From Candidatus Krumholzibacteriota bacterium (lineage in GTDB: Bacteria; Krumholzibacteriota; Krumholzibacteriia; JAJRXK01), in contig JAJRXK010000055.1 of NCBI GenBank assembly GCA_024276305.1, forward strand, positions 1 to 36,241: 36,241 nucleotides of DNA, written 5' to 3'. Numbering within the stretch: position 1 is the first letter of the stretch; each line of letters begins with the position of its first letter. Made by a program: the position numbers and the translations under genes. Shown piece by piece: positions 1 through 36,241 of this stretch. The notes below the pieces were generated by a model. That model did not search any database. It saw only the letters and a list, made by a program, of their open reading frames with translations, and was not told the origin of the DNA.

Positions 1-65
1 ACGGTTTGCGGGATGTTGAAGCTTCTTAACTCCTTTATGCCGCGAACTGGCCGATATCTCAATGG

Positions 66-98
66 GAAAGGCGGTTCTCCTACGAGGGCCGCCTTTTT
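66..98 (+). terminator. Intrinsic terminator, copy 1
   Basis: The arm AAAGGCGG at 67-74 pairs with CCGCCTTT at 89-96. Two G-U pairs and an inner CTC/GAG stem (77-79 with 84-86) continue the helix to a four-base loop at 80-83. A run of five T (94-98) follows on the plus strand, so it would end transcription coming from a gene beyond the left edge. Confidence 0.8.
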
Positions 99-165
99 CA
101 TGCTGCGATTATTGTCACATCAGGGTTAACTCCTTTATGCCGCGAACTGGCCGATATCTCAATGG

Positions 166-198
166 GAAAGGCGGTTCTCCTACGAGGGCCGCCTTTTT
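166..198 (+). terminator. Intrinsic terminator, copy 2
   Basis: This is the identical hairpin and T-run in the second copy of the 100-bp duplication (arms 167-174 and 189-196). A tandem double terminator would insulate what follows from upstream transcription. The duplication may simply be accidental. Confidence 0.78.
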
Positions 199-284
199 CA
201 CGCTGCGATTATTGTCACATCAGGGTTAAGTCCAGACTACACTTTCGCGCTACACGTCAGCTAGTCACGGAAGCCGGTCCGACC

Positions 285-452
285 ACGCCTTCGGTCCCAG
301 GACGGACCCGAAAGGCCTTGGAGGATCGCATCGGAATCGCCCCGGATGGCGTCAAGTACCACCTCGGCAAGCTCAAGGAAGCGGGGCGCATCCGCCACGT
401 GGGCCCGACCAAGAAGGGGCGTTGGGAAGTGCTGGAGAGCAGCGATGAGTAG
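285..452 (+). pseudogene. C-terminal winged-helix fragment of a Schlafen/AlbA_2-type ATP-binding or Fic-like protein
   Basis: The open frame running to the TGA at 450-452 encodes a C-terminal winged helix of about 50 residues. Its segments GIAPDGVKYHLGKLKEAG and IRHVGPTKKGRWEVL match the typical end of RecG-like/AlbA_2 transcriptional regulators and some Fic proteins. In those families this helix sits behind a domain of several hundred residues, and nothing like it is present upstream. Instead the frame runs back into the 100-bp duplication, where a fortuitous ATG lies at 162. I read this as a remnant left by deletion or by the event that created the duplication, not as a functional gene. Which parent family it came from is uncertain. 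Confidence 0.55.
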
Positions 453-506
453 CGTCGACCAACGCGAGACGCCCACACGGGGTCTGGCGCTACGACCAGC
501 CTTCTC

Positions 507-529
507 TATGGGAAAGAGCCTTTCCCATA
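507..529. promoter_or_regulatory. Perfect 10-bp inverted repeat, 3-base spacer
   Basis: TATGGGAAAG (507-516) and CTTTCCCATA (520-529) are perfect reverse complements around AGC. The sequence could be a hairpin or an operator. Only AT-rich sequence follows, with no T-run, so a terminator is unlikely. It is the first of several palindromes in front of the AAA ATPase gene. Confidence 0.6.
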
Positions 530-547
530 ATAACGAGTGCCTTTACT

Positions 548-568
548 ATGGCGGCATGAATCCGCCAT
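548..568. promoter_or_regulatory. Perfect 7-bp inverted repeat, 7-base spacer
   Basis: ATGGCGG (548-554) and CCGCCAT (562-568) form a perfect inverted repeat around seven bases. It lies between the 507-529 palindrome and the ATPase start. No T-run follows. It is possibly part of the same control region. Confidence 0.5.
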
Positions 569-577
569 GCGTAGTTG

Positions 578-686
578 TCCAGAATCCGGGGGGACGGAAC
601 ATGCGCCCGTCGCCTGCCACTTGACGTCATGCCAAACAGGAGTATACTCCAGAATAGTCAGACCAGACGGGAGTGTAATCCAGAAT
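578..686. promoter_or_regulatory. Operator-like region: 12-bp palindrome plus three TCCAGAAT repeats
   Basis: TCCAGAAT occurs three times, at 578-585, 648-655 and 679-686. The second is preceded by the perfect 12-bp palindrome GGAGTATACTCC (639-650), and the third by a degenerate version, GGAGTGTAATCC (670-681). The third repeat overlaps the ATG of the ATPase gene at 685, so a protein bound there would block transcription and translation start together. Autoregulation by the downstream protein is one possibility but is inference. Confidence 0.5.
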
Positions 687-1857
687 GGCATGGTTTCGCA
701 GAATACTCGATCTCGACCTCCCACCGGGCCAATCCGCATTTCTGTGGGGTGCACGGCAAACGGGCAAGACGACGCTTCTACGCGACAGATATCCTCACAG
801 TCTGTACTTTGACCTCCTGGACACCGACCTCTATCTCGATCTGAGCCGGCGACCGGCGGTGTTGTCGGAGCGGATCTTGGCCGCGCCAACCACTCAGCTC
901 GAGCATCCCATCCTCATCGATGAGGTGCAGAAAGTCCCGGCCCTGCTGGACGAAGTGCATCGCCTGATCGAATCGGAGGGACTGCGATTCGTTCTGTCGG
1001 GATCGAGCGCGCGAAAGTTGAAACGCCAGGGAGCAAACCTCCTCGGGGGCAGGGCGTGGCGAATGGAGCTTCTCCCACTCTGTTACCCCGAATACTCGAG
1101 AGATGATCGAGAGATCGATCTTCTGCACATCCTCGAACGCGGGTTGCTTCCGAGACACATTGTGTCGAAACACGCGCGGCGATCACAAAGAGCCTACGTT
1201 CAGGATTACCTCAAGCAAGAAGTCTTTGATGAGGCACTGACCCGAAACATTCCCGCGTTCACACGCTTCTTCGATTCGATGGCCTACAGCCACGGAGAAC
1301 TCACAGTGTTCTCGAACATCGCGAGAGACAGCGGCGTCGACGCCAAGACGGTCAAAGAGAACTACAACATCTTGGTCGACACGTTGGTTGGTCATTGGGT
1401 TCCGCCGTTCAAGCGACGCCAGGACCGCAACGTGATCGTGAAGGCATCGAAGTTCTATCTCTTCGACGTCGGACTGGCGGGCTCCCTCGTGAATCGTTCG
1501 TTGACCGAAGCGCGCGGCGAAGCCTTCGGACGCGCCTTCGAGCACTTCGTGTTCATGGAGCTGCGCGCGTATGTCAGCTACCGCGAACTGGACTGCCCCA
1601 TCGCATACTGGCGCACCAAGAATGGACACGAAGTCGACTTCGTGCTTGGCGACGCAGAGGTCGCAATCGAGGTCAAGGGCAGCCAGCGAGTGGACTCTCG
1701 AGAACTGCGATCCATGCGGAAGTTCAAGGACCGCTACTCGCCGCGGCAAGCGATCGTCGTCTGCAACGAGGCCGCTCCCCGCGAGAGCGAGGGCATCAGG
1801 GTTCTACCCTGGCGAGCGTTTCTGGAGGAACTTTGGTCGGGGAAAGTGCTGGCGTAG
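685..1857 (+). CDS. AAA ATPase with DUF4143 domain
   Basis: A 390-residue member of the AAA_14/DUF4143 family of stand-alone P-loop ATPases, which are widespread in accessory regions and have no settled function. The N-terminal third has Walker A (GARQTGKTT, about residues 22-30) and Walker B (PILIDEVQK, about 75-83), then the sensor-like LSGSSARKLK segment typical of the family. The C-terminal part is DUF4143, ending with a PD-(D/E)XK-like signature (HEVDFVLG and then IEVKG, about residues 314-333) that suggests a nuclease fold. Length and domain order match the family. The start is fixed by an in-frame TAA at 676-678 just ahead of the ATG, with no strong Shine-Dalgarno. The ATG lies inside one of the upstream repeats. 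It stands alone and is followed by a gap of nearly 190 bases. The family call is firm but the function is unknown. Confidence 0.9.
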   Translation: MAWFRRILDLDLPPGQSAFLWGARQTGKTTLLRDRYPHSLYFDLLDTDLYLDLSRRPAVLSERILAAPTTQLEHPILIDEVQKVPALLDEVHRLIESEGLRFVLSGSSARKLKRQGANLLGGRAWRMELLPLCYPEYSRDDREIDLLHILERGLLPRHIVSKHARRSQRAYVQDYLKQEVFDEALTRNIPAFTRFFDSMAYSHGELTVFSNIARDSGVDAKTVKENYNILVDTLVGHWVPPFKRRQDRNVIVKASKFYLFDVGLAGSLVNRSLTEARGEAFGRAFEHFVFMELRAYVSYRELDCPIAYWRTKNGHEVDFVLGDAEVAIEVKGSQRVDSRELRSMRKFKDRYSPRQAIVVCNEAAPRESEGIRVLPWRAFLEELWSGKVLA

Positions 1858-2045
1858 CCCACCACGATCCGAAGAGCCAGGAGGGATCTGGCTTGGGCAT
1901 CCGAAGTCATCGATGGTATCGTCCTGTGGTCGAGAGCACCTAAGAAACAGTCGTGTCGGAGGGCACTCGGATTCGATGTAGCCTCGAGCCCGCGCAATCC
2001 ATGGCTCGACCGACATGATCGGCGATTCCGACCTGCGGTGACGGG

Positions 2046-2960
2046 ATGTACGAAGACAGATTCCTGCGACGGATCGACACTCTGAATGTCTACAAGCGAG
2101 GCGAGCGCAGGGCTCCGCACAAGCCGCTCTTGTTGCTGCTCGCCATCGCGAAGTTGCTGAGAGGCAAGACGTCACTTCCCTTCGACGAGGTCGAAGCCGA
2201 ACTCGAGCCGCTCCTGTCCCAATTCGCCCCTCAAGTGATCTCTCGGCACCAGCCCGAGCTGCCGTATTGGCACCTGCAGAGCGATGGTCTATGGAGCGTG
2301 TCGGGTGCGGAGTTCTTGCCACGACAGAAAGGCGGATTTCCAAAATTAGCCGGATTGCGGCAGACGGTTGGCGGCTTGGATCCTGCCTTCGCCAGGAAAC
2401 TGATGGAAAATGCTCTCTATCGCTGGCGGGTGGTGCAGAGAATCTTGGACGGGCACTTCCCGATGTCGAGACACGCAGATGTTCTCGCTGCCGCCGGACT
2501 GGCGATGGATCCAGCGGGTCAAGTGATGGAAGGAGACGCGAAGCCCAAGAGGGTGCGCGACAGCCAGTTCCGCGAACGCATCCTGCGGGCTTATGAGCAC
2601 CGGTGCGCGGTGACCGGGTTCTCCGTAGCCCTGGCGGGTCGAGCCTTCGGATGTGAGGCGGCCCACGTCCAATGGCATTCCCACGACGGGCCGGACACCG
2701 TAGACAACGGCCTGGCCCTCGAGCCCACCATCCACAAGCTCCTCGATGCAGGAGCATGGACCCTGAGCGACGACCGGCGCATTCTCGTCTCGGCGGAATT
2801 GAGTGGGAGCGAGGACTTCGTGGAAAGGATGCGCTCATTGCATGGCCGACCCATCCGCTCGCCGTTGGTGGGCGAACCACCGATTCGAGAGGACTATATC
2901 CGATGGCACCGAGAGCCAAAGCTCGGCGGAGTGTTCCGCCATCCCCCGTTGGCTGTGTAG
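2046..2960 (+). CDS. Phosphorothioate-sensing HNH restriction endonuclease (SBD-HNH, ScoMcrA/SprMcrA-like)
   Basis: A 304-residue protein with two modules. The N-terminal 150 residues match the sulfur-binding domain of ScoMcrA-type type IV enzymes: RAPHKPLLLLLAIAKL near residue 22, then LPYWHLQSDGLW near residue 72. The C-terminal module is an HNH nuclease with HRCAVTG near 184, CEAAHVQW near 204 and the NGLALEPTIHKLLDAG block near 221. Characterised relatives recognise phosphorothioate-modified DNA and cut nearby, protecting the cell against DNA bearing foreign backbone sulfur. The length agrees with the short SBD-HNH forms that lack an SRA domain. No Dnd modification genes are visible, as expected for a type IV enzyme. 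A second HNH gene starts 13 bases after its stop, so the two are probably co-transcribed. Sulfur specificity is inferred from the fold signature. Confidence 0.85.
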   Translation: MYEDRFLRRIDTLNVYKRGERRAPHKPLLLLLAIAKLLRGKTSLPFDEVEAELEPLLSQFAPQVISRHQPELPYWHLQSDGLWSVSGAEFLPRQKGGFPKLAGLRQTVGGLDPAFARKLMENALYRWRVVQRILDGHFPMSRHADVLAAAGLAMDPAGQVMEGDAKPKRVRDSQFRERILRAYEHRCAVTGFSVALAGRAFGCEAAHVQWHSHDGPDTVDNGLALEPTIHKLLDAGAWTLSDDRRILVSAELSGSEDFVERMRSLHGRPIRSPLVGEPPIREDYIRWHREPKLGGVFRHPPLAV

Positions 2961-2973
2961 CGATGTGGTGAGA

Positions 2974-3864
2974 ATGCTCGACGAGATCACGACACGGATT
3001 GCGGTGTTTCAGTGGCTCGAGAGCTTGTGCTCTCATCACGGGGACATCCCGCCCTATTCGGCCCTGCAATCTGGCGTGACGGTGGGTGGTGAAGTCGTCA
3101 AAGTGATCTCCCAGCCAGGTATTTTCAAGCCACGTAGCCTGCGCTATCCGATCAGCATCAAGACCTCTGTGACGGGTCCGTACAAGGACACATTCGCGGC
3201 TGAGCACCTGCTGACCTACAAGTACAAAGGCACAGATCCCTTCGATCCGGCGAATCGGGGATTGCGCGAGTTGATGAAGCAACAACTGCCCCTGGTCTAT
3301 TTCTACGGGACGAGCAAGGGGCACTACATGCCGGTGTGGCCTGTCTACATCGTCGCAGACAATCCCGCAGAGCTCTCCGTGACCGTCGCCGTGGACGACC
3401 TTCAAGCGCTTTCTACGGTTGGCAAGGACACTGCAGTTGGCGAAGGGTTGGAACTTCGGCGACGGTACATCACGACCACCACACGACGGCGGCTGCACCA
3501 AGCAGCCTTTCGCGATCGGGTGCTGACCGCCTATCGAAAGCAGTGCGCGATCTGTAGACTTCGACACACCGAATTGTTGGAGGCTGCCCACATCATTCCC
3601 GATGCCAGCGACGGCGAGCCGGTGGTTCCGAACGGCCTCTCGCTCTGCAAGATTCACCACGCCGCCTACGACAAGCGCATCTTGATGGTCCGCCCGGACT
3701 ACGTGACGGAGGTCCGAGATGACGTGCTCCGCGAGATCGACGGCCCCATGTTGCAGCACGGGATCAAAGAGATGCACGGGACCAAGATCATCGTTCCCAG
3801 GCGCGTCGGTGATCGACCGGATCCCGAAAGACTGCGTCTGCGCTATGAGGGGGCGGTGGGGTAG
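2974..3864 (+). CDS. HNH endonuclease, second gene of the restriction pair
   Basis: A 296-residue protein beginning MLDEITTRIAVFQWLE. The frame is open far upstream into the previous gene, so the start is chosen as the first ATG after that gene's stop; a GTG at 2968 is an alternative. The C-terminal HNH domain (about residues 189-236) has QCAICRLRHTELLEAAHI, a downstream NGL and CKIHHAAYDKRIL. This gives the paired zinc-type cysteines, the catalytic AAH histidine and the closing H/N positions. The N-terminal 180 residues resemble the uncharacterised front half of stand-alone HNH restriction proteins and probably read DNA. Its position 13 bases behind an SBD-HNH gene suggests a two-nuclease defence operon. 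Whether it also senses modification cannot be told from sequence. Confidence 0.82.
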   Translation: MLDEITTRIAVFQWLESLCSHHGDIPPYSALQSGVTVGGEVVKVISQPGIFKPRSLRYPISIKTSVTGPYKDTFAAEHLLTYKYKGTDPFDPANRGLRELMKQQLPLVYFYGTSKGHYMPVWPVYIVADNPAELSVTVAVDDLQALSTVGKDTAVGEGLELRRRYITTTTRRRLHQAAFRDRVLTAYRKQCAICRLRHTELLEAAHIIPDASDGEPVVPNGLSLCKIHHAAYDKRILMVRPDYVTEVRDDVLREIDGPMLQHGIKEMHGTKIIVPRRVGDRPDPERLRLRYEGAVG

Positions 3865-4070
3865 GGCCCGGCCGTGGTCACAAGACGCAACTCTTGCGAG
3901 CCATCCCCGAACATTGAGTGAAGTGTCTCGCAATCCACGCATCAGCCATCACTGCTATTGGTGTGATGTACTGGAGCCCTCACCCTCCCGCCAACACACT
4001 CACCATGGCGGCCGCCGTACACGTAGGCCTGGCCTCGTGCGCTCACTCCGACTCGGGCGCCGGCGTTCCC

Positions 4071-5543
4071 TCACTCGAAGTACTCGGATCGCCCGTGCGT
4101 CTTGTGACGGCGACGGGTGTCGCGCAGTGCGCTTCGAATTGCCCGGCAGGCTCGTGGATCCAACCACCCGTCGTCTGACAGAAACTCCAGGAATAGGCCA
4201 CTCACACGGAAAGTGTCATCATAGTGAGCCTTCGATGCATAGGTGTTCGGCTTGGCGGAGAGCGTGTCTTCCAGGGTCAGGCGCACGAAGAGCTCGGCGC
4301 CGAAGACTTCCGTGGGCCGGTAGTTCGTGAGGCGTGGATCTCGCGATGCCAGTTCATTCATACGGAAGGTGAGTTCGTCGATGACCGTCTTGTCGCGCTT
4401 CCACAGAGATGGCGAAATGACAAACATGCGCGATTCGAGGAACGCCCGCCCGAGTGTCTCGATGCAACCTTCCGAGTCATCCGACGCGCGGTTGATCGTG
4501 CCCATCAGCCCCACCGGGGGAACGCAGATGCGATAGTCGAGGGTTGGTTCTTCGTCATCCTCCGTTCCAGCGACGAAATCCATGTGGTGGGGGAGGGCGA
4601 TGGAGTGCGCGCGGTCCTTTCCCGAGTAGGATTCTGCCATGACAGAAACCCCTAAGAGGAGCGTATGCAGTGCTGCGAGGTCATCCCGCGTGGTCGTGGT
4701 CAGAGCGCCTCCGCCGCCGTGTGTGAATATGATCGGCTCGCGGTCGCGCCCGGTGGTCCAACCCTCTCGGGTCATCACCTTGCGGTCGAAGTCGGAAAAC
4801 GAGCTGGGATCGTCGAAGCTTACACTGCACCACCGTGGAAGGGCCTCTAGGTCCTCTTCCGATTCGGCGGTTCGGGCGATGTAATTGTAGAGCTTCCAAT
4901 CGGTCAGATCGTCGAAGAGCAGGAGGCCGAACTCGTCGCCCCCACGACCCATCACGTAGGCGATTCGCTCGGGGCCGCCGTCGAGCGCGTCGTCTTCTTC
5001 GAAGAGTCCAACAAGCAGTGCTTCGTCTGGAAGATACCTCCACGGTTCTGCGTCGAGAAATCGCCCACCGACGTCGAAGATCTCCTCGACGAAAGAAGGA
5101 TCGTCCAGCACCGCGATCCACGAACCATCGGACACAGCTTCGACGAGTTCTTTCTCCAAGAAGGCGAACAGTTGGTCAGTTGGTGGGGTCTCTCCTACAC
5201 TGAGCGTGAGGCCTTCGGCGATCTCACGGACCGATGCCGCCAGGCTTTGGGAATTGACTACGATGGCTGCTGGTTGGCTGCCGGTCTCCTCGAAGACCTG
5301 GCGAACCGCCATCGTCAGGCTCTCGCCCGCATCGACGCCCGGCTCCTCAGGCGACGCTCCTTTGGGGATCAACGCTTGACTGAGCGCGGTTCCGTCTTCG
5401 TGGGCCCATAGCACCAGCTGAAATGCCTGGTTTGATTCCTCGATCCGTGGGATATCGATGTCGTAGAGCCCGCCGTACAGAATCGGCGATACGTTGAATT
5501 TCTCGACGCGGCGCTTCGAGAATGGCAGGATCTTGGCAGACAT
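4071..5543 (-). CDS. Uncharacterised 490-residue acidic protein
   Basis: No family recognised with confidence. The start MSAKILPFSKRR at 5543 is preferred over an in-frame codon 51 bases upstream, because the intervening residues look non-coding. The protein is soluble, with no signal peptide or membrane segment, and is rich in Asp and Glu. Conserved-looking blocks include EPWRYLPDEALLVGLFEED, then YVMGRGGDEFGLLLFDD, and FTHGGGGALTTTTRDDLAALH in the middle. The C-terminus is basic, with RSALRDTRRRHKTHGR. It stands alone, convergent with the HNH pair and separated from it by about 200 bases with nothing recognisable. An accessory or phage-related role is possible from context only. Confidence 0.7.
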   Translation of the reverse strand: MSAKILPFSKRRVEKFNVSPILYGGLYDIDIPRIEESNQAFQLVLWAHEDGTALSQALIPKGASPEEPGVDAGESLTMAVRQVFEETGSQPAAIVVNSQSLAASVREIAEGLTLSVGETPPTDQLFAFLEKELVEAVSDGSWIAVLDDPSFVEEIFDVGGRFLDAEPWRYLPDEALLVGLFEEDDALDGGPERIAYVMGRGGDEFGLLLFDDLTDWKLYNYIARTAESEEDLEALPRWCSVSFDDPSSFSDFDRKVMTREGWTTGRDREPIIFTHGGGGALTTTTRDDLAALHTLLLGVSVMAESYSGKDRAHSIALPHHMDFVAGTEDDEEPTLDYRICVPPVGLMGTINRASDDSEGCIETLGRAFLESRMFVISPSLWKRDKTVIDELTFRMNELASRDPRLTNYRPTEVFGAELFVRLTLEDTLSAKPNTYASKAHYDDTFRVSGLFLEFLSDDGWLDPRACRAIRSALRDTRRRHKTHGRSEYFE

Positions 5544-5824
5544 GGCGTGATCAGTCCCGTCGCTTCGGTGGAGAACTATGGGTCGAATAGCCACAGGCTA
5601 AGGGAAATGCGCGGTCGGGCAAGGGTTCCCGCAAAGGACCCCGAAATGTCGCGATCGAGGGATCTCGACCATGGGTTGCCGGGGCCTCGCGGGCCGGGAG
5701 TCGGGTTGGCGTCGAAGCGGGAACTGCCACGGGGCCATTCGACGGCAGACTGGAGGTCACCATCGATGGCGGCGTGGATGCACATGGTATCGATGGTATT
5801 CTGAATTTTCGTAGGAAGTGAATC

Positions 5825-6034
5825 ATGATGTTTCTTGTCAATGCGGTTGCCTGCGGGATCGGTGTGGGCATCGGTCAGAGGGTCAGAAAGCAAGATTTCT
5901 GGGCCAACTTCTTGGGTATTGGCCTCGCACTGTCGGTTTCTTCAGCCTTCACCCTCACACCCTGGACGCTGGTCACCCTGCCAGTGTTTTCCTGGGCTCT
6001 CTACCAGCGCAGGAACCTGGCCCGCAAGGTTTGA
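5825..6034 (+). CDS. Small two-helix membrane protein
   Basis: A 69-residue protein with two hydrophobic stretches, about residues 2-18 (FLVNAVACGIGVGIG) and 28-58 (the second rich in Leu, Ser, Thr and Pro), flanked by basic residues (QRVRKQ, and YQRRNLARKV at the end). This fits a small inner-membrane protein with both loops positively charged. The Shine-Dalgarno AGGAAG at 5813-5818 is well placed for the ATG at 5825, and a second ATG follows directly. No family recognised. The lipoprotein gene starts about 80 bases downstream and may be co-transcribed. Confidence 0.6.
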   Translation: MMFLVNAVACGIGVGIGQRVRKQDFWANFLGIGLALSVSSAFTLTPWTLVTLPVFSWALYQRRNLARKV

Positions 6035-6117
6035 TCAATCCGATCGGGATTCGTTGCGTGTTCTCGTTGCGTTTCGCGCATGGACTCATGTACGGTTCAT
6101 AGCCAGAAAGGAGTCCC

Positions 6118-6759
6118 ATGAATACGCTCATCGTTCCATCAATCCTGGTGGTCCTGGCCATTGCAGGATGTTCGGGTGATGACGGAGTCGCCACTCCAAC
6201 CCCGTTTCCCGCGTTCACAGATGATTTCGGAGACGGCAAGATCGACGCCGCCATCTGGAGTTACGGAGGTCAAGTATCCGAGCAGGGCGGCTATATCCGA
6301 CTCCGGCGCCAGACCCCAGCGGACTTCCTCGAGACGCGCAACACCTATTCCGGCAACTGGAAGGTCACGATGACCGTGCGTCTCAGCACGATTCACTGGA
6401 ACGACATGTTCCACGGAATCAGCCTGAGGGATCGCGATGGCATGGGGGTCAGTTTCGGGTTCTCACGCTACGGCAAGCTCTTCATGGCTCAGCACGATGG
6501 GGCCGGCGGAATCAGCTTCGCATATGGTCCCGAGGGGTCCAATATCCCAGGTCAGTGGCAAATCTGGACCCTCGAACGTATCGCCGGCCAGGTCGTGGTG
6601 ACGGTGGACGGAAAACCGGTGCCGGGTCTTTCTTCCGGAGAGGTCCCCGAGAAAGTTCGCCTGGCCATTCCCGGATATCACCAGGATGGAGATGGGGGAG
6701 ACACGACGGGAGTGACCGCATCGGATATCGACCTGATCTTGGTCGAGGCGGCTTCCTGA
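6118..6759 (+). CDS. Lipoprotein with LamG/concanavalin-like jelly-roll domain
   Basis: A 213-residue exported lipoprotein. The N-terminal signal peptide ends in a lipobox, VVLAIAGC, with the modified cysteine at about residue 18. A short Thr/Pro linker follows. The rest (about residues 33-212) reads as a concanavalin-A-like beta sandwich: FTDDFGDGKIDAAIW, then the TMTVRLS and WTLERIAGQVVVTVDG segments seen in laminin-G-like and DUF1080-type sugar-binding domains. The Shine-Dalgarno AAAGGAG at 6106-6112 is strong. It is probably anchored in the outer membrane and may bind polysaccharide. No catalytic residues can be assigned. Confidence 0.8.
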   Translation: MNTLIVPSILVVLAIAGCSGDDGVATPTPFPAFTDDFGDGKIDAAIWSYGGQVSEQGGYIRLRRQTPADFLETRNTYSGNWKVTMTVRLSTIHWNDMFHGISLRDRDGMGVSFGFSRYGKLFMAQHDGAGGISFAYGPEGSNIPGQWQIWTLERIAGQVVVTVDGKPVPGLSSGEVPEKVRLAIPGYHQDGDGGDTTGVTASDIDLILVEAAS

Positions 6760-6941
6760 CCACGAGGATCCTGCGATACGAAGAGCTTCTGGGTGCCGGC
6801 AAACTTCTGGGCTTGTAGGTAGTGTTCCGTGATCGGCCAAGTCTTGCCCGCATATCGAATCGGATAGTAGGCGAAATCGGACATCCATCCGCAGTCGCCT
6901 TTGGTCGAATGGAATCGGATTTCCCTCTCGGCCATCATCAC
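6678..6941 (-). pseudogene. Truncated NADAR-family gene
   Basis: The first 50 residues (6792-6941) match the NADAR/YbiA family, which cleaves early riboflavin-pathway intermediates or acts on ADP-ribose compounds. The segments REIRFHSTKGDCGWMSDFAYYPI and WPITEHYLQAQKFAGT align with the family's FYS..G.FSNFA and WPTSEHYFQAQKF. Similarity stops abruptly after FAGT. The roughly 100 family residues that should follow are missing, and the frame instead runs antisense into the end of the lipoprotein gene. Three consecutive ATG codons begin the frame, and the first overlaps the TGA of the TetR gene, so the original gene was translationally coupled behind tetR. The breakpoint is near 6770-6790. Confidence 0.75.
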
Positions 6942-7519
6942 CGGTCCTCGCGACGCGACGCGACCAACAGATCCGGAATCTTCTTTTGCATCCGACGGAA
7001 TGGCGCCGTCGATCCAATGCCCCGTGACAGCACCAGCGCTCCCTGAATCGCAATGAGTACCTCCTCGGCCCGCAGCCGCGCGTCCTTCGGATCGGCGCCG
7101 GCATCGCGGGCGACCTGCGATAGGCTTCGGCTCAATCGACGGAAGGTCTCATGGATCATTCCCGCGAAGGGATTGTCCTCGGACTTGGTGACCGACAACA
7201 GATTCAGCAGGCACGAGTCCTTTCCGCGGTGGTAGAGACTCCCGATCCTGGTGGCGAAGAGCTCCGCGCGTTGTCGGGGGCTCGCGGGTGCGCGCAGGGG
7301 ATCGAGGAGGTTTCGGTCGATCCACTCACCCGCGTGCCGCAGAACCTCCTCGGCCATCTGTTCCTTTCCGCGAGGAAAACGGTGGTAGAGGCTAGGCTTT
7401 TTCAGACCCGTCGCCTGGGAGATCGTCGCCAGGCTCGCTCCCTCGTAGCCGTGGGATTGGAACACCAACGCGAGCCGTCGCATGAGTTCTTCGTCTTCGA
7501 TCTTCTTGGTCGCAGCCAT
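6938..7519 (-). CDS. TetR family transcriptional regulator
   Basis: A 193-residue regulator. The N-terminal HTH (about residues 8-50) shows the canonical FQSHGYEGASLATISQATGLKKPSLYHRFPRGKEQM pattern of TetR proteins. The C-terminal ligand-binding half is alpha-helical, with SCLLNLLSV and EEVLIAIQGALVLSRGIG segments typical of the YcdC/AcrR-like subgroup. ATG at 7519 is preferred over GTG at 7525 because a GGAAAGG Shine-Dalgarno is well placed for it. It diverges from a DsrE-PPOX pair, with an 18-bp palindromic operator between them, so it most likely represses itself and that pair. Its stop overlaps the start of the broken NADAR gene. Confidence 0.92.
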   Translation of the reverse strand: MAATKKIEDEELMRRLALVFQSHGYEGASLATISQATGLKKPSLYHRFPRGKEQMAEEVLRHAGEWIDRNLLDPLRAPASPRQRAELFATRIGSLYHRGKDSCLLNLLSVTKSEDNPFAGMIHETFRRLSRSLSQVARDAGADPKDARLRAEEVLIAIQGALVLSRGIGSTAPFRRMQKKIPDLLVASRREDR

Positions 7520-7584
7520 GAGCACCTTTCCGAAGGTCTAGGCGGTGGGCCGTTCCGAGTTTCACATTTGCGTCACTTGCCACT

Positions 7585-7602
7585 ATACCGAACGATCGGT
7601 AT
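7585..7602. promoter_or_regulatory. Putative TetR operator
   Basis: ATACCGAACGATCGGTAT is an inverted repeat with 7-base arms ATACCGA and TCGGTAT around four bases. It closely resembles operators of TetR repressors that bind ATACCG/CGGTAT half-sites. It lies between the tetR start (7519) and the DsrE start (7649), placed to control both. Confidence 0.75.
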
Positions 7603-7648
7603 GGTTGCAATGGTCGATCCCCCAATTCCATGGAGCGAGGAGCTCATC

Positions 7649-8032
7649 ATGTCTCAGACGAAAGCTGCCATCGTCATTCTCTCCGATCCTTCGACGGGAA
7701 GCGAGGAGTCCGTTGGACGGGTCTTCAATGCTCTTGCCGTTGCCTACGACTATCAAAACGAGGGCGACGAGGTCACCATTCTCTTTCAGGGCACCGGCAC
7801 TCGGTGGATCGCCGAGCTGACCAAGCCCGATCATCCGGTGCACGACTTGTACGAGGCGGTCAAAGACCGGGTGGCCGGCGCTTCCGCGGGTTGCAGCGAG
7901 GTCTTCGCTTCGAAAGATTCGGTCAAGGCCTCCGGTGTCGAACTTCTCGGAGACAACGCGGTTCCGGGTACGGCAGGGCTGCCGAGCCTGCGCCGCCTCC
8001 GTCTCGACGGCTACGAAGTCTATTCGTTCTAG
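7649..8032 (+). CDS. DsrE family protein
   Basis: A 127-residue single-domain DsrE/DsrF-like protein. This Rossmann-like fold is found in sulfur-relay proteins and in many uncharacterised small proteins. The opening KAAIVILSDPSTGSEESVGRVFNAL, the DEVTILFQGTGTRW strand-turn and the late VFASKDSVKASGVELLGD block fit the family. It has one cysteine (SAGCSEVF), in roughly the position used for sulfur carriage in active members. ATG at 7649 has a GAGGAG Shine-Dalgarno at 7636-7641; the frame is open further upstream but across the tetR operator. It is followed after 12 bases by a flavin-binding PPOX gene and is divergent from tetR. A redox or sulfur-related stress role is plausible but inferred. 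Confidence 0.85.
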   Translation: MSQTKAAIVILSDPSTGSEESVGRVFNALAVAYDYQNEGDEVTILFQGTGTRWIAELTKPDHPVHDLYEAVKDRVAGASAGCSEVFASKDSVKASGVELLGDNAVPGTAGLPSLRRLRLDGYEVYSF

Positions 8033-8044
8033 GGAACACCCGTC

Positions 8045-8974
8045 ATGCGCCAAGATCCGTTTCACGAAGGCGAAATCCGGGCCCAGAATCTGGCGTCGGA
8101 GCACGAGCGGGCCCTGCGAGTCGGACGGTCCATCGGGCCATCCATCCCCAGGGCCGCGCTCGACTTCGTGGAGCAACAGAGCTACGCCGTCGTGGCTACC
8201 GAAGACGCCCGTGGAGCACCTTGGGTGTCCATGATCTTTGGCGCGGCGGGCTTTGCCACGGCCGAGCCCCAGTCGCTGGTCCTCTCTCTCGACCAGATGT
8301 TCGTGGCCTCCAAGGACCCGCTGCTCTCGAATCTCGAGGGCAGTTCGAGGATCGGATTTCTGTTCATCGAGCTTGCGACTCGCCGACGTCTGCGAATCAA
8401 CGGAAGCGTTCGCCTGCGATCATCGAGTGAGTTGCACATCGATGTCGCACAGGCCTACTCGAACTGCCCCAAGTACATCCAACGGCGCCATCTCCTTGGC
8501 GTGGATGCGCCCTCCGGCGAAGCTGCAACGGCATTCCGCACGGGAACGCGCTTGAGTAGCTCGGAAGCGGCCGTGATCGAGGCTGCGGACACTCTATTCG
8601 TGGCCAGTCTTCATCCGAGCCACGGGCTGGACGCCTCGCACCGCGGCGGCCACGCCGGCTTCGTCCAGGTCGACGTGGGAAAGGGAGAGCTGCACATTCC
8701 CGACTATCCAGGAAACAGCATGTTCAACACCTTCGGGAATCTGCTCGTCGAACCAAGGGTGGGATTGATGGTCCCCGATTTCGAGCGGGGGCGGGCGCTG
8801 CACCTGGTCGGCCGATCGACCATCGAGTGGAATGCCGACGACGAGCACTCCGATCGGAGCGGAGGCACCGGTCGAATGTGGTTGGTGGCCGTCGACCGAT
8901 GGCTCGAGTTGCCACTCGCGGCGACCACGGAATGGTCCTTCGTGGATGCGTCGCCGTTCAACCCGCCGGTGTGA
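8045..8974 (+). CDS. Pyridoxamine 5'-phosphate oxidase family (FMN-binding split barrel) protein
   Basis: A 309-residue protein of the larger PPOX type that carries two split-barrel halves. The first half reads YAVVATEDARGAPWVSMIFG, followed by FVASKDPLLSNLEGSSRIGFLFIE. The second half repeats the pattern with ADTLFVASLHPSHGLDASHRGGHAGFVQV and NTFGNLLVEPRVGLMVPDF. Such proteins bind FMN or F420 and often reduce small molecules. The NCPKYIQRR segment near residue 139 is characteristic of this subgroup. It sits 12 bases behind the DsrE gene, in an operon probably controlled by the divergent TetR. The substrate is unknown. Confidence 0.88.
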   Translation: MRQDPFHEGEIRAQNLASEHERALRVGRSIGPSIPRAALDFVEQQSYAVVATEDARGAPWVSMIFGAAGFATAEPQSLVLSLDQMFVASKDPLLSNLEGSSRIGFLFIELATRRRLRINGSVRLRSSSELHIDVAQAYSNCPKYIQRRHLLGVDAPSGEAATAFRTGTRLSSSEAAVIEAADTLFVASLHPSHGLDASHRGGHAGFVQVDVGKGELHIPDYPGNSMFNTFGNLLVEPRVGLMVPDFERGRALHLVGRSTIEWNADDEHSDRSGGTGRMWLVAVDRWLELPLAATTEWSFVDASPFNPPV

Positions 8975-9085
8975 GGACGCGGTGCCAACCCTCCTCGCCC
9001 CGCTCGCTGGCGCGGATGCCGAAGCTGCCAAGAGCTGAAATGGATGGATCCCCCTCGGTAGCTTGGTTTCCGCTCCCCATCAGAC

Positions 9086-9102
9086 GGGCGGTTTGACCGC
9101 CC
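9086..9102. other. GC hairpin between PPOX and kinase genes
   Basis: GGGCGGT (9086-9092) and ACCGCCC (9096-9102) form a 7-bp perfect stem with a three-base loop. No T-run follows on either strand. It may aid rho-dependent ending of the PPOX operon or be incidental. Confidence 0.4.
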
Positions 9103-9151
9103 CCCTCCAACCACCTACGATCACCGCTCCCCCTTGCCCGGGAGCCCTGCC

Positions 9152-10984
9152 TTGATCGGACGAAAGATTGCCCACTACGAGGTCCTCGCCAAAATCGGTG
9201 AGGGAGGGATGGGTGAGGTCTATCGCGCCCGCGACACGCGCCTCGGTCGCGAAGTCGCACTGAAGGTCCTTCCGCCGGCCTTTGCCAAAGACCCCGAGCG
9301 CCTCGCCCGTTTCCGCCGCGAAGCCAAGTTGCTCGCGTCGCTCCAGCACACTCACATCGCCGCGTTGCACGGGTTGGAGGAGGTGGGAAGTGAAGTCTTC
9401 TTGGCCATGGAGTTGGTCGAAGGTGAGGATCTGTCGGCGCGTCTCACCCGCGGCCCCCTGGATCTCGACGATGCTCTCGAGTTGGCGCGGCACTTTGCCG
9501 AGGGCCTCGAAGCCGCCCACGAGCAGAACATCGTGCACCGGGATCTCAAACCCGCGAATCTCAAGATCACTCCCGACGGTCAGCTCAAGATCCTGGACTT
9601 CGGTTTGGCGCGGGCATATCTGGGCGACGGGGGCGAGGGCGAAGACCTGGAGCAGTCGCCGACGATCACCGCCGCCCTCACCGCCCAAGGCATGATCCTG
9701 GGCACTGCGGCTTACATGAGCCCTGAGCAGGCGCGTGGTCGGCGCGTCGACCAACGCACCGACATATGGGCCTTCGGGGCGATCCTCTTCGAGATGGTCA
9801 GCGGCCAGCGCGTGTTCACCGGCGAGACGATCAGTGACACCATGGCTGCAGTGCTCCGCGCCGATCCTCCGTGGGAGGCCTTGCCCGCGGACATTCCATC
9901 CGGGGTACGACGCCTCATCGAGCGGTGTCTCGAACGGGATGCGCGGCGGCGATTGCGAGACATCGGCGAGGCGCGGGTGCGGTTGGAACGCTGGCGCGAC
10001 GACCCGGCGTCGGCCGATGAAACTACATCTGGTTCCCTGTCCGGCCCGACTCCGATCATCCAGGATCGCAGGGCAGTATGTTCGTGGTTTCCTTGGGGGC
10101 TCGTGGCGACGGCGGTGCTCATCATCGGCGTCATGGGCTGGCGCCTCGAATCGCGGCCCGCGGCGCAGCTTCCGATGATGGAGCTCAAGATTCGCCTCGA
10201 CCACGACGATCTTCTGGCCCCCACCGGGGGAGTGTTGAGCATCTCTCCCGATGGCAGCTGGATCGCGTGGCAAACCGCGACTGGTCTCTACCTGCGGGCC
10301 ATCAACAGCCAGGAGGCGCGACTCATCGATGGTTCGACGGACGGATTCGCGAGCTGCTTCTCGCCCGACAGCCAGTGGTTGGCCTTTGCGGGTGGGGGCG
10401 ATCTGCGGAGAGTGAGCGTCGGCGGCGGAAGTCCGATCAGCATCTGTCCGCTGGCGACGCCACGCGGATTGGCGTGGATCGACGATACCACGATCGTGTT
10501 TCCGCGAAGGATTTCCGACGGGTTGCAGATGGTCGACCTTCGTGATGGAAGCATCACGGCGCTGACAGAATTGAATGTGGCGATCAACGAGCGCAGTCAT
10601 CGCTGGCCCACCGCCGTGCCCGGCCGGAGGGCCGTTCTCTACGAGTGTCAGTTTCTGGGCCAGGACTACGATCAGAGTGATATTCGTATCGTCGATTTGG
10701 ACACCGGCATTTCGAAGGTCGTGCAACGGGGTGGGGCGGCGCCACAGGCCACCGCACAAGGGCAGCTATTGTTCGTGCGAGACCACACCCTCTTCGGCGT
10801 TCGCTTCGACCTACAGAGGGGTGAGATTCTCGGACTGCCCGTCCCGGTTCGAGAGGACATCGTGAGTTCGGTCGGCAATCAGGAGAATGACGACGGATCG
10901 GCTCAATTCAGAGTCGATGACCGGGGGACGCTCTTCTACGTCGACAGTGGAGGTGTCGGCAATCCCCTTCGACGACTGGTGTAG
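9152..10984 (+). CDS. PknB-type Ser/Thr protein kinase with membrane helix and N-terminal part of a beta-propeller
   Basis: A eukaryote-like kinase beginning (M)IGRKIAHYEVLAKIG. TTG at 9152 is chosen because family members start at this point and GGGAG lies just upstream; an in-frame TTG at 9134 would add six residues. All kinase motifs are present: glycine loop GEGGMGEV, VALK lysine, HRDLKPAN catalytic loop, DFGLA magnesium loop, GTAAYMSPEQARG and DIWAFGAILFEM. One transmembrane helix (about residues 311-331) separates the cytoplasmic kinase from TolB/WD40-like propeller blades (SPDGSWIAW and SPDSQWLAFAGGGDLRRV). The frame ends at TAG 10982-10984 in mid-propeller, and the rest of the propeller continues in the same frame afterwards. 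The kinase should be active; the sensor is truncated unless the stop is read through. Confidence 0.88.
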   Translation: MIGRKIAHYEVLAKIGEGGMGEVYRARDTRLGREVALKVLPPAFAKDPERLARFRREAKLLASLQHTHIAALHGLEEVGSEVFLAMELVEGEDLSARLTRGPLDLDDALELARHFAEGLEAAHEQNIVHRDLKPANLKITPDGQLKILDFGLARAYLGDGGEGEDLEQSPTITAALTAQGMILGTAAYMSPEQARGRRVDQRTDIWAFGAILFEMVSGQRVFTGETISDTMAAVLRADPPWEALPADIPSGVRRLIERCLERDARRRLRDIGEARVRLERWRDDPASADETTSGSLSGPTPIIQDRRAVCSWFPWGLVATAVLIIGVMGWRLESRPAAQLPMMELKIRLDHDDLLAPTGGVLSISPDGSWIAWQTATGLYLRAINSQEARLIDGSTDGFASCFSPDSQWLAFAGGGDLRRVSVGGGSPISICPLATPRGLAWIDDTTIVFPRRISDGLQMVDLRDGSITALTELNVAINERSHRWPTAVPGRRAVLYECQFLGQDYDQSDIRIVDLDTGISKVVQRGGAAPQATAQGQLLFVRDHTLFGVRFDLQRGEILGLPVPVREDIVSSVGNQENDDGSAQFRVDDRGTLFYVDSGGVGNPLRRLV

Positions 10985-11005
10985 GTCGACCTGGAGAGCG
11001 ACGAG

Positions 11006-11869
11006 ATGACGCCCATTGGTGAGGCGGGAAGGTTCGGACAACTCCGATTGTCGCCCGATGGCCAGAAAGTGGTCGTATCCCGGGAGCGCGGGGGCGATGT
11101 GAATCTCTACGTGATCGACCTCGTGACCGGCCGCGAAACCATGATCACCAATCGCGTCAGCGTGGAATATGTGGGGGCGTGGTCTCCGGATTCGAAGCTG
11201 TTCTATTGGTCGCAGGCGACAGATTCCGGGAACAAGTTCGAGGTGTGGAGGCGTCCCATCGACGGGACTTCTCCGCCGGAATTCGTCATCACCTCGCCCA
11301 CCGATGCAGGACTGTGGCCGCATGACATCTCTCCCGACGGGCGCTTTCTGGCATGTGCGGTGTGGATGGGGGCGAATCTTCAAGACATCATGATTCTCGA
11401 TCTCGACAACATCGACGCTGGATTCACCAACCTCGATCCGAGCCCCAAGGATCACAACATGTTGCGTTGGGTCGGACCGGACTTCGTAGTCTACCGTGAA
11501 GGCGGCGTCGCGACCGGTCAACTCATGATTCGACGATTCCCCGACGACGGCGCGCTGTGGACGATTCCCGAGGACGGTTATCTGAACGCCCAGGCAAACT
11601 TCAGCCTGGACGCCATTGTCGCGACCGGGCCCAAGGGAGTGTATCGCTTCACTCTGTCGACGAATGGGGATCGCATTCAGATTGGTCGGCAAGAGATCCT
11701 GCGGACTTGGACCACCGAAGAGACGCAACGCCTTCTGGACAACGTTGTTCACCCCGATGGCAAACGAACTCTAGGGCTGTACTCCGAAGACCCCAAGGGC
11801 GCACGTGGTCGGCAGACCGTGGGGATCGTGACCGGGTGGGCGCAGAGCATAGAAAAGAAGTTGGAGTAG
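11006..11869 (+). CDS. C-terminal propeller portion of the same kinase, after an in-frame amber codon
   Basis: This frame is the same as the kinase frame. The codons from 10985 on read VDLESDE before the first ATG at 11006, and there is no other stop until 11869. The 287 residues hold further TolB/WD40-like blades (LRLSPDGQKVVVSRE, AWSPDSKLFYW, HDISPDGRFLACAVW). Relatives of this kinase class usually read LVWVD at the junction. Here the Trp codon TGG appears as TAG. Restored, the protein would be about 905 residues, a normal size for the class. The piece could be made by re-initiation (GGAGAG lies upstream of the ATG), by readthrough, or not at all. I consider it part of one interrupted gene. 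Confidence 0.65.
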   Translation: MTPIGEAGRFGQLRLSPDGQKVVVSRERGGDVNLYVIDLVTGRETMITNRVSVEYVGAWSPDSKLFYWSQATDSGNKFEVWRRPIDGTSPPEFVITSPTDAGLWPHDISPDGRFLACAVWMGANLQDIMILDLDNIDAGFTNLDPSPKDHNMLRWVGPDFVVYREGGVATGQLMIRRFPDDGALWTIPEDGYLNAQANFSLDAIVATGPKGVYRFTLSTNGDRIQIGRQEILRTWTTEETQRLLDNVVHPDGKRTLGLYSEDPKGARGRQTVGIVTGWAQSIEKKLE

Positions 11870-12129
11870 GCGGTCATCTGAGGTGAGAGTGCAAGCAGGG
11901 GCTGAAGGATGCGGTTGGGGTGCGAAGAATGGGACGATGTTCATGTTCACTGATTCGGGCCCCGATCCTGAGGTCGTACGGATGGGGCTCTCGTTGCCCT
12001 CGGTCACATTCAGTTTCGCAAGATCGCCGGCTGGAAGGACATGTCGGAGGTCGCAGAGATGTTGAACCGGGCTGCGTAACGCGCTCCACACGTCATAGGT
12101 GTACGCCCGATCGAAACTGGATCTGGTGT

Positions 12130-12156
12130 GGGGCTCCCCGAATACAGAGGAGCCCC
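12130..12156 (-). terminator. Hairpin after the PEGA/DUF2135 lipoprotein gene
   Basis: GGGGCTCC (12130-12137) pairs with GGAGCCCC (12149-12156) around an 11-base loop, six bases past the lipoprotein stop on the minus strand. No T-run follows, so it would act as a rho-assisted or weak terminator. The stretch 11870-12129 between it and the kinase fragment holds nothing else I recognise. Confidence 0.5.
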
Positions 12157-12162
12157 GGATCT

Positions 12163-14358
12163 CTATTTCTTCTCCGGGAGGCCCGCCATGTCGCGTTCGA
12201 TCCTGGCCACTCGAGTCGGGTCTGCTGGACTCACGTCCACTGACCTAGTCCCATTGGCCATCTGGAAGACCGTTACGTCCCACCAGGCAGCCTCGGACGT
12301 CCCGTTGAAATCCGCCGTCTCGAACAGATACGGGCCGTACGTTCGTGGCGTAGCCCCATCAAGCACGACGGTTACGCCGGCATTCGAGTAATCGTCTTGA
12401 TGAAGAGAGAAGCTGTTGACCTTCACGGTATAAGTGCCCTCCAACGCGTGAGTCGCCGTAAAGGTTTCGGGACCGAATCCCACTCTGTCATCAATGTCCA
12501 GGCTCCCTTCATCAATCGACTTGTTCGCGTAGTAGGCGTGCTGTCCAATCGGGTTCCATACGTGGAGATCTAAATCGCTTGTCGGCGTGTCCCAGCTGAG
12601 AATAATCACGATGTCGGCCGCTGCGAAATCGCCAAAAACGGTAACGAGATCACTATACCCGGTATCTCCATTCGAGCTCGTGGCTCGAACCCTCAACCTG
12701 TTGGCGCCTTCCACGATTCCGATCGTCGCAACGAACCGTCCGTTTGGATCGACCGCGACCGTTTGGTCTACACCGTTCAAAGACAGAATCGCGGTGTCTT
12801 CATCAAAGGTAATCAGCGCCCCATCAGGGCGACGCATCTGGACGAGGCCGCGCAACGGCGTTACTTGGCTGGAGATCCGCGCCTGATCTTCCGGAGATTC
12901 GATGGTAATCACAGGAATCGGCGGTTGAGGCTGCGTCAGAACTGCGGTGACCGTCGCCACCCCTCCATCGTAGAAGAGATCTACCGTGTAGTCGTTATAT
13001 CCATCCAACGACAATCGCAATCCATGCGTCCCCAGGGGGAACTCTTCCAACAACGCCGGCGTCACAAATCCAGTGCTGACACCATCCACACTGATCGTGG
13101 CCCCCTCCGGAATGCTGTTCACGAGCACTCCTGATCTGAGCTGATAGCACTCGTCAAACAGAGCGATCTCATCGGAAGCCAACACTTGATTGAAGTTAGC
13201 GAGTTCCAGATCCAGAATGTGCGCGCTGAATCCGAGGTCTAGGCCATAGCCAAAGTTGATGTCCGCACACCATTCAGTTGTGCCGGCCGAACCATTAAGA
13301 GAAACGTAGGGCTCAATCTGAAGGTTTGGGCCCGCGACGGAATACAGTTCGACGCTGATCCGAGGGCGGACGAACGCTCGTGCTTCCGCCTCGGCGTGAG
13401 CGCCAAAACTCGTCTCACCAGCTAGGGCCGTCGGCTGCACGCCAAATATGGGACTCCAACTATCATTGGAGTATTGAGCCCCGGCCGAGATCGCGGCGCC
13501 ACTAGTTACTCCATATACTGAGGTCATTTCCGCGTCGAACACGAATGAGTATCCGGCGACGATGTCGAAGGTAACAACCTCGACCACCGGAAGCCAACCA
13601 ACCATTTGGACGAACGTGTACGATGTGCTGTATACCAGCGTTGGTTCTGGAGAATAGTTCAGCCCACCGCTGACATCAATCTCGAGAGAAGCATCGAAGT
13701 CTATCTGGCCCCCAGCTATCGTATGGAACTCTTTGACTCGGGAGTCTTCCACCTCGAATCCAATCTCCAGATCTGGGCTAAAGCTCAAACTTCCGCTGAC
13801 GATTCGCGCGTGTGCGCGGACCTCACCGTGGTCTCCCTGAACCTGACCGTCGAAGATCATCACATCGTTCAACGAGATCAGGTCGAGGCCATCTACTCGA
13901 ACACCCTTCTGGAGATAGTTGACCCGTGACCCAAGATAGGTGCCCTCGGCGGCCGCCTTTTCTAGCGACTCGGGGTCGAACGAAAGGGTGCGATTCAACG
14001 TTCCGGTCTGAATGGCGTCTACAAGAGTCGCCTCGGTAGTCGTGATACGAACGCCATCGCCAGTATCCTCAACCGAGGAAACATGCCGAAGATACCCTCC
14101 TTGCTCAGTTCCTACGAGAATGTCACCGGGTTCTACTTGTGGGTCACTCCCCTGGTAGGAGAAGTTGAGTTCGGTCTCGGTCTTCGATGTCAGTGAGAGT
14201 CCGGCAGCGTTGGCAACGACCACATTGTCGCTGATCTGAGTTTCATCCGCTGACGGCGGGGGATCCATAAGGCCGTCATCATCCTTGTCCTTGCCGCATC
14301 CGCTTGGGGCGATCAGAACCAGGAGAAGGACCAACACCGCTTTGAGTTTCGGAGTCAT
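12163..14358 (-). CDS. Large lipoprotein with PEGA, Ig-like and DUF2135 domains
   Basis: A 731-residue surface lipoprotein. The signal peptide (MTPKLKAVLVLLLVLIAPSGC) ends at a plausible lipobox cysteine near residue 21, followed by a KDKDDDG spacer. ATG at 14358 is preferred over GTG at 14367. Residues 30 to about 410 are beta-rich and match no domain I can name. A PEGA domain follows (LVNSIPEGATISVDGVSTGFVTPA, about 415-475). After a PQPPIP linker comes an Ig-like domain (ITIESPEDQARISS, then EGANRLRVRATSSNGDTGYS). The last is a DUF2135-like domain (LSWDTPTSDLDLHVWNP and GFGPETFTATHALEGTYTVKV). It is probably an adhesin or envelope-polymer-binding protein. It diverges from the sigma-54 activator across 630 bases. 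The function is unproven. Confidence 0.85.
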   Translation of the reverse strand: MTPKLKAVLVLLLVLIAPSGCGKDKDDDGLMDPPPSADETQISDNVVVANAAGLSLTSKTETELNFSYQGSDPQVEPGDILVGTEQGGYLRHVSSVEDTGDGVRITTTEATLVDAIQTGTLNRTLSFDPESLEKAAAEGTYLGSRVNYLQKGVRVDGLDLISLNDVMIFDGQVQGDHGEVRAHARIVSGSLSFSPDLEIGFEVEDSRVKEFHTIAGGQIDFDASLEIDVSGGLNYSPEPTLVYSTSYTFVQMVGWLPVVEVVTFDIVAGYSFVFDAEMTSVYGVTSGAAISAGAQYSNDSWSPIFGVQPTALAGETSFGAHAEAEARAFVRPRISVELYSVAGPNLQIEPYVSLNGSAGTTEWCADINFGYGLDLGFSAHILDLELANFNQVLASDEIALFDECYQLRSGVLVNSIPEGATISVDGVSTGFVTPALLEEFPLGTHGLRLSLDGYNDYTVDLFYDGGVATVTAVLTQPQPPIPVITIESPEDQARISSQVTPLRGLVQMRRPDGALITFDEDTAILSLNGVDQTVAVDPNGRFVATIGIVEGANRLRVRATSSNGDTGYSDLVTVFGDFAAADIVIILSWDTPTSDLDLHVWNPIGQHAYYANKSIDEGSLDIDDRVGFGPETFTATHALEGTYTVKVNSFSLHQDDYSNAGVTVVLDGATPRTYGPYLFETADFNGTSEAAWWDVTVFQMANGTRSVDVSPADPTRVARIERDMAGLPEKK

Positions 14359-14989
14359 TGCCAACACCCCATTTCCAAGGTACGAGACGATCCGCTCACG
14401 ATTCCTTGGGGTTGGTTAGCTGCTGCAATCACTTTCTCTCGAGATCCGGAAGCCACTTCCAAGATATCAGAGTCCGTGAGTCGCTCACCGGCAACCCCAC
14501 CTGCTCGACTGATACGGAACCGCGTGTGGACCTCTGATCTATGTCCGCAACGACCACGTGATTCGTCGCAACAGAGTCAATCAGGGTTCGTGAGGTGCGG
14601 ACCGCTATCCTCGGAAGCCACCGTAACCCTAGAATGACTGAGATCAGCTCGTCAACCCAAGTCTATCGTCACGCAGATCGCACAATCCTGCGTTTTGACC
14701 ACGGAGGACATGTATGTGCCTGATCGTTCTGACCCTGCGCCTCGGTCAAGCGCTCAACAGTCGCCGAATTGCGAGCACGCGATCAACACCTGAGCGATAC
14801 GATGACCTGTCATTCCGACTAGACACCTCAGAGGTGGACGCTTGGACGTTGTGGGATTGCGAGAGATGAAGTGATCCAATACGCCCGGCCACGAATTCTA
14901 TAACTCAACCTTGACGAATGCAGCGTGGACGCTATTATCGCGAACACTCACATGGGGTTCCCGGTTCACATTCGGATGATTGAGGAAAG
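14359..14989. other. Non-coding divergent region
   Basis: About 630 bases between the divergent lipoprotein and sigma-54 activator genes. I see no convincing ORF, RNA gene or repeat. The only recognisable elements are the sigma-70-type promoter at 14911-14938 and the Shine-Dalgarno of the activator gene. The region looks less GC-rich than the flanking genes. It is long enough for activator-binding sites or a small RNA, but I cannot point to one. Confidence 0.5.
14911..14938 (+). promoter_or_regulatory. Sigma-70-type promoter of the sigma-54 activator gene
   Basis: TTGACG (14911-14916) and TATTAT (14933-14938), 16 bases apart, are close to the housekeeping consensus and point at the activator gene 50 bases downstream. 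The Shine-Dalgarno TGAGGAA (14981-14987) precedes its ATG at 14990. Confidence 0.6.
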
Positions 14990-16030
14990 ATGCGCGAGCC
15001 CCCCTGTACGCAAGTGCGTTCGAGTTTGCTTATCGGTAGCAGTGATAGAATGAAGGCCCTGCGGGACCGAATAGAGACCCTCGCGGCTACCGATCCCCAA
15101 GTAACGATTCTCATTTGGGGCCCTTCCGGTGCAGGAAAAGAGCTCGTTGCGAAGGAGATCCATGCGAAGAATCCTTCGACCAATCACGGGGACTTTGTGG
15201 CAGTCGATCTCAGCTACGTTCCACGTGAGCTCGCGGGAAGCCGCCTTTTCGGTCATGTGAAGGGTGCATTCACAGGAGCCAATGAGCGGCATTCAGGCGC
15301 CTTCGAGGCGGGGGCTGGGGGTACGGTGTTCCTGGACGAAGTCTCGAGCATCAGTCTGGAGTTTCAAGGCATGTTTCTGCGTGTGCTGCAGGAACGGGAG
15401 TTCTCGCCGTTGGGAAGCACCAAGGTTCTGAGAATGAACGCTAGGATTATTGCGGCAAGCAATGAAAACCTGTGGAAGAAGGTTCAACGAGGCCTATTTC
15501 GGCAAGACCTCTATTTTCGATTGCAAGTGCTCCAGATTGTCGTTCCGAGTCTGGAGGCCCGCGTCTCCGATATTCCAGAGCTGGCGCGCCACTTCATAGA
15601 ACGACACGGGCCGAAGGTGGGTTGCCGCGCAGATATGGATGTTGATCCGCGGTTCTTTGCTGCTCTCAAGCGGCGTCGTTGGCCAGGCAACGTGCGACAG
15701 CTCGAGAACACAATCATTCAATCACTCGCGATGGCCGTGGGTTCGGACACGCTTTCGCTTGAGCACCTCGCTTCGGAGGGACCCGAGATCGATGCGGGTA
15801 CGAGCTTCGAGACGAGAAGTTTGTATGAATTGTCCTATTCCGAAGCGCAGAAACTCTCGTTGCAGCAGTTCAAGCGCGCGTATTGGACGCATAAGCTGGA
15901 GTTGGCGAATGGCAATGTGGCCGCTGCCGCACGAATGGGTGATGTGATCCCTTCGAGTTTGCATCGGATGTTGAAAGACATTGGTCTTCGTGAGGATGCT
16001 CCTAGGGCGGACGATGAGTTCGAAGGATAG
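14990..16030 (+). CDS. Sigma-54-dependent transcriptional activator without a receiver domain
   Basis: A 346-residue bacterial enhancer-binding protein made of the AAA+ core and a DNA-binding tail. Visible motifs are Walker A GPSGAGKE (about residue 45), the sigma-54 contact loop GAFTGA within GHVKGAFTGANER, Walker B GGTVFLDEVSSI and the arginine-finger segment FRQDLYFRLQVLQIVVPSL. These are followed by the RRRWPGNVRQLEN lid. The C-terminus has a Fis-type helix-turn-helix (NGNVAAAARMGDVIPSSLHRMLKDIGL). There is no N-terminal receiver, GAF or PAS domain, as in PspF, so control must come from a partner protein or from its expression level. Directly downstream, before the first cohesin/dockerin gene, is a consensus sigma-54 promoter, so this gene is the likely activator of that operon. 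Confidence 0.93.
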   Translation: MREPPCTQVRSSLLIGSSDRMKALRDRIETLAATDPQVTILIWGPSGAGKELVAKEIHAKNPSTNHGDFVAVDLSYVPRELAGSRLFGHVKGAFTGANERHSGAFEAGAGGTVFLDEVSSISLEFQGMFLRVLQEREFSPLGSTKVLRMNARIIAASNENLWKKVQRGLFRQDLYFRLQVLQIVVPSLEARVSDIPELARHFIERHGPKVGCRADMDVDPRFFAALKRRRWPGNVRQLENTIIQSLAMAVGSDTLSLEHLASEGPEIDAGTSFETRSLYELSYSEAQKLSLQQFKRAYWTHKLELANGNVAAAARMGDVIPSSLHRMLKDIGLREDAPRADDEFEG

Positions 16031-16177
16031 AGCCGTATCGATAACATCGATGCGACAACATCGTTACATCAATGTTATGAACTCGGAGTGGTTGCAGAGA
16101 ATGTGGGCACAGGGAGAACATCATGAAATAGTTGAGAGACAGACACTTAGACTGAATAGAAGGGTGAGTTCTCTGAA

Positions 16178-16192
16178 TGGCACACCGATTGC
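16178..16192 (+). promoter_or_regulatory. Sigma-54 (RpoN) promoter
   Basis: TGGCACACCGATTGC matches the -24/-12 consensus TGGCAC-N5-TTGC at every fixed base, with exactly ten bases between GG and GC. Transcription should begin around 16203-16206, about 90 bases ahead of the first secreted-protein gene. It lies about 150 bases after an activator gene with an intact GAFTGA loop. Confidence 0.85.
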
Positions 16193-16293
16193 GCTAGAGG
16201 TTGCGAGTGCAAGGGCTCCCGGGGCCTCTCACGCAGCGTGAAGTGGCTCGCTCGCAATCGCATGTTCCATCCATCGAGGAGGAAGTTAGAGTG

Positions 16294-18030
16294 ATGATGC
16301 AACGAAGCGGGCTCGCGGTCGCTGCCCTTGCGGCACTGATCGCGTTTGCCGGAATGCTAGTTCCGTCCGCGGCTTCAGCTGGATGTATCAATGTCTACGT
16401 ACCAGAAACGACCGAAGTCAACCCAGGCACCCAAATCTCCATCCCCGTGACGGTCTCCGATGTGGCCCAGGGTGTTTGGCCGATCTACAGCTTTGAGCTC
16501 GAGATCGAGTATTGCACGGGGCAAGACGCGATGCTGACATTCACTGGCGCCAGCAATGGTCCCATGCTGGACGCCGCCGGGTGGCCGTCGCTGACATACT
16601 TCGAATGGCGTGCCGGAGGCGTCAAGCTCGCCAACGCCGGGTCCATTCCTCTTTCGGGCGATGGGGTGCTGATCAATCTGAATTTCACGGTCAGCGCTGG
16701 TGCCCAGCCTTGCGACGTCTGCGACCTCAACATCGTGAGTATGGTGGCGAATGATGCGGCGCAGGCCGTGGACTTTTGTACGGATGACGGTCAAATCTAC
16801 GTCGGAGCCGACTCTCGTACAGGCCACATCAAGTATCGTGATGGCGATCGTCCCGTCCCGAAGGTAAAGGTGCGCCTCTATGCGGATCTGAACGGATCCT
16901 CCTATCAACGCACGACCTGGACTGATGCCAACGGCGACTACCATTTCACGTGTCTGCCGAAGGGACTGGCGAATGCGCGAGTTGTGCCGAGCAAGTCCTA
17001 TGACCAGGACGTAGAGACCGCGGTGGGAACCGCAGATGCTTCGATCATCCTGCGTCGCACGGTGATGAATCCCAATGCGAACGCGTATTTCAGGGAGGGT
17101 GCGACGCTTTGTGGCAATGCCCAGGACTTCGAGGCGGCCGACACTGCAGGAGATGGCGACATTTCGGCCTACGACGCGTCGTTGCTTCTTCAGTTCGCAG
17201 TGCTCGCTCGCTCGCACATGCCGGCATGGGACGGAAGAGACTGGATCTTCTGTGCGGAAGATTCAGAGAATATGTGGAACGAGGGCCCCACTGACACCAC
17301 CGACTTCACGGCGATTCTGATTGGCGATGTGAACCGGAACTGGGGAAGACCCGAGCTCGGTAAGGGCGTTGGTGGAAGCGTCGATGTACATCTGGCGCGC
17401 GGATCTGTTGCTGAAGATGGGTCGGTTCTGTTGCCGATCGAGCTTGGGTCGGGAAGTGCGGTCAGCAATGGAGTACTCGAACTGCGCCTCCCGGCGGGCG
17501 TCAACTTGGTCCGGGCTACGGCCGGATCGGGGGCGCATGGCGCACTCGTTGCCGCAAACCAGGACGGTAAGACGGTTCGAGTCGCGTTCGCCCGCGCGGC
17601 GAACGTCGAGAACGAAAGCGGTCTCGTCACCCTTCGACTCCGCTCCAATAGTGGAGATGTGGAAGGCGCTGAGCTGGTGTCTGCGTCGTTCGAAGACGGC
17701 CAGGTGAGGGGCAGCATTGGTCAGATGAACCAGACCAACCTGCCGGCATCTGACACTCTGCGGCTGATGGGGAATCGGCCGAACCCGTTCAATCCTCAGA
17801 CGTCGATCCGTTTCTACCTCCCAGATCGGGTGAAGACTTCGGTGTACATCTATGACCAGGCGGGCCATCGGGTGCGGACCCTCGTCAACAACGAAGCCCT
17901 CTCGGGAGATGTCTCGTTGGTCTGGAACGGGACGAACGACAGCGGCAGGTCTGTAGCGAGTGGCGTCTACTACTATCAAGTGAAGGCTGGCATGTGGTCG
18001 AGCACTGCCAAAATGACCTTGGTGAAGTAG
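16294..18030 (+). CDS. Secreted cohesin-dockerin protein with FlgD-like C-terminal sorting domain
   Basis: A 578-residue exported protein. ATG at 16294 follows GAGGAGGAAG at 16276-16285. The signal peptide ends near ASA at residue 29. Residues 35-168 are cohesin-like (EVNPGTQISIPVTVSDV, then YSFELEIEY). Residues 172-235 resemble a carboxypeptidase-regulatory Ig fold (TWTDANGDYHFTCLPKG). Residues 238-303 form a dockerin-like pair: a degenerate first half (TADASIILRRTV) and a good calcium loop with Asp283, Asp287, Asp289 and Asp294 (DTAGDGDISAYDASLLLQ). A second cohesin-like domain spans about 361-470. The end (491-578; NRPNPFNPQTSIRFYL, then GVYYYQVKAG) is a FlgD-type Ig tail as used for type IX-like sorting. 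It carries no catalytic module. It is the first gene behind the sigma-54 promoter. Confidence 0.87.
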   Translation: MMQRSGLAVAALAALIAFAGMLVPSAASAGCINVYVPETTEVNPGTQISIPVTVSDVAQGVWPIYSFELEIEYCTGQDAMLTFTGASNGPMLDAAGWPSLTYFEWRAGGVKLANAGSIPLSGDGVLINLNFTVSAGAQPCDVCDLNIVSMVANDAAQAVDFCTDDGQIYVGADSRTGHIKYRDGDRPVPKVKVRLYADLNGSSYQRTTWTDANGDYHFTCLPKGLANARVVPSKSYDQDVETAVGTADASIILRRTVMNPNANAYFREGATLCGNAQDFEAADTAGDGDISAYDASLLLQFAVLARSHMPAWDGRDWIFCAEDSENMWNEGPTDTTDFTAILIGDVNRNWGRPELGKGVGGSVDVHLARGSVAEDGSVLLPIELGSGSAVSNGVLELRLPAGVNLVRATAGSGAHGALVAANQDGKTVRVAFARAANVENESGLVTLRLRSNSGDVEGAELVSASFEDGQVRGSIGQMNQTNLPASDTLRLMGNRPNPFNPQTSIRFYLPDRVKTSVYIYDQAGHRVRTLVNNEALSGDVSLVWNGTNDSGRSVASGVYYYQVKAGMWSSTAKMTLVK

Positions 18031-18044
18031 CTCTCTCTGAATGG

Positions 18045-18074
18045 GGTGGTCCGCAGCGGTGAGCGCGGACCACC
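18045..18074 (+). terminator. Perfect 10-bp hairpin between the two dockerin genes
   Basis: GGTGGTCCGC (18045-18054) pairs with GCGGACCACC (18065-18074) around a 10-base loop, 15 bases after the first gene's stop. Only a weak T-containing stretch follows. It may be a partial terminator or an mRNA-stabilising end that sets different levels for the upstream and downstream genes. Confidence 0.5.
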
Positions 18075-18215
18075 TCAATTCGCAGTTCGGCGCACTCCGT
18101 ACACGACCGAGCGCAACGTCCGGGACGCAAGCACACCCTGCACTCGGATTGTCGATAAGGCCGCGTTCGCATGCCGAACCCGATGACTGGCCTATGAACC
18201 GCAGAGGCGACCGAG

Positions 18216-20996
18216 ATGAATAGAACCTCACGACAGGCTCTGATGGCGGGCCTGATTTGTCTATTGCTTCCCGCGGCGTCGGCCGCGAGGGGCCTTCAGA
18301 TTCTCAACGTCGATGAATCTGCATTCCCGACCCTCCGCGCTACAGTGGCGATACAGGACGACCGAGGGGCTGCCACTTGTGGTCTTCCCCTATCCGAGTT
18401 TCGAGTTACGGAGGATGGCGTGTCTGCTTCCGTTGGCGGAGTCCAATGGTCGGGCGACAGCTGCGAGCGAAATCTGATTCTGGTCATTGATCGTAGTGCG
18501 TTGACGAGCTTCCAGAACCGCTTGGAGTGTGCCAAGGACGAAGCAAACCTACTGCTCGACGAACTGGATCCAGGAGATTCGGTCACGGTGATCGCCTATG
18601 GTGGGTGCTCGGAAGTTCTCGTTCCTCGCACGAACGATATCGCGAGCGCCCGCGAGGCAATCAATGGCCTGACAGCGATGGGTCGGGCGGCAATGGCCGA
18701 CGGGATCTATCACGCGATACAAGAGGCCTGCGCCCAAGGCGGTGGGTCCGTTGTCTGGATGGGCCACGGGGCAGATACGGGCAGCGCCGATTGCGGATTT
18801 CCTCCCGACGGGACGGATATTGATGGTCTGAGCGACGACGGGGATCTCATTCGAGACTTGGCCGCCGGGTGTGAGATCACCTTCAATGCAGTGATGTCTT
18901 CGACGGTCAACCGCGGTTGGATCGAGAGCCTGACCAACGACTTGGGGGGGCGTGTTACAGTATGTGGGAACAGTACCACCGCGGACCGTCGGGCGTGGTT
19001 GGGATCCTCTCCGGAGGACTGTTGTCAGGCGGTACTGACCTTCGTGAGCCCTCGACCAGACCTCGATGGGAGCCTTCGCGGCCTACAGATCTGTGTGGAT
19101 CGCTACGCGGTCTGCGGCACAGGAGAGTATCGAGCGGAATGCTCATCGCAGCTTCGATTGACCGCGGATACGCGGAATCTTCTCGAATCGGGATCCTGTG
19201 TGATCGCGGATTCGACGACTACTATCGAGGTGGAGGGGAGGATCTGCGATGACTTCACCGGATTGATGCATGTGAACTCTTCCCTCGGTGGGAGTGTCGC
19301 TGTGCCGTTCCTCTCCCTGCAGAACGGGTACTCTGCACAGATGCCGTCGTCGTTGCTCGTGCCGAATGCCGTCCTTGACGTCTACCTAGATGGAATACTC
19401 GATGGTTCGTCGTGGCGAGAGCCGACAGCAGGATCCTACTCGCTGGCTGTCTGCTCCACGGACCCCAACGACTCGCTAGCTGTTTCCTTGGGATCTGTCT
19501 CTATCCGTCCGGGTGCAGAAGGAAGCATCGACTTGGTCATATCGGGCGGCACACTGCCCTATATAGCGTCCTATGAAGTCGATCTTCGGCTGGCAACGCC
19601 AGGAGTATCGATTCTCTCGATATCGCAGTCCGGATCAGTGACGGAGGCGGCTTCATGGCTGTCGCCGGCCTGGAACGAACTGAGCCCAGGAATCTATCGT
19701 GTGAGCGCAGCCGGTGCGTCGAGAATCCAAAGCTTTGGAAGTCTCGCTACTCTACGTATTGGTGTCAGCTCGAGTTCACAGCCTGGGTGTATTCCTCTGG
19801 AGATCGTTCGTGTTCAACTCAACGACGGTGTGCCAGACCCTCTAAGTGTTTCCGGTGAGGTCTGCATCCAGGAAGGATGCTTCGAGGGCCAAGTTGTGCA
19901 TTGGTCTGGAACACAAGAGGGCCTGGAAGGTGTTTCTGTCCTGCGTGTTGGTGATGGGATACCAATCACGCGCAGCGGAGCCGATGGGAGATACGAGATA
20001 TGTGACAACGTTGAATCTGGTGACCGGCTTTTCTTCGAATCGGAAACTAGTGCACGGCCACGTGTGACGCCTCTCGACGCGTCTGATGTGCTCCGAGCCA
20101 CGGTGGGCCTTGATGATCTGCAAAGCGTAGAACTTACCGGCCCTTGTGGGCCCTCCTATCCCAGAGAGCTTGCTGCGGACGTTTCTGGGGACGGAGAGAT
20201 TGGGGCCTATGATGCGTCGCTGATTCTGCAGTATGTCGTGCAGTCCATCCAGGGGTTCCCCGTGGACGAATGGACCTTTGTGTGTCCGACGAAGTTAGTT
20301 GAGTCGAGCCGGAGCCTCGGTGTGACCTACGGAATTGCGGCGGGCGATGTCAATGGGAATTCGGGTGCCTCAGATCCATTGCTTCGCACGCCGCAGCCAC
20401 CTCAGGCCGCCAAACTTCGATTCGATCTCGGGGACGACGGAATACGTACTCTACGGGCGCTCGGACCAGAGGTGCGAGCTGGGATGCTGACGCTGGAACT
20501 CGACGACGTAGATGTAGATATCGAGGCACAGCCGGGGATTGTGGTTGCGGAATCCCGCAATGGAGGAACGGTGACCATTGCATTCGCGTGCTCCGGCCGT
20601 AGCGATGGAGAAGCCCTCTTGTCGATTCGCGGGGGGCACTTCTCGGTCGTAGAAGGATCGGTCGTTGTCAATGATCATGCATCTGTCGTGGAGAGTGAAG
20701 GCGTGTGGGCGGGTTCGAAGATGCCCAGCCGAATATTTCTGCGGGTCCGATCGCTGAGCGAAGGCGTTGAGTTCTCGTGGGCTACATCCGCGGCGGCACA
20801 ATCAAAGATCAGGATCTACGATTCCAGGGGGCGCCGCGTGCATGAAGTGCACCTTTCGTCGGCCGAAGGGTCTCTGCGTTGGCGCGGCGTTGATCAACGC
20901 GGAGTATCGCTGGCACGAGGCGTGTACTTCGCTGCACTACACACAGGTTCCAAAGCCGAGTTGGTCCGGAAGTTCATCCTTTCCCCGAAACCCTGA
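18216..20996 (+). CDS. Secreted vWA-cohesin-dockerin protein with FlgD-like C-terminal domain
   Basis: A 926-residue exported protein. The signal peptide ends near ASAARG at about residue 25. A von Willebrand A-like domain follows (about 85-270: NLILVIDRSALTSF, then AMADGIYHAIQEAC), but its metal site departs from DxSxS. The middle is Cys-rich. Around 420-545 is a cohesin-like domain (GSIDLVISGG and YEVDLRLATPGVSILSIS). A short Ig-like repeat precedes a dockerin pair at about 617-680: degenerate TPLDASDVLRATVGL, then the intact calcium loop ADVSGDGEIGAYDASLILQYVV. The last 85 residues are a degenerate FlgD-like tail (IRIYDSRGRRVHEV, then GVSLARGVYFAAL). The layout parallels the upstream protein, pointing to shared ancestry of the dockerin-to-tail portion. 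ATG at 18216 has GAGGCGACCGAG upstream. Confidence 0.85.
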   Translation: MNRTSRQALMAGLICLLLPAASAARGLQILNVDESAFPTLRATVAIQDDRGAATCGLPLSEFRVTEDGVSASVGGVQWSGDSCERNLILVIDRSALTSFQNRLECAKDEANLLLDELDPGDSVTVIAYGGCSEVLVPRTNDIASAREAINGLTAMGRAAMADGIYHAIQEACAQGGGSVVWMGHGADTGSADCGFPPDGTDIDGLSDDGDLIRDLAAGCEITFNAVMSSTVNRGWIESLTNDLGGRVTVCGNSTTADRRAWLGSSPEDCCQAVLTFVSPRPDLDGSLRGLQICVDRYAVCGTGEYRAECSSQLRLTADTRNLLESGSCVIADSTTTIEVEGRICDDFTGLMHVNSSLGGSVAVPFLSLQNGYSAQMPSSLLVPNAVLDVYLDGILDGSSWREPTAGSYSLAVCSTDPNDSLAVSLGSVSIRPGAEGSIDLVISGGTLPYIASYEVDLRLATPGVSILSISQSGSVTEAASWLSPAWNELSPGIYRVSAAGASRIQSFGSLATLRIGVSSSSQPGCIPLEIVRVQLNDGVPDPLSVSGEVCIQEGCFEGQVVHWSGTQEGLEGVSVLRVGDGIPITRSGADGRYEICDNVESGDRLFFESETSARPRVTPLDASDVLRATVGLDDLQSVELTGPCGPSYPRELAADVSGDGEIGAYDASLILQYVVQSIQGFPVDEWTFVCPTKLVESSRSLGVTYGIAAGDVNGNSGASDPLLRTPQPPQAAKLRFDLGDDGIRTLRALGPEVRAGMLTLELDDVDVDIEAQPGIVVAESRNGGTVTIAFACSGRSDGEALLSIRGGHFSVVEGSVVVNDHASVVESEGVWAGSKMPSRIFLRVRSLSEGVEFSWATSAAAQSKIRIYDSRGRRVHEVHLSSAEGSLRWRGVDQRGVSLARGVYFAALHTGSKAELVRKFILSPKP

Positions 20997-21013
20997 AAGA
21001 GAAGAGGAACCCA

Positions 21014-21529
21014 ATGCAGATGCAGAAGGTGTGTATCGCGAGTCTTCTGGCTCTAGCGGTCACAATCTCCACCATGCCCGCGGCTGGAGCCCCTGCGCGG
21101 GCGAGCATCGACGCCGTAATGATGCACGTTGGCGATGTGCGGACAACAACCATTCGCATCGATGTCGGAGATGTAGTGAACCTCTACGGAGCAGAAGCAC
21201 GAATCGAATACGATCCGACGGTTGTACGGCCGATCATCGTTCGATCGGCAGATCCGATCCGCCAGGTTTGGGGAAGTCCGGTGTACAACATCATGGACGG
21301 TCTCGTCGCCATCGCCATCGCCGGCGTGACATCCGTGACCAGCCCCTCCACGCTCTTCGAGGTGGATTTCGAAGCGGTCGGCGTCGGGGTCACTACGCTC
21401 GGACTTCCGCGAGTGATTCTGAACGACGTTCAGGTGCAAGACCGGGTGACCGGAAGCGCTAGGGTCGTCCCGTTGGGAACCGTGGCCGCAGAAGCATCCT
21501 CTTGGAGTGCGATCAAGCAATTGTATTGA
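21014..21529 (+). CDS. Secreted single-cohesin protein
   Basis: A 171-residue exported protein. A signal peptide ends near AAGA at about residue 26, then one cohesin-like domain spans about 31-155. It shows VGDVRTTTIRIDVGDVVNLYGAEARIEYDPTVV, the first-strand and GxE..i.YDP pattern of cohesins and cohesin-like cell-surface modules, and later ATLFEVDFEAVG-type strands (here STLFEVDFEAVGVG). There is no dockerin and no FlgD tail. GAAGAGGAA precedes the ATG, and only 17 bases separate it from the previous stop, so it is co-transcribed. It may be the free partner that receives the dockerins of the two upstream proteins. The direction of any pairing is inference. Confidence 0.82.
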   Translation: MQMQKVCIASLLALAVTISTMPAAGAPARASIDAVMMHVGDVRTTTIRIDVGDVVNLYGAEARIEYDPTVVRPIIVRSADPIRQVWGSPVYNIMDGLVAIAIAGVTSVTSPSTLFEVDFEAVGVGVTTLGLPRVILNDVQVQDRVTGSARVVPLGTVAAEASSWSAIKQLY

Positions 21530-21576
21530 TCGTGCCGGAAGGCATCATCACTCGGCGAAAGTCGGGTGGATGGGGA

Positions 21577-21604
21577 GTGCGCCGGGTCCAAGGGCCCGGC
21601 GCGC
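21577..21604 (+). terminator. Strong hairpin closing the cohesin/dockerin operon
   Basis: GCGCCGGG (21579-21586) pairs with CCCGGCGC (21595-21602), extendable by one G-U and one G-C pair to 21577 and 21604, around an eight-base loop. It is followed by CTTCT rather than a clean T-run. It sits about 50 bases after the stop of the lone cohesin gene and just before the IS remnant. Confidence 0.6.
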
Positions 21605-21607
21605 TTC

Positions 21608-21745
21608 TGACCCCCCCCTGAAAACTGGACCCACTGAAACAGGAATCTTCTGGCGAAGGTCTTACGGTTGGAGCCACGAGGGATTTGATGAAGAGATCGA
21701 AGTTTAGCGAGGAGCAGATTGCCTTTGCGCTGCGGCAAGCGGATC
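21608..21745 (+). mobile_element. IS3-family left-end remnant with OrfA start
   Basis: TGACCCCCCCCTGAAAACTG at 21608 has the form of an IS3-family left terminal inverted repeat. About 75 bases later a frame starts MKRSKFSEEQIAFALRQAD (ATG at 21688), which is the highly conserved N-terminus of IS3-type OrfA. Similarity ends there. The helix-turn-helix, OrfB and the right end are missing, and the frame continues as nonsense antisense to the next gene. It is a dead stub marking an old insertion with deletion, which ended at the 3' end of the neighbouring membrane-protein gene. Confidence 0.82.
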
Positions 21746-21750
21746 TTCCT

Positions 21751-22503
21751 CTATCCACTCCGACCGGAGTCCGCGAGGTCGTCGAAGATCGTGGGCCCCA
21801 CACTGCCGCAAGCATGTGCGAAGTCCATGACGTCTCTCCACCACGGATGATTTCGCTGAAGGTTCAGGGCCGACAGGAGCTCCCGGGCTTGTCGAGGGCG
21901 ATGAAGTTGCGCGCAGGCGATGGCTCCGAGCAGAACGACTTCGCCCGAACTGGGATAGCGATCTCGTAGGGTCGCCAGTTGAAGCAACGCTTCGAGGGGC
22001 CGGGCCCGTTGCACCCGAGCCAAAGCCAGTAGGTAGCGAGCGGCGGGGTCTTCTGGAACCACACGCACATAGTGGGCGAGATCCTCGTCGAGCGAAGCGA
22101 CGGCACGGCGACGTCTCAGGGCACGTCGCAGAACCCGAGCGCGACGACGGGCCTCGTGATGTTGGGTCATGGCGTGCCACCGAAAGAGCATGACTGCGGA
22201 GGGAACCGCGGCGCTCCACCATATGGGCAGCCCGATCTCCCACAGCAATACCAGCGCTGCGATCCATGGCAGGAGTGTCTGGACGATCCACTTGGTCCAA
22301 TGCGGGGAAGGCCCCAGACGCCAAGGAAGACGCGCCAAGGGCATCGACGCCATGCGGGCGAGGACGGGCTCGGCTGCGCGCCACGGCTCGCGGATCCCAC
22401 CGGATCGTCCGCCTCGAGGAGAGAGCGGAGCATCGGAGGGTGCGGAAAGTCCGATGCGAGGCAACGCAGCCGAACGCAGATCGGATCCATGGTAATCGAG
22501 CAT
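21751..22503 (-). CDS. Membrane protein with TPR-like C-terminal repeats
   Basis: A 250-residue protein starting MLDYHGSDLR at 22503, where GGAGG is well placed; the longer upstream frame lacks such a signal. Two adjacent hydrophobic segments at about residues 78-112 (WIVQTLLPWIAALVLLWEIGLPIWWSAAVPSAVMLF) form a membrane hairpin. A very basic stretch follows (EARRRARVLRRALRRRR). The last 100 residues are helical and TPR-like (DPAARYLLALARVQRARPLEALLQLATLRDRYPSSGEVVLLGAIA). No specific family recognised. Its stop lies within a few bases of the IS3 remnant, so the natural C-terminus may have been altered. Confidence 0.72.
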   Translation of the reverse strand: MLDYHGSDLRSAALPRIGLSAPSDAPLSPRGGRSGGIREPWRAAEPVLARMASMPLARLPWRLGPSPHWTKWIVQTLLPWIAALVLLWEIGLPIWWSAAVPSAVMLFRWHAMTQHHEARRRARVLRRALRRRRAVASLDEDLAHYVRVVPEDPAARYLLALARVQRARPLEALLQLATLRDRYPSSGEVVLLGAIACAQLHRPRQARELLSALNLQRNHPWWRDVMDFAHACGSVGPTIFDDLADSGRSG

Positions 22504-22742
22504 ACACGTCCTCCGCGTCGGGAGCGGGCAACGGTAGGTTGCCCAATAGACCGCGTAGGGGGCTGCGGCGAGGCTTGGGGCGAGCGATGAGAGCCGAAGG
22601 GTGAAGAACAATCGCTCTTCTCTGAAGATTCAGTATCGCAGCTGCATTCAAGATGGGGTGCGAGGGCTCGGGATGCAAGTGGAAAACCGGGGGCCAAAAC
22701 CGCTACAATAGGAGAACGCACCTGCCCTCGTGAGGACCGTTG

Positions 22743-23396
22743 ATGCATCTTGCTCCTAGACTTCCGCTTCCGACCATTCTCGGCGCGATGGCCTGCTGTG
22801 TCATGCTTTCGTCAATTGCGGGAGCCGGGCCACGATTGAGTGAGATCCGCATCGACCAGCCGGGGCCGGACACCGGCGAATTCTTCGAAATCGCGGGCGA
22901 TCCGGGCATGGATCTCTCGGGCTATTCCTACATCGTGATCGGAGATGGAGACGAAGGGCGAGGAGGCAGTGGCGTCATCGAAACGTGGATCACGCTCGAG
23001 GGTCGCCGTCTGAACTCCGAAGGATTGGTGGTGGTGGAAACGGCGGAGGCGTGTTTCGAGAACGCCGACAATGTGACGCACATGTTGGTCTGGGGTTTCC
23101 GAGGCCGACTCGGACAGGACCTTGACGACGACGACGACGGGATCCTCGATCACCAGCCCTTCGACGAGGTCACGGACTGTGTTGCACTCGTCGCCACGGA
23201 TCCCGACCTTGCGGGAGACCGAATCTATTCGGAGACTCGAGTGGGTCCGGATCGCGGCTTCGTTCCGGCCCACGTTTTTCGCGATGGCAATACGTGGGTC
23301 ATTGGCTCCTATGAGATCCAGGATGACAATACGCCGGGACGCGATAACCTCGAGAGTGCTCTAGCGCGGCGCAAGGCGGCGCGAGTGGCCCGCTGA
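22743..23396 (+). CDS. Secreted protein with lamin-tail-like domain
   Basis: A 217-residue exported protein. The signal peptide ends near IAGA at about residue 28, then RLSEIRIDQPGPDTGEFFEIAG opens a lamin-tail-like (LTD) fold, with DLSGYSYIVIGDGD and SEGLVVVETAEACF as its later strands. A DLDDDDDGILDHQPFDEVTD block resembles a calcium-binding thrombospondin-type-3 repeat. Such domains often sit in front of secreted nucleases or adhesins; here the protein ends without a catalytic domain. ATG at 22743 has GAGGA upstream. It diverges from the TPR-like membrane protein across about 240 bases with no recognised site. Confidence 0.75.
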   Translation: MHLAPRLPLPTILGAMACCVMLSSIAGAGPRLSEIRIDQPGPDTGEFFEIAGDPGMDLSGYSYIVIGDGDEGRGGSGVIETWITLEGRRLNSEGLVVVETAEACFENADNVTHMLVWGFRGRLGQDLDDDDDGILDHQPFDEVTDCVALVATDPDLAGDRIYSETRVGPDRGFVPAHVFRDGNTWVIGSYEIQDDNTPGRDNLESALARRKAARVAR

Positions 23397-23432
23397 TCGC
23401 GGGTCGGAATCCGCAGATCCACAGTAGAGACC

Positions 23433-24371
23433 ATGAGTACGAGACTGAGCATTCGTCCCGCCACCGAAGAGGACATCCCGGGGGTTCTCTCCATGCTCGG
23501 CGATCCCACCGATCTGGCCCAGGTCGCTCCCAACGAAAAGCCGCCCCTGGCCGAAGCGTCGATCGCGGCCTGGATGGACCGCGCGGATGAATGCTATGTG
23601 CTGGTGCGAGACGAGGAACTCCTGGGTTTTGCGGCCCTCTTGCGCGACGGGGAGGTTGCGGGGAGATGGTGGTTGGGCCATGTGGTGGTGGACTCGCGCG
23701 CACGCGGACTCGGTCTGGGGCAGCGCTTCGTTCTGGCAATCCTTCGGGCGGCGCGGCGTCGCGAGGACCTCGAGGAGATTCGACTCAGCGCATTTCGGGA
23801 GAACCACGCGGCGCGACGCGCCTACTTCCGTTGCGGCTTTCTCGAGACCCAGCGATGGCGAGAGAATGGTCGCACTCTGGTGGAGATGTGTTGGAAGAAT
23901 CCCCTCAAGCAACGGATCATCAGTCGGCCAGTGGTGGCGGGTCTGTCCTTCATTGCTTCGACCGTCTCGACCATGCTCCTTCCCTGGACCGCGCGATCCT
24001 GGTTGCACGAAGTGCCGGCCTGGGGAGTGACGATCTTGCTCGTGGTGGCGGGCGTGATCACCGGTCTCTTGGGGTGGAGCCTCTACCCCTTGCTGCCACC
24101 GAGGGCCACCACCTTGGTCCACCGCCTGGGTCGTCCCCTTCTCTACGGAGCGGCGGTGGGGAGCGGTGCTTCGGCGGTGATCGCAGCGGGACTCTTCGTG
24201 GCCCAGAAGATGGGCGCTCCGGGACCCGAATTCCCCGCGCATGAATTGCTGCTTCGGGTGACTGCGGAGGGTTTGCGGCAGGGCGTTGCCTGGGGACTGG
24301 TGCTGATCCTGGCGGTGGACCTCGCCCCCCACCTATTGGGCTGGCACCGCAGGCCAGCCCGGGACGCCTAG
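23433..24371 (+). CDS. GNAT acetyltransferase fused to a four-helix membrane domain
   Basis: A 312-residue fusion. Residues 1-155 are a GNAT N-acetyltransferase: STRLSIRPATEEDIPGVLSML, then WLGHVVVDSRARGLGLGQRFVLAIL, which carries the R-x-x-G-x-G/A acetyl-CoA loop, and the C-terminal ENHAARRAYFRCGFLE. Residues from about 165 form four hydrophobic helices (roughly 168-188, 196-222, 236-258 and 286-305) with short loops. Soluble GNAT enzymes are common; a C-terminal membrane domain is not, and it would place the acetyltransferase on the cytoplasmic face of the membrane, perhaps acting on a lipid-linked or membrane-protein amine. It lies 36 bases after the LTD gene and converges with the DUF2461 gene two bases away. 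Confidence 0.85.
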   Translation: MSTRLSIRPATEEDIPGVLSMLGDPTDLAQVAPNEKPPLAEASIAAWMDRADECYVLVRDEELLGFAALLRDGEVAGRWWLGHVVVDSRARGLGLGQRFVLAILRAARRREDLEEIRLSAFRENHAARRAYFRCGFLETQRWRENGRTLVEMCWKNPLKQRIISRPVVAGLSFIASTVSTMLLPWTARSWLHEVPAWGVTILLVVAGVITGLLGWSLYPLLPPRATTLVHRLGRPLLYGAAVGSGASAVIAAGLFVAQKMGAPGPEFPAHELLLRVTAEGLRQGVAWGLVLILAVDLAPHLLGWHRRPARDA

Positions 24372-24373
24372 AG

Positions 24374-25954
24374 TCACTTCTTTCTCTTGGCGCTGGCCTT
24401 CTTCTTGGTGCTTTTCTTCTTCGCCGTCTTCTTCTTGGCCGAAGCCTTCTTGCGAGTGGTGGTCTTCTTCTTCGCCGCTCGTTTGGGTGCAGCCTTCCGA
24501 GTACTCTTCTTCTTGGCTGCGGTCTTCTTCCCGGTGGCCTTCTTCGCCTTCGCCTTTTTCTTGGGCGCGCCCTTCTTCGCCGCCTTCTTCTTGGTCGAAG
24601 TCTTCTTGCGAGTGGTGGTCTTCTTCTTCGCGGCCTTCTTCTTCACGGCCTTGCGCGCAGGCTTCTTCTTGGCCGGGGCCTTCTTCTTCGCAGCGGCCTT
24701 TTTCTTCTTGGCGGCAAGCTTCTTCTTGAGGGCCGCGGCTTTCTTCTTGGCCGCAGCCTGTTTCTTCTTGAGGGCCGCAGCCTTCTTCTTGGCGGCGGCC
24801 TTCTTCTTCTGGGCCGCGAGCTTCTTCTTGAGGGCAGCGGCCTTCTTCTTCTCCGCCGCCTTCTTCTTGGCCTCGGCCTTTTTCTTGGCGGCGGCCTTCT
24901 TGCGCTCGGCCTCGACTTTCCTCTTCTCGGCGGCGATGCGCCGCGCTTCGGCCTTTTTCTCGGCGGCGGCTTTCTTGGCCTCGGCCTTCTTGCGGGCGGC
25001 CTCAGCCCGCTTTTCCTCGCGGATCCGCTTTTTCTCGGCCGCCAGGGCCTCGGCCTTGGCCTTTTTCTCGGCGGCGAGCTTCTCCGCTCGAATGCGCTTC
25101 TTCTCCGCGAGGGCTTCGGCTTCGGCTTTCTTGCGGATGGCCTCTTCGCGGCGGCGTTTGGCCTCGCGTTGCTCGCGGATCATCATCGGAGAGGGAACGG
25201 GCCGGGGGGTCTCGATGACCACTCCGGGAGGCAATGGCAGGCTCTTCTGCCAGTCCTCGTCGGGATGACAGGCAAAAACATAGAGAGGATAGAGCTTCTC
25301 GAAGCTCTCCATGACCTCGCTCACGAAGGAGCCGGGGGTGAGCCGGGAGCTCTCGGTGTGGATATGCCGTTTGACCACCCACCCGAGGGTGTTTTCCCAT
25401 TCGCTGGCGAGTTCGGGGAAGGCGTCGACCTCTTTCATCCCCAGCCGTCCCGCCGCCCGGGCGTAGCGGTGGAAGTCGAATCCCCGCCGCAAATAGGTGC
25501 CCTTGATGAACTCGTCGAGGTGACGGACGTGGTGCCGCAGGCGCGGGAGGAAGACCCGCTTGAGCTTGGCCTGGGGATCGGGGACGTCGTAGAGGGAGAA
25601 GCCGATGGCGACGCCTTCGACCGAGAGCCCGACGTAGAGCGTGCCGTCGCTGAGGCGGGGATAGCGCTCGTCCCAGAAGAAACAGTAGACGCTGGTCTTG
25701 TAGGGCGGAGTTCCGGGAGGGACCCGCTCCCCCCGCTCAATGGTACTGATGTGGTCTTCGGGGTCGGTGTGGAGACCCATGGCGGGGCTGATCTTCGCCA
25801 ATCGAGGGGCGAGTTCTCGCACCAGCGCCCGGAAGGGATCGAGAATGAGCTCCTCGTAGCGAGCCTCGTTCTCCGCGAACCATTCCCGGTTGTTGTTCTC
25901 GGTCAGCTCGGCCAGGAAACGGAAGGATTCCTGCGAAAAGCCGGGAAACTCCAT
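24374..25954 (-). CDS. DUF2461 (TIGR02453) protein with long histone-H1-like Lys/Ala tail
   Basis: A 526-residue protein in two parts. Residues 1-225 are DUF2461: FPGFSQESFRFLAELTENNNREWFAENEARYEE at the start, then STIERGERVPPGTPPYKTSVYCFFW. The family is widespread and its function unsettled. From about residue 255 the sequence is first a charged helix rich in Glu, Lys, Arg and Ala (TolA-like coiled coil), then about 180 residues of almost pure Lys, Ala and Thr (AAAKKKAEAKKKAAEKKK, then AKKKTTTRKK twice) like eukaryotic histone H1 or bacterial Hc1/AlgP tails, which bind DNA. ATG at 25954 follows AGGAGG; an in-frame ATG at 25999 with GAGGAC is the alternative. The fusion suggests a nucleoid-associated or DNA-tethered role for DUF2461. 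Confidence 0.88.
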   Translation of the reverse strand: MEFPGFSQESFRFLAELTENNNREWFAENEARYEELILDPFRALVRELAPRLAKISPAMGLHTDPEDHISTIERGERVPPGTPPYKTSVYCFFWDERYPRLSDGTLYVGLSVEGVAIGFSLYDVPDPQAKLKRVFLPRLRHHVRHLDEFIKGTYLRRGFDFHRYARAAGRLGMKEVDAFPELASEWENTLGWVVKRHIHTESSRLTPGSFVSEVMESFEKLYPLYVFACHPDEDWQKSLPLPPGVVIETPRPVPSPMMIREQREAKRRREEAIRKKAEAEALAEKKRIRAEKLAAEKKAKAEALAAEKKRIREEKRAEAARKKAEAKKAAAEKKAEARRIAAEKRKVEAERKKAAAKKKAEAKKKAAEKKKAAALKKKLAAQKKKAAAKKKAAALKKKQAAAKKKAAALKKKLAAKKKKAAAKKKAPAKKKPARKAVKKKAAKKKTTTRKKTSTKKKAAKKGAPKKKAKAKKATGKKTAAKKKSTRKAAPKRAAKKKTTTRKKASAKKKTAKKKSTKKKASAKRKK

Positions 25955-26147
25955 GTCTTGCCCCTCCTGGGCTTCGGCGGAGTCGAATCCGGATGCCATC
26001 TGGGATGTCCTCGTTCGCAATGGGGGTGGCCGTTCCGGGCCCGCCTGGGCGTAGGGGAAACGCCGCTCGGCAGAGCTCCAACGCAATTCCGAGGCGAAAG
26101 TCTATCACATGCGCCCTGATTCGTCAGCGTCGAGGCGACAGGCCGAT

Positions 26148-26492
26148 TCAGCCCGGAGGCCATCGCATCGGCCGGCCTCCCAGCAGATGCACATGAAGGT
26201 GAGGCACCTCCTGGCCGCCGTGGTCTCCGGCATTGATGACCAATCGATAGCCATCTTCGGCCAGACCCTCCTGTTCGGCAATGCGACGCGCCACCACCAA
26301 TAGGTGCCCCAGAAGGGATTGGTCTGCATCTTGGGCGGCCTGGATTCCCGGAAGGGGTTGAATGGGGATGACCAGGAGGTGGGTCGGAGCTTGAGGGTGA
26401 ATGTCGCGGATCACCACGCAGAGGTCGTCGCGATGGACGAATTCCCCGGGGATCTCCCCGTTGATGATCCGAGTGAAGAGCGTCGATTCCAT
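26148..26492 (-). CDS. HIT family nucleotide hydrolase (HINT-like)
   Basis: A 114-residue single-domain HIT protein, the usual size for bacterial HinT. It starts STLFTRIINGEIPGEFVHRDDLCVVIRDI and ends with the catalytic histidine triad EVPHLHVHLLGGRP, the middle His of the triad being the nucleophile. Family members cleave adenosine phosphoramidates and similar AMP conjugates. All triad histidines are present, so it should be active. It lies downstream of the two-CW gene on the same strand, about 105 bases apart. Confidence 0.93.
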   Translation of the reverse strand: MESTLFTRIINGEIPGEFVHRDDLCVVIRDIHPQAPTHLLVIPIQPLPGIQAAQDADQSLLGHLLVVARRIAEQEGLAEDGYRLVINAGDHGGQEVPHLHVHLLGGRPMRWPPG

Positions 26493-26597
26493 GGATTCCC
26501 CCCGGTGGAGCCCGTTGTCCGCAGGAGTCTACGACCGTGCTGAGGGCCTGCCAAGCCCTGACCCCCCACCGGGAGGATGCGTCCGCGACGAGCAGAC

Positions 26598-26924
26598 TCA
26601 GGTCGGGGAGGTGAGTCGTTCGCGCAGGATCCGGGTCGCGCGCCGGTACTCCTCGGGGCATTCGTCGAAGACCCTCTGGGCCTCTTTTCCATTGCCCCGA
26701 TTGTAAAGGTAGTAGACCTCGCAGTGTTGGCAGACCAGGTCGCGGCGTGCGCTGTCGCGAGTGTCCTCGCAATCTCCCAGAAAGCCGGCATTGACCCAGC
26801 AACTGTGTCCCATCCCCTCGCGGGAGGCGATGCAGACCCCCAGCTCTCCGGCCTTGAAACCCCCTTCTTCTCGGCCACACGTTCTTATTTCCCAGCAACT
26901 TGGAATGGAATTCGGCTTGTCCAT
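26598..26924 (-). CDS. Two-CW domain protein
   Basis: A 108-residue cysteine-rich protein starting MDKPNSIPSCWEIRTCGREEGG, with GGAGAT well placed upstream. The pattern SCWEIRTCGRE, then ELGVCIA, GHSCWVNAGFLGDC and VCQHCEVYYLY, is that of the two-CW domain, which has paired Cys-Trp motifs and probably binds a metal. The C-terminus is helical. The domain is typical of environmental proteobacteria and FCB-related lineages, sometimes fused to sensors; here it stands alone. The function is unknown. Confidence 0.78.
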   Translation of the reverse strand: MDKPNSIPSCWEIRTCGREEGGFKAGELGVCIASREGMGHSCWVNAGFLGDCEDTRDSARRDLVCQHCEVYYLYNRGNGKEAQRVFDECPEEYRRATRILRERLTSPT

Positions 26925-27145
26925 CGCAGATCTCCAATGGATGTGGATTCGGAGCCGGGCTCCTCTGGTTTCGGGAAGCATGCGGACGGGACGGGGCCGG
27001 AGCCCAAGATCCTGCATAGCCCGTGCCGTGGCCCGCGATCCGCCCGGCCAGAGTGGTCAGACCGCGGTGAACTGGCTACACTCCCCTGTCGGGTGCCGCG
27101 TGGAGCCCGTCGTTTCTCCCTCTCTCCCAAGATCGGTGATCCCGG

Positions 27146-28255
27146 ATGCGTATCTGCCATCTCATTGCCAGCAACTTCGCGGGAGGCCCTGAGAAACAGA
27201 TCGTGGAATTGACCACGCGCCTGGTCGAATTCGGGTGGGAGGTCCGGATCGGCTCCTTCCGGGAGGGGCGTTCCGAGGTGGAGATCATCTCCCGGGCCCA
27301 GGCCCGGGGACTGGAGACCTTCCTCATCGATACCCGCAGCCCCTTCAGCCCCGCCGCGGTGTTGCAGCTCCGCCGCCAGCTCCGGGATTTCGGGGCAGAG
27401 ATCCTGCTCACCCACGGATACAAGGCCGATACGGTGGGGCGTCTGGGAGTGCGGGGCACCGGGGTGCGGCAGATTCCGGTGGTCCGAGGCTTCACCGGGG
27501 AAGACCGGAAGATTCGCCTCTACGAGGCCCTCGACCGCAGGATTCTCAAGAGCGCCTCGGCGCTGGTGAGTGTTTCGGAGGCCACCAAGCGGATGCTCGT
27601 GGACCACGGGGTGCGGGCCGAAAGGGTGCACGTCGTCCACAATTCGGTCGATTGCTTGTTGCAGCCCACCTCGGTGGACCTCCACGACCTCTTTTCGCTG
27701 CCGGCCGGCGCCCCGGTGGTGGTTGCCGCAGGCCGTCTCAGCCCCGAAAAGGGTCACCGCTTTCTCGTCGAAGCCCTGGCGATTTGCCAGGAGGCCTGTC
27801 CCCAGGCCCAGCTCGTCCTTCTGGGCGACGGGAAGCTGCGAGGAGCCCTCGAGGAGCAGGCCACGGCCTTGGGTCTCAGCGATCGGGTCCACCTGGCGGG
27901 ATTTCGCCAGGATGTCCTGGAGTGCCTGGCGGCAGCCGATCTGGTGGTGAACCCCTCTCTCACGGAGGGCTTGCCCAATGTCGTGCTCGAGGCGATGTCG
28001 GTCGGTACGGCAGTTGCTGCGACTGACGTGGGAGGGGTGGCCGAGCTCATCCCCGATCCGGACCGGGGATGGCTGGTGGAGGCGGGCCGGCCCGAGGCCC
28101 TCGCGGCGGCGATGGTCGAAGCCCTCTCGAGCGACGAGGAGAGGAGGAGGCGGGCGGCGGGCGGCCGGGCCCATGTCCGAGAGCACTTCTCCTTCGAGGT
28201 CCAGCGCCGACGATTCTGCGAGCTCTGCGAACAACTCGCGGCGGATGCGTGCTAG
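27146..28255 (+). CDS. Family 4 glycosyltransferase
   Basis: A 369-residue GT-B glycosyltransferase. The acceptor half starts MRICHLIASNFAGGPEKQIVEL with the glycine turn of family 4. The donor half shows VVVAAGRLSPEKGHRFLVEALAI, AQLVLLGDGKLRGALEEQA, HLAGFRQDV and the E-x7-E site (SLTEGLPNVVLEAMSVGTAVAATDVGGVAELI). It retains donor sugar from a nucleotide-sugar and transfers it to a lipid-linked or glycan acceptor at the membrane. Length and motifs are complete. It opens the polysaccharide region and is followed by a DUF4038 glycosidase 23 bases later. The sugar specificity cannot be read. Confidence 0.92.
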   Translation: MRICHLIASNFAGGPEKQIVELTTRLVEFGWEVRIGSFREGRSEVEIISRAQARGLETFLIDTRSPFSPAAVLQLRRQLRDFGAEILLTHGYKADTVGRLGVRGTGVRQIPVVRGFTGEDRKIRLYEALDRRILKSASALVSVSEATKRMLVDHGVRAERVHVVHNSVDCLLQPTSVDLHDLFSLPAGAPVVVAAGRLSPEKGHRFLVEALAICQEACPQAQLVLLGDGKLRGALEEQATALGLSDRVHLAGFRQDVLECLAAADLVVNPSLTEGLPNVVLEAMSVGTAVAATDVGGVAELIPDPDRGWLVEAGRPEALAAAMVEALSSDEERRRRAAGGRAHVREHFSFEVQRRRFCELCEQLAADAC

Positions 28256-28278
28256 AATCCCGGGTCCAAGGAGGCCCC

Positions 28279-29670
28279 ATGAGCCGAGCTGAAGCGTGGA
28301 TTACTCTCGCGGTCTTGGTCCTGATCCTCGGCGTTGCACTCGATGCCGCCGCGGCGCCGATCGCCTATCCCCTGAGCATCTCCTCCGACGGTCGAACCCT
28401 GGTCGACGCCAACGGTCGAGCCCTCTTCCTGAATGCCGCCGCGCCTTGGCACATCGTGACCCGGCTCGACCAGACCGAGGCCCTGGCCTACCTCGATGAT
28501 CGGCAAGCCAAAGGCATCAATGCCCTGCTCATCTCGATCTTGGTGGCGCCGGTCTACAATGGCACCGAGCGCAACCGCGCCGGCGAAGGACCCTTCACCG
28601 CGGCCAATGATTTCTCTTCCCCGAATGAAGCCTATTGGGCTCATGTGGATTGGTTCTTCGAAGCGGCTCGCCAGCGGGGTTTCCTGCTCTTCGTGACCCC
28701 GGCCTATCTGGGCTTCGACTGCGGGCCGGAGGGGTGGTGTTCGGCCATGCAGAGCAATGGAGTGAATACCATGCGAGCCTTTGGACGCTTCTTGGGGGCG
28801 CGCTACCAGAATCAGGAGAACATCGTTTGGATGGACGGGGGCGACACCAATGCGTCGACCTATGGAGTCATGGATCTGGTCGACGCGGTGGCCGATGGCA
28901 TTCGCGACTTCGACACCAAGCACCTCCACACCGCGCACTGCAGCCGTCTCAACTCCGCCGTGGATTGCTACGACCGCCCCTGGTTGGACTTCAACACGAC
29001 CTATGCCGATTGCTCGACCACCGCGCGGGAGGTCCAAGGCGACCTCCTGCGCTCGCCTCCGCGCCCCTTCGTCTACATCGAGGGCCGCTACGAATTCGAA
29101 TCGAATTGGACCGAAGTCTGTATGCGCAGCCAAGCCTATTGGGCCCTGCTGGGGGGAGCCCAGGGCCATTTCTACGGCAGCGGGCGGATCTGGGATTTCC
29201 CCGCGGGGTGGCGAGATGCCCTCGATTCGCCGGGTTCGCGGTCGATGTCCCATTTCGGTCGGCTGATCCGCTCGCGTCGGTGGGATCTCTTCGAGCCGGA
29301 CACCGCGCATACCGTATTGGTGTCGAATTACCAGAGCATCGATTCGGCCAATTATGCGGCGGCGGCGCGGACCCGTGATGGCCAGACGATCATGGTGTAC
29401 ACGCCCAGCCAACGCACTCTGACCGTCGACCTCTCCACCCTCGCCGGCACGGCGGCCGATGCCTGGTGGTTCGATCCCGCGACCGGACAGGCGACTCGTA
29501 TTGCGGGTTACGCCAGCGATGGCCCGGTGCAGTTCACGCCTCCCACCCCGGGAGACTGGGTCCTGGTGATCGACGATGTGGCGGCGAATCTGGGACCGCC
29601 GGGAGGCAAGGACGTCTTCGTGCCCACCGCGACCTCGTCCTTCGGCGGGGTGAAGGGACTCTATCGCTAG
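28279..29670 (+). CDS. Secreted DUF4038 glycoside hydrolase (GH140-like) with C-terminal collagen-binding-like domain
   Basis: A 463-residue exported protein. AAGGAGG at 28268-28274 sets the ATG at 28279. A signal peptide ends near AAAA at about residue 26. The TIM-barrel DUF4038 region runs from SDGRTLVDANGRALFLNAAAPWHI to about residue 370. The probable acidic pair lies in NIVWMDGGDTNA and FVYIEGRYEFE, equivalent to the Asp/Glu of apiosidase-type GH140 enzymes. The last 85 residues form the beta domain annotated in relatives as a putative collagen-binding domain (RDGQTIMVYTPSQRTLTVDLS, then AWWFDPATGQAT). It probably trims extracellular polysaccharide. Its stop overlaps that of the opposing VanZ gene by four bases. 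Confidence 0.87.
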   Translation: MSRAEAWITLAVLVLILGVALDAAAAPIAYPLSISSDGRTLVDANGRALFLNAAAPWHIVTRLDQTEALAYLDDRQAKGINALLISILVAPVYNGTERNRAGEGPFTAANDFSSPNEAYWAHVDWFFEAARQRGFLLFVTPAYLGFDCGPEGWCSAMQSNGVNTMRAFGRFLGARYQNQENIVWMDGGDTNASTYGVMDLVDAVADGIRDFDTKHLHTAHCSRLNSAVDCYDRPWLDFNTTYADCSTTAREVQGDLLRSPPRPFVYIEGRYEFESNWTEVCMRSQAYWALLGGAQGHFYGSGRIWDFPAGWRDALDSPGSRSMSHFGRLIRSRRWDLFEPDTAHTVLVSNYQSIDSANYAAAARTRDGQTIMVYTPSQRTLTVDLSTLAGTAADAWWFDPATGQATRIAGYASDGPVQFTPPTPGDWVLVIDDVAANLGPPGGKDVFVPTATSSFGGVKGLYR

Positions 29671-30665
29671 TCGGGCGCGCCGGTCTCTTCACCGCGGGTC
29701 AATTCGATGTGGTCGAAATAGAGGGTCCAGGGACGATCCATCTCTCCCAGGAAGAGGGTCAAGCTGTGCATGGCCCGCAGGTTCATGGCCCGGGACCGCG
29801 GCGCTTGCTTGACCTCCTCGAGGGGAATGACCAGGTGTTCGACTCCGGGGCCGATGGAAAAGGTGCCGTGATAGCGGTCGGAGTAGTAGCCATTGTGGGA
29901 GTTGTCGTCGATGCGGACGATGAGGTCGACGGCGGTGGAGTCCGGGTTGTAGACGTCGAATTCCAGAAAGTCATAAGCGGACCAGTCCGAGACCGGCTCC
30001 TGTAGAATGACGGCCGGGTATTCCTTGGCCTCGTAGCGGACTCGGAGGACCCGCCCCTTCCGTCCTTTCCACGCGGGAGGAGGCGCGACCGCGCGGACCT
30101 CGCTGTCGCGGGAGCGCACGAAGGTGCGTTCCCAGTCTCCATCGAAACTGGCCAGGACCGGAAACTGCGCATCCCGGGCCCGATAGTTCATGAGCGTCGA
30201 AAGCGGCGCGCTCAGGCCGAATCCCCAGAAGACGAAGGCGACGAGGACCAACAGGCCGACCTGAATCGGGGCCCGTTGCCGGTGGGCAGATCGCCAGAGT
30301 TGCCGCCAGGCAATGGCCAATGCGATCGCGGCCCCGGCCCCGCAGAGATCCCGCACGAAGTCCCAGAAGTCCGCGTCACGGCCGACTCGGGATTGCAGCA
30401 ATTCGGTGATCGCCCCCATGGCGATGGCCACCAGGAGGGTCAGGATGTAGGCGGTGGAGCGCTGCCGCCGCGCCACGCGCCCCACTTCGAGGAGCAGGGA
30501 GAGGACCAGAAGGGTGAAGACGGTGAAGAGCGGGACGTGACCGGCGTCGAGGAGGGCCTCGATGTAGATCCGTTCGCGGGGGATGGGAGCGAGGGCCTGG
30601 GCCAGCATGGCCAGAAGGAGAGATCCGGCGAGCGCGATCCAAGTCCAGCGACGTAGTTGGGTCAT
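29667..30665 (-). CDS. VanZ-like membrane protein with galactose-binding-like C-terminal domain
   Basis: A 332-residue protein. Residues 1-150 have four or five membrane helices and the VanZ signature DAGHVPLFTVFTLLVLSLLLEV, then GAITELLQSRVGRDADFWDFVRDLCGAGAAIALA. A fifth helix (about 158-175) leads to a periplasmic beta-rich domain, about residues 190-325 (FDGDWERTFVR, then DFLEFDVYNPDSTAVDLIVRIDDN and TLYFDHIEL), of the CBM/galactose-binding type. VanZ proteins are linked to cell-envelope glycan or glycopeptide resistance. A VanZ-CBM fusion suggests binding of extracytoplasmic polysaccharide. It converges with the DUF4038 gene and diverges from the sugar operon. Confidence 0.85.
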   Translation of the reverse strand: MTQLRRWTWIALAGSLLLAMLAQALAPIPRERIYIEALLDAGHVPLFTVFTLLVLSLLLEVGRVARRQRSTAYILTLLVAIAMGAITELLQSRVGRDADFWDFVRDLCGAGAAIALAIAWRQLWRSAHRQRAPIQVGLLVLVAFVFWGFGLSAPLSTLMNYRARDAQFPVLASFDGDWERTFVRSRDSEVRAVAPPPAWKGRKGRVLRVRYEAKEYPAVILQEPVSDWSAYDFLEFDVYNPDSTAVDLIVRIDDNSHNGYYSDRYHGTFSIGPGVEHLVIPLEEVKQAPRSRAMNLRAMHSLTLFLGEMDRPWTLYFDHIELTRGEETGAPD

Positions 30666-30751
30666 GGTGGAGTCGGGGTTGGAGCCGACGGCATTGTGGG
30701 GAGCGAAGGGCTCGTGGTCCAGCGCGATCTGCCCGAGAAGGGAAAGGGTCC

Positions 30752-30778
30752 CGAGGCCCTAGAAGTCTCAGGGCCTCG
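30752..30778. promoter_or_regulatory. Inverted repeat ahead of the nucleotide-sugar operon
   Basis: CGAGGCCCT (30752-30760) and AGGGCCTCG (30770-30778) are perfect 9-bp arms around nine bases, and AAAGGGTC flanks the structure on both sides as a direct repeat (30743-30750 and 30780-30787). It lies between the divergent VanZ and aminotransferase genes, so it may be an operator or leader hairpin. No T-run follows. Confidence 0.5.
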
Positions 30779-30917
30779 AAAGGGTCGCAGCTTCGGCTCA
30801 TCGCTTCCCCTGGGGAGTGTTCTGGGGCACACTTCTTGCCGCTCGGGGGGCTCCGACGGGGTTTTCTCGCGGCGCCCTCCCGAGCAAATGCCCGCTTCGA
30901 TCCGGTCCGAGGATGCC

Positions 30918-32246
30918 ATGCCTGAATCCCAGCCCGCTCCACCGTCGTCGTTGGCTCGCCGACTCCAGAATCGGGCCCAAGAACTGATTCCCGGCGGTTG
31001 CCACACCTACGCCAAGGGCGATGACCAGTATCCGGAGATGGCTCCGCCCCTCCTCGCGCGAGGGAAGGGCTGTCATGTGTGGGATGTCGATGGCAACGAA
31101 TTCGTGGAATACGGGATGGGCCTGCGCGCAGTCACGCTGGGACATGCCTTTCCCGCGGTGGTCGATGCGGTTGGCGAATCGCTGGCGCAGGGGACGAACT
31201 TCACCCGGCCCTCGGTGATGGAGGTGGAGTGCGCGGAGAGAATCCTGGCCATGATTCCCCGGGCCGAGCAGGTCAAGTTCACCAAGGATGGGTCCACGGC
31301 GGTGACCGCGGCGGTGAAGCTGGCCCGGGCCCACACCGGCCGTTCGCGGGTGGTGTACTGCCAAGACCATCCTTTCTTCAGCTATGACGATTGGTTCGTG
31401 GCCAGTTTCCAGATGTCCGCAGGCATTCCCGAGGAGCACCGGCGGCTGAGCCTGAGTTTTCGCTACAACGATCTGCCGAGTCTCGAGGCCCTCTTCGAGG
31501 AGCACGAGGGAGAGATCGCCTGCGTGGTGATGGAAGCGGAGCGAACGGAGCCCCCTCGAGAGGGCTTCCTGCGCGGGGTGCGGGAGCTGACCCGCGAGCG
31601 GGGGGCTCTGCTGATCCTCGACGAAATGATCACCGGATTTCGGTGGCACAGAGGGGGAGCGCAGGAGGTCTACGACCTCCACCCCGACCTTTCCGCGTTC
31701 GGAAAGGGTTTGGCGAATGGATTCTCCTGTTCCGCCCTCTTGGGACGCCGGGAGGTGATGGAGCTCGGGGGATGGCATCACGACCGAGACCGAGTCTTTC
31801 TCCTCTCCACCACCCACGGGGCGGAAAGTGTGGGTCTGGCCGCCGCTCTGGCCACCATGGACTTCTACCAACGCGAGGACGTCACCGCTCGACTCCACCG
31901 TCAGGGGAAGCGCTTGCGCGAAGGGTGCACCGAAGCGGCGAAGGAGCTGGGAGTGGAGGAATGCTTTCAGGTCGAGGGGCGGGATTGCAATCTGGTGTAC
32001 ACCACGCGCGACGAGAAAGGCGTGCGCTCACAGCTCTTTCGGACGTTGTTCATGCAGGAGTTGATCCGGCGGGGCATCCTGGGCCCATCCTTCGTGGTCA
32101 GCTACTCGCATTCCGACGAGGACATCGATCGGACCATCGAGGCGACCCGAGCCGCGCTGGAAGTATATCGCCGGGGCCTCGAATCGGGGGTCGAAACCGT
32201 ATTGGAAGGTCGGCCGGTCCGGCCTTCCGATCGAAAACGAGGTTGA
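30918..32246 (+). CDS. Class III PLP aminotransferase, glutamate-1-semialdehyde aminomutase-like
   Basis: A 442-residue fold-type I enzyme. Key blocks are HVWDVDGNEFVEYGMGLRAVTLGHA, KFTKDGSTAVTAAVKLARAHTG, LILDEMITGFRW (PLP aspartate) and DLSAFGKGLANGFSCSALLG, where Lys263 is the Schiff-base lysine. The sequence belongs with HemL-type enzymes, but many relatives inside surface-polysaccharide clusters act on sugar or polyol intermediates. Its place at the head of a CDP-sugar operon favours such a role over heme synthesis. ATG at 30918 (GAGG upstream) is preferred; the frame is open further upstream without homology. The cytidylyltransferase starts 25 bases after its stop. Confidence 0.88.
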   Translation: MPESQPAPPSSLARRLQNRAQELIPGGCHTYAKGDDQYPEMAPPLLARGKGCHVWDVDGNEFVEYGMGLRAVTLGHAFPAVVDAVGESLAQGTNFTRPSVMEVECAERILAMIPRAEQVKFTKDGSTAVTAAVKLARAHTGRSRVVYCQDHPFFSYDDWFVASFQMSAGIPEEHRRLSLSFRYNDLPSLEALFEEHEGEIACVVMEAERTEPPREGFLRGVRELTRERGALLILDEMITGFRWHRGGAQEVYDLHPDLSAFGKGLANGFSCSALLGRREVMELGGWHHDRDRVFLLSTTHGAESVGLAAALATMDFYQREDVTARLHRQGKRLREGCTEAAKELGVEECFQVEGRDCNLVYTTRDEKGVRSQLFRTLFMQELIRRGILGPSFVVSYSHSDEDIDRTIEATRAALEVYRRGLESGVETVLEGRPVRPSDRKRG

Positions 32247-32271
32247 AGGGGAGGAAGACGAGGATGATTCG

Positions 32272-33042
32272 ATGAAAGTGGTGCTGTTCTGCGGTGGTCT
32301 GGGGCTGCGTCTTCGGGACTATTCCGAGGATGTTCCCAAGCCCCTGGTGCCGATCGGGGGCCAGCCCCTCCTCTGGCACGTCATGAAATACTATGCCCAC
32401 TATGGGCACAAGGACTTCATCCTCTGTCTGGGCCATCGGGGCGACGCGATCAAGCGCTTCTTCCTCGACTACCGCGAAGCCTTGGCCAACTACTTCATCC
32501 TCCAGGGGAGTAGTTCCGAAGTCGAGCTACTGCGGCGCGACATCGACGACTGGCGCATCACCTTCGTGGACACCGGTGTGCACAGCAATATCGGCCAACG
32601 ACTGCTGCGAGTCCGGGAACACCTCGAGGGCGAGGAGCGCTTCTTGGCCAACTACAGCGATGGTCTCACGGACCTGCCCCTCGATCGCTACCTCGACTTC
32701 GCCGGCCAACTCGATCGCACCGCCTGTTTCGTTTCGGTGCGCCCGACCGCCAGCTTTCACATGGTGGAGTTCTCGGAGTCGGGTCTCGTGCAGAACATTC
32801 GCCCGGTCCGCGAAGCGGGATTCATCAATTGCGGATACTTCGTCTTCAAACAGGAACTCTTCGACGAGATCGAAGAGGGAGAGGATCTGGTGGTCGAGCC
32901 CTTCCACAAACTCATCGCCAAGAAGCAACTGGCCACTTACGAATACGACGGTTTCTGGGAATGTGCGGACACCTTCAAGGACAAAGTGCTTCTCGACGGA
33001 TTGGTCGATCAGGGAAAAACCCCATGGATGGTCTGGCAATGA
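32272..33042 (+). CDS. Glucose-1-phosphate cytidylyltransferase-like nucleotidyltransferase
   Basis: A 256-residue sugar nucleotidyltransferase. The nucleotide-binding start KVVLFCGGLGLRLRDYSEDVPKPLVPIGGQPLLWHVMKYY, the HYGHKDFILCLGHRGDAIKRFFLDY block and the NYSDGLTDLPL metal site match RfbF, which makes CDP-glucose from CTP and glucose 1-phosphate. The late FWECADTFKDKVLLD segment corresponds to the RfbF motif F W x x M D T x R D. The usual product feeds CDP-glucose 4,6-dehydratase and 3,6-dideoxy or branched sugars. It overlaps the next gene by ATGA (33039-33042). Confidence 0.9.
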   Translation: MKVVLFCGGLGLRLRDYSEDVPKPLVPIGGQPLLWHVMKYYAHYGHKDFILCLGHRGDAIKRFFLDYREALANYFILQGSSSEVELLRRDIDDWRITFVDTGVHSNIGQRLLRVREHLEGEERFLANYSDGLTDLPLDRYLDFAGQLDRTACFVSVRPTASFHMVEFSESGLVQNIRPVREAGFINCGYFVFKQELFDEIEEGEDLVVEPFHKLIAKKQLATYEYDGFWECADTFKDKVLLDGLVDQGKTPWMVWQ

Positions 33043-34103
33043 AGATTCTGATCACCGGAAATCTCGGTTATGTCGGGCCCGTGGTGACCGAACATTTGCG
33101 TTGCCGTTTTCCGGACGCGGAGCTGATCGGATACGACACCGGCTATTTCAGCGCGGGGCTCACGGGAGTGGACCATCTGCCGGAGGTCGCTCTCGACGCC
33201 CAGATCTTCGGCGATGTTCGAGACTTCGATCCCCGGCATCTCCACGGCGTGGACGCGGTGGTTCAATTGGCGGCCATCTCCAACGACCCCATCAGCAATC
33301 TCTACGAAGAGGTGACCGCAGACATCAATGCTCGGGCGGTGATCGACATCGCAGACCACGCGCGGCGGGCGGGAGTGAAGGACCTGATCTTCGCATCGAG
33401 TTGTTCGATGTATGGCCTGGCCGACTCCGGACCGCGCACCGAGGATGCAGCGCTCAATCCCCTGACTCCCTACGCGAGATCGAAAGTCGCGGCCGAAGCG
33501 GCGCTGGCTCACCTCGCCCAGAGGGGTTTTCGGGTGACCGCCCTCCGCTTTTCCACCGCCTGCGGAATGAGTCCCCGTCTGCGATTGGACCTGGTCCTCA
33601 ATGACTTCGTGGCCTGCGCGGTCTCGGGTCAGCCCATCACCGTGCTCAGCGACGGCACCCCCTGGAGGCCGCTCATTCATGTGCGGGACATGGCTCGAGC
33701 CATCGAATGGGCTCTCCTGCGGGCTAGCAATGGAGTGACTCAGGCTCACCTCCCCATCAACGTGGGCTGCGACGAATGGAACTATCAGGTGCGGGACCTC
33801 GCCGAGCGGGTGGCCGCCTCGGTGGATGGGGGCACGATGTCCATCAATCCCGACGCCCAACCCGACCGGCGATCCTACCGGGTGGACTTCGCGCGTTACC
33901 GTGAGCTCGCACCCGACCACCAACCGCAGATCGATCTGTCGGCGGCCATCGCGGAGCTCGACGCCGGATTGAGGGCGATGGGTTTCGCCGACGAGGATTT
34001 CCGGCACTCGACCCTCATGCGCATCCACCACCTTGGTCGCTTGCGGGAAAGCGGTCGCCTCGACGACCAGTTGCGATGGACCCCGCAGGAAAGCTCGGCA
34101 TGA
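33039..34103 (+). CDS. NAD-dependent SDR epimerase/dehydratase
   Basis: A 354-residue extended short-chain dehydrogenase. MKILITGNLGYVGPVV is the NAD-binding G-x-x-G-x-x-G start. LIFASSCSMYG and the Y-x3-K pair in TPYARSKVAAEAALA are the catalytic residues. The substrate half shows WRPLIHVRDMARAIEWAL. It probably epimerises or dehydrates a CDP-hexose made by the previous gene. It is not obviously the classical CDP-glucose 4,6-dehydratase, which is not seen in the window. ATGA overlaps at both ends indicate coupled translation. Confidence 0.9.
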   Translation: MKILITGNLGYVGPVVTEHLRCRFPDAELIGYDTGYFSAGLTGVDHLPEVALDAQIFGDVRDFDPRHLHGVDAVVQLAAISNDPISNLYEEVTADINARAVIDIADHARRAGVKDLIFASSCSMYGLADSGPRTEDAALNPLTPYARSKVAAEAALAHLAQRGFRVTALRFSTACGMSPRLRLDLVLNDFVACAVSGQPITVLSDGTPWRPLIHVRDMARAIEWALLRASNGVTQAHLPINVGCDEWNYQVRDLAERVAASVDGGTMSINPDAQPDRRSYRVDFARYRELAPDHQPQIDLSAAIAELDAGLRAMGFADEDFRHSTLMRIHHLGRLRESGRLDDQLRWTPQESSA

Positions 34104-35344
34104 ATTCGGACCACACTCCCCACTGTCGTTTTTGCGGGGCGCAGCTCCGCCAGACCTTCGTGGATCTGGGAATGTCGCCGCTCTGCGAGACCTATCTCCG
34201 GCCCTCGGAGCTCAACGCGATGGAGCCCTTCTACCCGCTCCACGTTCGGGTCTGTGCCGAATGTTTCCTGGTCCAACTCGAGGAATATGTGTCGGCCGAG
34301 GAGATCTTCACCGAATATGCCTACTTCTCCTCCTACTCGACCTCCTGGGTGGAGCACGCGCGTCGCTATGTCGAGACCATGATCGACCGCTTCTCTCTGG
34401 GCCCTCAGAGCTTGGCGGTAGAAGTTGCGAGCAACGATGGTTACTTGCTCCAACACTTCCTGCCCCGGGGGATTCCGGTCTTGGGAATCGAGCCGGCCCG
34501 GAATGTGGCCGTCGATGCCGAGAAGCGCGGAGTGCCCACTGTGGTGGAATTCTTCGGAGTCGACCTGGCGCGGCGGTTGCGCGACGAGGGAAAGGCGGCC
34601 GATCTCATCACCGGGAACAATGTCTACGCCCAGGTTCCGGATCTGAAGGACTTCACCCAGGCGATGAAGATTCTCTTGGCCGAAGACGGGGTGATCACTC
34701 TCGAATTCCCGCACCTGCAGCAGTTGATGGCCCAGAATCAATTCGACACGATCTACCACGAGCACTTCTCCTACTTCTCTCTCTTCACCACCCAGAAGAT
34801 CTTCGAGCATCACGGCCTGAGGATCTTCGACGTGGAGGAGCTGCGTTCGCACGGAGGGTCGTTGCGGGTCTTCGGATGTCATCAGGACAGCGACCACCAT
34901 CGCACACGAGATCGAGTCATGGAGCTCATCGATCGGGAGCTCGCGGCTGGTGTGGATCGTCTGGAAAGCTACGGACGCTTCTCCGATCAGGTGATGCAGA
35001 CCAAGCGACGGCTCTTGGACTTCTTGATCCGGGCGCGGGATGAAGGCAAGAGCGTTGCGGGTTATGGTGCCCCCGGCAAGGGCAACACCCTCCTCAACTA
35101 CTGCGGGATTCGACAGGACCTGCTGGACTACACCGTCGATCGCAATCCCTACAAGCATGGGCGCTACTTGCCCGGGACTCACATCCCCATTTTCGACGTC
35201 GACCACATCCGGGAGACGCGGCCGGACTACCTCTTGATTCTGCCCTGGAATCTGCGCGACGAAATCGTGGCCCAGACCTCCTACATCCACGACTGGGGTG
35301 GAGAGCATGTGGTCCCCATCCCGGCGGTGGAGGTGATCTCATGA
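34100..35344 (+). CDS. NDP-hexose C-methyltransferase
   Basis: A 414-residue SAM-dependent sugar C-methyltransferase of the TylCIII/NovU type. The N-terminal zinc domain has CRFCGAQL and CAECF (two C-x2-C pairs). The SAM-binding core is AVEVASNDGYLLQHF, then GNNVYAQVPDLKDF. The C-terminal third (KSVAGYGAPGKGNTLLNYCGI) is the family's Methyltransf_14 domain. It adds a methyl branch to a keto-deoxysugar, usually at C3. The start ATG at 34100 overlaps the previous stop as ATGA and has AGGAAAG upstream; a longer in-frame start at 34076 is less likely. Confidence 0.93.
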   Translation: MNSDHTPHCRFCGAQLRQTFVDLGMSPLCETYLRPSELNAMEPFYPLHVRVCAECFLVQLEEYVSAEEIFTEYAYFSSYSTSWVEHARRYVETMIDRFSLGPQSLAVEVASNDGYLLQHFLPRGIPVLGIEPARNVAVDAEKRGVPTVVEFFGVDLARRLRDEGKAADLITGNNVYAQVPDLKDFTQAMKILLAEDGVITLEFPHLQQLMAQNQFDTIYHEHFSYFSLFTTQKIFEHHGLRIFDVEELRSHGGSLRVFGCHQDSDHHRTRDRVMELIDRELAAGVDRLESYGRFSDQVMQTKRRLLDFLIRARDEGKSVAGYGAPGKGNTLLNYCGIRQDLLDYTVDRNPYKHGRYLPGTHIPIFDVDHIRETRPDYLLILPWNLRDEIVAQTSYIHDWGGEHVVPIPAVEVIS

Positions 35345-35880
35345 TCTTCCATCCCACGGAGATCGAGGGCGCCTTCTTGATCGAAGCCGAGTCTCACCGC
35401 GACGAACGGGGCTTCTTCGCCCGGACCTGGTGCTCGCGGCAGGCGGCCGAAGTCGGAATCGAGGTGGAGTGGGTGCAGTGCAATCTCTCCCACAATCTGC
35501 GTCGGGGAACCCTACGGGGAATGCACTACCAGTTCCCCCGCTTCGAGGCCAAGTTGGTGCGGGTCGAGCGGGGGGCGATCCACGATGCGATCGTGGACAT
35601 CCGCCCCGAATCCAAGACCTATCTCGCCACCGTCGAGGTGCGTCTGGATTCGGAGGGATTCCAGTCCCTCTTCGTTCCTGCCGGGTGCGCCCACGGCTTT
35701 CTGAGCCTGGAGGACGATAGCCGGATCTTCTATCAGATGTCGGAGTTCTACTTGCCCGAGCAGGCACGGGGTTTCCACCATGCGGATCCGCGCTTCGCCA
35801 TTGGATGGCCCTTCGAAGAGGTCGGCCACCCGGTGATTCTCAACGATCGGGACCGCGATCTTCCGGTGTACCAGCCATGA
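35341..35880 (+). CDS. rfbC: dTDP-4-dehydrorhamnose 3,5-epimerase family protein
   Basis: A 179-residue cupin epimerase, normal RmlC/RfbC length. HRDERGFFARTWC, QCNLSHNLRRGTLRGMHYQ (catalytic His), VVDIRP-type IVDIRPESKTY, FVPAGCAHGFLSLED and IFYQMSEFY (catalytic Tyr region) are all present. In this operon it more likely epimerises a CDP-4-keto-deoxyhexose than dTDP-4-keto-rhamnose, because the nucleotidyltransferase is of CDP type. That substrate assignment is inference. ATGA overlaps join it to both neighbours. Confidence 0.92.
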   Translation: MIFHPTEIEGAFLIEAESHRDERGFFARTWCSRQAAEVGIEVEWVQCNLSHNLRRGTLRGMHYQFPRFEAKLVRVERGAIHDAIVDIRPESKTYLATVEVRLDSEGFQSLFVPAGCAHGFLSLEDDSRIFYQMSEFYLPEQARGFHHADPRFAIGWPFEEVGHPVILNDRDRDLPVYQP

Positions 35881-36241
35881 AAGAGTCGTCCTCGGGTTTG
35901 GGTTCTTCCATGGTCGAGTGGATGCAGGTCATGTATCCCTGGTGCCGCAGTATCACCGGCGAAGGCCTGCGGCAGACCCTGGACTTTGTGGGAGGAGAGG
36001 TCGAGGGGCTCGATCGAGTGCGCATTCCGACCGGGACGGCCTGCTTCGACTGGACCATTCCTCCCGAGTGGAATCTTCGCGACGCCTATGTCAAGGATGT
36101 CGAGGGAAAGCGAGTCATCGATTTTCGCTCGTCGAATCTGCACGTGGTCAGCTATAGCGTGCCCACGCGACAGAGGTTGAGCCTGGCCGAGCTGCGCCCC
36201 CACCTGCACACTCTCCCCGATCGACCGGATTGGATCCCCTA
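35877..36241 (+). CDS. DUF4910 aminopeptidase-like protein, cut by the window edge
   Basis: The first 121 residues of a gene running off the right end. WMQVMYPWCRSITGEGLRQTL, then RIPTGTACFDWTIPPEWNLRDAYVKDVEGKRVIDF and SSNLHVVSYSVP, match the start of DUF4910/DUF2172, an M28-like zinc aminopeptidase-related family often found in surface-polysaccharide clusters. Complete members are about 430 residues. The ATG overlaps the previous TGA as ATGA. Its role in sugar biosynthesis is not established. Confidence 0.85.
   Translation, partial: MKESSSGLGSSMVEWMQVMYPWCRSITGEGLRQTLDFVGGEVEGLDRVRIPTGTACFDWTIPPEWNLRDAYVKDVEGKRVIDFRSSNLHVVSYSVPTRQRLSLAELRPHLHTLPDRPDWIP

Follow-up and report, generated by a model that had tools for sequence, protein, structure and literature searches.

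The 36,241-nucleotide window analysed here, the whole stretch of contig examined from a Candidatus Krumholzibacteriota MAG (genome size 3.5 Mb), contains a self-contained four-gene cassette that apparently specifies a regulated surface structure and not a cellulose-digesting complex. It probably encodes an extracellular cohesin-dockerin assembly switched by sigma-54, a reading in which module binding and on/off switching are inferred. The genes P0001, P0002, P0003 and P0004 follow one another in this order, all on the plus strand:

14990-16030, plus strand: P0001, stand-alone sigma-54 enhancer-binding protein, AAA+ plus helix-turn-helix (HTH), no sensor domain (Pfam, orthologs, motifs)
16294-18030, plus strand: P0002, with signal peptide, cohesin, Carboxypeptidase-reg-like linker, apparently permuted dockerin, second beta-sandwich and T9SS type A/FlgD-like C-terminal domain
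18216-20996, plus strand: P0003, with VWA-like domain, cohesin, apparently permuted dockerin and FlgD-like C-terminus
21014-21529, plus strand: P0004, exported lone cohesin (signal peptide plus one cohesin)

The four-gene set occurs in unchanged order in all four family genomes examined and is absent from the remaining 76 of the 80 phylum genomes. Full matches to a profile of the P0002 cohesin-dockerin region are likewise confined to the family members (4 of 80 genomes). The orthologs of P0002, P0003 and P0004 lie directly downstream of the P0001 ortholog in each of the three other family genomes, and the MAGs with an equivalent locus are, where named, Candidatus Krumholzibacteriota. The conserved synteny of activator, -24/-12 site and cohesin/dockerin genes that a preliminary description of this DNA had proposed to look for in related genomes is therefore seen in 4/4 family genomes, a support consisting of four genomes only. 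The same description had named the occurrence of the structural genes without the activator in most genomes as evidence against its proposal, and profile search of the 80 phylum genomes found no such case. Apart from one kinase homolog at one locus, none of the tested flanking genes is shared with the other three loci, so that the four genes appear to be retained as a unit while their surroundings change. This kinase, downstream of the cassette in G001 (L030) and possibly there by chance, is homologous to the Ser/Thr kinase with weak WD40/PD40-like repeats encoded at 9134-10984 of the window. A large PEGA-domain protein with a lipoprotein-like signal (12163-14367, minus strand), divergent to the activator, was not found at the other three loci. 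In the relative G002, an additional cohesin protein with a weak FlgD-like end lies inside the cluster (L045:3391-4191).

The preliminary description had assigned cohesin-like modules to three exported proteins, an assignment borne out by profile searches against solved structures and by fold. Besides the single cohesin of P0004 (PF00963 1.7e-4), the modules are:

16393-16713, plus strand: cohesin module of P0002 (PF00963 7.5e-9, AlphaFold, Foldseek)
19494-19890, plus strand: cohesin module of P0003 (alignment with other cohesins)

Judged by profile and predicted jelly-roll fold, the cohesin modules are real. The P0002 cohesin passes the Pfam cut-off and that of P0004 falls just below it (22.3 bits, cut-off 24.1), while a cohesin-family profile headed by P0004, whose ortholog occupies the equivalent place in all three other family genomes, matched solved PDB cohesins at 1.7e-7. 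AlphaFold predicted a confident cohesin in P0002 (pLDDT about 70-90), and the 20 best solved structures returned by Foldseek for this module were all cohesin-containing chains, with TM-scores by target mostly of 0.7-0.8 against single cohesins and about 15-20% identity to cellulosomal cohesins. The structure predictions left out the same-genus ortholog (L030). The genome encodes further cohesin-domain proteins without a cassette-type dockerin (G000:C110:30450 and 35769, G000:C84:14763), the last of which is a second lone cohesin ending in STWTTLKSRYR, as in the tag family described below.

The dockerin-like modules likewise stand as far as homology is concerned, but they depart from the standard dockerin order and look permuted:

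17023-17346, plus strand: apparently permuted dockerin of P0002 (alignments, whole-genome profile match)
20064-20366, plus strand: apparently permuted dockerin of P0003, VTPLDAS ... AADVSGDGEIGAYDAS ... GDVNGNSG (PDB dockerins 2.5e-9)

The match of the dockerin profile to solved PDB dockerins at 2.5e-9 is confined to the single complete loop-helix. All eight copies share one module order, in which the second half of loop 1 and helix 1 (I-S-A-L-D-A-S-x-x-L) are followed by the complete loop 2 with helix 2 and then by GDVNG. This pentapeptide, which makes up the first half of calcium loop 1, is thus located at the C-terminal end of the dockerin. In natural order, three of five tested modules score under the Pfam dockerin cut-off; moving the GDVNG end to the front raised all scores and brought all five over it (for example from 24.5 to 36.8 bits, and for Dockerin_1 of P0003 from 19.8 to 29.9 bits), with coverage beginning at profile position 1-2 as opposed to about 9 or later. 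Since restoring the standard order lifts the scores over the cut-off, the arrangement is read as a circular permutation. Each module has one complete calcium loop and, as it stands, is without the first half of loop 1 in its standard place; it does not conform to a type I dockerin, which has two calcium-loop-helix repeats in standard order, and is better described as dockerin-homologous but rearranged. The preliminary description would have been contradicted by modules of other folds, and here AlphaFold and Foldseek uphold the cohesin fold, whereas the dockerin fold is not confidently predicted: the module modelled alone gave a mean pLDDT of 50, and in the P0002 model the dockerin region falls below 50, with no docked cohesin-dockerin pair readable.

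The divergence of these sequences from cellulosomal cohesins and the single complete calcium loop in each dockerin are also what would be expected if the cassette is genuine and under sigma-54 control, yet encodes modules that have no affinity for each other and play a structural or ligand-binding part in ordinary surface adhesins. The presence in the genome of other cohesins without a cassette-type dockerin fits as well, as does the VWA-like domain of P0003 (18474-18722; orthologs L030-L032), which lacks a metal-binding MIDAS (DRSAL in the window, Asp replaced by Ser in orthologs): with this motif lost the domain is probably structural, and the missing metal-binding Asp in the orthologs read suggests inert scaffolding. 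Such a non-binding arrangement is nevertheless rather unlikely, given that cohesins and dockerins always share one operon and that dockerins of this type are confined to it, as would befit a closed set of partners. Profile search of the four family genomes found exactly two cassette-type dockerins per genome, both inside the cassette, and none outside it.

The preliminary description had recognised P0001 as a stand-alone enhancer-binding protein with an intact GAFTGA loop, and this holds. Pfam assigns Sigma54_activat at 2.4e-55, and the protein comprises a sigma-54 AAA+ domain, a lid and a C-terminal HTH that was read from the sequence and is conserved in orthologs without a Pfam hit; Walker A, Walker B and GAFTGA are all intact, as in bacterial enhancer-binding proteins generally, and no sensor domain was found in P0001. 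Its orthologs in the three other family genomes are 57-64% identical and score at least 390 bits against 221 for the best non-orthologous activator in 58 genomes; a search for related loci with the activator alone as query returned none. In two orthologous activators GAFTGA is replaced by GAFTDA, a listed variant expected to retain activation in Desulfovibrio enhancer-binding proteins (PMC4641369), a genus in which the cell exterior accounts for the largest group of sigma-54 operons (PMC4641369). An identification of P0001 as PspF was rejected, its score against the NCBIfam PspF model lying far under the cut-off (176.9 vs 443.6 bits). Sensor-less enhancer-binding proteins of the PspF and HrpR/HrpS type consist of AAA+ domain and HTH only and are encoded next to their target. 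P0001 resembles them in both respects, and differs in that its putative target is a surface-protein operon.

The sites that may connect this activator with the operon, and the hairpin that closes the cluster, are:

16041-16078, no strand assigned: candidate upstream activator site ATAACATCGATG-N14-CATCAATGTTAT (12-bp arms with 1 mismatch; inferred)
16178-16193, plus strand: -24/-12 sigma-54 promoter TGGCACACCGATTGCG, expected start near 16204 (best site in 4/4 orthologous gaps)
21573-21608, plus strand: strong hairpin without T-run (folding energy)

The exact match to TGGCAC-N5-TTGC reported downstream of the activator is indeed present at 16178-16192. This string was rejected as stand-alone evidence: it is unremarkable by itself because 11 sites occur genome-wide against 8 for the reversed control. 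The promoter owes its significance instead to where it lies and to the fact that orthologs conserve it. In the gap separating the activator from the first structural gene, the best -24/-12 site of the four genomes is found 119, 129, 119 and 120 nt ahead of the start codon, with shuffle P values of 0.007, 0.004, 0.027 and 0.057, the last two individually weak, and a combined P of 4e-5; a lack of conservation, which the preliminary description had specified as counting against it, is thus not observed. With rpoN present as a single copy in the genome, the locus has the features of a sigma-54-dependent operon. The absence of genome-wide enrichment would also suit a -24/-12 match arising by chance, with the activator controlling other genes and the operon using another promoter. 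This is quite improbable, however, in view of the combined P value for best sites at nearly equal distance in 4/4 orthologous gaps, the perfect co-occurrence of activator and operon, and the fact that no sigma-70-like promoter was found ahead of the structural genes.

The dyad at 16041-16078 (P=0.009 by shuffling) is tentatively proposed as an activator site. Two of the three orthologs (L030, L031) have looser dyads at about the same place, the third being without a clear one, and a single activator site conserved across all four genomes was rejected, comparable dyads being present only in the window, L030 and L031. The strong hairpin previously described as closing the cluster is real (16-bp stem; -54.7 kcal/mol over 91 nt, z -4.8), but it lacks a T-run and therefore is no standard intrinsic terminator. 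Directly after the cluster, at 21610-21760, lies a broken-off IS3-like remnant with a TGAAAACTGGACCC end followed by MKRSKFSEEQIAFALRQA (weak HTH_Tnp_1 match).

Two kinds of C-terminal ends are found on the structural proteins:

17779-18012, plus strand: T9SS type A sorting domain-like C-terminus of P0002 (TIGR04183 27.2 bits, cut-off 23; PF13860 4e-12)
21497-21526, plus strand: C-terminal tag SSWSAIKQLY of P0004 (W/K/Y motif in orthologs, one deviation)

With its C-terminus over the TIGR04183 cut-off and SprA, itself over cut-off, encoded in the genome together with four C25 peptidases, P0002 has the features of type A cargo of the type IX system. P0003 and P0004 do not conform to such cargo in the same way: the C-terminus of P0003 is type IX-like (FlgD-like) but under the TIGR04183 cut-off, and P0004 has no such domain and a different short tail.

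The C-termini of P0004 and its orthologs read SWSAIKQLY, TWGEVKSHYQPRR, SLGQWKLRYIR and SWGGIKAMYGRDG. Counted by a degenerate DNA pattern for [ST]-W-small-x-hydrophobic-K-x-x-[YF]-R-stop, with the reversed pattern as control, the tag [ST]-W-[GS]-x-[IVL]-K-x-x-[YF]-R-stop is found at 516 sites in 72 of 80 phylum genomes, as compared to 2 for the control. The motif without the following stop occurs at roughly 109 sites and is about five times rarer, whereas by chance about a twelvefold excess over the stop-terminated form would be expected. Among the tag-bearing proteins that were sampled, most carry a signal peptide and have otherwise unrelated domains (beta-helices, redoxin, X25, cohesin); common to them are upstream V..E.S preferences that the pattern does not impose, and the extended form V-x-x-E-x-S-[ST]-W-G-x-I-K-x-L-Y-R-stop sits on unrelated exported proteins throughout Krumholzibacteriota (L003:1336-1887; L051-L080). 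Neither NCBIfam nor Pfam contains a model common to these proteins. The tail of P0004 is a variant of the tag without the final R, and the case for its membership is therefore made by W, K and Y, which are conserved. The tag looks like a sorting tag, apparently an undescribed one, and would indicate that this uncultured phylum sorts proteins by a route so far unrecognised.

In the mechanism proposed here, the sensor-less P0001, once made or freed from inhibition, would bind ahead of the -24/-12 promoter at 16178, thereby driving sigma-54 transcription of P0002-P0003-P0004. P0002 and P0003 would be exported, with delivery to the surface probably by the type IX system via their FlgD-like C-terminal domains. 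With a cohesin and a permuted dockerin combined on each of them, they could join head to tail, form a chain or pair with each other. The lone cohesin P0004, perhaps positioned through the C-terminal tag that it bears, might act as their cap, tether or bridge. A bolder version, possible but advanced only tentatively, would see in this assembly a sigma-54-switched polymer whose permuted dockerins close their calcium loop only when the module ends meet, and whose free cohesin is placed by an undescribed phylum-wide sorting tag. If this is true, permuted dockerin and tag are both new kinds of parts. From a permuted dockerin one would learn in what way this fold accommodates rearrangement, and protein engineers could use it as an orthogonal pair.

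To our knowledge, cohesin-dockerin pairing is known almost only from cellulosomes, and for most stray cohesins and dockerins of other organisms we know of no role. Because the operon unites three cohesins with two dockerins as a closed set, encodes no enzymes and comes with a switch of its own, the role of non-cellulosomal cohesins can be tested directly here. Searches of the literature for permuted dockerins and for sigma-54-controlled cohesin/dockerin systems or such a layout returned nothing relevant, which is weak evidence of novelty as subscription journals lay mostly outside the search. Domain search found no glycoside hydrolase or carbohydrate-binding module in P0001-P0004, and the loci are without glycoside hydrolase; since, in addition, the four genomes have no dockerin of this type outside the cassette, the earlier statement that this is not a cellulosome is supported, and cellulosome membership was rejected. 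A rudimentary cellulosome scaffold, whose enzymes would carry other dockerins elsewhere in the genome, is suggested by the similarity of the cohesins to cellulosomal ones but is hardly tenable in light of the same evidence.

The cassette shares with the cellulosome (CipA/ScaA scaffoldins, type I pairs) the same cohesin fold, and its calcium-loop-helix repeats are homologous to type I dockerins. It differs in having neither enzymes nor a carbohydrate-binding module, in carrying cohesin and dockerin on one chain, in its apparently circularly permuted dockerin, in its sigma-54 control and in its apparent T9SS export in a phylum of Gram-negative type. In its way of working the cassette is comparable to a scaffold system, without being a cellulosome. 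P0004 in turn resembles the autonomous cohesins of Ruminococcus flavefaciens (PDB 4n2o; ScaG cohesin 4wkz), as the whole protein is a single free cohesin, but is set apart from them by its W-x-x-I-K-x-x-Y tag and by candidate partners encoded in the same operon.
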